The notes beneath the pieces were generated by a model. That model was not told the origin of the DNA and did no database searches. It saw only the letters and a list, made by a program, of their open reading frames with translations. A stretch of DNA of 64,000 nt from NCBI RefSeq assembly GCF_000685215.1, contig NZ_ARYJ01000005.1, forward strand, positions 124,001 through 188,000. The letters are read 5' to 3'. This document shows positions 1 to 64,000 of this stretch, piece by piece. Source of the stretch: Hyphomonas jannaschiana VP2 (lineage in GTDB: Bacteria > Pseudomonadota > Alphaproteobacteria > Caulobacterales > Hyphomonadaceae). Position 1 is the stretch's first letter; each line of letters starts with the position of its first letter. The position numbers and the translations under genes are program-made.

Positions 1-764
1 CCGGTCAGCATGGCCGCCTCATCCGACAGGATGTCACCGAAGAGATTGTCAGCCAGGATCACATCGAACTGCTTCGGCGCACGTACCAGTTCCATGGCGC
101 AGGCATCGGCATACATGTGGGACAGGTCCACGCCTGCGCCCATTTCGGCATGGGCCAGCGTGACTTCCTGACGCCAGAACAGGCCGGATTCCATGACGTT
201 CGACTTCTCCACCGAGCAGACCTTGCCTTGGCGCCCGCGCGCGATCTCAAAAGCCACGTGCGCCACGCGCTCGATTTCCGGATGGGTGTAAACAGCCGTG
301 TCATAGCCCCGGCGGATGCCGCTGGTCTCGTCAATGCCTCGCGGCTGGCCGAAATAGACGCCGCCCGTCAGCTCGCGGACGATCATCAGGTCAAGACCTT
401 CGACGATCTCCCGCTTCAGGCTGGAGGCTTCGACGAGGGCTGGGAAACAGAAAGCCGGTCGCAGGTTTGCGAACACGTCGAGGCCCTTGCGCAGAGCCAG
501 CAGGCCGGCTTCCGGGCGCTTGTCACGCGCTGCGCCAACCCATTTCGGACCGCCGACAGCCCCCAGCAGGACTGCACTGGCATGGCGTGCATGGGCGAGC
601 GTCTCTTCCGTCAGCGGCTCACCATGCGCGTCGATGGAGGCGCCGCCGACCAGGCCTTCTTCCAGCTTCAGGTCAGGCGCGACGACTTCCGCCACCCGGC
701 GGACTTCGGCGATGACTTCTGGACCAATCCCGTCACCCGGGAGCAGGAGGAGTGTCTGGTGCAT
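1..764 (-). CDS. leuB: 3-isopropylmalate dehydrogenase LeuB (partial, C-terminus outside window)
   Basis: Catalyses the oxidative decarboxylation of 3-isopropylmalate in leucine synthesis, NAD-dependent, cytosolic. About 254 N-terminal residues are present; the gene runs off the left edge. It starts at the ATG at 764 with the family N-terminus [17 protein letters not shown], and near the edge reads [20 protein letters not shown] followed by [16 protein letters not shown], the conserved metal/substrate-binding segment. It is on the same strand as leuD and leuC but separated from them by unrelated genes. Certain family assignment; only the 3' end is missing. Confidence 0.96.
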
Positions 765-785
765 GTTCAGGCCTGTAGATTGCGC

Positions 786-841
786 AAAACCAATGGGTGC
801 GGCTCTACCCCCGCAGGGGCGCCCTGTCACCCATGGTTTTT
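786..841. terminator. Long inverted repeat between lipoprotein gene and leuB, terminator-like on both strands
   Basis: AAACCAATGGGTG (787-799) pairs with CACCCATGGTTT (828-839) with a single bulge, and encloses a smaller CCCC-rich hairpin. Runs of T follow on the plus strand and TTGGTTTTG on the minus strand. It lies downstream of the lipoprotein gene ending at 861 and about 20 bases upstream of the leuB ATG, so it may end the lipoprotein transcripts or act as a leuB leader structure. Confidence 0.5.
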
Positions 842-860
842 GACGCAGACAGGCTTCGGA

Positions 861-1130
861 TCAGCCGCCGAAACCTTCTTTCTTCGGCATCTGTCCTCGC
901 TGGGACATCACACCATTGATCGCATTCTTGGCCGCTTCCCTGTCCCGCTCATCAATCTCGGCCCAGGTCGCCTTGTTGTTGCAGACGCGCTTGGGCAGAA
1001 TCGTTCCGGACTCGGTGATCGAGCGGCATTCCATCTGAGCGCCTTCAGCGACGGTCATTTTTTCACTGGCGCCGCTGGCACAGGCGGTCAGGACCAGCCC
1101 GGCTGTGGCAGCAAGAATAAGTTTCTTCAT
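861..1130 (-). CDS. Small putative lipoprotein, member 1 of a tandem family
   Basis: 89 residues of unknown function. A short signal peptide ends in the lipobox LTAC (Cys17), predicting export and lipidation. The mature part holds two further cysteines in ECRSITESGTILPKRVC, a spacing shared with the two genes upstream (1178-1495 and 1507-1791), although this copy lacks their YTNSNAKE segment. It is the most diverged of the three. No enzyme motif is visible; a periplasmic or outer-membrane structural role is possible but not shown. Confidence 0.75.
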   Translation of the reverse strand: MKKLILAATAGLVLTACASGASEKMTVAEGAQMECRSITESGTILPKRVCNNKATWAEIDERDREAAKNAINGVMSQRGQMPKKEGFGG

Positions 1131-1177
1131 GATGCAATTCCCTACAAATTAAAATCGTTCATGGTCCAATGCAGACG

Positions 1178-1495
1178 TCAGGAGCAGCTCCCCTCTGCCT
1201 GTGTCGAGCAGCCCGAGTTCAGACGCTGGAACTTGTCCGTCTGCTCTTTGGCGTTGGAATTTGTATAATCGTCGAAGGCGTCCCATGCCGCCTGCGTCTT
1301 GCAGGTCTTTTCCGCAAACCGGGTGCCGGTCACGGCTAATCTTCTGCAGATGACGTCTTCGCCATCCGCCGATACGAGATTGGATGTGTCCGTTTCACCG
1401 GCAGGCGCCGCAACAGGCGTTGTGCACGCCGCCGTTGCAGCGAAAAGGGCAAGCGCTGAAAATCCGTTCCGAACGTAACTCAAAGCTTGCCCCAT
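1178..1495 (-). CDS. Small putative lipoprotein, member 2 of a tandem family
   Basis: 105 residues. A hydrophobic signal segment ends at the lipobox ATAAC (about residue 24). The mature domain reads CRRLAVTGTRFAEKTCKT and then a stretch containing YTNSNAKEQTDKFQR, closely matching the neighbour at 1507-1791. Two conserved cysteines could form a disulfide. A TTG at codon 5 is an alternative start. A C-terminal extension with two more cysteines (GCSTQAEGSCS) is unique to this copy. Function unknown. Confidence 0.75.
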   Translation of the reverse strand: MGQALSYVRNGFSALALFAATAACTTPVAAPAGETDTSNLVSADGEDVICRRLAVTGTRFAEKTCKTQAAWDAFDDYTNSNAKEQTDKFQRLNSGCSTQAEGSCS

Positions 1496-1506
1496 TCTTT
1501 CAACGA

Positions 1507-1791
1507 TCAGCCACCGGCATTGGTAGCAGCACCGGATCTGACGCGCTGGTAGCCGTCTGTCGATTCCTTGGCGTTACTATTGGTGTAAGCATCATACTGC
1601 TCCCACGCTTCGGCCGTCTTGCATTCCTTTTGCGGGAAGCGGGTGCCCGTCACCTTCATGCTGCGACAAACAAGCGGTTCGCCATTGGGACCGACATTGG
1701 CAGCCGCCGTCTGGGTGCCGGCAGCAGGTGTCGAACACGCCGTTGCCAACGCAGCCAGACCAAGGGCGGAGACACAGAAAATACGTTTCAT
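1507..1791 (-). CDS. Small putative lipoprotein, member 3 of a tandem family
   Basis: 94 residues. The signal peptide MKRIFCVSALGLAALATAC carries a lipobox ending at Cys19. The mature part has CRSMKVTGTRFPQKECKT and YTNSNAKESTDGYQR, the same pattern as the gene at 1178-1495, so the two are recent duplicates. The 97-base gap upstream (1792-1888) is AT-rich and may hold the promoter for the cluster. No known function. Confidence 0.78.
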   Translation of the reverse strand: MKRIFCVSALGLAALATACSTPAAGTQTAAANVGPNGEPLVCRSMKVTGTRFPQKECKTAEAWEQYDAYTNSNAKESTDGYQRVRSGAATNAGG

Positions 1792-1888
1792 GCATAAAAT
1801 CCTTATTGTTGGACGATATGCCTAGCGGTTGCGTCCACGCGGCGCAATGCCCACGATTTCACTTTTTATACAATCAAAAAGAGAAACA

Positions 1889-2185
1889 TCAAATGGCTTC
1901 CGGTTCAGCCTCATAAAGGCGCAGGGACCGGTCGGAGACGCCGAGGCCGGCAAATTCAGCACGCCATACCGCCATGTGCGGGGTCGCAAAATGCGCCTGC
2001 AGGGCTTCGCGGCTTTCCCAGCGTTCGGTCACCCGGATGAGCCCGGGGTCCAGCACATCGATACTGTAGGCATAATCGATACAGCCCGGTTCAGCGCGGC
2101 TTGCCCGGATCATGGTTTCCATGGCCGGCCGGGCGGCCTCGACCTTTTCCGGAGGAACCCTGACGCTGCCTTCTATGACGATCAT
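1889..2185 (-). CDS. Antibiotic biosynthesis monooxygenase (ABM) domain protein
   Basis: 98 residues forming one ABM (YgiN-like) dimeric alpha/beta-barrel domain. Visible family features are the N-terminal MIVIEGSVRV strand, the EPGCIDYAYS segment and the ERWESREALQAHF helix. Members act as small cofactor-free quinol or polyketide monooxygenases, but many have no known substrate. Its start overlaps the stop of the upstream lipoprotein gene by four bases, so the two are translationally coupled. A second ABM gene lies at 34492-34794. Confidence 0.85.
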   Translation of the reverse strand: MIVIEGSVRVPPEKVEAARPAMETMIRASRAEPGCIDYAYSIDVLDPGLIRVTERWESREALQAHFATPHMAVWRAEFAGLGVSDRSLRLYEAEPEAI

Positions 2186-2367
2186 GATCCTTGCTCCGCT
2201 TCGAGGCCGGCGTCGCCATCCGTCTGCTCTGCCGGAGCTGAATCAGGTGGCGGATCCTTCGGCAAGGTCACATTGACCTCCGGCTTCAGGGAAAACGGAT
2301 CATTGTGACAGGCACCAAGGCCGATCAGGCCCAACATCAGCAGGATTGGTTTCACTCTGTCCGGCAT
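2182..2367 (-). CDS. Small putative lipoprotein
   Basis: 61 residues. The start chosen at 2367 has GGGAG six bases upstream; an earlier in-frame ATG at 2385 would add six residues. The signal segment ILLMLGLIGLGAC gives a lipobox ending in Cys, followed by a short proline- and acid-rich tail (KDPPPDSAPAEQTDGD) with no recognisable domain. It sits 29 bases after leuD in the same direction and overlaps the ABM gene. Function unknown. Confidence 0.65.
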   Translation of the reverse strand: MPDRVKPILLMLGLIGLGACHNDPFSLKPEVNVTLPKDPPPDSAPAEQTDGDAGLEAEQGS

Positions 2368-2396
2368 CGGAAGCTCCCGTTTCATGCCGGCCCGCC

Positions 2397-3026
2397 TCAG
2401 CCTGCCGGCTCAAGCCATGGCATGGAGACTTTGCGCGTCGCCTCATAGGCATTGATGTCGCCTTCGGCCTGCAGAGAGGCGCCGATCTCGTCGAGCCCCT
2501 GCAGCAGATTGGATTTACGTCCCGGATCGACATCGAACGTATAGGTCTCACCGTCCGGCGCCGTCACGGTCTGCGTTTCGAGGTTTACCGAGAAGATATG
2601 GTTCGACCCGCCGGCCTGTTGCGCGAGTTTCTCACAGACATCCACTGGCAACCGCACCGGCAGGATGCCGTTCTTGTAGCAATTATTGTGGAAGATGTCG
2701 GCAAAGCTCGGCGCGATGATGACCGAAATGCCCTGGTCTGCCAGCGCCCAAGGCGCATGCTCACGCGACGAGCCGCAACCGAAATTTTCGCCCGCGATCA
2801 GAATGCCCGCCTTGCCGAATTCCGGCTTGTTCAGAACGAAGTCCGGATTCGGCGACCCATCGGCCAGCGTCTTCAGTTCATAGAAGAGGCCTTTGGACAA
2901 GCCGGTCCGTTCGGTCGTTTTCAGGAACTGTTTCGGGATGATCATGTCCGTGTCGACATTGGACATGGGCTTGCCCTTTTCGAGCAGCGGTGCGGCGGTT
3001 CCGGTGATTTCGGTAAACGGTGTCAT
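2397..3026 (-). CDS. leuD: 3-isopropylmalate dehydratase small subunit LeuD
   Basis: 209 residues. Partner of LeuC in the isomerisation of 2-isopropylmalate to 3-isopropylmalate. It has the family's swivel-domain signature GENFGCGSSREHAPWAL and the N-terminal DTDMIIPKQFLK. The start at 3026 gives the usual N-terminus MTPFTEITGTAAPLL; a longer reading frame exists upstream but overlaps the VOC gene. It lies 10 bases after the VOC gene and is separated from leuC by cysK and two other genes, an unusual layout for leuCD. Confidence 0.96.
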   Translation of the reverse strand: MTPFTEITGTAAPLLEKGKPMSNVDTDMIIPKQFLKTTERTGLSKGLFYELKTLADGSPNPDFVLNKPEFGKAGILIAGENFGCGSSREHAPWALADQGISVIIAPSFADIFHNNCYKNGILPVRLPVDVCEKLAQQAGGSNHIFSVNLETQTVTAPDGETYTFDVDPGRKSNLLQGLDEIGASLQAEGDINAYEATRKVSMPWLEPAG

Positions 3027-3036
3027 GGGGGCGTTC

Positions 3037-3891
3037 TTACTTCGGCTCATGCGCAATGAAAAGCGTCGGAACACCCATTGTGCCATCGCGGACGGTGAAG
3101 ACGCTTGAGCCGGGCTTGCGGCCTTTGCGCAGTTCCGAAACATTGAAGCCCGCTTCCGTCAGGCGCGCATGAGCGGCGGCAAGATCGGCCACTTCCCAGG
3201 TCAGGCCCCAGATCCTGTCCGGTCCTGCCGGGTCATGTGTCTCGCCCAACCGGTGGATCACCTCAAAGGTCAGCCCGCCGGTGCGGAAGAACAGGAAACG
3301 CGTCTTCCATTGCGGCGCATTGCGGTCGAGCGCGAGATCAAGGCCGAGCCGCGCGCCGTAAAGCCCGAGCGCCCGGTCAGGGTTCGGCGTGTCGATGACG
3401 ATATGGTCCAGCGAGATCACCGCGCCTTCCGGATCGTTCTGGCTGGGCAGCGGGGTATCCGGCTGGACCAGGAAGGTCTTCACGCCGGCTGTTTGCTCAT
3501 CGGTGCAACGGAAACGCTTCCAGCTCCGCGCCGTACCGTCCAGCCTATTGGTACTCTCACCCGGGATGACTTCATGCGGCTCCATGCCCCGCCGCGTGAG
3601 TTTGTGATGGGCGGTTTCAATATCAGCCGTCCCGAAGGCCAGCGTCTTCAGGCCGGGGCCTTCTGCTTCGATAATTTCCCGCAGCCTGTCAGCCACCGGC
3701 CCGTCCCCGGCAGGCGCCATCAGTTCGAGACTGGTGTTGGCGACCTTGAAAATCGCCGTCGCGGCGCCGCCTTCCGCCTCCGCGCGCCAGACTGGCGGCC
3801 GGCCCAGCAGGCTTTCATAGACAGCCGCACCAGAGTCGATCTCGGGCACGACAAGCACGATATGGTCGAGGCCGGTCACAAGCTGGCTCAT
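3037..3891 (-). CDS. Two-domain VOC/glyoxalase-like protein
   Basis: 284 residues. Two vicinal-oxygen-chelate repeats: one starting GLDHIVLVVPEIDSGAAVYE (residues about 7-150) and one starting SLDHIVIDTPNPDRALGLY (about 163-280). The superfamily includes glyoxalases, dioxygenases and binding proteins; the substrate cannot be read from sequence. Its start overlaps the stop of the upstream membrane-protein gene by four bases and leuD follows after 10 bases, so it belongs to the cysK-to-leuD transcription unit. Confidence 0.85.
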   Translation of the reverse strand: MSQLVTGLDHIVLVVPEIDSGAAVYESLLGRPPVWRAEAEGGAATAIFKVANTSLELMAPAGDGPVADRLREIIEAEGPGLKTLAFGTADIETAHHKLTRRGMEPHEVIPGESTNRLDGTARSWKRFRCTDEQTAGVKTFLVQPDTPLPSQNDPEGAVISLDHIVIDTPNPDRALGLYGARLGLDLALDRNAPQWKTRFLFFRTGGLTFEVIHRLGETHDPAGPDRIWGLTWEVADLAAAHARLTEAGFNVSELRKGRKPGSSVFTVRDGTMGVPTLFIAHEPK

Positions 3892-4370
3892 GTCTTTTTC
3901 TTCTTCCTGTCTTTCTTTCCAAACCGCTTGCGGCGCGGAAACGGCATGACGCGCAGCTGTTCGCCCTCATGGGCAAGCGCCACGAGCCGCCCCTCCCCGT
4001 CCAGCCACGCCTCGCCGTCCAGTTCACCCTGCTTTCGCAGCTTGCGCACGCGCCGGGAAATGCGCAGCGGCGTGATCCATACCTCGTCTCCAACGGTGAC
4101 TTCCGCGAGATAGGCCGCCGATTCCCCGTCGGATGTCCGGTTGATCTCGAAGACCACAGGCTGGGAGGCCCCCGTTTCCAACACCGCCGCGCGGCGCCGG
4201 TCGAAGCGCAGGGAGAACCAGGCCATGACGATCAGATAAACACCGAACCCGGCCAACAGCAGCTGCACCCAGCCGGACACGTCCAGCCGGATCATCGCAT
4301 CCAGCCCTGCGGCCATCGCCAGCATGACGAGGCCAAGGATGAACAGGGCGAGGGTATGGAGCGCGATCAC
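3888..4370 (-). CDS. Small membrane protein of unknown function
   Basis: 160 residues from a GTG at 4370; a longer frame would run into cysK. Two hydrophobic segments (residues about 2-25 and 33-50) are followed by a soluble domain with many basic residues and a lysine-rich end (RFGKKDRKKKKT). No family recognised. It follows cysK by 10 bases and is coupled to the VOC gene by a four-base overlap. Confidence 0.7.
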   Translation of the reverse strand: MIALHTLALFILGLVMLAMAAGLDAMIRLDVSGWVQLLLAGFGVYLIVMAWFSLRFDRRRAAVLETGASQPVVFEINRTSDGESAAYLAEVTVGDEVWITPLRISRRVRKLRKQGELDGEAWLDGEGRLVALAHEGEQLRVMPFPRRKRFGKKDRKKKKT

Positions 4371-4380
4371 GCAGAGACGT

Positions 4381-5364
4381 TTACAGGCCTTCGAACAGGG
4401 CCGTCGAGACGTAACGCTCGGCAAAGCTCGGCAGGATCACAACCAGCGTCTTGCCCGCCATGTCTTCCCGGCTGCCATATTTCACGGCCGCCGCAGCCGC
4501 CGCGCCCGACGAGATGCCGCCCGGAATACCTTCCAGCTTCGCCAGCAGGCGGGCCGTTTCCATGGCTTCCTCATTGTCGACCTGCACCACATCGTCGATC
4601 AGGCTTGTGTCGGCATTGCCGGGCACAAAGCCGGCGCCAATGCCCTGGATCATGTGCGGGCCGGGATCACCACCAGACAGAACCGGACTGCCCGAGGGCT
4701 CGACGGCAATCATTTTCAGGCCCGGCTTCTTTGCCTTCAGCACGCGGCCGCATCCTGTGAACGTGCCACCCGTGCCGATGCCGGCGATCACCGCATCGAC
4801 GGCGCCGTCTGTATCGTTCCAGATTTCCTCGGCCGTCGTTTTTTCATGGATCGCCGGATTGGAAGGATTGTCGAACTGGCTGGGCATGACAGCACCCGGT
4901 GTCGAGGCGATGATTTCCTGCGCCTTGGCGATGGCTCCGCCCATGCCCTTCTCTTTCGGCGTCAGCTCCAGCTGCGCACCCAGATAGGCCAGCATCCGCC
5001 GCCGCTCGATCGACATGGATTCCGGCATGGTCAGAATCAGCTTGTAGCCGCGTGAGGCCGCCACGAAGGCGAGACCGATGCCTGTGTTGCCAGACGTCGG
5101 CTCCACCAGTGTCCCGCCGGGCTTCAGCTTGCCGGAGGCTTCCAGCTCCAGGATCATGTTCAGACCAATCCGGTCCTTCACACTGGCCAGCGGATTGAAG
5201 AATTCGCATTTGAACAGGAGGTTCGCCTTGATGCCCTTTTCAGCGGCGAATTTTGGCGCGGCCACCAGCGGCGTCGCGCCGACCGTTTCAAGAATGGACG
5301 CATAGGTCCGCCCACGCGGGCCATCCAGCGTTACATTCCCGGGTAGTTTCACAGCTCCAGCCAT
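4381..5364 (-). CDS. cysK: Cysteine synthase A (O-acetylserine sulfhydrylase)
   Basis: 327 residues. PLP enzyme making cysteine from O-acetylserine and sulfide. The PLP lysine lies in [12 protein letters not shown] (Lys63); [11 protein letters not shown] and [10 protein letters not shown] are the substrate and phosphate loops. The start at 5364 is preferred over the upstream ATG at 5376 because GGAGG lies five bases before it. It heads a tightly packed minus-strand run with the membrane protein, VOC protein and leuD genes. Confidence 0.95.
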
Positions 5365-5483
5365 CACGTCCTCCATATCGGTTTTGCGGAGACTATCCGC
5401 CCGCGGCGACGAGGAGGCAACTGAAAGCTCGGTTTAGGACGGACCTCACCAATCGGTCAGGCATTGCCGGGGTGCCGGTGCAC

Positions 5484-5849
5484 ATGCAAGTCTTCGCCAT
5501 GATCTACCTGCTTCTCAAAGCCCTGATCTCGGGCGCGATTGTCGCGATCGTTTCGGAAATCTCGAAACGGTATCCCGGCGCGGGGGCCCTTGTGGCATCC
5601 CTGCCGCTTGTTTCCGTTCTGGGCATGATCTGGCTCTGGCGGGACAAACCGGACATTGAGAACATGGCGGCACATTCGGCCGCCACTTTCTGGTATGTGC
5701 TGCCCAGCCTGCCGATGTTTCTGCTGATCCCGGTCCTGCTGAAACAGGGCTGGTCCTTCTGGCTTTCACTCGTCGCAGGTTGTGTCCTCACCATCGCGCT
5801 CTACCTCGCGATGACATGGATCGGTCCGCGCTTCGGGCTGAAGCTTTAG
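5484..5849 (+). CDS. DUF3147-family small membrane protein
   Basis: 121 residues, four predicted transmembrane helices ([75 protein letters not shown]). Length and pattern fit the DUF3147 family of inner-membrane proteins, whose function is unknown. The ATG at 5499 is an alternative start. It is the only plus-strand gene among the leu/cys genes and its end overlaps the leuC end by four bases, tail to tail. Confidence 0.8.
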
Positions 5850-7243
5850 CCGATCACGCCCGTGATGGCGGCTTTCGCGGCGAGGGCCGGGCTCATGAGG
5901 TGGGTGCGGCCGCCGCGGCCCTGACGGCCTTCGAAGTTGCGGTTCGAGGTCGAGGCACAGCGTTCGCCCGGTGACAGGATATCCGGGTTCATGCCGAGAC
6001 ACATGGAACAGCCCGGCTCGCGCCATTCGAAGCCGGCTTCGATCAGGATCTGGTCGAGGCCTTCTTCCTCCGCCTGCGCCCGGACGAGGCCCGAGCCCGG
6101 TACGACCATGGCGCGCACACCCTCTGCCACCTGATTGCCCTTTGCGATCTCGGCGGCCGCACGCAAATCCTCGATGCGGGAATTGGTGCACGAGCCGATA
6201 AACACGCGCTGAACCGGCGTGCCCGCAATCGGCTTACCGCCCTCAAGGCCCATATAGGTCAGCGCACGTTCGCAGGCGGCAGCTTTAACCGGATCGGAGA
6301 AGTCCTCCGGCTTCGGAATAATACCTGAGACCGGAATACCCTGTTCCGGGCTGGTGCCCCAGGTGACCGTCGGCTCAACGTCTTCCGCATTGATTTTGAC
6401 GACATGGTCGAACACGGCGTCTTCATCCGTGTAGAGCGTCTTCCAGAAACTTTCGGCCACTTCCCAGGCCCCGCCCTTCGGGGCTGACGGACGGCCCTTC
6501 AGATAGGCGAAGGTCTTCTCGTCCGGCGCAATCAGGCCTGCACGGGCGCCGCCCTCGATGGAAAGATTACACAGCGTCATGCGCCCTTCCATGGTAAGGT
6601 TCCGGATCGCCTCGCCGCGATATTCCATCACACAACCCGTGCCGCCAGCTGTGCCTATCTGGGCAATGATGTGCAGCGCCAGGTCTTTCGCCGTCACGCC
6701 CGGCTTCAGCTTGCCGGTCACTTCGATGGCCATGTTCTGCATCTTCCGGGCGCGAAGCGTCTGAGTCGCCAGCACATGCTCCACTTCGGATGTACCGATA
6801 CCGTGCGCCAGCGCGCCGAACGCGCCATGCGTGGACGTGTGGCTATCGCCGCAGACGATCGTCATGCCCGGCTGGGTCCGGCCCTGCTCCGGCCCGATCA
6901 CGTGGACGATGCCATTTCGGATGTCGCCCATCGGGAAGATTTCGATCTTGTACTCTTCCACATTGCGCATCAGCGTTTCGAGCTGGTTGCGTGCTTCCGG
7001 GTCTTTGACACCGGCAAGGCCGGCCGCCTGGTTCTCCGTCGGCGTGTTATGGTCCGGCGTCGCAAGCGTCAGGTCCGGACGGCGCACACTGCGCCCGGCG
7101 GCTTTCAGCCCGGCAAAGGCCTGCGGCGTGGTCACTTCGTGGATCAGGTGCAGATCGATATAGAGAAGGCTTTCCCCCGACGCCTCATCGGTGTGCACCA
7201 GATGCGCATCCCAAATCTTGTCGTAGAGTGTCTTGCCTGCCAT
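5846..7243 (-). CDS. leuC: 3-isopropylmalate dehydratase large subunit LeuC
   Basis: 465 residues, aconitase family. The [4Fe-4S] cysteines are visible in [13 protein letters not shown] and GCSMCLGMN, and the N-terminal KIWDAHLVH and [20 protein letters not shown] motifs are intact. Works with LeuD in leucine synthesis. Unlike most proteobacteria, leuD is not next to it. The 104-base gap upstream (7244-7347) contains a short CTCGTG/CACGAG hairpin (7303-7319) between the kinase gene and leuC. Confidence 0.97.
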
Positions 7244-7347
7244 GGGCCGAAAATTCCCTGTCTGTAGAAGATTATTGCGCTCAAACGCGCAACTCAGCGC
7301 GTCTCGTGCAACACACGAGGCACCGCGTCAATGTGTCAGATGACCGG

Positions 7348-9363
7348 TCAGGCGACCCGGTGCACCGTTCTGCGGGCCCATGTCTCAACCGCCTCCAGCA
7401 ATTCCGCCTTGTCGAGCGGCTTGGTCAGCACGGCATCCACGCCGCGGGTAAGGAAATCCTGCCGCTCCTCGGTCATGGCATGGGCTGTCACGGCAATGAT
7501 GGGGGTCGGCGGGCGGCCGCCGGAACTTTCAAAATCGCGAATGACCCGCGTGGCCGCAAGCCCGTCCATCACCGGCATGGAGACATCCATCAGCACCAGG
7601 GCGTAGGCATTCTGGCGGAAGAGCTCGACCGCCTCCTCCCCGTTTGCTGCAAAGTGCAGCTCATAGCCGCTTGTCCGCAAAAGCCCGGCAATGACGCGCT
7701 GGTTCACGTCATTGTCTTCAGCAATCAGGATCCGCCCGGCAGACAGGGACATGCCGGACCGCACCGCCCGGGCGGGCCTGGCCGGCGCCTCCGGGCGCGG
7801 GGCTTTGGCGGGCCTCTGGCGTTCTGTCCCCTGGAATGCCTGGGCAACGGTTTCTCCCAGAACGCCGCTGCGGAGAGGCTTCACGAGGAAGGCGCTGACC
7901 CCGGTTTTCAGGAAGGCCTCTTTGACCTCGGCAGAATCTACCGAGGAAACAACCACGATCTTCAGCCGGTTGAAGGCCGGTTTGGACCGGATCATCTGCG
8001 CGACCCGCAGGCCATCTATGTCCGGCATCTGGAAATCCAGCACCAGCAGGTCGTAGGGCTCGCGGCGGTTGTACGCGTCGGCAAGGCGGCGCAGACCCGC
8101 CCGCGGATCCATCTCATGGTCCGAGCGGATGCCATACAGGGCCAGCTGGCTGGCGGAGATGCGGCAGTTCAGCGAAATGTCGTCAATCACCAGCGCGCGG
8201 AGATGGCTGAGGTCTGCCCGCTCGACCGGCTCCAGAAACAGGCGCGGCTCATCGTCCGCAATCGGCAGGGTCAGCTCCACGCGGAAGGTCGACCCGACGC
8301 CGAAAGTCGAGGTCACGCCGATCTCGCCTGCCATCGCCTCAACCAGGCTGCGGCAGATGGAGAGCCCGAGCCCCGTGCCGCCATAACGGCGCGTCGTCGA
8401 CGCGTCGGCCTGTTCGAACTGGTGGAAGACCGTATCCAGCTTGTCTTCCGGGATGCCAACGCCGGTGTCATCCACGGTGATGGCCAAATGGGCATATCCG
8501 CCCTGGCCCGATCCGGCGATGCGGACCAGGACATGACCTTTGGTCGTGAATTTGATCGCATTGCCGACAAGATTGGTCAGGATCTGACGGATACGACCGG
8601 CATCACCAATGACTTCGTCCGGCACGTCGCGCGAAATATCGGTGATCAGCTCGATCCCCTTCTCGTTCGCACCGGACCCCAGCAAGGCGGCCACATCGTC
8701 CAGAACACCGGACAGTGAGAACGGCTCAGCATCGATCTTCAGCCTGCCTGCCTCGATCTTCGAGAAGTCTAGAATGTCATTGATGACCGTCAGCAGCGCC
8801 TCACCGGACCGCTCGATCATTTCAACGATCTCGACCTGTTCTTCGTCCAGCGCCGTGCGCCGAAGCACCTGAGACATGCCAAGGACGCCATTCATCGGTG
8901 TCCGGATCTCATGGCTCATATTGGCAAGAAATTCCGTCTTGGATTTTGACGCGTTAAGCGCAATCTGGCGTGCTGTTTCCAACTCTGCCGCCTGCTGCTT
9001 CGTCTCAGTCACATCCGTCAGGATACCAATAATATATGTATGGCCGTCTGCACCCTCGGTGCAGGACGCGGTGATCTCCATCCAGCATGTATCGCCCGCG
9101 GCATTGGTGACCTGCTCGGTCTGGACGTGGCCTTCAGGTGCCCCAAGGGCGAGATCTGCCAGTTCGCCGAAGAGGCCGGGCCGGTCTACAGGGAAATTGT
9201 CCTGCCCCCCGGCACCGATAAGCGCGTCGCGGGATTGTCCGGTGAAGCGGCAGAAGGCCTCATTTACCTCGACCCAGACATGATCAGCGCGCCGGATAAA
9301 AACGGGATTGGGCAGGAGATTCAGCGTCTCCGTCAGCAATCCGGTTTTGGCATCGCCAGTCAT
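7348..9363 (-). CDS. Soluble hybrid sensor histidine kinase (PAS-HisKA-HATPase-REC-REC)
   Basis: 671 residues. Domain order: PAS (about 12-125), HisKA with the phospho-acceptor in [15 protein letters not shown] (His151), HATPase_c (about 260-370, with DDTGVGIP and [15 protein letters not shown]), receiver 1 (about 395-510, [17 protein letters not shown]) and receiver 2 (about 545-665, [16 protein letters not shown]). Both receivers keep their phospho-acceptor Asp and the Lys. No transmembrane segment is visible, so it should sense a cytosolic cue through PAS. It has no adjacent regulator and probably signals to a distant histidine phosphotransferase. Confidence 0.92.
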
Positions 9364-9407
9364 CGGTTCCAGTACTCCCCACAGGAGGAGATGACATCAC
9401 ACAGGCC

Positions 9408-10412
9408 TCAACAATCCCTTAAGTTGAACTCCTGCCGGGTCTGCGCCGTTGAGGGGAGACAATCCATCTTTTCCAGTGTCTTCGACAGTGCAGCATGGAG
9501 CGGTGTGTGCGGCTCCTCGCCAAGGAAATCCGTCAGTTTTCGATTGTCGAGGCGCACCGGCACGTCCCAGAGATATTTCATCTCCGCCAGTTCCCGGAAC
9601 AGGGACACAAAGGGCGACAGCGCCAAAAGAACAAACCACGGAAAACCGCGAACCGGGGCATCCGGCGCACCGGCCGCAAAGCGGATTGCGTCTGCAAATT
9701 CCCGGCCGTCCTCGAACCAGTGGCCGTCGAAATGGAATGTTTCGAATGCGGACATTTCCCTGTCCCTGTCGATCAGCCGGGCAACTGCCTCTCCATAATC
9801 CGGCAGGTAGGCCCAGGCATGGCCTACGCCCTTCCGCCCCGGCCACATTACAGATGTCACCGGCTTGCCCGACTTTACGAGCCCCTGAGAGAACCAGGAG
9901 TTGCCTGTGCTGTGCGGCCCGAAAAAGTCCCCTGCCCGCACGATCAGCACACGCGTCCCCTGTCCTGCGGCGTGCTGGAGACGCTGCTCCATCTCCACGC
10001 GGATCGCGCCCTTTCGGGTGCGCGGGGTCTGCGGATCGCTCTCTTTCAGCAGGGGGAAGACGTCCGGGCCATAATTATAGACCGTGCCCGGAAACATGAT
10101 CCGCGCGCCAGTGGCCTTTGCGGCGGCGATCGTATTTTCCAGCATCGGCAAAGCGAGGCCCTGCCAGTTCCGGTAGCCCGGCGGGTTCACCGCATGGACG
10201 ATCAGCTCTGCATTGATCGCGGCATCGGCCACGTCGGCGGCATTCATCGCATCACCTCGCAGCCAGTCTGCATAAGGCAGCAGCGTCTGGCCGTAATCAG
10301 GCCGGCGGCTGAGCGCTCGGATCTGCCAGCCCCGGCGATGAAGGGCTCCGGCGATTTCATAGCCTGCCCCGCCTGTGGCCCCGAGGACGAGCGCTGTGCG
10401 TGAAGGGTTCAT
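9408..10412 (-). CDS. NAD(P)-dependent epimerase/dehydratase family protein
   Basis: 334 residues. Extended short-chain dehydrogenase with the N-terminal Rossmann motif LVLGATGGAGYEI (GxxGGxG type) and MFPGTVYNYGPDVFP around the putative active-site Tyr. The segment GKPVTSVMWPGRKGVGHAWAY is typical of the substrate-binding half. The substrate is unknown. It is divergent from the LysR-type regulator at 10504-11415 with a 91-base shared intergenic region, so it is the likely regulatory target. Confidence 0.82.
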   Translation of the reverse strand: MNPSRTALVLGATGGAGYEIAGALHRRGWQIRALSRRPDYGQTLLPYADWLRGDAMNAADVADAAINAELIVHAVNPPGYRNWQGLALPMLENTIAAAKATGARIMFPGTVYNYGPDVFPLLKESDPQTPRTRKGAIRVEMEQRLQHAAGQGTRVLIVRAGDFFGPHSTGNSWFSQGLVKSGKPVTSVMWPGRKGVGHAWAYLPDYGEAVARLIDRDREMSAFETFHFDGHWFEDGREFADAIRFAAGAPDAPVRGFPWFVLLALSPFVSLFRELAEMKYLWDVPVRLDNRKLTDFLGEEPHTPLHAALSKTLEKMDCLPSTAQTRQEFNLRDC

Positions 10413-10503
10413 GGAAGGTCTCCTTTGCGTCGGCAGGGCAAAGGTGCTCGCGATCCCTGATAAAGAAAATTGCGATATTTTATGTACCGGCTATAGAAAA
10501 ATA

Positions 10504-11415
10504 GTGGAACAGCTACCCCTCTCCTGGGACCATTGCCGGTCTTTCCTCGGCGTCTGGCGCACGGGCAGCCTGTCTGCTGCCGCACGGGCCAGCGGCCTGA
10601 CCCAGCCCACCGTCGCCCGCCACATTACCCTGCTGGAAGAAGCGCTTGGCGGCGGCGCCCTGTTCATCCGCTCCCCACACGGCCTCTCGCCAACAGATCT
10701 GGCCGGCGCGCTCATTCCCCATGCGCTTGCCATGGAAGCAGCTTCCGCCGCCATGTTGCGGACCGCCTCCGGCGCGGAGGGCGGGATTTCAGGCGCCGTC
10801 CGGATCAGCGCCAGCCAGATCATCGGTGTGGAAGTCCTGCCCGGCATGCTCACCCGCTTCAGTGCGGATTATCCCGGCATCGACTTCGAACTCGTCGCCA
10901 CGAACGAAACGTCAGACCTGCTGCGCCGCGACGCCGACATTGCGGTGCGCATGGTGCGTCCCGCCCAGGGGGCGCTGGTGGCGCAGAAAGCCGGCAACAT
11001 CCAGCTCGCCATGTATGCCCACAAAGACTATCTCGCCCGGCGCGGTCGCCCGGAGACGGTCGACGCCCTACAAGACCACGCAATTATCGGCTTCGACCAG
11101 CAGACAGCCGGCATTCAGGCGCTGCAGAGCATCGGCATGCCCCTGAAGCGGGAGATGTTTGCATTCCGGACAGACAATGACGTCGCCCAGCTTGCCGCGA
11201 TCCGCGCAGGTTTCGGCATCGGAATTTGCCAGCCCAATCTGGCGCGGGGAAATCCGGACCTCATCCGCCTCTTCCCGGAAGAGATGAGCTTCAGCCTCGA
11301 GACCTGGATCACCATGCACGAAGACCTTCGCGGCAACCGCCGTATGCGTCTCGTCTTCGACCATCTCGTGTCGGAAATGACAGCCTATGCCAAGGCGAGC
11401 ACCGGGCTGCATTGA
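10504..11415 (+). CDS. LysR-family transcriptional regulator
   Basis: 303 residues from a GTG at 10504, the usual LysR length; a longer frame would overlap the divergent epimerase gene. N-terminal winged HTH: FLGVWRTGSLSAAARASGLTQPTVARHITLLE. A C-terminal LysR substrate-binding domain begins near GAVRISASQIIGVEVLPGML. AT-rich sequence with ATAAA and TTTAT half-sites at about 10460-10483 lies just upstream and may be the operator. Its inducer is unknown; the neighbouring epimerase suggests a metabolic switch. Confidence 0.88.
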   Translation: MEQLPLSWDHCRSFLGVWRTGSLSAAARASGLTQPTVARHITLLEEALGGGALFIRSPHGLSPTDLAGALIPHALAMEAASAAMLRTASGAEGGISGAVRISASQIIGVEVLPGMLTRFSADYPGIDFELVATNETSDLLRRDADIAVRMVRPAQGALVAQKAGNIQLAMYAHKDYLARRGRPETVDALQDHAIIGFDQQTAGIQALQSIGMPLKREMFAFRTDNDVAQLAAIRAGFGIGICQPNLARGNPDLIRLFPEEMSFSLETWITMHEDLRGNRRMRLVFDHLVSEMTAYAKASTGLH

Positions 11416-11420
11416 ACCGT

Positions 11421-11454
11421 AAAACGAAAACGCCCCCGCCATTCGGCAGGGGCG
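11421..11454 (-). terminator. Rho-independent terminator after rplS
   Basis: A 10-bp GC-rich stem (CGCCCCTGCC / GGCGGGGGCG, loop GAAT, minus strand) is followed by GTTTTCGTTTT. It lies between the convergent ends of rplS and the LysR gene and may also stop LysR transcription from the other side. Confidence 0.85.
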
Positions 11455-11494
11455 CTTATCATTTTGCCAATGGCAGATCTGGGGCAGTAGAGGA

Positions 11495-12058
11495 CTATTC
11501 CTCTGCGCCGCCCTCTGCAGCTTCTGCGGCGGCTTCGGCCTCAGCGGCGGCAGCGGCCGCGGCATCTGCTTCGGCTTTTGCCTTGGCAGCGGCTTCGCGC
11601 TCTTTAGCAGCGGCTTCCTTGCGGGCAGCCTTTTCGGCGTCCTTCTGGCGGCGGCGCTCGGTTTTCGAGACGGCGATCTCAACCTGCTCGATGCCGTGGC
11701 CGGTGGTCCGCTCGGCGATACGGGCACCCTTACCGCGCAGGCCGCGCAGATAGTAGAGCTTGGCGCGGCGAACGCGGCCCTTACGCTTCACTTCGATCGA
11801 CTCGATCATCGGCGAAACCAGCGGGAACACACGCTCCACGCCTTCACCGAAAGAGATCTTACGGACCGTGAAGCTCTCGTTCACGCCAGCGCCCGAACGA
11901 GCAATGCACACGCCTTCAAAGCGTTGCACGCGCTCACGGTCGCCTTCCGTAATGCGGACGTTCACGGCCAGCGTGTCACCGGGCGAGAAAGCCGGGATTT
12001 CTTTGCCGCCGAGGACGCGGGAAACTTCTTCTGCGTCCAGCTGTTCAATAATGTTCAT
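11495..12058 (-). CDS. rplS: 50S ribosomal protein L19 with long Ala/Glu-rich tail
   Basis: 187 residues. The L19 core covers residues 1 to about 125 ([35 protein letters not shown]). The family is usually 115-130 residues; here about 55 extra C-terminal residues form a charged, alanine-rich helix (repeats of KAEADAAAA and EAEAAAEAA). S16 encoded at 21403-21846 has a similar tail. The start overlaps the trmD end by 14 bases, so the two are translationally coupled. Confidence 0.95.
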
Positions 12059-12770
12059 CGCCTGTCTCCGGCGCTTGGATATCGTGGGTTTCGGAGTAAG
12101 CGGCGTATAAATCGGGGCGGCGTTGCTTTGTCAACGCCTTTGCGCTGTTCAAACGCCATTCTGCGATGCGTTTGTGATCTCCGGACAGCAGGACATCCGG
12201 AGTCCCGTAAGGGCCCCACTGCCGCGGCAGCGTATACTGGTCATGTTCCAGGAGGCCATTCTCGAAGGATTCCTCACTCAAGGAGTCTGCATTGCCAGCC
12301 ACGCCGGGTAGCAGCCGCACCACCGCCTCGGTCAGCGCCATGGCTGCCACTTCTCCGCCCGCAAGCACGAAATCGCCCATCGAGACCTCCTCCAGGCCGT
12401 GGGTTTCGATCACCCGCTGGTCGAGGCCTTCGAACCGGCCACAGAACATGACGAGGCCGGGGCTTTCCGCGTATTCCCGCGCCATTTCCTGTGTGAACGG
12501 CTTCCCGCGCGGGGAGAGATAGATGAGATGCTTGTTCGTCGTGACGATACTGTCGAGCGCGGCGGCAGCCACATCGGGGCGCAGCACCATGCCCGCCCCG
12601 CCCCCGGTCGGCGGCGCATCGACATTGCGATGCTTGCCGAGGCCGAACTCGCGCAGCTGGATCGTTTCCCAGTCCCAGATGCCTTCCTTGCGCGCCCTTT
12701 CCAGGATGGACACGCCAAGCGGGCCCGGAAAGGCCTCGGGAAACAATGTGATGAAAGTCGTCTCGAACAT
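12045..12770 (-). CDS. trmD: tRNA (guanine-37-N1)-methyltransferase TrmD
   Basis: 241 residues, a SPOUT-fold methyltransferase that makes m1G37 and prevents frameshifting. Seen: the N-terminal [36 protein letters not shown], the knot loop with DFVLAGGE, and the C-terminal [16 protein letters not shown]. Located directly before rplS as in most bacteria, but separated from rimM by more than 7 kb of inserted genes. Confidence 0.96.
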
Positions 12771-12820
12771 GCGCTGCCTTTAGCGCAGCCGTGCGGCGCC
12801 GTCACCTTCCTGCCGCTGCC

Positions 12821-13426
12821 TCAGGGCCGAACGAAAGCTTTCCGGGCCTGCGCCACCTTCCGCCTGACAACGCAGCCCTCTGCATGATCGTTGACCAGAC
12901 CCATCGCCTGCATGAAGGCGTAGACCGTCGTCGGCCCGACGAATTTCCAGCCCAGCTTCTTCAGGTCTTTCGACAGGGCGACAGAGGCGTCCGAAACAGA
13001 GACCGTCTGCGGCGCCGGCAGCGCGGCCGGGTCGGGCTCGTACTTCCAGATAAAGGCCGCGAGCGAGCCGTGGCGGTCCACCATCTCCCCCGCCCGCGCG
13101 GCATTGTTGATCACGGCCTCGATCTTGCCCCGGTGGCGCACGATGCCGGCATCGCCCAGAAGGCGCACCACATCCTTGTCGCCATAGCGGGCGACCTTGT
13201 TGAAATCGAACCCATCGAAGGCAGCCCGGAAATTCTCCCGCTTTGCCAGGATCGTCCGCCAGCTGAGGCCCGACTGGAACGCCTCAAGGCTCAGCTTCTC
13301 GAACAGGCGCCGGTCATCGGCGACCGGGAAGCCCCATTCGGTGTCATGATAGGCAAGAAAATCCGGCGCCGCCGCGCACCAGGCACAACGCTGTTTGCCG
13401 TCCTCTCCCCTGATCGTGCGGCTCAT
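12821..13426 (-). CDS. tag: DNA-3-methyladenine glycosylase I
   Basis: 201 residues. Removes 3-methyladenine from alkylated DNA (base excision repair). RCAWC...YHDTEWGFP at residues 13-34 matches the Tag N-terminus. The C-terminal NDHAEGC supplies the second His/Cys pair of the zinc-snap, with Cys14 and His27 as the first. FQSGLSWRTILAKRENFR is the helix-hairpin-helix region. It lies just upstream of trmD on the same strand, with the YciI-like gene five bases further upstream. Confidence 0.93.
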   Translation of the reverse strand: MSRTIRGEDGKQRCAWCAAAPDFLAYHDTEWGFPVADDRRLFEKLSLEAFQSGLSWRTILAKRENFRAAFDGFDFNKVARYGDKDVVRLLGDAGIVRHRGKIEAVINNAARAGEMVDRHGSLAAFIWKYEPDPAALPAPQTVSVSDASVALSKDLKKLGWKFVGPTTVYAFMQAMGLVNDHAEGCVVRRKVAQARKAFVRP

Positions 13427-13431
13427 GACGG

Positions 13432-13719
13432 TCAGGCCTTCAGGAAGTCCAGGCGCGGATCTGTCCGCGCGGGGGTGATTTCCAGCACGTCTGCCGTCAC
13501 CACGCCTTCGGCGACAAACGGGTCAGCTGCGATGCGGGCGTCCAGCGCCTCGCGCGTCGTGCCGTGGGCGAGGATGCCGCCGCCGGCATTCGGCTGCAGG
13601 GAGCCGGCGGCGAGGAACACGCCTGCCTCGAAGCCCTCCCGGATCCAGGCATTGTGCCCGTCCATAAGGTCCGGGGCTTTCGATTTGTTGCCGGAGAATT
13701 TCAGTAAAACGACATACAT
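13432..13719 (-). CDS. YciI-like (YCII-related domain) protein
   Basis: 95 residues with the YCII ferredoxin-like fold: MYVVLLKFSGNKSKAPDLMDGHNAWIREG, containing the conserved His, and GGGILAHGTTREALDARIAADPFV. Members are small putative enzymes or stress proteins with poorly known substrates. It is placed between the TetR gene and tag on the same strand, so it may be part of the TetR-controlled unit. Confidence 0.85.
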   Translation of the reverse strand: MYVVLLKFSGNKSKAPDLMDGHNAWIREGFEAGVFLAAGSLQPNAGGGILAHGTTREALDARIAADPFVAEGVVTADVLEITPARTDPRLDFLKA

Positions 13720-13752
13720 CGGGCGTGTCCTTCTTGATGCGGAGGATTGATA

Positions 13753-14334
13753 CTATTGGAGCCGGCCCGGCGTCTGCGCCGAGAGCCAGGTACACATCTC
13801 CTGAACTTCCGCCTCGACAAAAGCCTTGTCGCGAAGGGCGCTTGCCAGCGTCGCGACGCCCTGGCTGCGCGCCAGAAGGTGCAGAGCCAGCTGGTCGGCA
13901 TCGCCCGGCTTATGACCCATCAGGGCGAACTGGCGCGCAAGCCAGTGCCGGAACAATGAGAAGAGTCCTGTCGCCCCGGCCTGCGACGGATGGCCAAGCT
14001 TGGCCAGCTCGCTGGTCAGCGTCCCGACCGGGCAGCCAAACGCCATGATCTTCGTCTGGTTCACGATCAGGATCTGGATGAAGCTGGTAATGCGCTCGAC
14101 GGGCCCTGCCCCTTCGGCTTCCCACCCGTCCAGCATGGCCTGTGTGTTTTCCAGACGCTGCCGGATGACGGCGTCGAGAATCTCGTCCTTGCTCCGGAAG
14201 TGGTAATAGAAATTACCCCGGGAGATCTGCACCTCTGCTGCGATGTCCGCGAACGAGGTGTGCTCGAACCCGCGCTCATAGAACAGCTGGTCCGCCGCCT
14301 CTACGATCTGCGCTCTTGTATCCGTCGCCGCCAT
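13753..14334 (-). CDS. TetR-family transcriptional regulator
   Basis: 193 residues. N-terminal TetR HTH: ADQLFYERGFEHTSFADIAAEVQISRGNFYYHFRSKDEIL (about residues 13-52). The C-terminal ligand domain is typical of the AcuR/YxaF-like group (GCPVGTLTSELAKL). Two near-identical palindromes directly upstream (14353-14391) look like its own operators, implying autorepression. The YciI-like gene downstream is a likely co-regulated target; the ligand is unknown. Confidence 0.9.
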   Translation of the reverse strand: MAATDTRAQIVEAADQLFYERGFEHTSFADIAAEVQISRGNFYYHFRSKDEILDAVIRQRLENTQAMLDGWEAEGAGPVERITSFIQILIVNQTKIMAFGCPVGTLTSELAKLGHPSQAGATGLFSLFRHWLARQFALMGHKPGDADQLALHLLARSQGVATLASALRDKAFVEAEVQEMCTWLSAQTPGRLQ

Positions 14335-14352
14335 GCTGGTGCTCTCAAGATT

Positions 14353-14391
14353 TGGACAATTGTCCTACAGCGCCATTAGGACAATTGCCCT
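14353..14391. promoter_or_regulatory. Pair of TetR operator palindromes
   Basis: Site 1 is the perfect palindrome GGACAATTGTCC at 14354-14365. Site 2, AGGACAATTGCCCT at 14378-14391, is the same palindrome with one mismatch. The centres are 25 bases apart and lie 20-57 bases upstream of the tetR ATG at 14334. The repeat plus position is the standard arrangement for autoregulation. Confidence 0.75.
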
Positions 14392-14443
14392 AATGCGTCA
14401 AGCGCGCCCTTGCCTTCACCGGCAATCCCGTCTAACTCCGCCC

Positions 14444-14557
14444 CGTCATCTGGGGAGTAGCCAGCCGCCGAAAGGCGGGCTTCCGTGTCAACATACTCGG
14501 CTGAGAGGCCGTGGTGCGGAAGGGGCGGTCACCACCGTCCGGGCGAGACCAATGACG
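14444..14557 (+). ncRNA. yybP-ykoY manganese riboswitch
   Basis: Shows the aptamer's conserved blocks in order: CGTCAT (P1 5' side, 14444-14449), GGGGAGTAG (14452-14460), a CCGCC-GAAA-GGCGG hairpin, GTCAACATACTCGG, GGGCGAGACC (14541-14550) and ATGACG closing P1 (14552-14557). Mn2+ binding by this class is established. A 9-bp stem, TGCCGGGCC (14571-14579) with GGCCCGGCA (14610-14618), sits between the aptamer and the GGAG before the ATG and may be the expression platform. It controls the exporter at 14634. Confidence 0.92.
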
Positions 14558-14633
14558 CCGCCTCCTGCCCTGCCGGGCCGGGGAGTGCGGTGTCGTTGGA
14601 CTCGAACAAGGCCCGGCATGGAGACCCGTTTCA

Positions 14634-15203
14634 ATGGAAGCCCTGTTTACATCCACCGCCGTCGTTGCACTGGCCGAGATCGGCGACAAGACGCAGCTGC
14701 TCGCCATCCTGCTGGCCACCCGGTTCCGCACGCCGCTGCCAATCATCCTCGGCATCCTGGTGGCGACGCTGGCCAATCACTTCCTGGCTGCTCTTGTCGG
14801 CGCGAGTGTCGCCAATATTCTGGACGGCGAATGGTTCCGCTACATCATCGCTGCCTCTTTCGTGATCATGGGTATGTGGACCCTGATCCCCGACCAGCTG
14901 GATGATCTGGACGACAAACCGACCCGGTTCGGCGCCTTCTTTGCAACACTCATCGCCTTCTTCCTGGTGGAGATGGGCGACAAGACACAGCTGGCAACGA
15001 TCGCCCTCGGCGCCCGTTTCGACCAGATCATCTGGGTCACCGCCGGTACCACGCTGGGCATGATGCTGGCCAATGTCCCGGCCGTGTTCCTTGGCCATGA
15101 ACTGATCGAGCGTGTGCCCCTGAACATTGTGCGTTTTATCGCAGCTGCCCTGTTTGTGGTGATCGGTGTCTGGCTGGCCGCGCAGACAGCCGGCTGGGTG
15201 TGA
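14634..15203 (+). CDS. TMEM165/GDT1 (UPF0016) family manganese exporter
   Basis: 189 residues. Two homologous halves each carry the signature E-x-G-D-K-T: VVALAEIGDKTQLLAI (about 9-24) and FFLVEMGDKTQLATI (about 113-127). Six predicted membrane helices. Bacterial members export Mn2+ across the inner membrane. The Mn-sensing riboswitch directly upstream strongly supports this role: expression should rise when Mn2+ is high. Transcribed away from the TetR gene. Confidence 0.92.
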   Translation: MEALFTSTAVVALAEIGDKTQLLAILLATRFRTPLPIILGILVATLANHFLAALVGASVANILDGEWFRYIIAASFVIMGMWTLIPDQLDDLDDKPTRFGAFFATLIAFFLVEMGDKTQLATIALGARFDQIIWVTAGTTLGMMLANVPAVFLGHELIERVPLNIVRFIAAALFVVIGVWLAAQTAGWV

Positions 15204-15276
15204 CCAGACAAGTGTTGACAAAATTTCCCATGAAATCAAAAGTGGAAATGTAGAGTTCGTTAGTGGGGAATCAAAA

Positions 15277-15708
15277 ATGGACAGGCTTTTTCCGGAAATC
15301 ACATCCGTGGGGGATGTGATGCGTCTGGCAAAAGGCGGCGCGATCGCCGGATTGGTGTTCGTCTGTCTGATCCTGCTCGACAGCTTTCTTGGCGGGTCTG
15401 CGTTCGGTGGCTCCGGCGCAGGTCTGCAGGGGGCCGGCGCCAGCCCGGCCATCCAGCTCCTTCTCACTGGCGCAGAGATCGCCGTCATCCTCGTTCTGGC
15501 CTGGCGCGTTTCGACCGGGCGCGGCCTGGTCAGCGCCATCCTGCTGATGGCGCTGTTCTTCCTGTGTGCCCTGTCAGGCATTGATGGCGGCCTCTTCGGC
15601 GTTGCGTGGACCATCGCCTATTTCGGCCTTGGCCTGCTGATGCTGAATGCCATCCGCGCCTGCCTGCGCCACGACGCCTTCATGGCGGAGGCCGCCCGGA
15701 CGAATTGA
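15277..15708 (+). CDS. Membrane protein of unknown function
   Basis: 143 residues with about four hydrophobic segments (GGAIAGLVFVCLILLDSFLG, LLLTGAEIAVILVLAW, VSAILLMALFFLCAL, VAWTIAYFGLGLLMLNAI) and a glycine-rich loop GGSAFGGSGAGLQGAGAS. The start at 15277 is chosen because the upstream frame lacks a ribosome site and starts inside the exporter gene. No family recognised. The 73-base AT-rich gap upstream probably holds its promoter. Confidence 0.65.
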   Translation: MDRLFPEITSVGDVMRLAKGGAIAGLVFVCLILLDSFLGGSAFGGSGAGLQGAGASPAIQLLLTGAEIAVILVLAWRVSTGRGLVSAILLMALFFLCALSGIDGGLFGVAWTIAYFGLGLLMLNAIRACLRHDAFMAEAARTN

Positions 15709-15771
15709 CCTTCCCTCGGCACTGGCGCTTGATGGTGCCAGTCCTGGCGTGAGTCCTGGGGAGGATCAGAC

Positions 15772-16314
15772 ATGCTCGACACCATCGCCACCATTGCCAA
15801 CATTTTTGCGTCCGCCGCCGTTGTGCTGACGCTGGTCTTTATCGGCATCCAGCTGAAGCAGAATGCGGAACTGACGCGCATGGCCGCGGCGCAAACCTCC
15901 GCCCAGATGATGTCCACCAATCTTGGCCGGATCATCGAAAGTCCGGATCTCGCCGAACTGATCACCAGAGAGGGCGCACCGGAAAGCTGGTCCCGGCCCG
16001 AGCGGCTCCGGGCAACCAATTTCCTGTCGGCCAGTTTCCGCCATTATGAAGTTCTGCATACGCACAGACGCTTCGGCGTATTCGAGGAAGAATTATGGGG
16101 CGGCACCGAAGCCCGCCTGCGCGACAGCCTCGATTCCGCCGCCATTCGTGACTGGTGGCAGGAGTCCAAACCCTTCTACGCCAAAAGCTTCGTCGCCTAT
16201 GTCGACGAAATCGTCGCGGAGTGGGAAGCTATCGAAGCGATTGCGGGGATGGGGGATGGGAAATTAAAGGGCGGTGATAGCGAAGCGGGTCCATCAGCTA
16301 AGTTGGCAGATTAG
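15772..16314 (+). CDS. Conserved hypothetical membrane-anchored protein
   Basis: 180 residues. One N-terminal transmembrane helix (IANIFASAAVVLTLVFIGIQL) is followed by LKQNAELTRMAAAQTSAQMM and a helical cytosolic domain with SFRHYEVLHTHRRFGVFEEELWGG. It resembles a widespread uncharacterised family with an N-terminal helix followed by a QN motif. Its last codons run into the AT-rich block and overlap the convergent gene at 16298-16918 by 17 bases; the glycine-rich C-terminus may be an altered end. Confidence 0.65.
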   Translation: MLDTIATIANIFASAAVVLTLVFIGIQLKQNAELTRMAAAQTSAQMMSTNLGRIIESPDLAELITREGAPESWSRPERLRATNFLSASFRHYEVLHTHRRFGVFEEELWGGTEARLRDSLDSAAIRDWWQESKPFYAKSFVAYVDEIVAEWEAIEAIAGMGDGKLKGGDSEAGPSAKLAD

Positions 16315-16918
16315 CCTTTATAAGGACCAAATACTTTCCTGCGAATACTAGCTGATCAATCTGAAGCAGCGTGAGAATGAGTATCGATATTTCTGCAATA
16401 AATTTGAACAACTTACCGATAACACTGCCTTCTGCGGCAGCTCTGTTGAAACCTGCGGCGCCTATCAGCGCAAAAGGAAGGCTCGCCAACCACCCAACCA
16501 ATTTCCAGGCCCACCAAAGTGGATTTAAGGTTCTAATCAACGCACTCAAAAAGTCCCGGTCATATACACCTACTGCCGCCTCAACGGCATCGGTCACAAA
16601 GTGCGGATCCATTTGGTATCTATAGAGTCGGAATAAATTTGCGATTGGGTCCATATTATGGACACGACCGCCAGCAATGGGTGCATCCTGATATCTTACA
16701 ATGGAGTGGCACCCAGCATCAATGATCGCTCTCTGAACATCCGTGATCAGATAGTTGAGCTTTACTCTATTTTGTTGAGCTACATTGCCCTCCACTACTT
16801 CCCCGCCGTGGCCGTGGGCTGTCAGATCATTGTAATATCCGACAAAAAGTTCGTGGAACTCTTTGAGTAATTTTGCACGCCGTCGATTCGACCATAATGG
16901 CAGGTTTTTATAGCCCAA
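16298..16918 (-). CDS. Orphan membrane-associated protein in an AT-rich patch
   Basis: 206 residues from a TTG at 16918 with AAGGGG upstream. Residues 1-120 are soluble (EFHELFVGYYNDLTAHGHGG, RYQDAPIAGGRVHNMDPIA). The C-terminal part has two hydrophobic stretches (WWAWKLVGWLASLPFALIGAAG and FIAEISILILTLLQI). No family recognised. The gene and its flanks (about 16260-16980) are visibly poorer in G+C than every neighbour, suggesting horizontal acquisition. Confidence 0.55.
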   Translation of the reverse strand: MGYKNLPLWSNRRRAKLLKEFHELFVGYYNDLTAHGHGGEVVEGNVAQQNRVKLNYLITDVQRAIIDAGCHSIVRYQDAPIAGGRVHNMDPIANLFRLYRYQMDPHFVTDAVEAAVGVYDRDFLSALIRTLNPLWWAWKLVGWLASLPFALIGAAGFNRAAAEGSVIGKLFKFIAEISILILTLLQIDQLVFAGKYLVLIKANLPT

Positions 16919-16981
16919 AATTTCCCCTTTTTGGGTTTGTCTGCACCAAGATTTCTACTTATGTGATTCTCTGTGGCTCCG

Positions 16982-17308
16982 TCACCCCCAATCCGGCCAA
17001 TCGCGGAACAGGCCGAACTTTACGTTCGTGACCATAGCATTGGCGGCGAAGTGCATCTCATCCACGGGTCCTTTGCGCGATGCTGCCACACGAAAGGCTT
17101 CGTCCAGCTGGGCGAGGTCCCGCGTTTCAATCATGACATCGAACTCCCGGACTGTATCGGGGCGCAGGCCCAGCTTGCAGCGCATCAGTCTCCAGCTCTC
17201 GATTTGTCCATCTCCCTTCAGCCTATTTAGAAATGCTCGTAGCGCTGCCACGAAGGCCCGCTCGTCCGTGCCGGGCTTCAGATCGAACCAGATGTGATAG
17301 ATGTCCAT
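16982..17308 (-). CDS. Conserved hypothetical protein (DUF6614-like)
   Basis: 108 residues, ferredoxin-like pattern: MDIYHIWFDLKPGTDERAFVAALRAFLNRLK, then WRLMRCKLGLRP and EFDVMIETRDLAQLDEAF. It resembles small single-domain proteins annotated DUF6614, recalled from memory rather than searched. Function unknown. It is divergent from the glycosyltransferase at 17367 with a 58-base gap. Confidence 0.65.
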   Translation of the reverse strand: MDIYHIWFDLKPGTDERAFVAALRAFLNRLKGDGQIESWRLMRCKLGLRPDTVREFDVMIETRDLAQLDEAFRVAASRKGPVDEMHFAANAMVTNVKFGLFRDWPDWG

Positions 17309-17366
17309 TGCAAATCACTCGCAAATAAGTTTGCCGGAAGGCCCAGTCTTCTATACGGGAAGGTAT

Positions 17367-18122
17367 ATGTCCGCGACCCCCGCCCTCTCTGTCATCATTC
17401 CCTTTTTCAATGAAGCGGGAAACGTGCATCCCGTGATCGACGAAGTGCACGAACAATTGGTGGGCATTCCGTTTGAGATCATCTGCGTCAACGACGAGTC
17501 TTCGGACGCAACCGCAACGGAGCTGGCCGAGGCAAAAGCGAAGCATCCGGATACGGTTTTTGTATTCAGCCACATCCAGCGCCGGGGCAAGTCCGCTGCG
17601 TTGTTCACCGGTCTGAAAGCTGCACGCGGTGAGTGGGTCCAATTATTGGATGGAGATGGCCAGAACGATCCTGGCGACACGGCCCGCCTGTGGAAGGCAA
17701 TTATTGCCCCTGGCGCCCCGGGCCGGCTCGGCATCATCGCGGGCAAGCGAAACAGCCGCAACGATTCCGGCTTCAAATGGGTGCAGTCACGCGTCGCCAA
17801 CGGCGTGCGCCGCTTCGTGCTGCAAGATGATGCGACCGATACGGGCTGCGGCTGGAAGCTGATCCGCACGGCGGCCTTCCGCGATCTGCCCTATTTTGCC
17901 TCCATGCACCGCTTCCTGCCGGCGCTGATCAAGCGGGCGGGATGGGATGTGCGCGAGGAGCTGGTGAATGACCGGCGGCGCCTCGCAGGGGAGTCGAAAT
18001 ACGGCTTCCTCGGGCGGCTGGGTGCCGGGATCTTTGACCTGATCGGCATGTTCTGGCTGGTCCGCCGGGGCGGCTATGGCATCGCCAGAGAGTGGAACGA
18101 CCCGCGCGCCGGTCAGGACTGA
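17367..18122 (+). CDS. Family 2 glycosyltransferase
   Basis: 251 residues. GT-A fold with SVIIPFFNEAGNVHPVIDEV at the N-terminus, the nucleotide-binding VNDESSDAT, and the DxD-type metal site LLDGDGQNDP. RRLAGESKYGF near the C-terminus matches the dolichyl/undecaprenyl-phosphate mannosyl- or glucosyltransferase group, but the C-terminal membrane helices of ArnC-type enzymes are reduced to one weak segment. The start at 17367 has GGGAAGG upstream. Probably transfers a sugar to a lipid carrier or envelope polymer. Confidence 0.85.
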   Translation: MSATPALSVIIPFFNEAGNVHPVIDEVHEQLVGIPFEIICVNDESSDATATELAEAKAKHPDTVFVFSHIQRRGKSAALFTGLKAARGEWVQLLDGDGQNDPGDTARLWKAIIAPGAPGRLGIIAGKRNSRNDSGFKWVQSRVANGVRRFVLQDDATDTGCGWKLIRTAAFRDLPYFASMHRFLPALIKRAGWDVREELVNDRRRLAGESKYGFLGRLGAGIFDLIGMFWLVRRGGYGIAREWNDPRAGQD

Positions 18123-18144
18123 GCGGCGACGCACCAGACATACA

Positions 18145-18167
18145 GGGACCATTCTATAAATGGTCCC
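18145..18167 (+). terminator. Hairpin after the glycosyltransferase gene
   Basis: A perfect 9-bp inverted repeat, GGGACCATT / AATGGTCCC with loop CTATA, lies 22 bases after the stop codon. A TTTT run follows at 18177-18180, so termination strength is uncertain. It also lies downstream of the convergent crystallin gene. Confidence 0.55.
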
Positions 18168-18208
18168 TACATGGTCTTTTCATGGTGTTCTTTATTGCCT
18201 TTTGAGAC

Positions 18209-19849
18209 CTAGTCCTGCGTCCGTGTCGGACGGCCTGAGCTGCGCATGGCAGGCGGGCGCGTATCCTGTTTCGGCGCAGCCTGGGGCGCCGGGCGCGGCG
18301 CACTGGCCCGCGGCGGTGGTGACGGCGCAGGACGCGAAACTGGAGCCCTGGCCTGTGGCGGCGGGCTCGACGGCCTCGGCCGGCTGACAGGCGCATTGAT
18401 CTGCGGCGCCGGCGTACGGACAGGGACAGGTGTCGCCGGCCGGCGCGTCACGGGCGTGGGCGTCGAATCCGGACGGCCACCGCCGCGCAGGGCTGGCGGG
18501 CGCGTGTCCCGGCCCGGCGTGACGCGCACATCAGGCCTTGTCGGGGTCAGGGTCCGTGGCGAGCCTGGGCGGCTGACGGGCGTCGTCGTGGACGGGCGCT
18601 CAATCCGCGGGCGAACAGGTGCGGGCGTGCCCCCGCCGCGGCTGGCCGGTCCGCCGACAAGGCCCGGATCCCTGCGGCGTTCCACGCGGCGGTCTCCCGG
18701 CCGGCGGTCAGGCTGCGGCGTTACCGAGCCCCGGCGCGACGGCGGTGTAACTGCAGCAGGCGTTGCAGGCGGCGTACCCCGCAGTGCGGGCGGAAGACTG
18801 CCGACCTGGGGCGCATCGCCCCGGCGCCCGTCACGGCCACTTCCGTCGCGGCCTGATCCGTCCCGGCCCGTGCCACCACGACCCGTCCGGTCACCGCGGC
18901 GGCCATCCCGGTCATGCCGGTCCCACCGGTCATGTCCGGTGCTGCCGACCGGGCGGATCGAGGAGATGTTGTCGTTGAGACGCAGGCCGTTCAGCCGGTC
19001 CACCGACGCATCGATAATCTGGCAGCGGCCCTGAAAATTGGCGTGTTCGCACACTTCCCATTGGCCGGACCGGATCTGGATCGAGGATACATTATCGTTG
19101 AACCGGTAGCGGCTGAGGTCGCGGATGCCGCGATTGATGCCAAGAGAGGCACCGCGGTCATAGGAGTCCGTATAGAGGGTTACTGCCGCGTCCCGCGCGC
19201 CATAATGGCCCCGCAGCGGCGGGTGGTCCCGGCGGTAATAAGTCGAGGAATAATAAGGTCTTGAATAGCCGCCCCAACCAAACCCATAGGGGTCATAGCC
19301 GAGCCGGGGGTCGTAGTACCCATACCGCCGGTAATCGGGCGAATAGCCGTAATGATAGACCTGGATCGAGGTCGAAGCACCATAGCCATAGCTGTAGGTG
19401 TCATAACCATACTGCTCGTCGTCGACATACCGGATGTAGCCATTCTCATCGCGAACGAACATCAGGCCATGCTCGGCATCTGTATATTCATATACAGGAC
19501 GCACCGATGAGATCTCACCGGAAAGGCCATACCAGGCAAGGTCCGGCACGTCATAGCGCAGGAACACGCAGCGGCCGGTGAAGTCGCTGTGCTGGCAGAC
19601 CTCCCACTGACCGGCCAGCACTGCGATGGAGCGTGCCCGGTCGTTGAACTGGAGGTTCGGCAGCGCATGGATCGGGTCGTATATCTCGCGCACCTCGCCA
19701 GTATAATTGGCGCCGCTGTAAAGGATCAGCGTTGGCGGACCATCATCCACAGCCGGGTCGTAGCTGTAGGCTTCTGTATCAGCCAAGGCGCCGCCAGCCA
19801 TCGCAATCGGGGCGGCGAATACGGCCAGGAGGCGGAGGAATGTCTTCAT
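18209..19849 (-). CDS. Secreted beta/gamma-crystallin protein with long Arg/Gly/Pro tail
   Basis: 546 residues. A signal peptide (MKTFLRLLAVFAAPIAMAGG, cut near ALA-DTEA) is followed by crystallin region 1 (about residues 38-120) and a Tyr/Gly-rich linker (SYGYGASTSIQVYHYGYS). Crystallin region 2 (about 220-300) carries RFNDNVSSI and RLNDNISSI, the (N/D)(N/D)xx(S/T)S calcium motif. The last 230 residues are low complexity: repeated GRDGS, then Pro/Arg-rich. The ATG at 19849 is chosen over upstream starts because it begins the signal peptide. Likely extracellular or periplasmic, Ca-binding by family analogy. Confidence 0.82.
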   Translation of the reverse strand: MKTFLRLLAVFAAPIAMAGGALADTEAYSYDPAVDDGPPTLILYSGANYTGEVREIYDPIHALPNLQFNDRARSIAVLAGQWEVCQHSDFTGRCVFLRYDVPDLAWYGLSGEISSVRPVYEYTDAEHGLMFVRDENGYIRYVDDEQYGYDTYSYGYGASTSIQVYHYGYSPDYRRYGYYDPRLGYDPYGFGWGGYSRPYYSSTYYRRDHPPLRGHYGARDAAVTLYTDSYDRGASLGINRGIRDLSRYRFNDNVSSIQIRSGQWEVCEHANFQGRCQIIDASVDRLNGLRLNDNISSIRPVGSTGHDRWDRHDRDGRRGDRTGRGGTGRDGSGRDGSGRDGRRGDAPQVGSLPPALRGTPPATPAAVTPPSRRGSVTPQPDRRPGDRRVERRRDPGLVGGPASRGGGTPAPVRPRIERPSTTTPVSRPGSPRTLTPTRPDVRVTPGRDTRPPALRGGGRPDSTPTPVTRRPATPVPVRTPAPQINAPVSRPRPSSPPPQARAPVSRPAPSPPPRASAPRPAPQAAPKQDTRPPAMRSSGRPTRTQD

Positions 19850-19921
19850 CATCGGCCAAACTTTCACATCGTCTTGTGGAAAGTATGGCAAATCCTGTCT
19901 GAACGGCCCGCAACAAACGGA

Positions 19922-20470
19922 TCAGGCCTCTGGCGGCCTTTCCTCGTCTTCCCTGGCGAGCCATTCGTCCAGAGTCGCGACCACGACGCGGCGGGCGGCG
20001 AGATCCACAACCGGGACATCGGCCAGGGTGAAAGGCACGAACACGCTGCCGCCGCCGACAAGGTCGATGTCCAGCAGGTCCCCTGCCCCGAAATCCTGCA
20101 CCGCCCGGATACGCCCGGCCCGCTCGCTGCCGCCGGTGTAGACGTCCAGCCCGACGAGATCCTCAATGTAGAACTCGTCCTCATCCGCATCCGGCAGGCT
20201 GGCGCGTGGCACATGCAGGAGCGTGCCCCGCATGGCGTCCCAGTCTTCCTTCTGCTTCTGCTCTTTTGGGCGGACGATGAAATGGTCTTTCCCCGGACGG
20301 GCCGATTTCGGGGTCAGGATCACCTTGCCGGTCTCATCCAGTAATGGACCGAAATCGAAAACGGCGTCCGGGTCTGCGGTGAAACTCTTCACCCGCACAT
20401 CACCGCGAACGCCATGGGCGCCCTTCAGGACGCCCACCACGATCAGTCTTTTGTCTGCAGTTTCGCTCAT
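19922..20470 (-). CDS. rimM: Ribosome maturation factor RimM
   Basis: 182 residues. Helps assemble the 30S head through S19. N-terminal RimM domain RLIVVGVLKGAHGVRGDVRVKSFT and C-terminal PRC-barrel (FYIEDLVGLDVYTG...FVPFTLADVPVVDLAARRVVV). The start at 20470 gives the family N-terminus; the longer frame runs upstream into non-coding sequence. It is boxed in by crystallin genes on both sides instead of rpsP and trmD. Confidence 0.95.
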   Translation of the reverse strand: MSETADKRLIVVGVLKGAHGVRGDVRVKSFTADPDAVFDFGPLLDETGKVILTPKSARPGKDHFIVRPKEQKQKEDWDAMRGTLLHVPRASLPDADEDEFYIEDLVGLDVYTGGSERAGRIRAVQDFGAGDLLDIDLVGGGSVFVPFTLADVPVVDLAARRVVVATLDEWLAREDEERPPEA

Positions 20471-20523
20471 TCCGCCCTGTGTAGCGGCGCGCGCGCCAAG
20501 GGCAAGCGGCAGGTGCTGCCGCC

Positions 20524-21234
20524 TTAGCGCCAACGGCTGTAGCGGCGGATGGACGAGATATTGTCGTTCATCCGGATCGGTTTCAGGTCACCGGCTCCGG
20601 CGGTCAGGATTTCGCAGCGGCCGCGGTAGTTGGCGTGTTCGCAAACCTGCCAGGTGCCGCCGCTGACATAGAACGAACTGGCCTTGTCGTTGAACCGGTA
20701 GTAGCTGAGATCCGGCACGTCCTGGCTGATCTCGATGGCCGGGCCGCGCTGGTTGGAATCCGGGAAAAGGACAAGCCCCTGCCCGCCGCCCCAGCGGTCG
20801 CCGCCGCGCCAATGGTCCCTCCGGTCTTCCCGGCGGCCATCCCGCCAGCCGCGATCATAGGCGGCCGGACGGAGCGACGAGATATTGTCGTTCAGGCGGT
20901 AGTCGTTCAGCTGGGCCGTGCTGGCATCGATGATTTCGCAGCGGCCACGGAAATCTGCGTCCACGCACACTTCCCACACGCCGCGGTTGATCACGATGGA
21001 GGACGCCCGGTCGTTAAACCTGTAACGGTCAAGACGGGGCATGGCGCCATCCACCCGGATTGCCTCTCCGCGGAAACCGGCATCGGCGTAGAGCACGGCG
21101 GCGCCCTGGCGTCCCTGAAAGTCACCGCCGCGCCAGGTATCATGCCCGCCGCGATAATCGGCGCTGGCTGGCATGGCGAGTGTGGCAAAGCCCGCTGCGA
21201 GGGCGAGGACAGAAACGAGGGATGTGGTCTTCAT
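20524..21234 (-). CDS. Secreted beta/gamma-crystallin protein (two domains)
   Basis: 236 residues. A signal peptide (LALAAGFATLAMPASA) is followed by two crystallin domains, about residues 38-122 and 145-236. All four Greek-key motifs carry the calcium signature: NDRASSI, NDNISSL, NDKASSF, NDNISSI. Cysteine pairs recur (WEVCVDADFRGRCEI, WQVCEHANYRGRCEI). The linker is Arg/Asp/Gly/Trp-rich. AAGGAG sits before the ATG at 21234. Paralogue of the 18209-19849 product; calcium binding in the periplasm or outside the cell is inferred. Confidence 0.87.
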   Translation of the reverse strand: MKTTSLVSVLALAAGFATLAMPASADYRGGHDTWRGGDFQGRQGAAVLYADAGFRGEAIRVDGAMPRLDRYRFNDRASSIVINRGVWEVCVDADFRGRCEIIDASTAQLNDYRLNDNISSLRPAAYDRGWRDGRREDRRDHWRGGDRWGGGQGLVLFPDSNQRGPAIEISQDVPDLSYYRFNDKASSFYVSGGTWQVCEHANYRGRCEILTAGAGDLKPIRMNDNISSIRRYSRWR

Positions 21235-21270
21235 GACAGGCTCCTTTCGGGACAGGCCGCTTTTAGGCAA

Positions 21271-21296
21271 AGCGATCTGAACCCCCTCAGGGTTCC
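21271..21296 (-). promoter_or_regulatory. Possible EcfG-type (general stress) promoter
   Basis: On the minus strand GGAAC (21296-21292), 17 bases and CGCT (21274-21271) resemble the alphaproteobacterial EcfG consensus GGAAC-N16/17-CGTT, with one mismatch in the -10. It is 36 bases before the crystallin ATG and after the rpsP terminator. Short motif, so chance is possible. Confidence 0.35.
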
Positions 21297-21342
21297 CCGT
21301 TATCCTGCATTCAGCTTCGAGACCGGTTTCGGGCCCCATACG

Positions 21343-21373
21343 GAAAAGGCCGGCACCCTGATGGATGCCGGCC
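21343..21373 (-). terminator. Rho-independent terminator after rpsP
   Basis: The minus strand reads GGCCGGCA ... TGCCGGCC followed by TTTTCC; the stem arms are at 21348-21355 and 21366-21373. It separates rpsP from the crystallin gene, so rimM and the crystallin gene are not simple read-through members of the rpsP transcript. Confidence 0.85.
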
Positions 21374-21402
21374 CTTCCATGGCTTGCCAGATGGCAGGCT
21401 GT

Positions 21403-21846
21403 TTATTCGGAAGCGGCTTCTTCAGCCGGGGCTTCCTCAGCCGGAGCCTCTTCGGCCGGAGCGGCAGCGGCTTCAGCAGCCGCTTCTGCGGCAGCAGCAG
21501 CTTTTTCTTCACGCTCCTTGGCGCGTTCCTGGGCTTTCTTGCCCGGCTCACCCTTGTTCGGGTTGTTGCCGTGCGTCCAGGCCACGATCGGCTTGCCGTC
21601 GACTTCGAGCTGCGACAGGAAGCGGGCGACACGGTCGGTCGGCTGGGCGCCCTTGCGGACCCATTCAGCGGCTTTCTCAGCGTCGATGTTCACGCGGTTT
21701 TCCGAGTCTTTCGGCTGGCGCGGATCATAGGTGCCGATCTTCTCGATGAAGCGGCCGTCACGCGGGGCGCGCGCGTCGGCAACAACGACGGAATAGAAAG
21801 GGCGTTTCTTGGACCCGCCGCGGGCGAGCCGGATTTTGAGGGCCAT
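21403..21846 (-). CDS. rpsP: 30S ribosomal protein S16 with Ala/Glu-rich tail
   Basis: 147 residues. S16 core in residues 1 to about 85 ([38 protein letters not shown]). The remaining ~60 residues are a charged Ala/Glu/Pro tail with EEAPA repeated three times ([17 protein letters not shown]); the usual family length is 80-90. Follows ffh and chorismate mutase and ends in a strong terminator. Confidence 0.95.
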
Positions 21847-21883
21847 GGGGTGATCTCCTGTGTACTGGCGTCTCTGCTATGTT

Positions 21884-22195
21884 CTAGTCGGCCTCAAGGC
21901 CGCGGATATGCTCATGATGGCGGATGACTTCCGCCACGATGAAATTGAGGAATTTCTCGGCAAAGGCCGGGTCGAGCCCGGACTCCTGCGCCATCTGGCG
22001 GAGCCGTTCGATCTGTTCTGCCTCGCGGGTTTTGTCTGCGGGCGGAAGATTGTGCTGGGCTTTCAGCTTGCCGACCTGCTGGGTCAGCTTGAAGCGTTCG
22101 GCCAGCGTGTGCACGAGGATCGCATCGAGATTGTCGATACTGTCGCGGAACTGGTTCAGCTGGAACTTGGCCAGCGTCGTGTCGATGTCGGTCAT
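21884..22195 (-). CDS. Chorismate mutase (AroQ class)
   Basis: 103 residues, all-helical AroQ domain converting chorismate to prephenate. Seen: RDSIDNLDAILVHTLAERFKLTQQVGKLK with the catalytic Arg/Lys pattern, and AEKFLNFIVAEVIRHHEHIR. Stand-alone, not fused to prephenate dehydratase or dehydrogenase. Coupled to ffh by a four-base overlap and followed by rpsP, an arrangement known from other alphaproteobacteria. Confidence 0.92.
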   Translation of the reverse strand: MTDIDTTLAKFQLNQFRDSIDNLDAILVHTLAERFKLTQQVGKLKAQHNLPPADKTREAEQIERLRQMAQESGLDPAFAEKFLNFIVAEVIRHHEHIRGLEAD

Positions 22196-23649
22196 TTCTT
22201 TTTACCCCCCAACAGGTCGCCCATGCCCGGCGGCAGCGATCCGCCGCCAAGGCCCGGCAATTGCTGCCCGCCCATTTTTGCAAGATCCGCCTGCGAAATG
22301 CCGGCCTGCTGCGCCATGTTCAACATGTTCTTCATGCCGCCCTTGGTGCGCATCTTCTTCATCATGCCGGCCATCTGCTGGTGCATTTTCAGAAGCTTGT
22401 TCACGTCCTGCACCGTGGTGCCGGAGCCGGCGGCAATCCGCTTGCGGCGCGAAGCGTTGAGCAGCGCAGGTTTCGCGCGCTCTGCCTTGGTCATGGAGGA
22501 AATGATCGCCTCCTGACGTTTCAGGACATTGTCGTCGAGATTGGCCGATTCCATGGCCTGCTTGGCCTTGCGGGCGCCGGGCAGCATGCCCATCAGGCCG
22601 CCGAGGCCGCCCATCTTCTGCATCTGGCGCAATTGGTCGGCGAGATCGTTGAGGTCGAAGATGCCCTTGCGCATCTTCTCCGCCATCCGCTCTGCCTTTT
22701 CGGCGTCCATCTGCTCGGCGGCCTTTTCGACCAGCGAGACGATGTCCCCCTGCCCGAGGATACGGCCGGCCACACGCTTCGCATCGAAGGCATCGAGCCC
22801 GTCGAGCTTCTCGCCGACACCGAGGAATTTGATCGGCAGGCCGGTGACCGCGCGCATGGAGAGCGCTGCACCGCCGCGGCCGTCACCATCCATCCGGGTC
22901 AGGACAAGACCTGTCAGCGGCAGACGCTCATGGAAGCGCCGCGCGGTTTCGACAGCGTCCTGACCGGTCAGGGCGTCTGCAACGAGCAGCGTTTCCTGCG
23001 GCCGGGCGATCTCTGCGATCTCGGCCGCTTCGGTCATCATCTGTTCGTCGATGCTGGTCCGGCCGGCGGTATCGAGGAAGAGGACGTCATAGCCGCCGAT
23101 CTTTGCGGCGTTCAGCGCGCGGCGGGCGATGTCTGCCGGCAGCTGGCCCTGAACGATCGGCAGCGCGCTGACATTGTCGCCGCACTGGTCTGCGAGGATC
23201 GCCAGCTGTTCCATGGCCGCCGGGCGGCGCACGTCGAGCGAGGCGAGCAGGACTTTTTTGCGGCCCTTCTCAGACAGGCGCTTGGCCAGCTTGCCCGTCG
23301 TGGTCGTTTTACCGGAGCCCTGCAGGCCCGCCATCATCACGACAGCTGGCGGCGTATCAACGCGCAGGCTGGTGTCGGCCTCTTCCCCGCCGAGCATCTC
23401 AACAAGGCCGTCATAGACGATCTTGATGACCTGCTGGCCGGGCTTCACGGAGCGGATGACTTCCTCGCCCACGGCGCGGGTCTTCACCTTGGCGATGAAG
23501 TCCTTGACCACGGGCAGCGCGACGTCTGCTTCCAGCAGCGCAACACGGATTTCGCGCAGCGCTTCAGACACATCCTTCTCGGAAAGCGCACCGCGCCCCG
23601 TCAGATTGTCGAATATGCCGCCGAGCCGTTCGCTGAGGGCGTCAAACAT
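22192..23649 (-). CDS. ffh: Signal recognition particle protein Ffh
   Basis: 485 residues. Binds 4.5S RNA and signal sequences and delivers ribosomes to FtsY. N-domain MFDALSERLGGIFDNLTGRG, G-domain P-loop GLQGSGKTTTTGKLA, DTAGR, and TRMDGDGRGGAAL. The M-domain is methionine-rich (LRQMQKMGGLGGLMGMLPG, KMHQQMAGMMKKM). The start at 23649 has GGAG upstream; a longer frame lacks support. The 201-base gap upstream (23650-23850) holds its promoter and a TGTCAG/CTGACA hairpin. Confidence 0.97.
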   Translation of the reverse strand: MFDALSERLGGIFDNLTGRGALSEKDVSEALREIRVALLEADVALPVVKDFIAKVKTRAVGEEVIRSVKPGQQVIKIVYDGLVEMLGGEEADTSLRVDTPPAVVMMAGLQGSGKTTTTGKLAKRLSEKGRKKVLLASLDVRRPAAMEQLAILADQCGDNVSALPIVQGQLPADIARRALNAAKIGGYDVLFLDTAGRTSIDEQMMTEAAEIAEIARPQETLLVADALTGQDAVETARRFHERLPLTGLVLTRMDGDGRGGAALSMRAVTGLPIKFLGVGEKLDGLDAFDAKRVAGRILGQGDIVSLVEKAAEQMDAEKAERMAEKMRKGIFDLNDLADQLRQMQKMGGLGGLMGMLPGARKAKQAMESANLDDNVLKRQEAIISSMTKAERAKPALLNASRRKRIAAGSGTTVQDVNKLLKMHQQMAGMMKKMRTKGGMKNMLNMAQQAGISQADLAKMGGQQLPGLGGGSLPPGMGDLLGGKKK

Positions 23650-23850
23650 CGCGTTACTCCTTATGCCGTCTGTCAGAACCGTCCTGACATGGGCGCTGAT
23701 TGGCTTCAACGCAAAGACCAAGAGCCCCGCTGAGCGACACTTCGCCGGGCGGGGGGCCTCGCTGTCCTCACGGGAACGGTCAAGGCGCGCTTCTGGATTT
23801 GCGCGGATTTGGCGGGGCTAAAGCACGGGAAATGCCGGCCCGTCAAGCAT

Positions 23851-24441
23851 TTAAGCCTGTTGCAGTTCCCGCACACGGTCGCGCAGCAGGGCGATCGACG
23901 CCACCGCCTCATCCCCGACCAGCGACAGGATGGCCATATCGGCCCAGGTGCCATTGGCCATGCGGAAATAACTGCGCAGCGTGCCTTCGCGCTTTGCGCC
24001 GAACCGCTCGATCGACCGGATGGAGCGCTCATTGCTCTCCGGCGTCAGGATCTCGATCCGCCGCATCCGCGAGGCGACCGCCCGCTCGATCGTGGCAAGC
24101 TGAACGGCCGGGACAATCGCCGTGCCCCGCATCTCCTCAACAATCCAGAGCGAGGCAATCCGCAGCCGCCGGTGGGTGCGGGAAATGTCCGCATAGGCCA
24201 CCACCCCGGCAAAAGCGCCGTCCGACTTTCGCCAGATCGTGAAAGGAATGTAGTCGCCGGACTTCTTCAGCTCGAGCGTATGGTCGAAATAGGAGTGGAA
24301 ATTCGTGCCGGTCGCGATGACCGGCATCCACTGCCACATGGCCTCAACCGCGCTGGTTCCTGCCAGAATGTCCCGGTCGTCTTCCGTCAGCACTTTCAGG
24401 CTGACGAGCTCGTTCTCAAGACCCGGATCTTCCAGTTTCAT
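23851..24441 (-). CDS. GNAT-family N-acetyltransferase
   Basis: 196 residues, RimJ/RimL-like GNAT fold: LENELVSLKVLTEDDRDIL, FTIWRKSDGAFAGVVAYADIS, the acetyl-CoA region EEMRGTAIVPAVQLATIERA, and RIEILTPESNERSIRSIERFGAKREGTLRSYF. The canonical Q/RxxGxG/A loop is degenerate (EEMRGTA). The substrate is unknown. Same strand as ffh. Confidence 0.85.
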   Translation of the reverse strand: MKLEDPGLENELVSLKVLTEDDRDILAGTSAVEAMWQWMPVIATGTNFHSYFDHTLELKKSGDYIPFTIWRKSDGAFAGVVAYADISRTHRRLRIASLWIVEEMRGTAIVPAVQLATIERAVASRMRRIEILTPESNERSIRSIERFGAKREGTLRSYFRMANGTWADMAILSLVGDEAVASIALLRDRVRELQQA

Positions 24442-24540
24442 GCCCGGACAGTCTCATGCCCCGCAATTTTGGCAAGGCATTGAGATAGAAAAACCGGGCA
24501 TCTCATCGAAATTTGATGACAGCGCGCCTCCCTTCCGGAT

Positions 24541-26718
24541 TCACTCCGCCCCCGCAGGCCCGGCCAGCTTGCGGCTGAGATAGGTGAATTCCAGCGCCGT
24601 GCGTTTCGCCCGTTCCGTCTGGTTCGCCGCTGCGGCATGCCCGCCATCGATGTTCTCGTAATAGAGGAATGGCAGGCCGGCCGCCTCGAACTTCTTCGCC
24701 ATCTTGCGGGCATGGCCCGGATGGACCCGGTCGTCCTTGGTGGAGGTCACGAAGAACGGCTCCGGATAGGGCTTTGCTGCGTCGAAATTCTGATAGGGCG
24801 AGATGGTTTCCAAGAAAGCCCGCTCTTCCGGCACGTCAGGCGAACCATATTCATCGACCCAGGACGCCCCGGCCAGCAGGAGGTGATAGCGCAACATGTC
24901 GAGCAGCGGCACCTGCACGACGACCGCATTCCAGAGGTCCGGCCGCTGGTTCAGCATGACACCCATCAGCAAGCCGCCATTGGAGCCGCCCATGATGCCG
25001 AGATGGTCCGGACTGGTCACGCCATCGTCAATCAGAGCTTCGCCCACGGCAATGAAGTCGTCATAGATACGCTGGCGGTTTTGTTTCAGGCCCGCCTGGT
25101 GCCAGGCCGGGCCAAATTCCCCGCCGCCACGGATATTGGCCAGCACATAGGCGCCGCCCTGTTCCAGCCAGAGCCGGCCGGTGACCGGGCTGTAGGACGG
25201 GTTCATCGACACCTGGAACCCGCCATAGCCGTAGAGCAGCGTCGGCGTTGTGCCATCCATCGGGATGTCTGCCTTGCTGACCAGGAAGTAAGGCACCTTG
25301 GTTCCGTCTTTCGAGACCGCGAATTTCTGGACGACTTTCAGGCCGCTGGCATCGAACTTCGCCGGCAGGCTTTTCAGCGTGGTCACCGTGTCCGCCGCCG
25401 CATCATATTCCAGCAGGGAATCCGGGGTGAGGAAGTCTTCGTAATTGAGGAAGATCTCGCTTTCGCGGTCGCTGGCAAAGGCGATGTTCGCCTGGCCTTC
25501 GCCCGGCAGAGCAACCGGCACGATCTCCCATTCCCCGTCCGCCATACCAGCGCGATAGATCTTTCCGACCGCCGTATCGCTGATGCTGAGCAGCAGCGTG
25601 TCTTTCGAAATGCTCACCCCTTCCAGCGCCTGCGCATCGGTCGGATGGAAGACCAGTGAGACCGGCGGCAGTTTGCGGGTCTCCATGAAGGCTGCCACAT
25701 CGAAAGCGACGAGGTCGCCCGATTTGAAGCTGTCTGCCTGGCCTTCCGGCGCCCAGTCTTCCTGAAGTGAGACAAGGAACTGGCCCTGATAGATCCCTGC
25801 CGGAGATGATTTCAGCGGGATCGGCCATTTGACCGGTGCCGCCTCCCCGTCCGGGAACCACCAATAGGAGGAAGTGAAGAAGGTCTCCGCTTCGACCGCG
25901 CCCTGAAGCACGGTGCCGTCGTCCAGTTCCAGCGTCATCGGCCAGACGCCGACATCGGTGACATCGCCGCGATAGATCTCTTCTGCGCTTTCCAGCGGCG
26001 TGCCGCGCGCCCAGCGCTTCACGACAAAGGGATAGCCGGACTCGGTGACCGTGCCCTCCCCCCAATTGGTTGCGATCAGGACGGTATCCGGACCGGCCCA
26101 GGCGAGGCCCTGCTTGGCTTCCGGCGTGACAAACCCGTCTTCCACGAAGGTTTTGGTGGCGAGGTCAAACTCACGCTGGATCACGGCATCCTTGCCGCCA
26201 TCGGACAGCGAAACCATGCATTTATAGGCGTCAGAGCCTTTCGGTGCGAAACAATTGGCGCCCTTGTAGACCCAGTTCTTGCCCTCGTCGGCAGCCAGCT
26301 TGTCGAAATCGACCACGGTTTCCCAGTCCGGCGCGTCGCCGCGATAGTCTGCAACAGGCGTCCGGCGCCACAGGCCGCGCACATGCGTATCGTCCTGCCA
26401 GAAATTGTAGACATAGCCTGACCGCACCACGCCATAAGCGATGCGCTCTTTCGAGTTCAGTGCGTCCAGCGCAGCCGCCTCAAACCCGGCATAGCGCGGG
26501 TCGGCCTGCAATTCGGCCAGCGTCCGGTCATTCTGCGCCCGCACCCAGGCGAGCGCGTCCTCGCCTTCGACCTCTTCCAGCCAGAGATACGGGTCTTCGC
26601 CCGGGAGGGTGTCAGCGGGCTTGGAAAGGTCTGTGTCTGCCAATTCGGTCTCCGGAATCTGTGTTGCCGTGCACGCCGATAGCATCAGCGCACTCATAAG
26701 AGTGGAAAAGAAACGCAT
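24541..26718 (-). CDS. Prolyl oligopeptidase family (S9) serine peptidase, lipoprotein
   Basis: 725 residues. An N-terminal lipobox (MLSAC at residues 12-16) predicts periplasmic anchoring. A seven-bladed propeller (about 60-440) is followed by an alpha/beta-hydrolase domain. The nucleophile Ser lies in MGGSNGGLLMG, the Asp in TSTKDDRVHP and the His in DGGHAAAAN. PYLWLEEVEGEDALAWV at the start of the mature protein is typical of S9A. Cleaves short peptides after proline by family; monocistronic. Confidence 0.92.
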   Translation of the reverse strand: MRFFSTLMSALMLSACTATQIPETELADTDLSKPADTLPGEDPYLWLEEVEGEDALAWVRAQNDRTLAELQADPRYAGFEAAALDALNSKERIAYGVVRSGYVYNFWQDDTHVRGLWRRTPVADYRGDAPDWETVVDFDKLAADEGKNWVYKGANCFAPKGSDAYKCMVSLSDGGKDAVIQREFDLATKTFVEDGFVTPEAKQGLAWAGPDTVLIATNWGEGTVTESGYPFVVKRWARGTPLESAEEIYRGDVTDVGVWPMTLELDDGTVLQGAVEAETFFTSSYWWFPDGEAAPVKWPIPLKSSPAGIYQGQFLVSLQEDWAPEGQADSFKSGDLVAFDVAAFMETRKLPPVSLVFHPTDAQALEGVSISKDTLLLSISDTAVGKIYRAGMADGEWEIVPVALPGEGQANIAFASDRESEIFLNYEDFLTPDSLLEYDAAADTVTTLKSLPAKFDASGLKVVQKFAVSKDGTKVPYFLVSKADIPMDGTTPTLLYGYGGFQVSMNPSYSPVTGRLWLEQGGAYVLANIRGGGEFGPAWHQAGLKQNRQRIYDDFIAVGEALIDDGVTSPDHLGIMGGSNGGLLMGVMLNQRPDLWNAVVVQVPLLDMLRYHLLLAGASWVDEYGSPDVPEERAFLETISPYQNFDAAKPYPEPFFVTSTKDDRVHPGHARKMAKKFEAAGLPFLYYENIDGGHAAAANQTERAKRTALEFTYLSRKLAGPAGAE

Positions 26719-26803
26719 AAGTCATCCTGCTGGGAGGTCGCTGGTGAAGCGCCAGTCTTAACGGCCGGTCCTGACGGTGCAAGCCGGTGACACGGTCGCA
26801 GAC

Positions 26804-27400
26804 TCAGTCTTCGGCCCAGCGCCGGAGGCGTTCGAATTTCACCTCTTCCACGATCAGGGCGCGGGTTTTTTCCGGCACGACCGGGCGGATGCCGAAATAA
26901 TCGACCCCCTGATCGCCTTCCATCAGAGGCACATCATAGGTGAAGCTGAAATCCTGAAACCCGCGCTCGAGATCGAAGACGTGCCAGCCCGAATCGCCGA
27001 CGCGGCCGGCGGAATAATTGGTTTGCATCTGCAGCGCGCCGGAGACGTCGGCCGGCCGGGCGCGAACCGTGCACCGGACCGTGTAGCCGGCGAACTGGAC
27101 TTCCATATCCGCCGCCAGCCTGAAATGCGGCCCGAGTTCCGGTGCAGCATCCAGCACGCCGGCATCCGCTTCGATATAGAGCTGTTTGCGCCCATCCGGG
27201 CCATCAATCAGACGGGTGACCGCGTCGCCCCCGGCAATGATCTTGTTGAGATAATCGCCGGACACGGTGATTTCGCTATAATTGACGCCATCCCCGGTAA
27301 CCGCGCCAGTCGGTAACCGGCCAATGCCTGGCATGAGCGCAATCCCGACCATTCCGGCAGCCACCAGCAAAGCGAGAGGGAAGAAAATCCTGTCCTTCAT
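26804..27400 (-). CDS. Exported or membrane-anchored protein of unknown function
   Basis: 198 residues from the ATG at 27400, with AAAGG upstream. One N-terminal hydrophobic segment (FFPLALLVAAGMVGIALM) acts as signal peptide or anchor. The mature domain is beta-rich with repeated aromatic/charged strands (HFRLAADMEVQFAGYTVRCTVRAR, GWHVFDLERGFQDFSFTYDVPL). No family recognised. Divergent from the AGE-family epimerase gene with a 142-base gap. Confidence 0.65.
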   Translation of the reverse strand: MKDRIFFPLALLVAAGMVGIALMPGIGRLPTGAVTGDGVNYSEITVSGDYLNKIIAGGDAVTRLIDGPDGRKQLYIEADAGVLDAAPELGPHFRLAADMEVQFAGYTVRCTVRARPADVSGALQMQTNYSAGRVGDSGWHVFDLERGFQDFSFTYDVPLMEGDQGVDYFGIRPVVPEKTRALIVEEVKFERLRRWAED

Positions 27401-27542
27401 CGGGGCCTTTCTCTCCCAGTGCTGTTCCGGTTGCGCCAGTGGGTGGACGCCGCTGGCCAATCAGGCCCGCTCCTGTTAGCAGGAGCGCGTCGGGTCTGGC
27501 GAGCGGCATTTGCCGACGCATCTGCTACGGGGTTTGCACCAT

Positions 27543-28682
27543 ATGTCAAAGTCCGCCTTGAAGCGCCGGGCGCGCGAAGCCCGCAACTGGCTGATGGAAT
27601 CCTGCTTTCCGCTCTGGTCAGAACGAGGCGTGGGCGAACACGGCCTGTTCCGCGAGATCCTGTCCCTCGACCATCAGCCCGCCGATCACGCCACCACCCG
27701 GGTCCGGGTCCAGGCGCGGCAGACCTATGTCTTCACCGAAGCCCTGAAAATGGGCTGGAAACCTGACACAGCAGCTGATCATGTCGCGATGGGGCTTGAG
27801 GCTCTGATGGGCCCCTGCCTTCAGTCTGACGGCCTTGCCGGACGTGTTCTGGACAGCGCCGGCGGGGGGCTTACCGACAATTCGGCAGATCTCTACGACA
27901 CTGCCTTTGTCCTGTTTGCCCTGGCCGAAACGGTGAACGCCCTCGATGGCGCGGAACATGCCAGAGAGGCAGCGGACGGCATCCTGAAAGCGGTCGACGC
28001 GAAGCTTCGGGCCCCGGATGGCGGCTATTTCGAATCCCTGCCGGCAGACCAGAAGCGCCACCAGAACCCGCACATGCACCTGCTGGAAGCCTGCCTTGCC
28101 CTGCACCGGGCCGATCCGGACGGCGGCCACCTCGCCCGCGCAGGCGAGATTGTCAGCCTATTCGACCGGTTTTTCACCGCCGGCCCCGGAGACCTGCTGG
28201 GAGAGCATTTCGCCCCCGGCTGGACCCAGCCAACTGGCCGCGACGCCGACATTGTGGAACCCGGCCACCAGTTCGAATGGGTCTGGCTGTTGCACGCCTA
28301 TGCCCGGGCCAGCGGCACGCCCGTCCACCCGCGCGCCGACAGGCTCTACGCGTTTGCCTGCTCGACGCTGGATGAAGACGGCCGGGCCCTGCAGGAAGTC
28401 ACCCGCGAAGGCGCCATTGCCAATGGCTCGCGCCGAACCTGGCCACAGACCGAAGCGCTGAAAGCCCATATTGCCATGTTTGAAGCGACGGACGAGGACG
28501 CTTTCGCCGCCGCTGCCTGCCGCAGCTTCGATGTGCTGATGGACGAATACCTGACGCCGGAAGGCGGCTGGATCGACCAGTACGACTCGACCGGCAAACC
28601 CATGTCCCAGAACATGCCCGCCTCGACCGGCTATCATGTCGTATTGGCCATGGCCGAGCTGATGCGGATCATGGATGCTTGA
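27543..28682 (+). CDS. AGE-family sugar epimerase/isomerase
   Basis: 379 residues, (alpha/alpha)6-barrel of the N-acylglucosamine 2-epimerase / mannose isomerase family. Visible: YDTAFVLFALAETVNALDG, HMHLLEACLAL with a catalytic-type His, EPGHQFEWVWLLHAYARASG, TWPQTEALKAHIAMFEA and the C-terminal STGYHVVLAMAEL. The substrate is a sugar or sugar phosphate, not assignable more precisely; mannose-6-phosphate or cellobiose epimerisation are alternatives. Confidence 0.85.
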   Translation: MSKSALKRRAREARNWLMESCFPLWSERGVGEHGLFREILSLDHQPADHATTRVRVQARQTYVFTEALKMGWKPDTAADHVAMGLEALMGPCLQSDGLAGRVLDSAGGGLTDNSADLYDTAFVLFALAETVNALDGAEHAREAADGILKAVDAKLRAPDGGYFESLPADQKRHQNPHMHLLEACLALHRADPDGGHLARAGEIVSLFDRFFTAGPGDLLGEHFAPGWTQPTGRDADIVEPGHQFEWVWLLHAYARASGTPVHPRADRLYAFACSTLDEDGRALQEVTREGAIANGSRRTWPQTEALKAHIAMFEATDEDAFAAAACRSFDVLMDEYLTPEGGWIDQYDSTGKPMSQNMPASTGYHVVLAMAELMRIMDA

Positions 28683-28752
28683 ATCTGCGCCGTTTTAAGC
28701 CGAAAAGGCCGCCAGAAAGACCGTCAGGAACACAAAAGGACCTCTCACCGCG

Positions 28753-29466
28753 ATGCCGAAGCTAGCTCTCGTCCGCCACGGACAATCCGCCTGGAACCTC
28801 GAAAACCGCTTCACCGGCTGGTGGGATGCAGACCTGACCGAAAAAGGCGAAGCCGAAGCGAAGAAGGCCGGCCAGCTGCTGAAGGGCGTCGATGCGGATT
28901 TCCGCGCCGCTTTCACCAGCTATCAGACCCGCGCCATCCGCACGCTGTGGCTGGCGCTGACGGAAATGGGCCGCGCCTGGATGCCGGTTGAGAAAGCCTG
29001 GCAGCTGAACGAGCGCCACTATGGCGGCCTGACCGGACTCGACAAGGCAGAGACCGCCGCCAAGCATGGCGACGATCAGGTCCATGTCTGGCGCCGTTCC
29101 TATGACGTGCCGCCGCCGCCGCTGGAAAAGGGCTCCACCTGGGACCTCTCCACCGATCCGCGTTACAAGGGCATCGACATTCCGGATACGGAAAGCCTGA
29201 AACTGACGCTCGACCGCGTGCTGCCCTATTGGGATACCGAAATCGCGCCAGTGCTGAAATCCGGCAAGGATGTTGTTATCGCCGCGCATGGCAATTCGCT
29301 GCGCGCGCTGGTGAAACACCTCTTCAATGTGCCGGACGACAAGATCACGTCCGTCGAGATTCCGACCGGCAACCCGCTGCTGATCGATCTCGATGACGAC
29401 CTGAAACCGGTGGCCGTACGGTATCTCGATGCCGAGCGCGCACAGGCCCTGCCGGACCTGCCATGA
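28753..29466 (+). CDS. gpmA: 2,3-bisphosphoglycerate-dependent phosphoglycerate mutase
   Basis: 237 residues. Interconverts 3- and 2-phosphoglycerate in glycolysis. Phospho-histidine motif [18 protein letters not shown] (His9), [12 protein letters not shown] and [14 protein letters not shown] with the second catalytic His. Overlaps the start of the RibD-like gene by four bases, so the two are co-translated. Confidence 0.95.
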
Positions 29467-29906
29467 GCAAACGGCGCGACCAGCGCATGATGGGGCGGGC
29501 GCTTGCGCTCGCCCGTCTCAATCACGGCCTGACCGGCGTGAACCCGTCCGTCGGCTGCGTGATCCTCGATTCCCATGGCCATATTGTCGGCGAAGGCGTG
29601 ACCGGCCGGGGCGGCCGCCCGCATGCGGAAGAGATCGCGCTGGACGAAGCCGGCGAGGCTGCCCGCGGCGGGACGGCCTATGTCACGCTGGAACCCTGCC
29701 GCGAACGCTCGGCCGGCGGTAAGTCCTGTTCCGTCAAGCTGGAAGAGGCCGGCATTGCCCGCGTTGTCTGTTCCGTGCTGGACCCGCACCCGGTCGCCAA
29801 TGGCGGTATCCTGCGCCTGAGACGTGCTGGCATTCAGGTCGAGGTTGGCACCGGCCGCCACGCTGCCGAAGGGCTCTACCGCGCCTTCTTCGCGAGTGTC
29901 GGCTAG
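29463..29906 (+). CDS. RibD-like deaminase-domain protein (no reductase domain)
   Basis: 147 residues. Cytidine-deaminase fold with [24 protein letters not shown], the zinc/proton-shuttle motif [10 protein letters not shown], and [13 protein letters not shown]. Full RibD has about 360 residues and CCxxGxTPPC at this point; here the reductase half is absent and the second zinc motif differs by one residue in spacing and lacks the typical sequence. It may deaminate the riboflavin intermediate or another substrate. Coupled to gpmA. Confidence 0.82.
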
Positions 29907-29932
29907 CCTGCGCCCGTCCTTCGACTGCGCGA

Positions 29933-30982
29933 TCAGCCCGGGAACGGCCCCGCATAGTCGATGATCTTCTGATAGAAGGCTTTCGAGTCACGCTGGAACG
30001 CCGCCTTGTTGAACTGCGCCTCATAGGAAGCGCGTCCACCAGCGACGATCTTCGCGGCGAATGCCTTGTCCGAGATCACCTTGCTGAGTGCATTCGCCAG
30101 CGCGTCGACATCATTCTTCGGAATCAGAACGCCGTTCTCGCCATCCTTCACATAGGCAGCCGGGCCGACAGCATCTGCCGCAACCAATGGGCGCGAGGCC
30201 GCCCAGGCATCCACCGTCACCGTGCCGAACGGCTCATAGCGTGACGGGAACGCCACGACATCGCAGGCCGCCAGCAGCGCGCCGCGATCATTCCGCCAGC
30301 CGAGGAAACGGACGCGGTCATCCAGCTTCAGCCGCTTGCAGTGCGCGCGCAGCTCCGCCTCAAGCGGGCCCTCCCCTGCGATCCAGACATAAAGGCCCGG
30401 CACTTTCGCGGTGGCATCCAGAAGCGTGTCGAGGCCTTTCTTTTCATGCAGGCGAGCCAGCGCCAGCGCCACAGGCGCATCTTCCGGCGTGTCGAGGCTT
30501 GCCCGGTCCACCGGGTCTGCCCCTTCGAAATCCGCATAAGTGTGGACGATGCCAGACCGGTCGTCGCTGACGCCCTGCTCACGGATATGGCGCAGAAGGT
30601 CGATGGTCAGACCGATATGCCATTCGCAGTTCACGAAGCGGGCGAGCTTGTAATAGCCGCCATACCAGCCGATCGAGCGGTTGCGGTATTCCTTCGGCGC
30701 GAACTGTCCGGCACGGCCCATCCAGTATTCGATGACATCCGGCTTGAACGCCTTGATCGCATCGCCCAGCACACGGCGGGTCGGGAACGGCCAGGCATTG
30801 TTGAAGGCCGCCACATCGACGCCAATCCCGGCCTCGCGGAACTTTTGCACACGAAACTGATTGTCGGGCCGGGTGACCACATGTTGGGTCAGGCCCGCTT
30901 CCGCGAGTGCCAGAACCGATTCCAGCATGATGTTTTCCGCGCCGCCCTCTGCGGCACCGGCCATGACGTGCATCACGCGCAT
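29933..30982 (-). CDS. Family 4 glycosyltransferase
   Basis: 349 residues. GT-B fold: N-terminal VMHVMAGAAEGGAENIML with the glycine-rich loop, C-terminal FPSRYEPFGTVTVDAWAASRPLVAAD containing the E-x7 type motif. The start at 30982 is preferred because AAGGAG lies six bases before it; the upstream ATG at 30997 overlaps that ribosome site. Likely transfers a sugar onto a surface polysaccharide; its donor is unknown. Convergent with the RibD-like gene. Confidence 0.87.
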   Translation of the reverse strand: MRVMHVMAGAAEGGAENIMLESVLALAEAGLTQHVVTRPDNQFRVQKFREAGIGVDVAAFNNAWPFPTRRVLGDAIKAFKPDVIEYWMGRAGQFAPKEYRNRSIGWYGGYYKLARFVNCEWHIGLTIDLLRHIREQGVSDDRSGIVHTYADFEGADPVDRASLDTPEDAPVALALARLHEKKGLDTLLDATAKVPGLYVWIAGEGPLEAELRAHCKRLKLDDRVRFLGWRNDRGALLAACDVVAFPSRYEPFGTVTVDAWAASRPLVAADAVGPAAYVKDGENGVLIPKNDVDALANALSKVISDKAFAAKIVAGGRASYEAQFNKAAFQRDSKAFYQKIIDYAGPFPG

Positions 30983-31114
30983 GGGCCTCTCCTTCATGTC
31001 AGGTCAGAATGTCTGCAACGCGCATACCCATTTACAGGCGTGGCGGCAAACACTGGTTGGCAGTCAGGACTGAAATGCCTAAGCAGGGGCCGAACCGACC
31101 CGGGAGCCAGAGAC

Positions 31115-32140
31115 ATGTCAGCCTATCGCCTCTTCGGTGCCGAAACCTCGCCCTACTCGCTGAAAGTCCGTGCGTTCCTGCGCTACAAGGGCATTGCGTT
31201 CGAATGGGTCACGCGGTCCCGCGAAACGGAAACCGATTTTCGTGCGCTCGCACGCCATGCGACCGTGCCACTGCTGGTTTCGCCGGATCGTCCGGTGAGC
31301 CAGGAATCGACGCGCATGCTCTTCGCGCTCGAATCCTCGCACCCTGAGCCATCGGCCACGCCAGATGATCCGGCCCTGGCAGCGCTGTCGCTCATTCTCG
31401 AAGACTATGGCGACGAATGGCTGAACAAATGCATGTTCCAGCAGCGCTGGTCGAACAAACCCGACCGTGATCAGGCCGGCCTGCGCGCACTGGTGCAATT
31501 GTCCGGCGGCAAACGCCCGCGCGCTTGGAAGAAGCCTTCCGTGCAGATTGCCGAGCGCATGGCAGACCGCCTGCCGCTGGTGGGCGCCTCTTCCGAAAAC
31601 GCGCCGGCCCTCGACGCCTCCTGGCGCCGGTTTGCGGACTTGCTGAACACGCACCTGAAGGAGCATCTGTTCATCTTCGGGGGCCGCCCGGCTTTTGCCG
31701 ATTTCAGCCTGGCCGCCCAGTTCCAGCAGATGCTGCTGGACCCGACCCCGGCGGAATGGCTGAAAGACCGCGCGCCCTTCGTCGTGGCCTGGTGCGAGAA
31801 CATGGATGGCCCGAAAGCCGGTGGTCCGCTTGCTGACTTGTCCGCGCTGGCGCCGACCCTGGCTCCGCTGTTCGCTGAGGAAGTCGGCAAGACCTATCTG
31901 GTCTGGGCCAAGGCGAATGCAGATGCGGCCCGTAAGGGTGCAGACAAAGTCTCAGCCGAACTGGAAAGCGGTCCCTTCGTCCAATCGGCCCAGAAGCACG
32001 CCGCCGAGGCCTTCAATGCCGTCGACCGGTTTGTCAGCCGGACACTGAAGGATTCGGCCACGCTGAGCGCCTTCCTGGATGACGCAGACTGCCTGAAGGC
32101 GTTCCGGCATACCAAAAAGCCGGCCAGCGCTGACGCCTGA
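31115..32140 (+). CDS. Glutathione S-transferase family protein
   Basis: 341 residues. N-terminal thioredoxin-fold domain YRLFGAETSPYSLKVRAFLRYKGI with the SP of the active site, and the VPLLVSPDRPVSQESTRM glutathione-binding turn. The C-terminal helical domain includes FIFGGRPAFADFSLAAQF. Longer than usual GSTs (about 210) by an extra ~100-residue Ala/Lys-rich helical end. The start at 31115 is chosen because the longer frame is antisense to the glycosyltransferase gene. Confidence 0.87.
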   Translation: MSAYRLFGAETSPYSLKVRAFLRYKGIAFEWVTRSRETETDFRALARHATVPLLVSPDRPVSQESTRMLFALESSHPEPSATPDDPALAALSLILEDYGDEWLNKCMFQQRWSNKPDRDQAGLRALVQLSGGKRPRAWKKPSVQIAERMADRLPLVGASSENAPALDASWRRFADLLNTHLKEHLFIFGGRPAFADFSLAAQFQQMLLDPTPAEWLKDRAPFVVAWCENMDGPKAGGPLADLSALAPTLAPLFAEEVGKTYLVWAKANADAARKGADKVSAELESGPFVQSAQKHAAEAFNAVDRFVSRTLKDSATLSAFLDDADCLKAFRHTKKPASADA

Positions 32141-32157
32141 CATAGGCTGAAATTGAA

Positions 32158-32188
32158 AACGGCGCGCTCCTGCCCGGAGCGCGCCGTT
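32158..32188. terminator. Bidirectional terminator between GST and hsp20 genes
   Basis: A 13-bp perfect stem AACGGCGCGCTCC / GGAGCGCGCCGTT with a five-base loop, followed by CTATTTCC on plus and TTCAATTTC on minus. It lies between convergent gene ends. Confidence 0.85.
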
Positions 32189-32211
32189 CTATTTCCGTCA
32201 GATCCTGCCGT

Positions 32212-32688
32212 TTAGGCGGCGTCGGCGCTCTTCTTGCCGATCAGTTTCGGCTGAGGCGATTCGGATGTTCCGATCTCGATCTTGCGCGGCTTCTTCTCTT
32301 CCGGGAGTTCCCGGACAAGGTCGATCCGCAGCACGCCGTGGTCGAGCTGAGCGCCGGTCACGAGAATGTGATCGGCCAGCTGGAAGCGCCGGATGAAACT
32401 ACGCTGGGCAATGCCGCGATGCAGGTAGTCCTTGCCGCCGGCGTCTTCGGTGTCGGTTTTCTTGCCCGCCACGGTGAGCAGGCCTTCCTTCGTTTCGATC
32501 TCCAAATCATCCTGCGTGAAACCGGCAACGGCGATCTCGATGGCGAAGGCGTTTTCGTCGACTCGCTCGATATTATAGGGCGGATAGCCCTGCGAGCCGT
32601 CCAGGCGCGCGGCCTGATCGATCATGTTGGCCATACGGTCAAAGCCAACCATGGTGCGGTAAAGGGGGGTCAGATCAATGTTCGACAT
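32212..32688 (-). CDS. Small heat-shock protein (Hsp20/IbpA family)
   Basis: 158 residues. Alpha-crystallin domain with YPPYNIERVDENAFAIEIAVAGFTQDDLEIE, GLLTVAGKK and the C-terminal GVLRIDLVRELPEEKKPRKIEI. Holdase chaperone binding unfolding proteins in the cytosol. Expression appears doubly heat-controlled: a sigma-32-like promoter at 32836-32864 and a ROSE-like hairpin masking the ribosome site at 32695-32718. Confidence 0.95.
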   Translation of the reverse strand: MSNIDLTPLYRTMVGFDRMANMIDQAARLDGSQGYPPYNIERVDENAFAIEIAVAGFTQDDLEIETKEGLLTVAGKKTDTEDAGGKDYLHRGIAQRSFIRRFQLADHILVTGAQLDHGVLRIDLVRELPEEKKPRKIEIGTSESPQPKLIGKKSADAA

Positions 32689-32694
32689 GTCAGT

Positions 32695-32718
32695 CAGTCC
32701 TCTGTCTCAAAGCAACTG
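32695..32718 (-). promoter_or_regulatory. ROSE-like RNA thermometer hairpin over the hsp20 ribosome site
   Basis: The mRNA reads CAGUUGCUU, then a loop, then GAGGACUG. This forms an eight-pair helix with one bulged G in UUGCU opposite AGGA, the hallmark of the last hairpin of ROSE thermometers. The Shine-Dalgarno AGAGGA is inside the helix, nine bases from the ATG. Further hairpins are possible in the ~130-base leader. Folding inferred by eye. Confidence 0.72.
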
Positions 32719-32835
32719 GGAACTCCCTGAACGGGGGGCTCCATTGGGGTTCGGACGTCGCAAACACCCGGCCCGATCGATGGCACCGGCACGAAATCCG
32801 GTCACAGCCCGCGTGGCAGCACCGTGACAAGGATA

Positions 32836-32864
32836 CATGTGGGTGCCTAAAAGGGCGGTTCAAG
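32836..32864 (-). promoter_or_regulatory. Sigma-32-like promoter for hsp20
   Basis: Minus strand: CTTGAA (32864-32859), 15-base spacer, then CCCACATGT, near the heat-shock consensus CTTGAA ... CCCCAT. It would give a leader of about 135 bases containing the thermometer. Confidence 0.5.
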
Positions 32865-32886
32865 AGGTCTCACCGACGGAGTAACA

Positions 32887-33798
32887 ATGATGAAAACCGC
32901 CGTATCCGCTTCTCTTCTTGCCCTGGCTGTGATGGCAGCCTGTGCACCGGCCCCGGCCGACAGCCCCGAAGCCATTGCAGAACTCGACACAGATACCGCC
33001 GCGCCCGAAGCGCCGGCCGTCGAAAGCCCGCTGGACGCCGCCATTGCCAGCGAGCTGCGCTCGCCAGAGGAAAAGGCCCGCGACCAGTGGCGCCACCCGA
33101 AGGAGACGCTGGAATTTCTGGGCGTCGAACCGGATGACACTGTGGTGGAGATCTGGCCGGGCGGCGGTTGGTACACCAACATCCTGGCGCCGTGGCTCGC
33201 TTCCGGCGGCGGCAAGCTGGTCGCCGTCCTGTTCTCGCCCGAAGGCATCGACGATGCCGAGCGTGTTGCCCGGATCGAAACCAATAATGCGAAGTTCAAG
33301 TCGAACTATACCGACCCCGCATTCGGCACGATCGACTATTCCGGCTTCTCCGCGAACAGCGGCCCGCTGACAGAGCCCGGCACAGCAGATGCCGTGCTGA
33401 CCTTCCGCAACATCCACAACTGGATGGCTGGCGGCTACGAACAGAAATTCTTCAACGACGCCTATGCGGCCCTGAAGCCGGGCGGCGTGCTTGGCGTGGT
33501 GGAGCATCGCCTGCCTTCCACCGCCGTGCAGGACCCGAAAGCCTCCAGCGGCTATGTCCACGAAGACTATGTGAAAACGCTTGCCGCAAATGCCGGTTTT
33601 GAATTTGCGGGTTCATCCGAGATCAACGCCAATCCGGCCGATACGGCAGATCACCCGTTTGGCGTCTGGACGCTGCCGCCCGTCAGCAATCAGCCAAAGG
33701 AAGGTGAAGAGGCGCCGGAGGGCTGGGATCCGGAAGTCTACAAGGCGATCGGCGAAAGCGACCGGATGACGCTGAAATTCATCAAGCCGGCTGAATAA
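32887..33798 (+). CDS. Exported methyltransferase-fold lipoprotein (COG4798-like)
   Basis: 303 residues. A signal peptide with lipobox VMAAC (Cys20) is followed by an acidic linker (about 25-60) and a class I SAM-methyltransferase fold: motif I VVEIWPGGGWYTNILAPWL, then DAVLTFRNIHNWM and ALKPGGVLGVVEH. The family is known as predicted exported methyltransferase; how SAM would be available outside the cytoplasm is unclear, so it may not act as a methyltransferase. Monocistronic, with a terminator after it. Confidence 0.82.
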   Translation: MMKTAVSASLLALAVMAACAPAPADSPEAIAELDTDTAAPEAPAVESPLDAAIASELRSPEEKARDQWRHPKETLEFLGVEPDDTVVEIWPGGGWYTNILAPWLASGGGKLVAVLFSPEGIDDAERVARIETNNAKFKSNYTDPAFGTIDYSGFSANSGPLTEPGTADAVLTFRNIHNWMAGGYEQKFFNDAYAALKPGGVLGVVEHRLPSTAVQDPKASSGYVHEDYVKTLAANAGFEFAGSSEINANPADTADHPFGVWTLPPVSNQPKEGEEAPEGWDPEVYKAIGESDRMTLKFIKPAE

Positions 33799-33821
33799 AC
33801 CGTCCCCGGACAAGTCCCCTG

Positions 33822-33852
33822 CCCCGCCGGCCCTCCGGCGGGGCCATTCTTT
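33822..33852 (+). terminator. Rho-independent terminator
   Basis: A 9-bp stem CCCCGCCGG / CCGGCGGGG with a four-base loop, followed by CCATTCTTT. It ends the methyltransferase-like transcript just before the 2OG-oxygenase gene. Confidence 0.75.
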
Positions 33853-33862
33853 GGTGTAGCCA

Positions 33863-34477
33863 ATGGCATTGAAATCCCTGTTCCCCACCCTCGTGAAGGA
33901 AGCCGCAATCGGCACCGATTCCCTGCGCGCCGAACTCGAAGCTGTCTGCTGGCTGCTGGAAGACGAAGACACCGCCGGCAATGACTGGTGCGACGAGCAG
34001 GGATATGACGGCTACACATCTTATGCCTCGCTGGACGATCTGCCGGAGCGCTTCCCGGAATTTGCCGCGCTGAAGGAACTGCTAGACGATCAGGCCGCCG
34101 CGTTCGCAAAGGAACTCCATTGGGACATGGGCGGCTTTCACCTTGAGCTCGATGCGCTCTGGGTGAACATTCTCGGCGAAGGCGGCAGCCATTCGGGGCA
34201 CATCCATCCGGGAAGCGTGATTTCCGGCACCTATTATGTGGCCGTGCCCGACGGGGCCGGCACGCTGAAGATGGAAGATCCGCGCCTCACCTTCATGATG
34301 GGTGCGCCCCAGCCCGAAGACGACGCCCCGGAAGCGGCCCGCCGCTTCGTCTATCTCGAACCGAAAGAAGGCCATGCCCTGTTCTGGGAGTCCTGGCTGC
34401 GCCATGAAGTGATGCCCAACCGGTCTGAAGACCCGCGCGTATCGATCAGTTTCAATTATGCGCTGGTGCGCGACTGA
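33863..34477 (+). CDS. Putative 2-oxoglutarate/Fe(II) oxygenase (TIGR02466 family)
   Basis: 204 residues. N-terminal LFPTLVKEAAI is typical of the family. The double-stranded beta-helix core has HSGHIHPGSVISGTYYV (iron-ligand His region) and FWESWLRHEVMPN (second His), with the oxoglutarate-binding Arg expected in RVSISFNY. The target is unknown. Followed after 14 bases by the ABM-domain gene. Confidence 0.85.
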   Translation: MALKSLFPTLVKEAAIGTDSLRAELEAVCWLLEDEDTAGNDWCDEQGYDGYTSYASLDDLPERFPEFAALKELLDDQAAAFAKELHWDMGGFHLELDALWVNILGEGGSHSGHIHPGSVISGTYYVAVPDGAGTLKMEDPRLTFMMGAPQPEDDAPEAARRFVYLEPKEGHALFWESWLRHEVMPNRSEDPRVSISFNYALVRD

Positions 34478-34491
34478 AAGGTCCTCCCCTC

Positions 34492-34794
34492 ATGATCATC
34501 GTCACCGGCAGTGTCCGCACAAGCCCGGACACCGAGGCAGAGCTGGTCGCCCTCTGCCAGGAACATTGCGCCCGTTCCCGCGCCGAAGAGGGCTGTATCG
34601 CCCATAATGTGCACAGAGATTGTGACGATCCGGCCCTTCTGGTTTTCGTGGAGTACTGGCGGGACATGTCCGCCCTGAAAGCGCATTTCGCGCTCAAAGA
34701 GAGCCGGGATTTCGTCAAAGCCGCCCGGCGCCTTTCTGCCGGCGGCGCACCCATGCGGATCTTCGAAGCGGCAGAAGTAAAGGCAGAGGCCTAA
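34492..34794 (+). CDS. ABM-domain (YgiN-like) putative quinol monooxygenase
   Basis: 100 residues, one ABM domain: MIIVTGSVRTSPDTEAELVAL, RAEEGCIAHNVHRDCDDPALLVFVEYWRDMSALKAHF. Same fold as the protein at 1889-2185 but not a close duplicate. Probably in an operon with the 2OG-oxygenase gene. Substrate unknown. Confidence 0.83.
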   Translation: MIIVTGSVRTSPDTEAELVALCQEHCARSRAEEGCIAHNVHRDCDDPALLVFVEYWRDMSALKAHFALKESRDFVKAARRLSAGGAPMRIFEAAEVKAEA

Positions 34795-34891
34795 GACATT
34801 AGTCGTCTGCGGCAACGCCGCCCTTGACGTTAAGCCCTCAAAAGGCCATCGCCACGCGAACTCTCACTTCCTCCCTAAGCGAGCGCAGACA

Positions 34892-35422
34892 ATGGACCTT
34901 TCAAAGATCAGCGCGGGCCAGAACCCGCCGGATGACCTCAACGTTCTGATCGAAGTGCCCCTCGGCGGCGATCCGATCAAATACGAGATCGACAAGGATT
35001 CCGGCGCCATGTTCGTCGACCGCTATCTCTACACCGAGATGCGCTATCCCTGTAATTACGGCTTTGTGCCCCACACGATGAGCCTGGATGGTGACCCGAT
35101 CGATGTCATGGTCGTCGGCAACCGCCCGCTTGTGCCGGGTTCCGTCGTGCGCGCCCGCCCGGTCGGTGTCCTGATGATGACCGACGACAAAGGCCCGGAC
35201 GAGAAGATCCTCGCTGTGCCGCATCCGAAGCTGACGGCCTATTACGACAAGATCGCGACCTATCACGACCTGCCGCAGACGCTTTGTGACAAGATCGCCC
35301 ACTTCTTCACGCACTACAAAGACCTCGAACAGGGCAAATGGACCCGGATCGAGGGCTGGTATGGCATCGAGAAGGCGCGCGAGCTGATCGACGCCGCCGT
35401 CAAGCGCGGCGCAGAGAGCTGA
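34892..35422 (+). CDS. ppa: Inorganic pyrophosphatase
   Basis: 176 residues, family I soluble pyrophosphatase. Signature DGDPIDVMV plus RYPCNYGFVPHT, KYEIDKDSGAMFVDR and HYKDLEQGKW. Hydrolyses PPi with Mg2+, pulling biosynthetic reactions forward. The 97-base gap upstream contains a TTGACG -35-like element at about 34829. Confidence 0.97.
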   Translation: MDLSKISAGQNPPDDLNVLIEVPLGGDPIKYEIDKDSGAMFVDRYLYTEMRYPCNYGFVPHTMSLDGDPIDVMVVGNRPLVPGSVVRARPVGVLMMTDDKGPDEKILAVPHPKLTAYYDKIATYHDLPQTLCDKIAHFFTHYKDLEQGKWTRIEGWYGIEKARELIDAAVKRGAES

Positions 35423-35447
35423 TCCTCTGACTCTGACGGGGGCCTGA

Positions 35448-36077
35448 ATGGACCTTTCGGTCTGGATTGCCCTGGTTGCCCTGTTCATTGCAGGCGGCCT
35501 GACCCCTGGCCCGGCTGTCATGCTGGTGATGAGCACGTCGCTGCGCTATCGGGCGCCGACGGCGCTCCTCCCGGCGCTGGGTGTGGCCGCCGCCAATCTG
35601 CTCTGGATCTCGTTGGCCGCCGGCGGCATTGCGGCCTTTGCCGCGCAATTTCCCATTCTGTTGAACGGGCTGAAGATTGCCGGGATCTGCTTTATCGCCT
35701 GGCTTGCCTGGTCACTGGCCATGGCGGATCCGTCGAGCCCCCATGCCAGTGCAAAGGACGCCCCGCCGCGGGGCAAGCTGTTTGCCCGTGGTGTGGGGCT
35801 GCAATTGCTGAACCCGAATGCGCTCGTGTTTTTCGGCCTTCTGCTGCCGTCCTATTTCGACATGACCCATCCGGTCGTGCCGCAGGCGCTGATCATGATG
35901 GTCACGATCACGGTGTGCGAGATGACCGGCCTGACGCTTTATGCCTGGCTGGCCGACGGCATGAACCACCATTTCGAGTCGCCCGCCTTTACCCGCTGGT
36001 TCAATCGCGGGGCGGCGCTCGCCATGCTGGCGTCAGCCCTGTTTGCGTCGATTTCGACCTTCACACCGCACACTTAG
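35448..36077 (+). CDS. LysE-family amino-acid exporter
   Basis: 209 residues, about six membrane helices. The family motif GGLTPGPAVMLVMSTSLRYR lies near residues 14-33, and QLLNPNALVFFGLLLPSYF is the second conserved loop. Exports amino acids or related metabolites; substrate unknown. Overlaps the end of the convergent carbonic anhydrase gene by four bases. Confidence 0.88.
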   Translation: MDLSVWIALVALFIAGGLTPGPAVMLVMSTSLRYRAPTALLPALGVAAANLLWISLAAGGIAAFAAQFPILLNGLKIAGICFIAWLAWSLAMADPSSPHASAKDAPPRGKLFARGVGLQLLNPNALVFFGLLLPSYFDMTHPVVPQALIMMVTITVCEMTGLTLYAWLADGMNHHFESPAFTRWFNRGAALAMLASALFASISTFTPHT

Positions 36078-36697
36078 CGGTCGACGACCTCAAACCGGCC
36101 GGTGCTCGCGTTCCGCCAGTGAAGTTCGCCATGCTTGATGGCAAACCAGGCCCCGTGCAGCTCCAGTTCGCCGGCGCTGACGGCCTTTTCCACGAAGGGG
36201 AAGCTCAGCAGGTTCTTGAGGGAGGTTTCGATCCCTTCCAGCTCCAGCGAGAATTGCGGATTGATCGAACCGGATTCCAGCACCCGGTCGCGCGCTTCGT
36301 CCAGAAGCGAAACCCAGGGAGTCACAAACTCACCGATCAGCGGATTGTCGCCGCCCGCCAGAGAGGCCTGAACACCGCCGCACCCGCCATGGCCCATCAC
36401 CACGATGTGCTTCACCTTCAGCACATTCACGGCATATTCCAGCGCTGAACTGACGCCGTGCAGCTTTCCGTCTGGCATGTAGGGCGGGACGAGGTTTGCC
36501 ACGTTGCGCACCACGAAAAGCTGGCCCGGCGCCGCCGCGAAAATGTCGGAGGGCTCGGCGCGGCTGTCGGCGCAGGCGATCAGCATGATGGACGGGCTCT
36601 GGCCCTCGCCGAGCTCACGGTAGAGCGCAGCCTGCTCCGCATAAACGCCGCCGCGAAAGCGCCGGTAGCCCTCAATCAGTTCCTCAATCGTCTTCAT
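36074..36697 (-). CDS. Beta-class carbonic anhydrase
   Basis: 207 residues. Zinc site visible as CADSR (Cys42, Asp44, Arg46) and HGGCGG (His103, Cys106). VVRNVANLVPPY and SSALEYAVNVLKVKHIVVMG are also conserved. Interconverts CO2 and bicarbonate in the cytosol. The start at 36697 gives the family N-terminus MKTIEELIEGYRRFR; an upstream frame adds 31 Arg-rich residues without support. Confidence 0.95.
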   Translation of the reverse strand: MKTIEELIEGYRRFRGGVYAEQAALYRELGEGQSPSIMLIACADSRAEPSDIFAAAPGQLFVVRNVANLVPPYMPDGKLHGVSSALEYAVNVLKVKHIVVMGHGGCGGVQASLAGGDNPLIGEFVTPWVSLLDEARDRVLESGSINPQFSLELEGIETSLKNLLSFPFVEKAVSAGELELHGAWFAIKHGELHWRNASTGRFEVVDR

Positions 36698-36856
36698 GGT
36701 CCCAATCCTGTGCCTGGCCCGTTTCCGGGACTGTTCCTGCCGGCGCTTCTCTATTGCATAGTGCAGAAGTCGCCAATCTGAATCGGACATTGTTTACCGG
36801 TTTGTCCTAGGGTTCCGAAAGAGGCCCCCGCAGCACCGGCCAGGGAGACCAGACCT

Positions 36857-37456
36857 ATGTCGACAGATGCCAGCGTGAAGAAAACTTCCCGCAAGGGCCC
36901 TTCGCGCAGCGAGGAGTCCCGTTCCGCCATCCTGGAAGCGACACGGGCCGAGCTCGCCGAGAGCGGCTGGCGAACGTTCAGCGTCGACTCGGTTGCCAAG
37001 CGCGCCAGCGCCTCGAAACAGACCATCTATCGCTGGTGGCCCTCCATCGGGGCCATGTGTGTGGATGCCGCCCTGGCTCTCATCCCCGACAGTCCAGACG
37101 GCGGACGCGACCCGCAGGAGCGCATCGCCACGCTGATCGTCCCGCTGGAAGCGGCGGCCCGCACCGGCAATGGCCACGCCGTGCTGCGCGGTGCGCTGAT
37201 GGCGGCCGCCGATGACCAGCATGCCGGCGAAGCCTGGCGCGGCTGGATGAACCGCGACATCCGCCAGCCCATGCGCATGGTGCTCGCCGAACTGGCCGCG
37301 AAACGCGTGATCCGGCGGGATTTCGACCTGGATGAAGTCATCGAACAGCTGCTCGGGCCGCTCTGGCACCGCATCTGTGTGATCCGCGGGCCGGTGAAGG
37401 AAGGCTACAGCATGCAGCAGGCGCGCTACGCCCTGCGGGTCTATTCCACCATCTGA
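36857..37456 (+). CDS. TetR-family transcriptional regulator
   Basis: 199 residues. HTH: RSAILEATRAELAESGWRTFSVDSVAKRASASKQTIYRWWPS (about 22-63), with the TetR core followed by a TetR_C ligand domain (GNGHAVLRGALMAAADDQHAG). The nearest likely targets are the acyltransferase gene 88 bases downstream or itself; no clear palindrome was seen in the 66-base upstream gap. Confidence 0.9.
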   Translation: MSTDASVKKTSRKGPSRSEESRSAILEATRAELAESGWRTFSVDSVAKRASASKQTIYRWWPSIGAMCVDAALALIPDSPDGGRDPQERIATLIVPLEAAARTGNGHAVLRGALMAAADDQHAGEAWRGWMNRDIRQPMRMVLAELAAKRVIRRDFDLDEVIEQLLGPLWHRICVIRGPVKEGYSMQQARYALRVYSTI

Positions 37457-37544
37457 TACCGGGAAAATCCCTCCCCTCCCGGCACGCTGATCGCGTTCTG
37501 CACGAATCTTGCAGCGGATCTTCCCAAACTGGGAGGAAAACCGC

Positions 37545-38597
37545 ATGTCCGCCGGACGCATCGCCTGGATCGATCACGCAAAAGGTATCGGCATCATTCT
37601 CGTGGTGATGTCTGTCGCAGCGCTTGGCTATGGCGCGCCGGAAGGTGGCGTAAACTGGATGATCGGCCTCGCAGACTGGGCCCGTCCGTTCGTGGTGCCG
37701 GCCTTTTTCCTCATTGCAGGCCTGTTCCTGCATCGCGGGCTCTTCGGCTCGGCCCCGGTCTATTTTGACCGCAAGATCCTCCGCCTCGCCTATTTCTTCG
37801 CGCTCTGGCTCGCCATCGAAACCGTCATCCTGAACGCCGGTGCATTCTCGCAGGGCCTGCCCGGCCTTGCCCGCCTTTATTTCAATGGCCTGGTCGCGCC
37901 GCAAAGCCCGCTCTGGTTCATCCAGCAGCTCTTCCTTTTCTACATCGTCACGCGGGCCATCCGCCGCCAGAAGCCGGCACGGGTTCTGGCCGCTGCGGCC
38001 GGGCTGCAGATCCTCGCGGCAGCAGGCCTGTTCCAGTTCGGCTGGTCTGTCCTCGATCATTTCGCGGCGAATTTCGTGTTCTTCTATGCCGGCTATGCGG
38101 GCGCATCCCTTGCGTTCGGTTTTGCAAACAAGGCGGTGAACCGCCTGCGTGACCTTGGCTGGACCCTGGTGGTCTGGGCGGGCGTGCACACCGCCTTCGT
38201 CGCTATGGGGATCGCGGGCCTGCCAATCGTTTCGCTGATCCTCGGCTTTGCCGGGACGTTCGCGCTGATCAGCGCTGGCGTGCTGCTCGCCCGTATCCCG
38301 GCAGCCCATTTCATCGGGGATGCCGGGCGCCAGTCTTTCGCGATCTATCTCGGCTTCTTCATCCCGCTACAGCTGCTGCTGGCCCTGGTGAAAATGAGCG
38401 GAATATTCGCAGACACCGGCGCGGCCAGCCTCGCAATCGCCGCCGCCACGCTGATGATCGCCCTCGGCATGCATCGTCTTGCCATGGAAACACCGCTTCG
38501 CGCGCTTTATGTCCGCCCCCGGATTTTCAGGCTGAAGCCGTCACAGGCCTCCGGGCGCGGCAGCCTGCTCGTCGCACCGACCCAGCCAGACGCCTGA
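37545..38597 (+). CDS. Acyltransferase 3 family membrane protein
   Basis: 350 residues, about ten membrane helices. N-terminal AWIDHAKGIGIILVVMSV is the family signature with the His of the first helix, and WFIQQLFLFYIV the second conserved stretch. Members O-acylate sugars or peptidoglycan at the membrane. GGGAGG precedes the ATG at 37545. The acceptor is unknown. Confidence 0.87.
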   Translation: MSAGRIAWIDHAKGIGIILVVMSVAALGYGAPEGGVNWMIGLADWARPFVVPAFFLIAGLFLHRGLFGSAPVYFDRKILRLAYFFALWLAIETVILNAGAFSQGLPGLARLYFNGLVAPQSPLWFIQQLFLFYIVTRAIRRQKPARVLAAAAGLQILAAAGLFQFGWSVLDHFAANFVFFYAGYAGASLAFGFANKAVNRLRDLGWTLVVWAGVHTAFVAMGIAGLPIVSLILGFAGTFALISAGVLLARIPAAHFIGDAGRQSFAIYLGFFIPLQLLLALVKMSGIFADTGAASLAIAAATLMIALGMHRLAMETPLRALYVRPRIFRLKPSQASGRGSLLVAPTQPDA

Positions 38598-38607
38598 TAA
38601 CTGGCGC

Positions 38608-39126
38608 CTAGCGCCCCCGGTTCCACACCATCAGCGGATCGAAGGCGCCGGTTTCCGCAGCCTTCTGGAGCTGTGCAATCTGTTCGGAGACGGGGTTTTC
38701 ACCGGGCGTCTTCGCCCGTGCCCCATAAAGCGCCTCGTCCAGACGGCAGATCTGCTCGAACAGCGCTTCTGAACGGTCCACCAGTTCCAGGAAGCGCGCC
38801 GGCAGGCCCCTGCCCTCCTGCGCCTTCACGTCGAGCGGCGGATCCTCTCTCCGTATGCGGTATTTCTTGGCGGCAGCGTCATCGCGCTTCATCTCACCAT
38901 CGCGCACGGCCTTCTGCATGACCAGCCAGCTCGCCGCCTGCATCAGGCGCGTCGTCAGCTCCATGCTCCAGGCGGCATAGGTCAGCCCCGGTTCCCGGTC
39001 CAGCGTCTTGGCGTGTTCGCGGCCCGGCCCGTCCAGATAGGTGGCCGTTTCCTCCACCAGCGCCATGCCGCGCGTGAAGACGGTATCGAACAGCTTGCCG
39101 CCGGTGAACCCGTCCGACATGCTCAT
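38608..39126 (-). CDS. rcdA: ClpXP adaptor RcdA (DUF1465 family)
   Basis: 172 residues. Matches the DUF1465/RcdA family: FDTVFTRGMALVEETATYLDGPGR, LTYAAWSMELTTRLMQAASWLVMQKAVRDGEM and RFLELVDRSEALFEQICRLDEALYG. In Caulobacter RcdA links cargo such as CtrA to the CpdR-primed ClpXP protease before S phase. The start is uncertain among ATGs at 39156, 39126 and 39120. The neighbouring DUF1192, qor and trcR genes follow a common alphaproteobacterial order. Confidence 0.85.
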   Translation of the reverse strand: MSMSDGFTGGKLFDTVFTRGMALVEETATYLDGPGREHAKTLDREPGLTYAAWSMELTTRLMQAASWLVMQKAVRDGEMKRDDAAAKKYRIRREDPPLDVKAQEGRGLPARFLELVDRSEALFEQICRLDEALYGARAKTPGENPVSEQIAQLQKAAETGAFDPLMVWNRGR

Positions 39127-39218
39127 GCCTTCGCCCTGCGACTGTTCCGCTGCCATAAATCTGTCCCTGATGCTCTGGACACCAACACCTGCTTTACCAT
39201 GGCGATGTTTATGTCCGC

Positions 39219-39407
39219 TTAATCCCCGCCGCCACCAAACAGCGCATCGGCGGCTGCTTTCTGGGCGCGCTTTTTCTCGATTTCCCGTTCACAGGCGGCG
39301 ATCCCGTCTTTCAGCTGCGCAATGCGCACTTCCAGCTCTTCCACCGACATCTGCTCCAGCGTCTGCGGTGTGTTTACGAGGATCGGCTCTTCATCCGAAA
39401 TTGCCAT
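39219..39407 (-). CDS. DUF1192 family small protein
   Basis: 62 residues, a short coiled coil: EQMSVEELEVRIAQLKDGIAACEREIEKKRAQK followed by ADALFGGGGD. GGAGG lies five bases before the ATG at 39407. Conserved in alphaproteobacteria next to rcdA; function unknown, and the coiled coil suggests a protein-binding role. Confidence 0.87.
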   Translation of the reverse strand: MAISDEEPILVNTPQTLEQMSVEELEVRIAQLKDGIAACEREIEKKRAQKAAADALFGGGGD

Positions 39408-39490
39408 CATCGCCTCCCGATCAGTCTGTTGGGGTTCATCAAAGCAGAAACAGGTCTTACATGCGACTCCTCAACACGGGAGTCATGCAT

Positions 39491-40465
39491 ATGGGCGAGA
39501 CGATGAAAGCCGTCGAAATCGAGAAGGACGGGCCGCTGTACCTGGCGGACCTGCCAAAGCCGGAACCCGGCGCAAACGAGGTTCTGGTCAGAACGGCCTT
39601 TTCCGGCCTCAACCGGGCTGATCTCGTCCAGCGGGCCGGGGCCTACCCCCCGCCGCCCGGCGCCTCCACCATCCTCGGCCTGGAGATTTCCGGCACGGTC
39701 GAAGCCGTCGGCAGCGGCGTGACGCGCTGGAAAGCGGGCGACAAGGTTTGCGGTCTGCTCGCAGGCGGCGGCTATGCCGAATATGTCGCTGTCGATGAAG
39801 GCTCCCTCTTCCCGGTGCCGGAAGGCATGGGCCTCGATCAGGCGGCCTGCCTGCCGGAAGCCATGATGACGGTCTGGGCCAATGTGTTCGACCGGGTCGG
39901 CCTGAAAGCCGGAGAGAATTTCCTCTGTCATGGCGGCACATCCGGCATCGGCGTGATGGCGATCCAGATGGCAAAAGCAGCGGGTGCCGCGAAAATCTTC
40001 GCCACCGCCGGGACGGACGCGAAATGCCAGCTGGCCAGCAGCCTCGGCGCCACCCGCGCGATCAATTACAAGACGGAAGACTTTGTTGAGATCGTGAAGG
40101 CCGAGGGCGGCGCAGACGTCACGCTCGACATGGTCGGCGGCGACTACATCCAGAAAAACATCTCGGCGGCCAATCCGGATGGGCGCATCATCAACATCGC
40201 CTACCAGAACGGCTTTCAGGCGAACGTCAATTTTGCCCCGGTCCTCATGAAACGCCTGACGCTGGCAGCCACCACGCTGCGCGCCCGGCCGCTGCCGGAG
40301 AAAAAGCGTATCCGCGACGCGGTAGAGGCCGATTTCTGGCCGCACGTCACCAGCGGCACGATCATACCGGTTCTGCAGAAAGTCTACCCGGCAGCAGACG
40401 CCGAGCAGGCCCATCAGCTGATGGCCTCCGGCACGCATTCCGGCAAAATCCTGCTGTCCTGGTAA
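39491..40465 (+). CDS. NAD(P)H-quinone oxidoreductase (zinc-less MDR family)
   Basis: 324 residues. Quinone-oxidoreductase type medium-chain dehydrogenase: GLNRADLVQRAGAYPPPPGAS, LGLEISGTVEAVGSGVTRWKAGDKV, NADPH loop GGTSGIGVMAIQMAKAAGA. No catalytic zinc cysteines. The start at 39491 has GGGAG eight bases upstream; ATGs at 39485 and 39503 are alternatives. Divergent from DUF1192, upstream of trcR. Confidence 0.9.
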   Translation: MGETMKAVEIEKDGPLYLADLPKPEPGANEVLVRTAFSGLNRADLVQRAGAYPPPPGASTILGLEISGTVEAVGSGVTRWKAGDKVCGLLAGGGYAEYVAVDEGSLFPVPEGMGLDQAACLPEAMMTVWANVFDRVGLKAGENFLCHGGTSGIGVMAIQMAKAAGAAKIFATAGTDAKCQLASSLGATRAINYKTEDFVEIVKAEGGADVTLDMVGGDYIQKNISAANPDGRIINIAYQNGFQANVNFAPVLMKRLTLAATTLRARPLPEKKRIRDAVEADFWPHVTSGTIIPVLQKVYPAADAEQAHQLMASGTHSGKILLSW

Positions 40466-40563
40466 AAAAGGCCCAATTTACAGGCCCCTGTGGCTGGTGC
40501 CTTTCCAATACAGGGCAGCTGTACTATAGAAACAGGCAAGGTTCAGCACGCGCCTGACCCCGA

Positions 40564-40588
40564 CCGCCCGGCACGACGTGCCGGGCGG
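40564..40588 (+). terminator. Perfect 11-bp hairpin in the qor-trcR gap
   Basis: CCGCCCGGCAC / GTGCCGGGCGG with loop GAC. Either a terminator after qor (only a weak TGCATTTC follows) or a structured leader 40 bases before the trcR ATG. The 162-base gap (40466-40627) also holds a TACTATAGA -10-like element at about 40522. Confidence 0.5.
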
Positions 40589-40627
40589 CTGCATTTCAGG
40601 CGGCGTAAAAACAACAGGGAGAGCCTC

Positions 40628-41299
40628 ATGTCCGAAGTCCTCATGCCGAAGGCCACAGCCGTCTGGCTGCTCGACAATACCAGCCTCACCTTTGCCCAGA
40701 TCGCGGATTTCTGCGGCCTGCATCATCTTGAAGTCAAAGGCATCGCCGATGGCGACGTCGCCGAGAACATGCGCGGCGTCGACCCGATCGCCGGCGGCAT
40801 CCTCTCCCGCGAGGAAATCCAGCGCGGCGAAGCCGATGAAGGCTACCGGCTGAAAGTGGCCGAGTCGAAAATCGCCCACATCCCGCAACCGAAGCGCAAG
40901 GGCAGCCGCTACACGCCGGTGATCCGCCGCCAGGACAAGCCGGATGCCGTGGCCTGGTTCATCCGCAACCACCCGGAAGTCTCCGATGCGCAGATCTCCA
41001 AACTGATCGGCACCACCAAGTCGACCATCAACAATGTGCGAGACAAGAGCCACTGGAACTCGCCGAACATCCGCCCGGTCGACCCGGTAACGCTCGGCCT
41101 CTGCACGCAGATCGAGCTCGATGAAGTGATCGCGAAATCGGCTGAGAAGCGCCGCAAGATGGAAGCTGAAAAAGCCCTGCGCACTGAAGGCCCGGGCCTC
41201 GCCCCGGCACAGGACGATCCGGACGCCTATGACACGTCCGAAGAAGACGCCGCGAAGAAGGACGTCTCCGCAGACGACGTATTCCGCGACTTCAGCTGA
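40628..41299 (+). CDS. trcR: Cell-cycle transcriptional regulator TrcR (DUF1013)
   Basis: 223 residues. DUF1013 protein: MPKATAVWLLDNTSLTFAQIADFCGLHHLEVKGIADGD contains an HTH-like segment, and a second HTH appears in FIRNHPEVSDAQISKLIGTTKSTINNVRDKSHW. The C-terminus is charged. Annotated in alphaproteobacteria as the cell-cycle regulator TrcR, a recalled assignment. Transcribed alone, with a strong terminator. Confidence 0.85.
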   Translation: MSEVLMPKATAVWLLDNTSLTFAQIADFCGLHHLEVKGIADGDVAENMRGVDPIAGGILSREEIQRGEADEGYRLKVAESKIAHIPQPKRKGSRYTPVIRRQDKPDAVAWFIRNHPEVSDAQISKLIGTTKSTINNVRDKSHWNSPNIRPVDPVTLGLCTQIELDEVIAKSAEKRRKMEAEKALRTEGPGLAPAQDDPDAYDTSEEDAAKKDVSADDVFRDFS

Positions 41300-41322
41300 T
41301 CCGGACACATCCGCTCAAAAAC

Positions 41323-41354
41323 AAAGCCGGCGCTCTTCGGGTGCCGGCTTTTTT
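41323..41354 (+). terminator. Rho-independent terminator of trcR
   Basis: AAAGCCGGC ... GCCGGCTTTTTT: a GC-rich stem with CTCTTCGGGT between the arms and six T at the end, 23 bases after the stop codon. Confidence 0.92.
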
Positions 41355-41422
41355 AAACCCAATGACGGCGCCGTCTGGGAATATACGCGGGGAGAGGACA
41401 AGGCCTCTCCCCCACCCTTCCC

Positions 41423-41527
41423 GTGTCATCCCGGAATTTGCGCAGCAAATATCCGGGACCCGGTCCTGCTGTGGGCGCACCAGCCACAAGGTCCCGGATA
41501 AGTCCTTCGGGCTTTCCGGGATAACAC
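41423..41527. repeat. 105-bp inverted-repeat element (REP/MITE-like)
   Basis: Ends are near-perfect inverted repeats: GTGTCATCCCGGAA (41423-41436) and TTCCGGGATAACAC (41514-41527), 13 of 14 complementary. The interior holds further CCGGGACC / GGTCCCGG complementary arms, so the whole forms a long hairpin. The GTCATCCCGG end resembles dispersed palindromic repeats of many alphaproteobacteria. No transposase; no second copy noticed in this window. Confidence 0.72.
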
Positions 41528-41998
41528 GTCGAGCGGGTTCTCTATCCACCCCACATCCCCGCCCGGCCATCCTGCACGTCTCCCCGGGGCGGGGGCCGGG
41601 CCGGTACCGTTCGGTTTGCCTTGAGGAGGATTGGAGAGATTGGTTTGCTGCCGGGGTAACGGCCGGGGGCAAGTCTAGCGATTCCGGTCTCGACGGGGGT
41701 GAAGGGAAATACCACCTACCAAGGCCGGTCCCGTTATGGCGGATCCGGTTTGAGGGCTTACCCTCTTGCTGGGCCGGCCGGGCATGCCAGGTGCATCCGG
41801 GCATGAAACGGCGGACGTGTCGGCGGATAGCGAAATCTCCAATCGGCGCGGCGGGCGGTAACGCTCCACTCCGTAGCCTTTATTCACACCAGGCGGAGCG
41901 CCACGGCGCCCGCTGCGCTGTGGCCCTCTTCGAGGGGTCAGAACGTTCTGTAACCGGATGGCCAGGGCCAGTCCGGGTTAAGGTGCTGGCGGAAAGCT
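41528..41998. other. 470-base non-coding segment, unassigned, hairpin-rich
   Basis: No credible gene on either strand between the convergent ends of trcR and smr. It contains short perfect hairpins, GAGGG-CTTA-CCCTC (41752-41765) and CCCTC-TTC-GAGGG (41924-41936), and the palindrome CAGAACGTTCTG (41939-41950). A TGCCGGGGTAACGGCC stretch near 41647 recalls structured RNAs, but hallmark motifs of RNase P RNA, tmRNA and SRP RNA were not found. A candidate structured RNA or degraded gene. Confidence 0.4.
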
Positions 41999-42526
41999 TC
42001 AGCCGCTGGTTCTCAGGAAAACATACCAGGCGCCGGAGCCGCCATGGCGCGGATGGGCTTCGGAATAGCCGGAGACCAGCGCGCGGGCGGCCGGCATCTC
42101 CAGCCAGCGCAGGAAATTCCGGCGGAGCACACCTTCCCCGCCCTTCCCTTTGCCGGTGATGATCAACACGCAGCGCGCGCCTTCTGCCTGTTTGCGCTTC
42201 AGGAAGTCCGGCAACGCCGCATCCGCGCTGATCTGCGTGTGGCCATGCAGGTCGAACCGGCCCGCCAGTTCCAGCTTGCCCCGGCGCACGCGTTTCTCAT
42301 TGGCCCGGTTCTGCGGCGGTGCCGGCGTTTTTGAGGGTTTGGGAACAGGCACGTGTGGCGCGGGGGCAGCCGGTTTTCCCTTACCGTGGCGGAGGACCGG
42401 CTCGCCATGTTCGAGCGCGTCGATGAACGTCTCTATCTCTTCCGTCTTCGGACCGATGGGCTTTACCGTCCGCGCAACGCGGGCCCAGGCGCGGGCTTCG
42501 TCGGGAGTGAGACGTCGGTGGCTCAT
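41999..42526 (-). CDS. Smr-domain protein
   Basis: 175 residues. C-terminal Smr domain: FDLHGHTQISADAAL (LDLHG motif) and IITGKGKGGEGVLRRNF (TGKG loop), then HGGSGAWYVFLR. The N-terminal half is proline-rich and basic. Stand-alone Smr proteins are putative nucleases or RNA-binding factors. Follows mltA by nine bases, so same operon. Confidence 0.9.
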   Translation of the reverse strand: MSHRRLTPDEARAWARVARTVKPIGPKTEEIETFIDALEHGEPVLRHGKGKPAAPAPHVPVPKPSKTPAPPQNRANEKRVRRGKLELAGRFDLHGHTQISADAALPDFLKRKQAEGARCVLIITGKGKGGEGVLRRNFLRWLEMPAARALVSGYSEAHPRHGGSGAWYVFLRTSG

Positions 42527-42535
42527 GTCCGCCCC

Positions 42536-43768
42536 TTACGGTGCAGGCGGCGCCATGTCGAGACCGGCATACCCCTCGTTCCGAATCCGGGCGGCTACAG
42601 CGCGCGGGAGGAAAACCCACAGCCGTCCAGGCGCATTCATCGTTCCAGCCCGCTCGCCTGCTTGAGGCCCTGTCCCGAAATAAATATCCCCGCGTACCGC
42701 ACCCTTGATGGCGCCGCCGGTGTCCTGAGCGACCAGCAATCCGGACCAGTCACCGCCCAGCCCCGGCGCTGTGGTCTGAACAAACATCGGCACGCCAAGG
42801 GGATGAAGACTGGTGTCCACAGCCATGGAACCCAGCGGCGTCAACGGAACGCCTTCCGCACCAGCTGGCCCGAGTGAGGGATCGCCTTCCACCTCGGCAT
42901 TAAAGAAGACAAAGCGGGGATTCTGATTCATCGCCATCCGGGTTTCAGCCGGACCCGCCCGGTTCATCCAGGCACGGATACCCTGCATGCTCGCCTCCCC
43001 GCGGGTAATGCGCCCGGTACGGATCAGCCAATTGGCTGTCGATACGAATTTGTGGCCATTATGGGCGGCGTAGACGGCCCGCATGGTCGTTCCATCCGGA
43101 AAGGTCAGCCGGCCGGAGCCCTGGATCTGCAGGAAGAACACATCCGCCGGATGCGCATAGGCAATTGCCTGAACGCCCGATGTCGTGATCTGGGCCCGTG
43201 CGGGATAGGGCCGGGTTGTGCCGTTCGGAAGGCGCTGAAGGGGTTTGCCATTGTTGGGGATCAGGTCTGCCGGCAAAGCCGGGACTGGCTCCGTAAAGGG
43301 CGGGGTTGGCGTGCGGCGCGCTTCATAGGTCGGTTCGAAATAGCCGGTGAATTTCCGCGAGCCGTCCGGCGGAACCACCTCGACCGGCACGAACACCTGC
43401 TCCATCAAGGCGCGGGCATCTTCATCGCTGCGCGCGGCCGAGAGTGCGCCGCAGGGTTCTGCCCAGTCCTCGACGCGGCCGGCCCAGGGCGCTGCCGACG
43501 AAAGCGGGGCAGTGATTTCAAGCGCCGAGAATTTCTCGCACGACCGCTTGAACGCACTGACCGCCGCTTCAAGTCTGACGGAAGACCAGTTCGGCAAATC
43601 TGAAAATTCCGCCAGTGTTTCCCAGGCGGGCAGTTTCGGTGGAGCCGCCGGAGGCAGCGGTTGCAGTACTTCAGGGCCAGTAGGCTGAATGACTTTGATG
43701 GGTGCGGGCTGGGACTGGCAAGCGGCCAGCAGAAGCAGAAGGACAAACGAACGAAAGCGCGACCACAT
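42536..43768 (-). CDS. mltA: Membrane-bound lytic murein transglycosylase A
   Basis: 410 residues. Lipobox LLLAAC (Cys about 17) after the signal peptide, then the MltA domain (GSRKFTGYFEPTYEARRTPTPP...VFFLQIQGSGRLTFPDG) and a C-terminal 3D domain with the catalytic aspartates (VAQDTGGAIKGAVRGDIYFG). Cleaves peptidoglycan to 1,6-anhydro products. The start at 43768 begins the signal peptide. Between the Tim44-domain gene and smr, a frequent alphaproteobacterial order. Confidence 0.95.
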   Translation of the reverse strand: MWSRFRSFVLLLLLAACQSQPAPIKVIQPTGPEVLQPLPPAAPPKLPAWETLAEFSDLPNWSSVRLEAAVSAFKRSCEKFSALEITAPLSSAAPWAGRVEDWAEPCGALSAARSDEDARALMEQVFVPVEVVPPDGSRKFTGYFEPTYEARRTPTPPFTEPVPALPADLIPNNGKPLQRLPNGTTRPYPARAQITTSGVQAIAYAHPADVFFLQIQGSGRLTFPDGTTMRAVYAAHNGHKFVSTANWLIRTGRITRGEASMQGIRAWMNRAGPAETRMAMNQNPRFVFFNAEVEGDPSLGPAGAEGVPLTPLGSMAVDTSLHPLGVPMFVQTTAPGLGGDWSGLLVAQDTGGAIKGAVRGDIYFGTGPQAGERAGTMNAPGRLWVFLPRAVAARIRNEGYAGLDMAPPAP

Positions 43769-43828
43769 GCACGCTTTATGGCGTGCTTCCCGTGGAAGTG
43801 TCACCCGGAAATGTTTTCAGATCAGGCG

Positions 43829-44437
43829 CTAATTGGCGACTTCGACGTCGTCGAGAATCCAGTTCGGATCATCTGCACGGACATTGCGCATGAAGGTCCA
43901 GATTTCCTTGGCCGTACGCACCATCTCCCCATCGCCGAGTTCCGCTTCATAGCGGACGGCAACGCGCGCAATGTCCCCATCCAGATCAGCGCTTTCGATT
44001 TCGGCTTTTCGGATTCTGAGCAGTTCGAAGGCGGGCTGATCCGGTTCGCGGGCTGCAATCGCTGCATCCCAGGCCTCATAGACATCATCGTCCAGCATGG
44101 GGCGAAGCTTGTCTCGGTCGCCGCGGGCGAAGGCAGAAACGATGATTTCATAGGCTGCGCGGGCGCCTCTCATGAAATCAGGCGTGCTGAAGCTGCGATC
44201 AGCATTGTAAATTTCTTCCAGCCCGCCAGCGGCCGGACCGGTAAAGATCGGCTTGTCGGCATGGGCCATGGCCTCGTCGCGCGGTTTGGCCTTGTTGGTC
44301 GCATCATCGCCAGCTGTCGCCGGAGTCGGGCGGCTGACAGGGTTGTCATTGTCGCCCTTGCCGAGCGCGAAATACAGGCGCGACAGGACAAACAGCGCAA
44401 CAGCTGCCAGGATCATGACTTCCATCACGGGGTCCAT
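43829..44437 (-). CDS. Tim44/TimA-domain membrane-anchored protein
   Basis: 202 residues. N-terminal membrane helix MDPVMEVMILAAVALFVLSRLY, a variable linker, and a Tim44-like domain from about residue 80 (FMRGARAAYEIIVSAFARGDRDKLRPML...WTFMRNVRADDPNWILDDVEVAN). Alphaproteobacterial relatives of mitochondrial Tim44; function in bacteria unsettled. The start at 44437 places the helix at the N-terminus. Divergent from secB, as often in this class. Confidence 0.88.
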   Translation of the reverse strand: MDPVMEVMILAAVALFVLSRLYFALGKGDNDNPVSRPTPATAGDDATNKAKPRDEAMAHADKPIFTGPAAGGLEEIYNADRSFSTPDFMRGARAAYEIIVSAFARGDRDKLRPMLDDDVYEAWDAAIAAREPDQPAFELLRIRKAEIESADLDGDIARVAVRYEAELGDGEMVRTAKEIWTFMRNVRADDPNWILDDVEVAN

Positions 44438-44569
44438 TGGTGGTGGCGTGTCCTTGCGTTCGTGTTCACTCAGCCCCCAAGATAGGGCCGACAAGCCGGA
44501 AGTGCCAGTGATCATTGCGCGTTAAGGGGCCGCATGCTAGCGCCCGCCGGGTAGAGTTGGGAGGTAGAC

Positions 44570-45082
44570 ATGACCGATACAAGTGCCCCGCAGGCACCAA
44601 ATGAAGGCCAGAACGGCGCGACCCCGGCGGGTCTGCGCGTCCTCGGCCAGTATGTGAAGGATCTTTCCTTCGAAAATCCGGGACACACGCCTGTTCAGTC
44701 CCAGCCAAATATCGATCTTGGCATCGATGTCGGCGCAACACCGCATGCCGATGGCAACGGGATTTACGAAGTGTCCCTGAAGCTGTCCGCCAAGGCCGTT
44801 TCAGACGGAACCGTGCTGTTCATCACCGAACTGGACTATGCTGGCCTGTTCCAGCTGCAGAACGTACCGCAAGCGCAGCTTGAACCGCTGCTGCTGATTG
44901 AATGCCCGCGCCTGCTGTTCCCGTTTGCCCGCCGCATCGTGGCGGAGATCACGCGCGAAGGCGGTTTCCCGCCGCTGCTGATCGACCCGGTGGATTTTGT
45001 GCAACTTTACCAGCAGCAATACCGGCGGGCGCAGGAAGCTGCTGCCGCCTCCGGCCAGACGCCGCCGGTTCAGGACGCGTAA
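44570..45082 (+). CDS. secB: Protein-export chaperone SecB
   Basis: 170 residues. Keeps preproteins unfolded and passes them to SecA. Family core: VLGQYVKDLSFENPG, YEVSLKLSAKAVSDGTVLFITELDYAGLFQL, ECPRLLFPFARRIVAEITREGGFPPLLIDPVDF. GGGAGG precedes the ATG. Its last 13 bases overlap the end of the convergent dnaQ gene. Confidence 0.97.
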   Translation: MTDTSAPQAPNEGQNGATPAGLRVLGQYVKDLSFENPGHTPVQSQPNIDLGIDVGATPHADGNGIYEVSLKLSAKAVSDGTVLFITELDYAGLFQLQNVPQAQLEPLLLIECPRLLFPFARRIVAEITREGGFPPLLIDPVDFVQLYQQQYRRAQEAAAASGQTPPVQDA

Positions 45083-45771
45083 CGCTTCCAGAAAGCCTCA
45101 TCACCAAGGCCGCTCACGAAGGCTTCGTGGGCGGCCTTTTCGTCTTCGGTCAGACGGGAACCAAGCGGTTTCGGCCGCTGGCGCGCCGGCATGATTTCTT
45201 CGACGACTTCCGTTTCCACCACCGTCTCGAACGAGAAGGCCCGGGCCCGGCCACCCAGAAGCTCAAGATAGACCGCTGCCAGAAGCTGGCTGTCGAGCAG
45301 AGCGCCGTGGAATGTCCGGCTTTCCAGCGAAATGTCGAACCGTTTACACAAGGCATCGAGGCTGGCCGGCGCACCCGGAAATTTGCGGCGGGCCATGGCT
45401 GCTGTATCGACCCAGCGTTCATCCGGTATCGGGGCGCGTCCGCACCGGCCGAGTTCCATGTTCAGGAAGGACCGGTCGAAGCCCGCATTGTGAGCGACCA
45501 GCGTGGCATCCCCAATAAACTCCAGAAAAGCATCAATGACTTCCGGTGCTTCGAAAGGCGGCGCGTCTTTCAGGTCGTCATCCGTGATGCCGGTGATGCG
45601 GACGGTGTCGGCAGACACTTGCCGGCCAGGATTTATCAGCGTCCGGAACGTGCGGCCTGACGGGATGTGATTGATCATCTCCACCGCGCCGAGCTCGATG
45701 ATGCGATCGCCCTCTTCCGGTCTGAGGCCCGTGGTCTCGGTATCGAAAGCAATCTCGCGGATCTGGCTCAT
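45070..45771 (-). CDS. dnaQ: DNA polymerase III epsilon subunit
   Basis: 233 residues. Proofreading 3'-5' exonuclease: Exo I FDTETTGL (Asp10, Glu12), Exo [12 protein letters not shown], Exo IIIe [17 protein letters not shown]. Last gene of a run ppsR-maf-aroE-coaE-dnaQ in which each junction overlaps by four bases. Confidence 0.96.
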
Positions 45772-46376
45772 GCATTATCCCCTGCGGCCTTGCGATTCAT
45801 CAGGGCCACTATGGCGCGAACATGGTCGCGTGCAAACTCAAACCCATGCGCAGTCGACAGGATAAAGTCCGCTTTCGCCCGCTTTTCTGCATCCGGCACC
45901 TGACGGGCGAGGATGGCCTTGAAGGTCTCCTCAGTGACACCAGGTCTGGACAGCACGCGCTGGCGTTGCACGTCCGGCGGTGCGCTAACCACCAGGACAT
46001 AGTCGCAATAGCCGGACCCGCCGGTTTCATACAGGAGCGGAATATCCAGCACCGCAAAGGTTGCACCGGATTTGCGTGCCGCTTCCCGGAAGTCTTGCTG
46101 GGCGGCGCCAGCCAGCGGATGGACGATGCCTTCAAGCTGCTTCATGGCGGCTGCATCGTTCAGGACACGTTCGCGGAGACGCGTGCGGTCGATGGCACCA
46201 TCCACTTTGACACCGGGAAATGCTGCTTCGACGGGATCCACAGCTGCGCCGCCCTTTTCATAGAGCTGATGCACGGCTGCATCCGCATCATACACAGGCA
46301 CGCCCTCGTCCCGGAACAGGGTGGCAGTTGCAGATTTTCCCATGCCGATGGAACCCGTCAGGCCAAGGATAATCAC
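45768..46376 (-). CDS. coaE: Dephospho-CoA kinase
   Basis: 202 residues. Last step of CoA synthesis. P-loop [14 protein letters not shown] (residues 4-17), [14 protein letters not shown] and the lid/CoA region [24 protein letters not shown]. Four-base overlaps with dnaQ and aroE. Confidence 0.96.
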
Positions 46377-47188
46377 GTTGTGGCCTCCACGAGTTTACGG
46401 CAATGAGCGAGCGCGTCCTTCGTATCCGGTAAAACACCGAACCAGTGTTCGAAACTGTACGCCGCCTGCGCAACCAGCATGCCGAGTCCGTCCATCGGTT
46501 GCCAGTCCTTCTTCAGGGCTTCCTCGCGGATCGCCGCAGCAGGCTTTCCATAGGAAATGTCGTAGAAGTACTGACCCGTTGCCTGTGGCAGTTCCAGACT
46601 CTCACCGGAATGTCCGAGGCTGAGCGTGTTGATCACCACATCTGCCGTTGCGGCTTCAGAAATGCCCTGTTTGAGGGAACAGATTACAGCGGTGATCCCC
46701 GTTTCGGCAACGAGGGCTTTTGCTCTTTCCTCGGTGCGGTTGGCGATGGTGATTTCCGCGCGGAGGTCCATCAGGCTGACGGCTACGGCGCGCGCGGACC
46801 CTCCGGCTCCCAGTAGGGTGACGCGGCTACCGGCGACTTCGATTCCTGCGTCCAGCAAGCTGCGAACAAAGCCTGGCGCATCGGTATTTTCAGCGCGCCA
46901 GCCCCCCTGCTCCCGGCGGACCAGTGTATTTGCAGCTCCAATGCGGCGGGCGATGTCGCTGCTCTCCTCTGCCAGGGACAGCGCGTCTTCCTTGTGCGGA
47001 AGAGTAATGTTGAAACCAAGTGCATCGCGCTCTGACAATGTTTCAAGCGCGTTCTCAAGACCGCCCCGCTCAACCTGGAGGGCTTCATATGTTGCATCGA
47101 AGCCATGCTCACGGATCCACATCTTGTGGATCACGGGGGACAGCGAATGCGATACCGGATCGCCGATGACGCCTAGCAGCCAGGTCAT
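46373..47188 (-). CDS. aroE: Shikimate dehydrogenase
   Basis: 271 residues. Reduces 3-dehydroshikimate with [17 protein letters not shown] binds shikimate, [11 protein letters not shown] carries the catalytic Lys, NTDAPGF the Asp, and [14 protein letters not shown] the nucleotide loop. Operon position between maf and coaE. Confidence 0.96.
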
Positions 47189-47781
47189 GATGGCAGAACT
47201 CCCCGGATGCGGAAGTAGTCCAGCAATGGCAACAAAGGCAGGCCGAGGATAGAGAAATAATCCCCCTCGATCTTGTTGAAAAGCTGCGCACCCAGTCCTT
47301 CCAATTGATAGGCGCCGACTGTCGAGAGCAGCGGATCCCCGACTTGCTCGACGTATTGTTCGATAAAGTCTTCGCTGAGCGGACGCATGGTCAGTTTTGG
47401 ACGCGCCAGGTGACGCCAGACCGGCTCGCCGTTTTCACAGACGACGATGGCCGTTTCCAGAGTGTGCGCCTTGCCGGACAATTTGCGCAAATGATCCCGC
47501 GCGCCCTCCAGGTCTTTCGGTTTGTCGAACGCCTCGTCACCAAGGGCCAGCATCTGGTCGCCGCCGATCACAAGGCCCGGCCGGCGCTGTGAAATCTTGA
47601 CCGCTTTCAGCTCAGCCAGGCGCATGGCCTGATCCCGCACCGGCAGGCCTTCAGCGCGCAGGCCCGCTTTCATGGCATCTTCATCGACATTCGGGCGCAC
47701 AGCTTCCGCTTCCACCCCTGCTGATGTCAGCAAGCGTCGCCGGCTTTCGCTGCCGGAAGCAAGGATCACGTTTAGAGTCAT
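47185..47781 (-). CDS. Maf-family nucleotide pyrophosphatase
   Basis: 198 residues. House-cleaning NTP pyrophosphatase (dTTP/UTP or modified nucleotides). Signature LASGSESRRRLLTSAGV at the N-terminus, PNVDEDAMK, and VIGGDQMLAL with the catalytic Asp. Four-base overlaps on both sides. Confidence 0.93.
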   Translation of the reverse strand: MTLNVILASGSESRRRLLTSAGVEAEAVRPNVDEDAMKAGLRAEGLPVRDQAMRLAELKAVKISQRRPGLVIGGDQMLALGDEAFDKPKDLEGARDHLRKLSGKAHTLETAIVVCENGEPVWRHLARPKLTMRPLSEDFIEQYVEQVGDPLLSTVGAYQLEGLGAQLFNKIEGDYFSILGLPLLPLLDYFRIRGVLPS

Positions 47782-48620
47782 ATGTGTCCCCGGCGTTCGT
47801 TGAGCAGGTTGAGGATGGCAGCTGCCGTTTCCTCGACAGAGCGTCGGGAGACATCAATCGTGCGCCACTTGTTTCGCTGGAACAGGCGGTTGGCCTGTGT
47901 GACCTCATCGCGCACAGCATCCTCGTCGGCATAGATTGTGTGCTCATCCTGGTTCAGGGAAATCAGGCGCGCGCGGCGGATCTGGACCAGCCGTTCGGCG
48001 CTGATCTTGAGGCCTACAATCATCGGGCCCTTATCGCCCATTTTCTCGATATGCGGCGGCAGCGGCACACCCGGGACGAGCGGGATGTTCCCGGCACGAA
48101 CTTTCCGGTTGGCGAGATATACACAGGTCGGCGTCTTCGATGTGCGGCTGACACCCAGCAAAATAACATCGGCCCCGGTCAGGCTTTCGACATTCTGCCC
48201 GTCATCATGGGCGAGCGTGAAATTGATCGCTTCCATCCGCTCGAAATAATCATCGTCCAGCGCATGCTGGCCTGCGACTTTCTGGTTAGCAGAAATGCCA
48301 AGGTGGCGGCTGAGCATGGCAATGGATGCGTCCAGCACGGGCAGTGTCGGAATGCCCTTCTCACGGCAAAAGGATTCCAGCCTGCCGCGCAGGGCTTCGT
48401 CGGAAATCGTGTACCAGACAACACCTGGCGCAGCCTCGATTTCCCGCATCACCCGTTCCAGCTGGCGTTCAGAGCGGACCAAGTAATAATTGTGCTCCAG
48501 TGCCTGCACATTTTCGAACTGGGCGCAGGCAGCGCGCTGGATGGCGTTCAGCGTCTCCCCTGTCGAATCCGACACAAGGTGAACGTTGAAATAGATGCTG
48601 GGGCGAAGGGACCGAGTCAT
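47778..48620 (-). CDS. ppsR: Pyruvate,phosphate/water dikinase regulatory protein (DUF299)
   Basis: 280 residues. Bifunctional ADP-dependent kinase/phosphorylase controlling PEP synthase or PPDK: HLVSDSTGETLNAI and the P-loop GVSRTSKTPTCVYLANR. First gene of the ppsR-dnaQ operon. Its Caulobacter counterpart (RP001) borders the chromosomal origin on the side opposite hemE, which is the layout here. Confidence 0.93.
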   Translation of the reverse strand: MTRSLRPSIYFNVHLVSDSTGETLNAIQRAACAQFENVQALEHNYYLVRSERQLERVMREIEAAPGVVWYTISDEALRGRLESFCREKGIPTLPVLDASIAMLSRHLGISANQKVAGQHALDDDYFERMEAINFTLAHDDGQNVESLTGADVILLGVSRTSKTPTCVYLANRKVRAGNIPLVPGVPLPPHIEKMGDKGPMIVGLKISAERLVQIRRARLISLNQDEHTIYADEDAVRDEVTQANRLFQRNKWRTIDVSRRSVEETAAAILNLLNERRGHI

Positions 48621-48672
48621 GGTCTCACTGTGTTGCCGAGGTTCGGCGATTTCACAAGACCTGTGACTCGCC

Positions 48673-48681
48673 TGTGGATAG
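48673..48681 (-). promoter_or_regulatory. DnaA-box-like site in the putative origin
   Basis: TGTGGATAG is one base from the complement of the consensus TTATCCACA. It is embedded in CCTGTGACTCGCCTGTGGATA, a composite that recurs in altered form at 48840-48859. Confidence 0.6.
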
Positions 48682-48779
48682 CGCTTTTTGTCCCGCTGGA
48701 ATCACAAAAATCCCACAGGCAGAGGAATCCGACTCCGCGGAATCACCTTCCGTTCCATCTTGTGACTCCAGCAAGACCA

Positions 48780-48795
48780 TTTACGTTTGGTTAAC
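48780..48795 (+). promoter_or_regulatory. CtrA-like site (one mismatch)
   Basis: TTTA-N7-TTAAC, one base from TTAA-N7-TTAAC, 16 bases before the perfect site at 48812. Confidence 0.5.
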
Positions 48796-48811
48796 TATTG
48801 AATCCCGGGCG

Positions 48812-48827
48812 TTAAGACCCGCTTAAC
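48812..48827 (+). promoter_or_regulatory. CtrA-binding site in the putative origin
   Basis: TTAA-GACCCGC-TTAAC matches the full CtrA consensus TTAA-N7-TTAAC. In Caulobacter CtrA bound at such sites blocks initiation in swarmer cells. Confidence 0.75.
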
Positions 48828-48961
48828 CCTGTCCGCCAACCTGTGACTCCTGTGTGGAATTCTCTGGACAAATCCGCACATCACCCTTTTTCCCAAGGAC
48901 TCACTGTCTAATAGTCATAAGCGCCCTGACGGGCTTGTTTTTTGTTTTTGGGAAAATTGCC

Positions 48962-49999
48962 ATGGGCGCCGATGGATCGAAAAAACTGCTTAAGGTTCTC
49001 GGTGGTGAGCGCCTTGAAAGGCCTCCGGTATGGATGATGCGCCAGGCTGGGCGCCATCTTCCCGAATATCTCGAGCTTCGGTCCCGGGCCAAGAACTTCC
49101 TAGATTTCTGCTACACACCCTCCATGGCAGCTGAAGCGACGCTTCAGCCTGTCCGGCGGTATGGCATGGATGGGGCTATTCTCTTTGCAGACATCCTGCT
49201 GGTGCTCGATGCGATGGGTCTGGACGTCAAATTTGAAAAAGGTGTCGGCCCGCTGGTGGAACAGGTTTCAGGACCGGCCGATCTGGACCGCGTGCCGGCC
49301 GTTAAAGCTGCTGACAGACTGTCTCCGGTTTATGAAACTGTTTCACGGGTGCGCGAAGGCTTGCCAGCGGAAACCACACTGATTGGATTTGCCGGATCGC
49401 CCTGGACAGTCAGCCTGTATGCCATCGAAGGGCGCGGAAAGACGGACAAGTCCGATGCCTGGCGCTGGGCTCATGGCCGGCCGGAAGATCTTGCCGCTGT
49501 CATGGACAAGGTCAGCGAGGCGACGGTGGAATATCTTGCCCGTCAGGTTGAGGCAGGTGCCGAAGCGCTCATGCTGTTCGACAGCTGGGCCGAAGGCCTT
49601 CCGGACAATATCTTCCGCGAAGTCATCATCGCGCCGACGCAGAAACTTGTTGCCGGTCTTCGCGCGAGGGGCGTGACTGTTCCCGTCATCGGATTCCCGC
49701 GGGGCGCCGGTGTCATGCTGGAACCGTATGCAAAGGAAACCGGCGTGACCGCAGTCGGGCTCGATACGGCAGCAGTTCCCTCGTTTGTAAATTCGGTTCT
49801 GCCGCCGGATATGCCGGTTCAGGGTCATCTCGACCCGCTGCTGCTGATAGAAGGCGGGCCGCGGATGGAAGCGCGTGTGCGGGAATTGATGGCTGCCTAT
49901 TCCGGCCGTCCCCATATCTTCAATCTCGGCCATGGCATCCGACCGGAGACGCCAATCGTAAATGTCGAGCGCGTTCTGAAGATTCTGCGGGAAGGTTGA
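48962..49999 (+). CDS. hemE: Uroporphyrinogen decarboxylase
   Basis: 345 residues. Decarboxylates uroporphyrinogen III to coproporphyrinogen III in heme synthesis. RPPVWMMRQAGRHLPEYLELR is the N-terminal signature, GFAGSPWTVSLYAIEGRG the second, and GFPRGAGVMLEPYA and NLGHGI are conserved. The start at 48962 gives the family N-terminus; the longer frame extends into the origin region. Followed two bases later by hemH. Confidence 0.97.
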   Translation: MGADGSKKLLKVLGGERLERPPVWMMRQAGRHLPEYLELRSRAKNFLDFCYTPSMAAEATLQPVRRYGMDGAILFADILLVLDAMGLDVKFEKGVGPLVEQVSGPADLDRVPAVKAADRLSPVYETVSRVREGLPAETTLIGFAGSPWTVSLYAIEGRGKTDKSDAWRWAHGRPEDLAAVMDKVSEATVEYLARQVEAGAEALMLFDSWAEGLPDNIFREVIIAPTQKLVAGLRARGVTVPVIGFPRGAGVMLEPYAKETGVTAVGLDTAAVPSFVNSVLPPDMPVQGHLDPLLLIEGGPRMEARVRELMAAYSGRPHIFNLGHGIRPETPIVNVERVLKILREG

Positions 50000-50001
50000 G
50001 T

Positions 50002-51072
50002 ATGGGCCGGAAGGTTGCCGTTGTGCTGTTCAATCTGGGTGGACCGGATAAGGCGGAGTCCGTCCGGCCGTTCCTGAAAAACCTGTTCCGCGATCCGGCG
50101 ATTATCACAGCACCCCTGCCAATCCGCTGGTTCCTGGCGCGGCTGATTTCGCGGACCCGGGCACCGAGTGTCATCAAGAATTACGCGATGATGGATGCGG
50201 GCGGCGGGTCTCCCCTGTTGCCGGAAACGGAGCAACAGGCTGAAGCGCTTCAGGCGGAGCTGTCGAAACGTTTGCCGGATGATGAGGTGCGCTGCTTCAT
50301 TGCCATGCGCTACTGGCACCCCTTTACCGAACAGGCCGCAAAGGATGTGAAAGCTTGGGGCGCGGACGAAGTTATCCTGTTGCCGCTCTACCCTCAGTTT
50401 TCCACGACAACGACGGGGTCTTCTCTGACCGCCTGGAAAAAGGCCTACAAGGAACCAGTCCGCACCATTTGCTGCTATCCCTTCGAGGAAAGCTTCGTCT
50501 CGGCCCATGTCGACCGGATCATGCAGGCCTGGAAAAAAGCAGGCCAGCCGGAAAACGTGTCTTTGCTACTGTCGGCGCATGGCCTGCCGGAAAAAATCGT
50601 CAAGGATGGCGATCCGTATCAATGGCAATGCGAGACCATGGCAGAGATGATCACAGGCCGCGTGCCGCGCGACTGGGAAGTCACCGCCTGTTACCAGTCC
50701 CGCGTTGGTCCGTTGAAATGGATCGGCCCGCCAACCGAAGAAGTGATCGCGGAGAAATCCAAAGAGGGTAAGAATATCCTGATCGCGCCGATCGCTTTCG
50801 TGTCGGAGCATATCGAAACCCTGGTCGAACTTGGTGAAGAGTACCGCCTCGTTGCCGAAGAACATGGTGCGGCAAGCTACACGCGTGTCGAAGCGCTTGG
50901 CATTCATCCGGAATTTATTTCGATGTTGGCAAATGAAACCATCGAAGCGCTTGGCATGAAAACGCCGATGCGTTCGTGTGGAGGTGACCGGCTCTGCCCA
51001 CACGAGTTCAGCGGATGTCCGCACAAACAGCCGGTCAGAAAAGCCGGCCAGGCAATCAATCCGCAATCCTGA
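50002..51072 (+). CDS. hemH: Ferrochelatase
   Basis: 356 residues. Inserts Fe2+ into protoporphyrin IX. VAVVLFNLGGPD at the N-terminus, LPLYPQFSTTTTGSSL, LLSAHGLPEKIV with the metal-binding His, FVSEHIETLVELGEEY with the Glu. The C-terminal cysteine motif CGGDRLCPHEFSGC could hold a [2Fe-2S] cluster. GGAAGG before the ATG at 50002. Confidence 0.95.
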   Translation: MGRKVAVVLFNLGGPDKAESVRPFLKNLFRDPAIITAPLPIRWFLARLISRTRAPSVIKNYAMMDAGGGSPLLPETEQQAEALQAELSKRLPDDEVRCFIAMRYWHPFTEQAAKDVKAWGADEVILLPLYPQFSTTTTGSSLTAWKKAYKEPVRTICCYPFEESFVSAHVDRIMQAWKKAGQPENVSLLLSAHGLPEKIVKDGDPYQWQCETMAEMITGRVPRDWEVTACYQSRVGPLKWIGPPTEEVIAEKSKEGKNILIAPIAFVSEHIETLVELGEEYRLVAEEHGAASYTRVEALGIHPEFISMLANETIEALGMKTPMRSCGGDRLCPHEFSGCPHKQPVRKAGQAINPQS

Positions 51073-51086
51073 GGAACTTCGGCGAG

Positions 51087-51515
51087 ATGCTCTATAACTG
51101 GATCAAGGCTGCGCATGTGATCTTCGTCATCGCCACGATGTCGAGTTTGATGATCTATCCGCGTTACAAGATCCACCAACTGGCAAGTCAGCCGGGCGAG
51201 CCCCTGTTCGAGACGATGAAGTCCGCGGCTAACAAGCTGCGCCTGATCGTGATGAATCCGTCCATCATCCTGATCTGGGTATTTGGCGGGCTGATGCTGT
51301 GGATGAACCCATCCCTGCTGTCTGAGCCCTGGATGCATGTGAAGCTGCTCTTCGTGACGCTCATCACTGCCATGCACGGTTATTATGTCTATGTCGGCAA
51401 GCGCATTGACCGGGGCACGTCGAAGGTGTCTGCGCGTACCCTGCGGATGCTGAATGAAGTGCCGTTCCTGATGATGATTGTCGTTGTCATCATGGTTCTG
51501 GTCCGGCCGTTCTGA
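51087..51515 (+). CDS. hemJ: Protoporphyrinogen oxidase HemJ
   Basis: 142 residues, four membrane helices. HemJ family: MLYNWIKAAHVIFVIATMSSLMIYPRYKIH with the conserved His10, then LRLIVMNPSIILIWVFGG and WMHVKLLFVTLITAMHGYY. Oxidises protoporphyrinogen IX at the inner membrane, the step before HemH. Fifth-last heme genes are thus grouped with hemE and hemH in one unit leading to rho. Confidence 0.93.
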   Translation: MLYNWIKAAHVIFVIATMSSLMIYPRYKIHQLASQPGEPLFETMKSAANKLRLIVMNPSIILIWVFGGLMLWMNPSLLSEPWMHVKLLFVTLITAMHGYYVYVGKRIDRGTSKVSARTLRMLNEVPFLMMIVVVIMVLVRPF

Positions 51516-51538
51516 ACGGGCTGGTTGCGCGGGAACTC

Positions 51539-51567
51539 TTGACGAACAAGGCCTTGTGAGCTCATAA
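51539..51567 (+). promoter_or_regulatory. Sigma-70-type promoter upstream of rho
   Basis: TTGACG (51539-51544), 17-base spacer, TCATAA (51562-51567). It lies between hemJ and rho and would give a leader of about 100 bases, a place where rho is often autoregulated. Confidence 0.55.
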
Positions 51568-51672
51568 GCCTCGCAATCCGGTGCACAGTCCTTGTGCCTT
51601 GCGACGCGTTTTCGTTGCCCGGGCCTCCCAAAACCCGTCTCCCGCAGACCCCTACAATTGGAATCCATCGGC

Positions 51673-52962
51673 ATGGCCTCTTCGATGCTCGACAACGTCA
51701 CCAGCGTGACTCTTCGCGAACTCAAAGCGAAGTCCCCGGAAGAGCTGCTCGCATACGCAGAAGAACTGGAAGTCGAAAACGCCTCCTCGATGCGGACGCA
51801 GGACATGCTGTTCGCGATCCTGAAGGAGCTGGCCGATAGCGAAGTGGAGATTACCGGCCAGGGCGTGCTGGAAGTTCTGACGGACGGCTTCGGTTTCCTG
51901 CGTTCGCCGGAATCCAACTACCTGCCCGGCCCGGACGACATCTATGTCAGCCCGGAAGTCCTGAAAAAGGGCAACATCCGCACAGGCGATACGGTGGAAG
52001 GCCCAATCATCGCGCCGCAGGATAATGAGCGTTACTTCGCCCTGACCGACGTTTCGCGGATCAATTTCGAAGAGCCGGACAAGGCGAACAAGAAAGTCCA
52101 TTTCGACAACCTCACGCCGCTTTATCCGGAAGAGCGCCTGCGCATGGAAAGTCAGGACCCGACCCGGAAAGACCGTTCCGGCCGCGTCATCGACATTGTG
52201 GCTCCGATCGGCAAAGGCCAGCGTGCCCTGATCGTCGCCCCCCCGCGGACGGGTAAAACCGTGCTGCTGCAGAACATCGCCTCAGCCATCGAAGAGAACC
52301 ATCCGGAATGCTACCTGATCGTTCTCTTGATCGATGAACGTCCGGAAGAAGTGACGGACATGCGCCGGACGGTGAAGGGCGAAGTTGTTGCTTCCACCTT
52401 TGACGAACCGGCGACGCGTCACGTTCAGGTCGCCGAAATGGTGATCGAGAAAGCAAAACGCCTTGTCGAGCACAAGCGCGACGTGGTCATCCTGCTCGAC
52501 TCGATCACGCGCCTTGGCCGTGCCTACAACACGACGGTCCCCTCCTCCGGCAAAGTTCTGACCGGTGGTGTGGATGCCAACGCCCTGCAGCGCCCGAAGC
52601 GTTTCTTCGGTGCCGCGCGGAACGTCGAGAACGGCGGCTCGCTGACCATCGTCGCCACGGCCCTGATCGATACCGGCAGCCGGATGGACGAAGTCATCTT
52701 CGAGGAATTCAAAGGCACCGGTAACTCCGAAGTCGTGCTCGACCGGAAGATCGCCGACAAACGGACTTTCCCGGCCATCGACATCATGAAGTCCGGTACG
52801 CGGAAAGAAGAACTCATCACGCCACAGGATCAGCTGTCCAAGATCTACATCCTGCGCCGCATCCTGGGACCGATGGGGACGAACGATGCCATCGACTTCC
52901 TGATCGACAAGCTGCGCCAGACGAAGACAAACGATGAATTCTTCGAAGCGATGAAGAACTGA
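51673..52962 (+). CDS. rho: Transcription termination factor Rho
   Basis: 429 residues. Hexameric RNA helicase. Rho-N ([24 protein letters not shown]), the cold-shock-like RNA-binding domain ([23 protein letters not shown]), Walker [12 protein letters not shown], Walker [17 protein letters not shown] and Q-loop region. The start at 51673 begins [17 protein letters not shown]. Upstream frame sequence lacks support. Confidence 0.97.
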
Positions 52963-52978
52963 CGGAAGGCGCGAGGCC

Positions 52979-54304
52979 ATGAGCGAGCGCGATACAATCT
53001 GCGCCCTCGCTTCGGGCCAGCCCCCGGCTGCAATTTGCATCCTGCGTTTGTCAGGTGATCGCGTCTGGAAGATCGCCGGCGCCTTGCTCGAATGTGGCCT
53101 GCCGGAACCGCGCCACGCGACGCTCACTAAATTCCGGGATGATGACGGGGACCTGATTGATGAGGGCCTCGCCCTCTTCATGCCGGGGCCGCATTCCTAC
53201 ACAGGGGAAGACACGCTGGAGCTCTACCTCCATGGCGGCCCAGCTGTGATCAAACACTCACTAGATACGCTGACACGGCATCCCGGCGTGCGTCTTGCTG
53301 AGCCCGGAGAGTTCACGCGCCGGGCTTTCGAAGCCGGCAAGCTGGATCTGACTGAGGCGGAAGGTGTCGCCGATATTATCGAAGCTGAGACCGAGGCGCA
53401 AAAAGCCCAGGCTCTGCGCCAGCTGACCGGCGGCCTCACGGAAACCTATGACCGCTGGCGCGCGGAGCTGACAGGCGTGTTGGCGCTGATCGAGGTCATG
53501 GTCGATTTTCCGGATGAGGGCGACACACCCGAGGATACGATCAGGCCAATCCTCAACAAGCTGGATCTGATTATCGCGGAGCTGGAAGACGCGCTTGGCG
53601 ATCGGGGTATCGGTGAAAAGATCCGGGATGGATTCCGTGTCGCGATTGTCGGCCCACCAAATGCCGGCAAGTCTTCCCTGCTGAATCGGATCGCCCGCCG
53701 GGAAGCCGCGATCGTAACTGACATTGCCGGCACGACCCGGGATGTTGTTGAGGTCCGGCTTGTGCTGGGCGGCCAGGTTGTCTGGCTGGCAGATACGGCG
53801 GGTCTGCGGGAAACAGCTGACGTGGTGGAAGCTGAAGGCGTGCGCCGGGCGGAGCGTGCTGCGCGCGAAGCAGACCTTCGCATTCACGTGATTGATGGCG
53901 CCAATCCGGAACCGCCGGCCGGGCCAGTGGATCAACAGGACATTGTGGTCTTCAATAAGGCCGACCAAAGACCGGCTGCTCTGGCACCGGATGGCGCCCT
54001 GCCCGTCTCGGCTGCGACCGGTGAGGGTGTCGACACACTGGAGTCCTGGATTGGAAGTTTCATCTCCCAGCGCGCGGCTTCCGTGGAAGCCCCGGTCATC
54101 ACGCGCGCGCGACACCGTGAAAAGCTGAGCGCGGGCCTCGCAAGTCTGATACAGGCGCGTCAGCTGCTGGAAGATGACATCGGCGCTGAACTGGCAGCGG
54201 AGGATGTCCGCATGGCATTGCGCCAGCTTGGGGCCGTGATTGGCACAGTGGGTGTTGAAGATATATTGGGCGCTGTCTTCTCCCAGTTCTGTATCGGCAA
54301 ATGA
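52979..54304 (+). CDS. mnmE: tRNA modification GTPase MnmE
   Basis: 441 residues. With MnmG makes cmnm5U34 in tRNA. N-terminal tetrahydrofolate-binding domain (TICALASGQPPAAICILRLSG), P-loop GPPNAGKSSLLN, switch region DIAGTTRD, DTAGLRE, and the C-terminal FCIGK with the catalytic Cys. Sixteen bases after rho and 65 before mnmG. Confidence 0.97.
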   Translation: MSERDTICALASGQPPAAICILRLSGDRVWKIAGALLECGLPEPRHATLTKFRDDDGDLIDEGLALFMPGPHSYTGEDTLELYLHGGPAVIKHSLDTLTRHPGVRLAEPGEFTRRAFEAGKLDLTEAEGVADIIEAETEAQKAQALRQLTGGLTETYDRWRAELTGVLALIEVMVDFPDEGDTPEDTIRPILNKLDLIIAELEDALGDRGIGEKIRDGFRVAIVGPPNAGKSSLLNRIARREAAIVTDIAGTTRDVVEVRLVLGGQVVWLADTAGLRETADVVEAEGVRRAERAAREADLRIHVIDGANPEPPAGPVDQQDIVVFNKADQRPAALAPDGALPVSAATGEGVDTLESWIGSFISQRAASVEAPVITRARHREKLSAGLASLIQARQLLEDDIGAELAAEDVRMALRQLGAVIGTVGVEDILGAVFSQFCIGK

Positions 54305-54346
54305 CCCCTAGGGTTTAGCGGCGCCCGGCGTTATATAGCCCGCTCA

Positions 54347-54355
54347 TTATCCACA
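54347..54355 (+). promoter_or_regulatory. Perfect DnaA box upstream of mnmG
   Basis: TTATCCACA, identical to the consensus, 15 bases before the mnmG ATG. Single copy with no companion boxes seen nearby. Confidence 0.6.
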
Positions 54356-54369
54356 GGGTGAGCAAAGCC

Positions 54370-56235
54370 ATGACGGGAACTTCCCGCTTTGATGTCATTG
54401 TTGTCGGCGGCGGCCATGCCGGATGTGAAGCTGCATCTGCAGCCGCTCGCTATGGCGCGAAAACCGCGCTCGTCACCCACAAGATTTCGACCATCGGTGA
54501 GATGAGCTGCAATCCGGCGATTGGCGGACTGGGCAAGGGACACCTCGTCCGGGAGATTGATGCCCTGGACGGTCTGATGGGGCGGTTGGCCGACAAGGCT
54601 GGAATCCAGTTCCGCATGCTGAATCGGTCCAAGGGACCTGCCGTCTGGGGTCCGCGTGCGCAGATCGACCGGAAGCTCTATCGCCAGGCCATGCAGGAAG
54701 CGATCCTGAACCATGAAAACCTGACCGTCATTGAAGATGGTGCCGAAGACCTGATCATTGAGGATGGACATGTCGCCGGGGTGATTGGCCTGAGCGGCGA
54801 TAAATATCATGCGCCCAAGGTCGTGATCACAACCGGCACGTTCCTGAAGGGCGAGATCCACATTGGCGCCAAGCGTATTCCGGCCGGACGTGTGGGTGAG
54901 GCGCCGGCGATTGGCCTTTCGGACCGGCTCTACACCATGGACCTGCCAATGGGCCGGCTGAAAACCGGCACACCTGCCCGGCTCGATGGCCGTACCATCG
55001 CCTGGGATCGGCTGGAAATACAGCCGGCCGATGATGAGCCAGTGCCCTTCTCTTATCTGACAGACCGGATCGAAGTACCCCAGATCTCGTGCGGCATCAC
55101 GTGGACTACGCCGGAGACCCACGCGATCATCGAAGAGAACATGGAACAGTCGGCCGTCTACTCCGGCGCAATTGCCGGCCGGGGCCCGCGTTACTGCCCT
55201 TCGATTGAGGACAAGGTGAACCGGTTTGCTGACCGGGACCGTCACCAGGTCTTCCTGGAACCAGAGGGTCTCGACGATCATACTGTTTATCCGAATGGAA
55301 TTTCCACGTCGCTCCCCGAAGACGTTCAGGAGCGGTTTGTCCGGACGATCCCCGGTTTGGAAAGCGTGAAAATTCTCCAGCACGCCTATGCGATCGAATA
55401 TGATTATGTGGATCCGCGCGCTCTGAATGCGGCTTTGGAAGTCAAAGTTCAGCCCGGACTTTATCTGGCGGGCCAGATCAATGGCACGACCGGATATGAA
55501 GAAGCCGGTGCACAGGGCCTGATGGCGGGTCTGAATGCGGCGCGGGCCGCTGACGGCAAGGACCCGGTCATTCTGGATCGGGCCGAAGCCTATATCGGCG
55601 TTCTGATCGATGATCTGATCACACGCGGCGTCACCGAACCCTATCGGATGTTCACATCCCGGGCGGAGTACCGCCTCGCGCTTCGCGCGGACAATGCCGA
55701 TCAGCGGCTCACACAAAAAGGGATAGACGCCGGATGTGTGAGTGAAACACGGATGTCGATGTTTCACGTGAAACATTTGGCCCTCTCGAAATCCCGAAAA
55801 ACGCTCCAAACCCTGTCTTTGTCCCCGGCAAAAGCCCGCGAGGCCGGGTGGAACGTTAATCAGGATGGCCGCGTCCGGACCGCCTGGGAGTATCTCGGAT
55901 ACAAGGACATCTCACTCGAGACCTTATCGAAGGTCTGGCCGGAACTTTCGGACATTGATCCGGCCATCGCGGCGCAATTGGAAATCGAGGCGCTCTATTC
56001 CGGATATATCGAACGGCAGGCCGGCGATGTCGAAGCCCTTCGCCGCGATGAGGCGTTGCAGATTCCGGATGAAATCAATTATGCGGCTATTGGTGGACTT
56101 TCCAATGAGGTCCGTCAGAAACTGGAATCCATCCGCCCGGCCACGCTTGGCCAGGCGTCCCGCATCGAAGGGGTCACTCCGGGTGCTTTGACGGCATTGC
56201 TTGGTCATGTGAAGCGCCGCCGGAAGACAGGCTAA
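54370..56235 (+). CDS. mnmG: tRNA uridine-5-carboxymethylaminomethyl modification enzyme MnmG
   Basis: 621 residues. FAD enzyme partner of Mnm[17 protein letters not shown] (FAD loop), [46 protein letters not shown] and [14 protein letters not shown]. The start at 54370 is taken for the normal short N-terminus; GTG at 54358 is possible. A perfect parS is embedded in its coding sequence at 55760-55775, where it encodes FHVKH. Confidence 0.97.
55760..55775 (+). promoter_or_regulatory. parS centromere site 1 (inside mnmG)
   Basis: TGTTTCACGTGAAACA, a 16/16 match to the bacterial parS consensus. ParB, encoded 1.9 kb downstream, nucleates here. Confidence 0.95.
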
Positions 56236-56238
56236 GTC

Positions 56239-56859
56239 ATGGTAAATCAGGATCGTGCGGCCTTTCTGGCCGCTGAGGATGTTTCACGTGAAACACTGGA
56301 GCGGCTCGACCGGATCATCGATACGCTGGATGTCTGGCGAAAGCGGAGCAATCTGATCGGGCCACGCGAATGGCCTGCGATCTGGACGCGCCATGTCGCC
56401 GATTGTTTCCAGCTTCTGGATCATCTTCCCAATGACGCAAGGGTCGTGGATCTTGGCTCAGGCGCGGGGTTTCCGGGTCTGATCATCGCGGCAGCCCGGC
56501 CAGGGGGCCATGTGACCATGATCGAGAGCGTCGGCAAGAAGTGCGCTTTCTTGCGTGCGGCTATCGAAGCGGCGGGTTTGAGTGCCACAGTCCGCCAGGA
56601 ACGGGTGGAATCTGTCGGGCCAGTGTCTGCAGATTATGTCACCGCACGCGCTTTTGCGCCGCTTCCGAAACTGCTCGACTATGCGGCGCCCTGGCTGAAA
56701 CAGGGTGCAACAGGGCTTTTCCTCAAGGGCGAACGCTGGAAAGAAGAATTGACGGAGGCCAGCCAAACATGGAACTTCGCTTATGAGGCGATTCCAAGCC
56801 GGGTTGGTGGGTCAGGTACAATTCTGATTGTCAGGGAGCTACGAGGTGGCAGGCATTAG
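56239..56859 (+). CDS. rsmG: 16S rRNA (guanine-527-N7)-methyltransferase RsmG
   Basis: 206 residues. SAM methyltransferase: DVSRETLERLDRIIDTLDVWRKRSNLIGPRE at the N-terminus, VVDLGSGAGFPGLIIA (motif I), and ARAFAPLPKLLDYAAPWLK. Three bases after mnmG; its last codons overlap the parA start. Contains the second parS site. Confidence 0.96.
   Translation: MVNQDRAAFLAAEDVSRETLERLDRIIDTLDVWRKRSNLIGPREWPAIWTRHVADCFQLLDHLPNDARVVDLGSGAGFPGLIIAAARPGGHVTMIESVGKKCAFLRAAIEAAGLSATVRQERVESVGPVSADYVTARAFAPLPKLLDYAAPWLKQGATGLFLKGERWKEELTEASQTWNFAYEAIPSRVGGSGTILIVRELRGGRH
56280..56295 (+). promoter_or_regulatory. parS centromere site 2 (inside rsmG)
   Basis: TGTTTCACGTGAAACA again, 16/16, with starts 520 bases apart from site 1. 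It encodes part of DVSRETL in RsmG. Confidence 0.95.
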
Positions 56860-57658
56860 GCCCAGAATCTTTGCCGTCGTGAACCAAAAGGGTGGCGTCG
56901 GTAAAACTACAACTTCCATCAATCTCGGGACAGCGCTCGCCGCCGTCGGACGCCGGGTGCTCATCGTCGACTTCGACGCACAGGGCAATGCGTCAACCGG
57001 CCTTGGAATCGAGCGGACAGACCGTGCAACCACGTCCTACGACATTGTCGTGGACCGTTTGCCGCTGGAGCAGGCGGTTCTGTCGACCATCGTTCCTCGC
57101 CTGGACATTGTTCCGGGGGATGAGAACCTGTCAGGCGTCGAGACGGAACTGGCCGCAGACCCGCACCGGTCTTACCGTCTGCGCGAGGCGCTCCACAACT
57201 ATGTCGACCGCGCAGAAGAACAGGGTCTGCCGCGTTACGATTACATTCTCATTGATTGCCCGCCGTCACTGTCGGCACTGACGATGAATGCCATGACGGC
57301 CGCCGATGCGCTGCTGGTTCCGTTGCAGTGTGAGTTCCTCGCGCTGGAAGGCCTCAGCCAGCTGTTGCGCACGGTGGATGTTGTCCGCCAGGGGCTGAAC
57401 CCGAATCTGGAAATCCAGGGCGTTGTGCTCACCATGTATGATCGCCGGAACAATCTGTCCGACCAGGTCGCCGATGAAGTCCGCGCCTTCTTTGGCAACA
57501 AGGTCTACAATACGGTAATTCCGCGCAATGTGCGTCTGTCTGAGGCGCCGTCCTTCGGTAAGCCAGCGCTTCTTTATGATTACCGTTGTCCGGGCAGCGA
57601 GGCGTACATCCGACTGGCCTCGGAAGTGCTCCAGCGCGAGAAGGCACGGGCGGCCTGA
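56846..57658 (+). CDS. parA: Chromosome partitioning ATPase ParA
   Basis: 270 residues from a GTG at 56846, with GGGAG upstream, overlapping rsmG by 14 bases. Deviant Walker A VVNQKGGVGKTTTSINL (Lys15 and Lys20 type), DFDAQGNAST and the Walker B LIDCPPSLSALT. Drives ParB-parS movement toward the new pole. Confidence 0.97.
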   Translation: MAGIRPRIFAVVNQKGGVGKTTTSINLGTALAAVGRRVLIVDFDAQGNASTGLGIERTDRATTSYDIVVDRLPLEQAVLSTIVPRLDIVPGDENLSGVETELAADPHRSYRLREALHNYVDRAEEQGLPRYDYILIDCPPSLSALTMNAMTAADALLVPLQCEFLALEGLSQLLRTVDVVRQGLNPNLEIQGVVLTMYDRRNNLSDQVADEVRAFFGNKVYNTVIPRNVRLSEAPSFGKPALLYDYRCPGSEAYIRLASEVLQREKARAA

Positions 57659-57663
57659 TCGGG

Positions 57664-58578
57664 ATGGCGAACGAACCCAAACAAAAGCCAAGCCGCCTGG
57701 GCCGGGGTCTCTCAGCCCTCATCGGAGAGGTGGAAGCGTCCACGCCAGCAAAGCCGGAGCCGGGCACAGCACCGGCAGCCAATGGTGTGAACGAGCTTTC
57801 GATCAAGGACATCCGGCGTAACCCAGACCAGCCTCGCCGCACATTCGATGATGCGGCGCTACAGGAACTCGCAGATTCCATCCGCAGCAAAGGCGTGCTC
57901 CAGGCAATTCTTGTCCGGCCAGATCCGAAGGAACCGGGGAAGTACCAGATCATCGCGGGTGAACGCCGCTGGCGGGCCGCCCGCCTGGCGGGTCTGGATT
58001 CCATTCCTGCTGTTGTGCGAGATCTGAACGAGCTGGAATTGCTCGAAGTCGGCATCATCGAGAACGTTCAGCGCGCTGACCTGAACCCGATCGAAGAGGC
58101 GGAAGCCTATGAGGCGCTGATGAACCGGTTTGGCCGGACGCAGGAAAGCCTCGCCAGCAGTGTCGGCAAAAGCCGTGTGCACATCACGAACACGCTTCGT
58201 CTCTTGCAGCTGCCAGAAGCGGCCCGCGCATATGTGAGGGCAGGCAAGGTGACGGCCGGCCACGCCCGGGCAGCTCTTGGTGCGTCAGATCCTGAAGCCG
58301 TGATCGAAATGGCGGCCGAACGGGGCCTGAGCGTTCGGGAAGTCGAGGCTCTGGTAAAGGGCGCGCGCGAAGGTGATGGCGTTGCAAGTGCTTCGACCAG
58401 GTCCAAGGCGCCTGAAAAGGATGTCGACACCGAAGCGCTGGAAGCAGATCTGATGCGACAGCTCGGCCTGCAGGTGGATATTCGCCACGGCAAGAATGGC
58501 GGTGAATTGCGGATCAAGTATCGCGACCTGGAACAGTTGGACGATGTGTGCCGCCGGCTGACACGCCGGAAGCCGTGA
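57664..58578 (+). CDS. parB: Chromosome partitioning protein ParB
   Basis: 304 residues. CTP-binding ParB: LGRGLSALIGE at the N-terminus (ParA contact), GVLQAILVRP and GERRWRAARLAG (CTPase motifs), ENVQRADLNPIEEAEAY, HTH SSVGKSRVHITNTLRLLQLP, and a C-terminal dimerisation domain. Five bases after parA. Binds the parS sites at 55760 and 56280. Confidence 0.97.
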   Translation: MANEPKQKPSRLGRGLSALIGEVEASTPAKPEPGTAPAANGVNELSIKDIRRNPDQPRRTFDDAALQELADSIRSKGVLQAILVRPDPKEPGKYQIIAGERRWRAARLAGLDSIPAVVRDLNELELLEVGIIENVQRADLNPIEEAEAYEALMNRFGRTQESLASSVGKSRVHITNTLRLLQLPEAARAYVRAGKVTAGHARAALGASDPEAVIEMAAERGLSVREVEALVKGAREGDGVASASTRSKAPEKDVDTEALEADLMRQLGLQVDIRHGKNGGELRIKYRDLEQLDDVCRRLTRRKP

Positions 58579-58581
58579 TTG

Positions 58582-59616
58582 TCAGCGGGCGGCTTCGGCC
58601 GCTCTCGCCAGATCATTCATCAGCATACGGACTACAGCGTCTGTGCTGCCACCTGCCTGCTTGGCCTGGGCTTCGGCATCATAGATCCGCTCAAGGACAC
58701 GGGTCAGCCGCCGCACAGGCCATTTGCTCAGCCGGGCCCGGTAGGCTGGCCACTCACTCTGCCAGACCGGCGGACGCAACTTCATGTTGGGGCTCGCCTG
58801 TCCTTCCTCGATCCGGACATGCGCATCCAGCATGCGCCGGACTTCAAACTGAAGAGAGCGCAGCACGCTGATGCCGGCTGTTCCAGCCATAGCGAGCTTG
58901 TCGAAAGCGGCATTTGCTGCAGCCGGATGGCCGTTCAGCGTGGCGGATATTGCGGTCGACAGGGTCTGTTCGAATTCGGTTGCGCACAAGGCGCGGACAT
59001 CGGCCTCCGATACCGCGCGATCCAGCCCCATGGCGTAGAGTGCCAGCTTCTCGATTTCTGCATTTGCTGCAAGCCGGTGGCCGGGCAGGTCGCCCACGAA
59101 CAGGCGCAGGGCATCCGGTCCAATATCGACACCGGATTCCTTCAGAGCCTGTTTGACACGTTGTTCGATGTCGACGCTTTCATCGGCGAAGAACTGGAGG
59201 CCCGCGGTTCGTTTTGCGGCTTCGACGGCGCTGCGAAGCTTGGACTTTTTCTGCAGACTGCCGGTTTCGATCAACAGGTGCGCGCTGAAACGGCCTTCGC
59301 TCTTGTCACCTTCTTCGATGGCGTCGATCAGGAGTTTGGCGATCTTGTCGCCGCTGGTCCGCACCCGTACGACACGCGGGTCGCCAAGCAGAGACACGGC
59401 CTCAAGCGCATCGAACAGAAGTACCGGTTCCTTCCGGATGGCATCATCATCCAGCAGGGTGACATCTGCGTGATTGGCTTTTCCAGCCCAGGCAGAGATC
59501 AGGAGCTGGCCATTGTCACTGGCGAGCCCTTCGTCCTCACCAAAGGCAAGCACGGCCCAGAATTGAGGATCGGGCTTGCGGGCAAAGGATGCTGCTTTTT
59601 TGCCCTGTAGAAGCAT
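58582..59616 (-). CDS. holA: DNA polymerase III delta subunit
   Basis: 344 residues. Clamp-loader subunit that opens the beta clamp. Low-similarity family: PQFWAVLAFGEDEGLASDNGQLLI, then VRTSGDKIAKLLIDAI and GPDALRLFVGDLPGHRLAANAEIEKLALY. Last gene of the leuS-lptE-holA run; its ATG overlaps the lptE stop by one base. Convergent with parB. Confidence 0.9.
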   Translation of the reverse strand: MLLQGKKAASFARKPDPQFWAVLAFGEDEGLASDNGQLLISAWAGKANHADVTLLDDDAIRKEPVLLFDALEAVSLLGDPRVVRVRTSGDKIAKLLIDAIEEGDKSEGRFSAHLLIETGSLQKKSKLRSAVEAAKRTAGLQFFADESVDIEQRVKQALKESGVDIGPDALRLFVGDLPGHRLAANAEIEKLALYAMGLDRAVSEADVRALCATEFEQTLSTAISATLNGHPAAANAAFDKLAMAGTAGISVLRSLQFEVRRMLDAHVRIEEGQASPNMKLRPPVWQSEWPAYRARLSKWPVRRLTRVLERIYDAEAQAKQAGGSTDAVVRMLMNDLARAAEAAR

Positions 59617-60089
59617 CAGTCTTGTGTCGCGAGCTGAAGCCGCAAATCATCGACAATCCGGCTCGCCAGCACGCGCATCACGCGGTCGGATGCATTGGTC
59701 TGGGCTGATATGTCCCCATAGGGTTCGTTCGGTACGGAGAAGCTGGTCTCCGCATCGGATTGACCTTCCACAGTGATATTTTCACCCCTCAGCGCATAGG
59801 TCGCCTTGGCCGTGTAGGATGAACGCGATGCTGCGCCATCCGGCTTGAACTGCAGGCGGATGAGTTGGTCCTTGAGCGTAACTTCAAGCACAGCAGAGTC
59901 GTCGAGGTTTGGGAGCCCGGCGGCAAGTTCCTGCTGAAGCGCGCGCCGCAGCTTGTAACCGGACCGGCCGGGAATTTCCTTCACCGTAATATTGCCTGCA
60001 GCAAAGGACGCGCTGCCGCTGGGTGCATAGACAGGCTGGAAGCCGCAAGCCGGCAGGACGAGAGCGAGCGCGATCAGGAAGCGTTTCAT
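59616..60089 (-). CDS. lptE: LPS-assembly lipoprotein LptE
   Basis: 157 residues. Lipobox [12 protein letters not shown] (Cys15) is the LptE signature, followed by a beta-rich domain ([26 protein letters not shown]). Plug of the LptD translocon in the outer membrane. Overlaps leuS by four bases; leuS-lptE-holA is a conserved order. Confidence 0.92.
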
Positions 60090-62650
60090 GCCACCACGAT
60101 ATTCACGATGCGGCCCGGCACGACAATGGTTTTCTTCACGGTCTTGCCTTCGATGAACGACACCACTTCTGGCAGGGCATGCGCGACGGCTTCCACCGCC
60201 TCGTTGGTTTCCCCCTTCGGCACCGTGATCTCACCCCGGCGTTTCCCGTTGACCTGAACGGCCATGGTCACGGAGACGTCCTCTGTCAGCGCCTTGTCGG
60301 CGACCGGCCACGGCGCAGCAGATACAAAGCCGTCTCCACCGATCCGTTCCCAGCACGCCTCAGCCAGGTGTGGCATGAACGGGGTCAGGCAGCGTGCCAG
60401 CATGGAGGCCCCTTCGAACCGTGCTCCGACAGCCTCACCGCTGGATTCCGCCTTCTTGAGCACGCTCACCCACTCATGGATGCTGGCAACAGCCGAGTTG
60501 AAGCGGAACTCCTCAATCGCCTTGTCGATGGCAACGACAGCCTTGTGGCTTGCCTTGCGGACTGTAAGCGAAGCGGCGTCGTCAGCCGGGTCCGCTTTCT
60601 CCATATCTCCGAGCGCGTCGAACACGCTCCACAGGCGCTGGGCGAAGCGGGCTGAGCCTTCGACGCCAGCCTGTGTCCACTCCACGTCGCGTTCCGGAGG
60701 AGAGTCGGACAGGACGAACCAGCGGGCGACATCTGCACCAAACTCGGCAATGATCGCATCCGGATCGACCGTGTTCTTCTTAGATTTCGACATTTTCTCG
60801 ATCGGGCCAGGCGTAACGAGGCCGCCGGTAGCCTTTTCGATCCAGGTGTCACCTTCCAGCTCGACTTCCGATGGCTGCAGCCATTGTCCGGAAGCGGACT
60901 TGTAGGTCTCGTGCGTAACCATGCCTTGCGTGAACAGGCCGGCGAAAGGCTCGCCGCTCGGCAGGTCCAGTTCACCGATGTCCCGCATCGCACGCGAGAA
61001 GAAACGGGAATAGAGCAGGTGCAGGACGGCGTGCTCGATGCCGCCGACATACTGGTCGACGGGCAGCCAGTAGGCGCGCTCTTCCAGATCATCCGGGCTG
61101 GCAAAGCGGGCGTAGTACCATGACGAATCCACGAACGTGTCCAGCGTATCGGTTTCGCGCCGGGCGGGCTTGCCGCATTTCGGGCAGTCGACATGTTTCC
61201 AGGTCGCGTGCCGGTCCAGCGGATTGCCCGGCTGGTCGAACGTCACATCGTCCGGCAGGCGGACGGGCAGGTCGCTTTCCGGAACCGGAACTACACCGCA
61301 GCTGTCACAATGCACGATCGGGATGGGGCACCCCCAATAGCGCTGGCGAGAGACGCCCCAGTCGCGCAGGCGATAATTCACCGTGCCGGCGCCGAGGCCC
61401 ATGCCTTCAATCCGCTCAATCGCTGTGCGTTTGGCGTCATCAATGCCGAGGCCGTCCAGGAAGCCGGAATTGAAGATGGAGCCGGGGCCAGTATACGCCT
61501 CGTCCTCAACGGTGAAGCTCGCCCGGTCGGCGCCCGGAGGCAGCACAACCGGCGTGACACTCAGTCCGAACTTGCGGGCGAATTCGATGTCCCTCTGGTC
61601 ATGCGCCGGACAGCCGAAAATGGCGCCGGTGCCGTAACCCATCAGCACAAAGTTTGCGACCCAGACCGGAAGTGTCTTTCCGTCCACAAATGGGTGCTTG
61701 ACGGTCAGGCCCGTATCGAAGCCCAGCTTCTCGGCCTTCTCGATGGCTTCCTCGCTGGTGCCGACCTGGGCGCATTTCCCGCGGAAGGCTTTCAGCTGCT
61801 CGGAGTTCTCAGCCAGCTGAATTGTCAGCGGATGGTCCGGGGACAGGGCGATGAAGCTCGCCCCGAACAGCGTGTCCGGGCGGGTCGTGAAAATCTCGAT
61901 GCCGTCATCGAAATTGGCCGGTGCAGCGCTGTCCCACTCAAACCGCATCTGCAGGCCTTCAGACCGGCCGATCCAGTTCGCCTGCATGGTGCGCACCTTC
62001 TCAGGCCAGCGCTCCAGCTTGTGAACTTCTTCCAGCAGATCTTCGGCATATTCGGTGATCTTGAAGAACCACTGAGTCAGCTCGCGCTGCTCGACGAGCG
62101 CGCCGGAGCGCCAGCCGCGTCCGTCGATCACCTGCTCGTTCGCCAGCACCGTGTTATCGACCGGGTCCCAGTTCACCTTGGAGGCTTTCCGGTAGATCAG
62201 GCCCTTGTCCAGCATCTTCAGGAACAATGCTTGCTGCGCGCCGTAATATTCCGGATCGCAGGTCGCGAACTCCCGGCTCCAGTCCAGCGACAAGCCGAGC
62301 TTTGCGAACTGGGCCTTCATGGCGTCGATGTTCTGATAGGTCCATTTGCCCGGATGGACGTTCTTTTCCATTGCGGCGTTCTCTGCCGGCATGCCGAAGG
62401 CGTCCCAGCCCATCGGATGCAGCACGTTGTAACCTTTGGCCCGCTTATGCCGCGCAACAACGTCGCCCATCGCATAGTTGCGGACATGGCCCATATGCAG
62501 CCGGCCCGACGGATAGGGGAACATCTCCAGCACGTAGGCTTTCGGGGCGTCGCCCGCTTCCTTAGGCGATTTTGCCCTGAAGAGGTCCGCCTTTTTCCAG
62601 GCTTCACGCCATTTCTGCTCCGCAGCTTGCGGATCGTACCGGGTGGCCAT
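60086..62650 (-). CDS. leuS: Leucyl-tRNA synthetase
   Basis: 854 residues. Class I synthetase: HIGH-type motif in [20 protein letters not shown], editing domain ([17 protein letters not shown]), zinc-type cysteines [10 protein letters not shown] and [13 protein letters not shown] motif [13 protein letters not shown], and the C-terminal [11 protein letters not shown]. First gene of the leuS-lptE-holA operon, with a 39-base gap to the DUF3576 gene upstream. Confidence 0.98.
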
Positions 62651-62689
62651 TGGCCTCTCCCCCTGATTTTTGTCTGATCAGACCGGCTT

Positions 62690-63118
62690 CTAGCCGAGTT
62701 GCGAGTTCTTCAGGTTCCGCGCGCGGTCAAGGATCGCGTTTTCAAGCTGGATCGCGGTTTCCGGATCAACCGGCGCATCGACCCAGGCGCCATCCTGGTT
62801 CACCTGGCGGAACACGGCGACTTTCACACCGTCGGCGCGTAGTCGCGTGTCGAGAATATAGACGGTCGCCTTGACGCGCTCGTTTTCGGATCCCGGAAAG
62901 CTCTTCCAGTCATACACGATCAGGCCGCCGATCGGGTCGGTGCTTGAAACGGGCATGTTTGTGAACGTGTCGAGCGAGGCGCGCCACAGATAGGGGTTCA
63001 CCGTGCCGACATTCTTCGCGGTGACGAGAGCGTCTGCGTTGACGCGCTTGCTGCCACCCTGGCATCCGACCAGCGCAAACAGGGCAGCGGCTGCCGCGGA
63101 GAAGACATATTTGTTCAT
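62690..63118 (-). CDS. DUF3576 family lipoprotein
   Basis: 142 residues from the ATG at 63118. Signal peptide with lipobox LVGC (Cys19), then VNPYLWRASLDTFTNMPVSSTDPIGGLIVYDWKSFPGSENERVKATVYIL, matching the DUF3576 family found upstream of leuS in alphaproteobacteria. Envelope protein of unknown function. Confidence 0.88.
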   Translation of the reverse strand: MNKYVFSAAAAALFALVGCQGGSKRVNADALVTAKNVGTVNPYLWRASLDTFTNMPVSSTDPIGGLIVYDWKSFPGSENERVKATVYILDTRLRADGVKVAVFRQVNQDGAWVDAPVDPETAIQLENAILDRARNLKNSQLG

Positions 63119-63222
63119 GAGGAGAGTTCCCGAGCGCAATATCTTGTTGACCGGCGTTTGTATAACAACACGAGTCTGGGCTCGCCAGTGCTCATGTGTG
63201 CAGCGATCCGAGGGAGAAAAAG

Positions 63223-64000
63223 ATGAAACGCCAATTCCTTCTGGCCCTTGTTTCGGCTGCTGCCTGCCTGCCAGCAATTGCGCAGGAAGACTGGGATGTC
63301 TGGGAGACAGACTGGGAGAAGGACGGCGCACTTCTGTTTGCGCCCGGCGCGGAAGAAGCTGTGCTCTACCGGCTGGGTCTCGGCTTCGACACCAACCGGG
63401 TTCTGGACAATGGTCTGGTTCTGGGCGCCGCCGCCCGGCTGGACGCCGAACTGGATCATCCGGCCCGCGCGGGCTTTTCAGGCATTGTTGCTGATCCCGC
63501 GCCCGGCGAACTGGCTGTCGCAGGGGCGTTCAGCGGGCTGGCCCGGTCTCCCGGGATTGAGGAAGACGGGGCAAGGGCCATGCTGCAGACGGCCTATATT
63601 TATGTCGAAGGCGGATATGGTGAAGCCCGGCTCGGTCGCGACGAAGGGGTTGCCAAACGTTTTGCGCAGGGCGCACCGTCCCTGTTTTCCAGCCTGTCCC
63701 TGCATGCGCCGCACCTTGATCCTGATGGCGGGGCGATTGTGCGGACCGATCATGACCTGACAGGCCCTGCCGCCAAAGTCTCTGGGACCACGCCGCGGAT
63801 TGTCGGTTTCAAGGGCGGCCTCTCCTATACGCCAGAAGCCGATGTGCGCGGTCTGGACCGCGATCCGGTACGGATCCTGCCGGGAAGCCCTGCAATCGTG
63901 CTGACCAATGCCACGGAAGCCAGCGTCAGCTTCAATCATCGTTTCCGGCAAAGCGGTGTGCGGGTACGTGCTGCTACAGGCTGGAGCCGCGCGGATGTTG
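63223..64000 (+). CDS. Porin-like outer-membrane protein (partial)
   Basis: 259 residues visible; the gene leaves the right edge. A signal peptide cut after AIA-QEDWDVW is followed by beta-strand patterns typical of gram-negative porins (FDTNRVLDNGLVLGAAARLDAEL, TAYIYVEGGYGEARLGRDEGVA). A GAGGG ribosome site precedes the ATG. Likely a trimeric porin of the Porin_4 kind; solute unknown. Divergent from DUF3576 across a 104-base gap. Confidence 0.8.
   Translation, partial: MKRQFLLALVSAAACLPAIAQEDWDVWETDWEKDGALLFAPGAEEAVLYRLGLGFDTNRVLDNGLVLGAAARLDAELDHPARAGFSGIVADPAPGELAVAGAFSGLARSPGIEEDGARAMLQTAYIYVEGGYGEARLGRDEGVAKRFAQGAPSLFSSLSLHAPHLDPDGGAIVRTDHDLTGPAAKVSGTTPRIVGFKGGLSYTPEADVRGLDRDPVRILPGSPAIVLTNATEASVSFNHRFRQSGVRVRAATGWSRADV

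Follow-up and report, generated by a model that had tools for sequence, protein, structure and literature searches.

The gap between ppsR and hemE in Hyphomonas jannaschiana VP2 is best explained, with a probability of about 0.7, as an origin of the Caulobacter Cori kind in which four of eight presumed DnaA boxes have been recoded as CcrM targets, so that hemimethylation may delay re-initiation. The original prediction of an origin in this gap was right but incomplete, as it overlooked the strongest feature of the gap, namely an array of GANTC sites (the CcrM target) and its overlap with DnaA-type boxes. The location of the origin itself is already published for the genus Hyphomonas, and as an origin the gap is ordinary; what is new is that CcrM sites overlap conserved DnaA-type boxes. 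The accessible open-access literature yielded no GANTC-containing DnaA boxes, and earlier remarks on GANTC in Cori are possible outside open-access papers.

Location of the origin

The source genome is a draft of 3.64 Mb in 30 contigs, and the window, that is, the whole stretch of 64,000 nucleotides analyzed, corresponds to positions 124001-188000 of contig C5 (369,354 bp). Family matches confirmed the gap as predicted, with a PPDK/PEP synthase regulator on one side and hemE on the other. The features of the neighborhood, in window coordinates, are as follows:

48621..48961, no strand: origin interval, the ppsR/hemE gap (skew minimum, synteny, nine GANTC, kept across the genus)
47778..48620, minus strand: ppsR, PPDK/PEP synthase regulator (NF003742, 316 bits)
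48962..49999, plus strand: hemE (TIGR01464, 360 bits)
55760..55775, plus strand: perfect parS site
56280..56295, plus strand: perfect parS site
56828..57658, plus strand: parA (PF13614, PF01656; the true start may be ORF-internal)
57586..58578, plus strand: parB (PF02195, PF17762, PF23552; the true start may be ORF-internal)

The partitioning genes had been expected within 9 kb of the gap; the two perfect parS sites and the parA and parB ORFs are indeed present, but parB ends 9.6 kb from it.

The cumulative GC skew over 280 kb of the contig (C5:1-280000) has its minimum at window position 48926, within the gap and hence not far from 48.6-49.0 kb. In a close relative assembled as a single contig (G074; HemE 97% identical, hemE at 3.359 Mb), the skew is positive in 10/10 sampled 20-kb stretches at 1-1.595 Mb and negative in 10/10 at 1.75-3.34 Mb, a pattern that places one skew flip inside the 130 kb holding hemE and the other at 1.6-1.75 Mb. 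In H. neptunium, the marker frequency peaks close to hemE, parAB is about 7 kb away and there are two parS sites (Jung 2019, PMC6650430), and CtrA ChIP-seq has identified a site adjoining the origin (PMC7200025). According to the former report, neither the skew nor the dnaA gene nor DnaA sites allowed a clear origin call in that species (PMC6650430).

The position of the skew minimum and synteny, along with the published origins near hemE in relatives, make it nearly certain that the ppsR-hemE gap is the chromosomal origin of this Hyphomonas genome and that it is of the Caulobacter Cori kind. It is very improbable that the true origin lies elsewhere and the gap is a conserved regulatory region: the irregular skew over 20 sampled stretches of another single-contig genome (G016, with the gap at the contig junction) would agree with this, but the skew minimum in the gap, the flip in G074, the marker frequency near hemE in H. 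neptunium (PMC6650430) and the nearby parS and parAB all speak for the origin.

Three observations concern other parts of the genome. The dnaA gene is on contig C1, not on the origin contig, and the ORF that follows it looks, on reading, like a polymerase clamp. Contig C13 (L127:1378-1743) encodes a 121-aa protein whose sole domain is PF08299, the C-terminal DNA-binding domain of DnaA (50.8 bits), possibly a competitor at DnaA-type sites. At window positions 15000-18000 the GC content is 0.55, compared to about 0.62 around, with a skew shift at the edge; this stretch is perhaps an insertion.

GANTC sites and CACA cores in the gap

Nine GANTC sites are found in the 341-bp gap versus 0.61 expected from a 680-kb sample of the same genome (1222 GANTC, 1.80 per kb), the Poisson probability being 1.9e-8 per window and about 4e-5 across the sample. 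No other 341-bp window of the sample is as dense as the one located here (10 GANTC), the runner-up having 6. When the gap was shuffled 5000 times with dinucleotides preserved, the GANTC count never reached nine (mean 1.49, maximum 8), and at least four TGTGANTC never occurred (0/5000).

The survey of this locus covered 105 genomes of the family, 103 of them with a HemE match (42 in the study genus) and two without a hemE match (G031 and G102). The gap was readable in 41 of the 42 study-genus genomes, being cut by a contig end in G011; anchoring failed for three of the 114 rows (G011, G109 and G027), and G026, for which no locus was obtained, was outside the survey. Each of the 41 readable Hyphomonas gaps contains 5-10 GANTC (mean 8.0), which corresponds to 22.6 per kb compared to 1.7 in the flanks. 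By genus, the mean number per gap is 10.2 in g18 (range 2-14, 13 gaps), 12 in g13 (one gap), 5.2 in g11 (29 gaps), 5.0 in g12 (three gaps), 4 in g16 (one gap), 3 in g14 (one gap), 2.3 in g17 (three gaps), 1.7 in g15 (seven gaps) and 1.5 in g10 (two gaps); ten gaps from other families have 0-6 each. The gaps of g18 (e.g. L198, L204, L205) and g13 (L193), with up to 14 GANTC mostly off CACA cores, represent another form of CcrM-site wealth within the family; GANTC wealth can serve something else. One Hyphomonas gap (G083, L142) is 754 bp long with 8 GANTC, compared to about 340 bp usually, due to an assembly fault or an insertion.

For the analysis of boxes we aligned 40 Hyphomonas gaps (39 distinct rows), omitting the 754-bp gap. 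The alignment shows eight conserved CACA cores, of which five are present in 40/40 rows and three (A0, A1 and A2) in 37/40, the three missing rows being 287-bp gaps shortened by the scripted choice of the ppsR start. Six cores form same-strand pairs 11 bp apart (A1/A2, B1/B2 and C1/C2), and A0 and S are single. In four boxes, referred to as marked, the core overlaps a GANTC site. The elements of the gap are:

48648..48656, plus strand: CACA box A0, GATTTCACA (CACA in 37/40 Hyphomonas rows, GANTC form in none)
48662..48670, minus strand: marked box A1, CGAGTCACA, with GANTC at 48665-48669 (CACA in 37/40, GANTCACA in 31/40)
48673..48681, minus strand: regular box A2, CTATCCACA, 11 bp from A1 (CACA in 37/40, GANTC form in 0)
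48698..48706, plus strand: marked box B1, GGAATCACA, with GANTC at 48699-48703 (GANTCACA in 40/40, with all four letters at N)
48709..48717, plus strand: box B2, AATCCCACA in the study genome, 11 bp from B1 (CACA in 40/40, GANTCACA in 16/40)
48725..48744, no strand: three GANTC outside CACA boxes (48725, 48731 and 48740; in 29, 33 and 29 of 40 rows)
48761..48769, minus strand: marked single box S, GGAGTCACA, with GANTC at 48764-48768 (CACA in 40/40, GANTCACA in 39/40)
48780..48795, plus strand: predicted one-mismatch CtrA site, TTTACGTTTGGTTAAC
48800..48804, no strand: GANTC (16/40 rows)
48812..48827, plus strand: predicted full CtrA site, TTAAGACCCGCTTAAC
48842..48850, minus strand: marked box C1, GGAGTCACA, with GANTC at 48845-48849 (CACA in 40/40, GANTCACA in 38/40)
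48853..48861, minus strand: regular box C2, AATTCCACA, 11 bp from C1 (CACA in 40/40, GANTC form in 0)
48863..48871, minus strand: candidate for a third, weak box in the C array, TTGTCCAGA (two mismatches compared to TTATCCACA; TGTGGA.{6,9}TGGA.AA in 33/40 rows)
48898..48902, no strand: GANTC near hemE (10/40 rows)
48917..48934, plus strand: conserved ATAAGCGCCCTGACGGGC, short hairpin ahead of hemE (38/40 Hyphomonas rows, 0/29 g11 gaps)

The DnaA-like box noted originally is A2, which has one mismatch compared to TTATCCACA. The listed strong DnaA boxes (TTATCCACA, TGATCCACA, TTGTCCACA and TCATTCACA) do not occur in the gap. GANTCACA is found 20 times in the 680 kb, four of them in the gap; three copies, all in the gap, have a second core at the spacings described above. 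Box B2 has the GANTCACA form in 16/40 rows, as opposed to 22/40 rows ending with CCACA.

Both CtrA sites were present as predicted, the full TTAA-N7-TTAAC site at 48812 and the one-mismatch site at 48780. TTAA-N7-TTAA occurs only once in the 64-kb window and in 18/5000 dinucleotide shuffles of the gap; the strict motif is found somewhere in the gap in 31/40 Hyphomonas rows, and all 40 have it with at most one mismatch. The predicted T-rich tract exists (about 48935-48954) but is not retained as a T tract in the aligned relatives. We rejected it as an unwinding element: it is unconserved and the AT profile is nearly flat, with the mean peaking at positions -60 to -41 from hemE at just 0.59 and no clear unwinding element in the profile. 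The folding of the ATAAGCGCCCTGACGGGC hairpin stretch does not exceed that of shuffled sequences (z 0.35 and 0.20), and the Rfam search of window positions 40000-64000, which include it, matched no family at the gathering threshold. Close to the ppsR start, TTGCCG (about 48637-48642) is found in 38/40 Hyphomonas gaps and 0/29 g11 gaps.

The GANTC sites could belong to hemE or ppsR promoters that overlap the origin and are controlled by GcrA and CcrM, the overlap with CACA cores then being irrelevant to replication control. Both regulators are encoded in the genome (CcrM with 538 bits to 6pbd, residues 12-363 of 367), intergenic regions of CcrM-bearing Alphaproteobacteria are enriched in GANTC more than 1.5-fold (PMC3973325), and the gaps of g18 and g13 are rich in GANTC without core overlap; GcrA ChIP-seq exists for H. 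neptunium (PMC7200025). We nevertheless regard this explanation as unlikely. The density in the gap is 26 GANTC per kb versus 2.66 in noncoding regions of the same contig (12 in 4508 bp, 29 stretches defined by a crude ORF mask), and the sites are spread over some 240 bp, the best-kept ones being inside CACA boxes in fixed pairs. A simple scan of 48560-49060 (sigma-70 for promoters) identified neither a promoter nor a terminator ahead of hemE, which is weak evidence against promoters.

Evolution of the marked boxes

Comparison with Ponticaulis links the CACA cores to DnaA boxes. Its two rows (one of them G097) repeat the order and orientation of the eight cores, with distances from hemE agreeing within 4 bp: -306+, -301-, -290-, -256+, -244+, -201-, -124- and -113- in Ponticaulis and -305+, -300-, -289-, -255+, -244+, -201-, -120- and -109- in the study genome, with a few extra cores in each. 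At the four marked places Ponticaulis has TTTTCCACA, TAGTCCACA, TCATCCACA and TCATCCACA, that is, the DnaA-box-like TCCACA where Hyphomonas has GANTCACA. In the seven g15 gaps, a strict scan identified CCACA at A1 in 5/7, at A2 in 7/7 and at C1 in 7/7, and found S in 3/7; the B pair is spaced 12 bp there and hence was missed. In g11 the A pair is present in 29/29 gaps (CCACA at A1 in 29 and at A2 in 27), and the B and C pairs are absent.

DnaA reads its box with the stretches PRQIAMYL and RDHTTV. Domain IV of the DnaA encoded in the genome retains both of them, as does DnaA 8btg. Strong boxes are TCATTCACA in Helicobacter pylori and TGATCCACA in Caulobacter (PMC4285127), which implies that some DnaA proteins accept a TCACA ending and some accept a G at position 2. 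Taken together, the conserved positions and spellings suggest that the CACA cores are quite probably DnaA boxes that would be occupied by DnaA. The TGTGANTC elements match known DnaA boxes poorly and might instead be iteron-like sites of another protein; this seems distinctly unlikely given TCCACA at the same places in Ponticaulis, the alternation of GANTCACA with TCCACA-type forms at B2 and the invariance of CACA.

Along the HemE tree of 40 rows, the N of GANTC underwent five changes in each of A1, B1 and S and four in C1; positions 2, 3 and 5 of the marked boxes change 0-2 times on the same tree, CACA does not change, and the mean over 334 alignment columns is 3.42 changes. The unmarked boxes A2 and C2 have T at position 4 in 37/37 and 40/40 rows, respectively; their position 3 is variable, as is position 2 of A2. 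A free N with almost fixed G, A, T and C would be the look expected of a CcrM site over a CACA core.

Another explanation is that these are ordinary weak DnaA boxes, GANTCACA being a local spelling and methylation a by-product with no effect on initiation. The H. pylori box TCATTCACA indicates that certain DnaA proteins bind boxes ending with TCACA well (PMC4285127), the origins of Ponticaulis and g10 are unmarked in the presence of CcrM, and Caulobacter initiation has been reported not to require CcrM (PMC6090056). On the other hand, selection for DnaA binding alone is not expected to hold G2, A3 and T5 and yet leave free position 4, where A2 and C2 invariably have T. We consider the by-product explanation rather unlikely, and the marked boxes are likely DnaA boxes recoded into CcrM targets. 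It is highly probable that the four marked boxes are methylated.

Marked boxes occur in the study genus (g1), in g14 (B1 and C1) and in two of three g17 gaps (B1); none were found at these sites in g10, g11, g15, g18 or the rows from other families. The absence of CcrM as the cause of unmarked origins was rejected, as CcrM is present in 23/23 genomes tested, including Ponticaulis and g10. The origins of Ponticaulis and g10 have few GANTC, which means that replication in general does not depend on marking. The label "at least two marked boxes" takes four changes on the tree, two of which concern G011 and G083, whose boxes lack scores. The simplest history, with the polarity of change presumed, would be that older boxes were recoded on the branch leading to g1, g10, g14 and g17 (support 94/93), with marking lacking or lost in g10.

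Possible control by methylation and comparison with known origins

The proposed mechanism would be as follows. DnaA would assemble on eight CACA-core boxes, the three pairs and the singles A0 and S, and CtrA would bind at 48812 and 48780. Boxes A1, B1, S and C1, with GANTCACA in place of the Ponticaulis TCCACA, would be CcrM targets and would become fully methylated late in the cell cycle. Firing would render the marked boxes, four of eight, hemimethylated at once on both sister origins; until CcrM returns, hemimethylation would weaken the filling of these boxes by DnaA, directly or via a reader protein, and the weaker filling would delay a second firing without SeqA.

Several published observations bear on this scheme. 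CcrM is active only in predivisional Caulobacter cells (PMC6090056), and GANTC sites near the origin are hemimethylated in about 80% of cells in a mixed culture (PMC3973325). Published views on a direct action of CcrM at the main alphaproteobacterial origin conflict: in a 2008 model, methylation of Cori is needed for initiation (PMC2217572), whereas according to a 2018 review CcrM is not required for Caulobacter initiation (PMC6090056). The latter counts against control by methylation, as do the unmarked CcrM-bearing relatives and the GANTC-rich gaps of g18 and g13 with little core overlap. The explanation as a whole is also weakened by the methylation-independent binding of RepC to its origin in vitro (PMC6090056), the lack of B and C pairs in g11, the absence of the listed strong DnaA boxes and the AT profile. 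We put the chance that methylation changes initiation at somewhat less than even. Still more tentative is the suggestion that the marked boxes form a SeqA-free once-per-cycle lock, a counterpart of E. coli sequestration that would have evolved by rewriting TCCACA boxes in a main origin.

The occurrence of CcrM targets in about half of the presumed initiator sites suggests a simple possible means against double firing. The shared box positions, unmarked in Ponticaulis and marked in Hyphomonas, both with CcrM, constitute a natural experiment, and the effect of hemimethylation on DnaA is measurable on short fragments. Boxes that are perhaps spelled differently may also explain the unclear DnaA-site searches in H. 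neptunium (PMC6650430).

The origin of H. neptunium (PMC6650430, PMC7200025) belongs to the same genus and is similar in its location near hemE, the two parS, parAB about 7 kb off and the adjoining CtrA site. It differs in that CcrM sites and the box layout are not described in the accessible text, "gantc" and "ccrm" being absent from the main text of PMC7200025. The repABC origins, for example Agrobacterium ori2, are also rich in GANTC, and hemimethylation has been proposed to prevent their re-firing (PMC11514494); however, ori2 is a RepC-dependent secondary origin, whereas the gap studied here is the main chromosomal one.

In E. coli oriC, similarly, the methylation motif is enriched and overlaps the weak sites R5, I2, I3, tau1 and tau2, which are blocked by SeqA (PMC4285127). 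The difference is that GANTC and CcrM take the place of Dam here, and SeqA (PF03925) had no match in the Hyphomonas genome, with a positive E. coli control. Without a SeqA match, the gap is not classed among the Dam/SeqA sequestered origins, although its motif is enriched and overlaps putative boxes (4/8).

Finally, Cori of Caulobacter crescentus, compared here by published descriptions, also adjoins hemE and contains TTAA-N7-TTAA CtrA sites and weak DnaA boxes (PMC4468827, PMC4285127). It differs in its G-boxes (TGATCCACA) and W-boxes (TCCCCA), both absent from the gap and found in 0/40 and 10/40 Hyphomonas rows, respectively. The gap thus represents the same kind of origin as Cori, with a different type of box.
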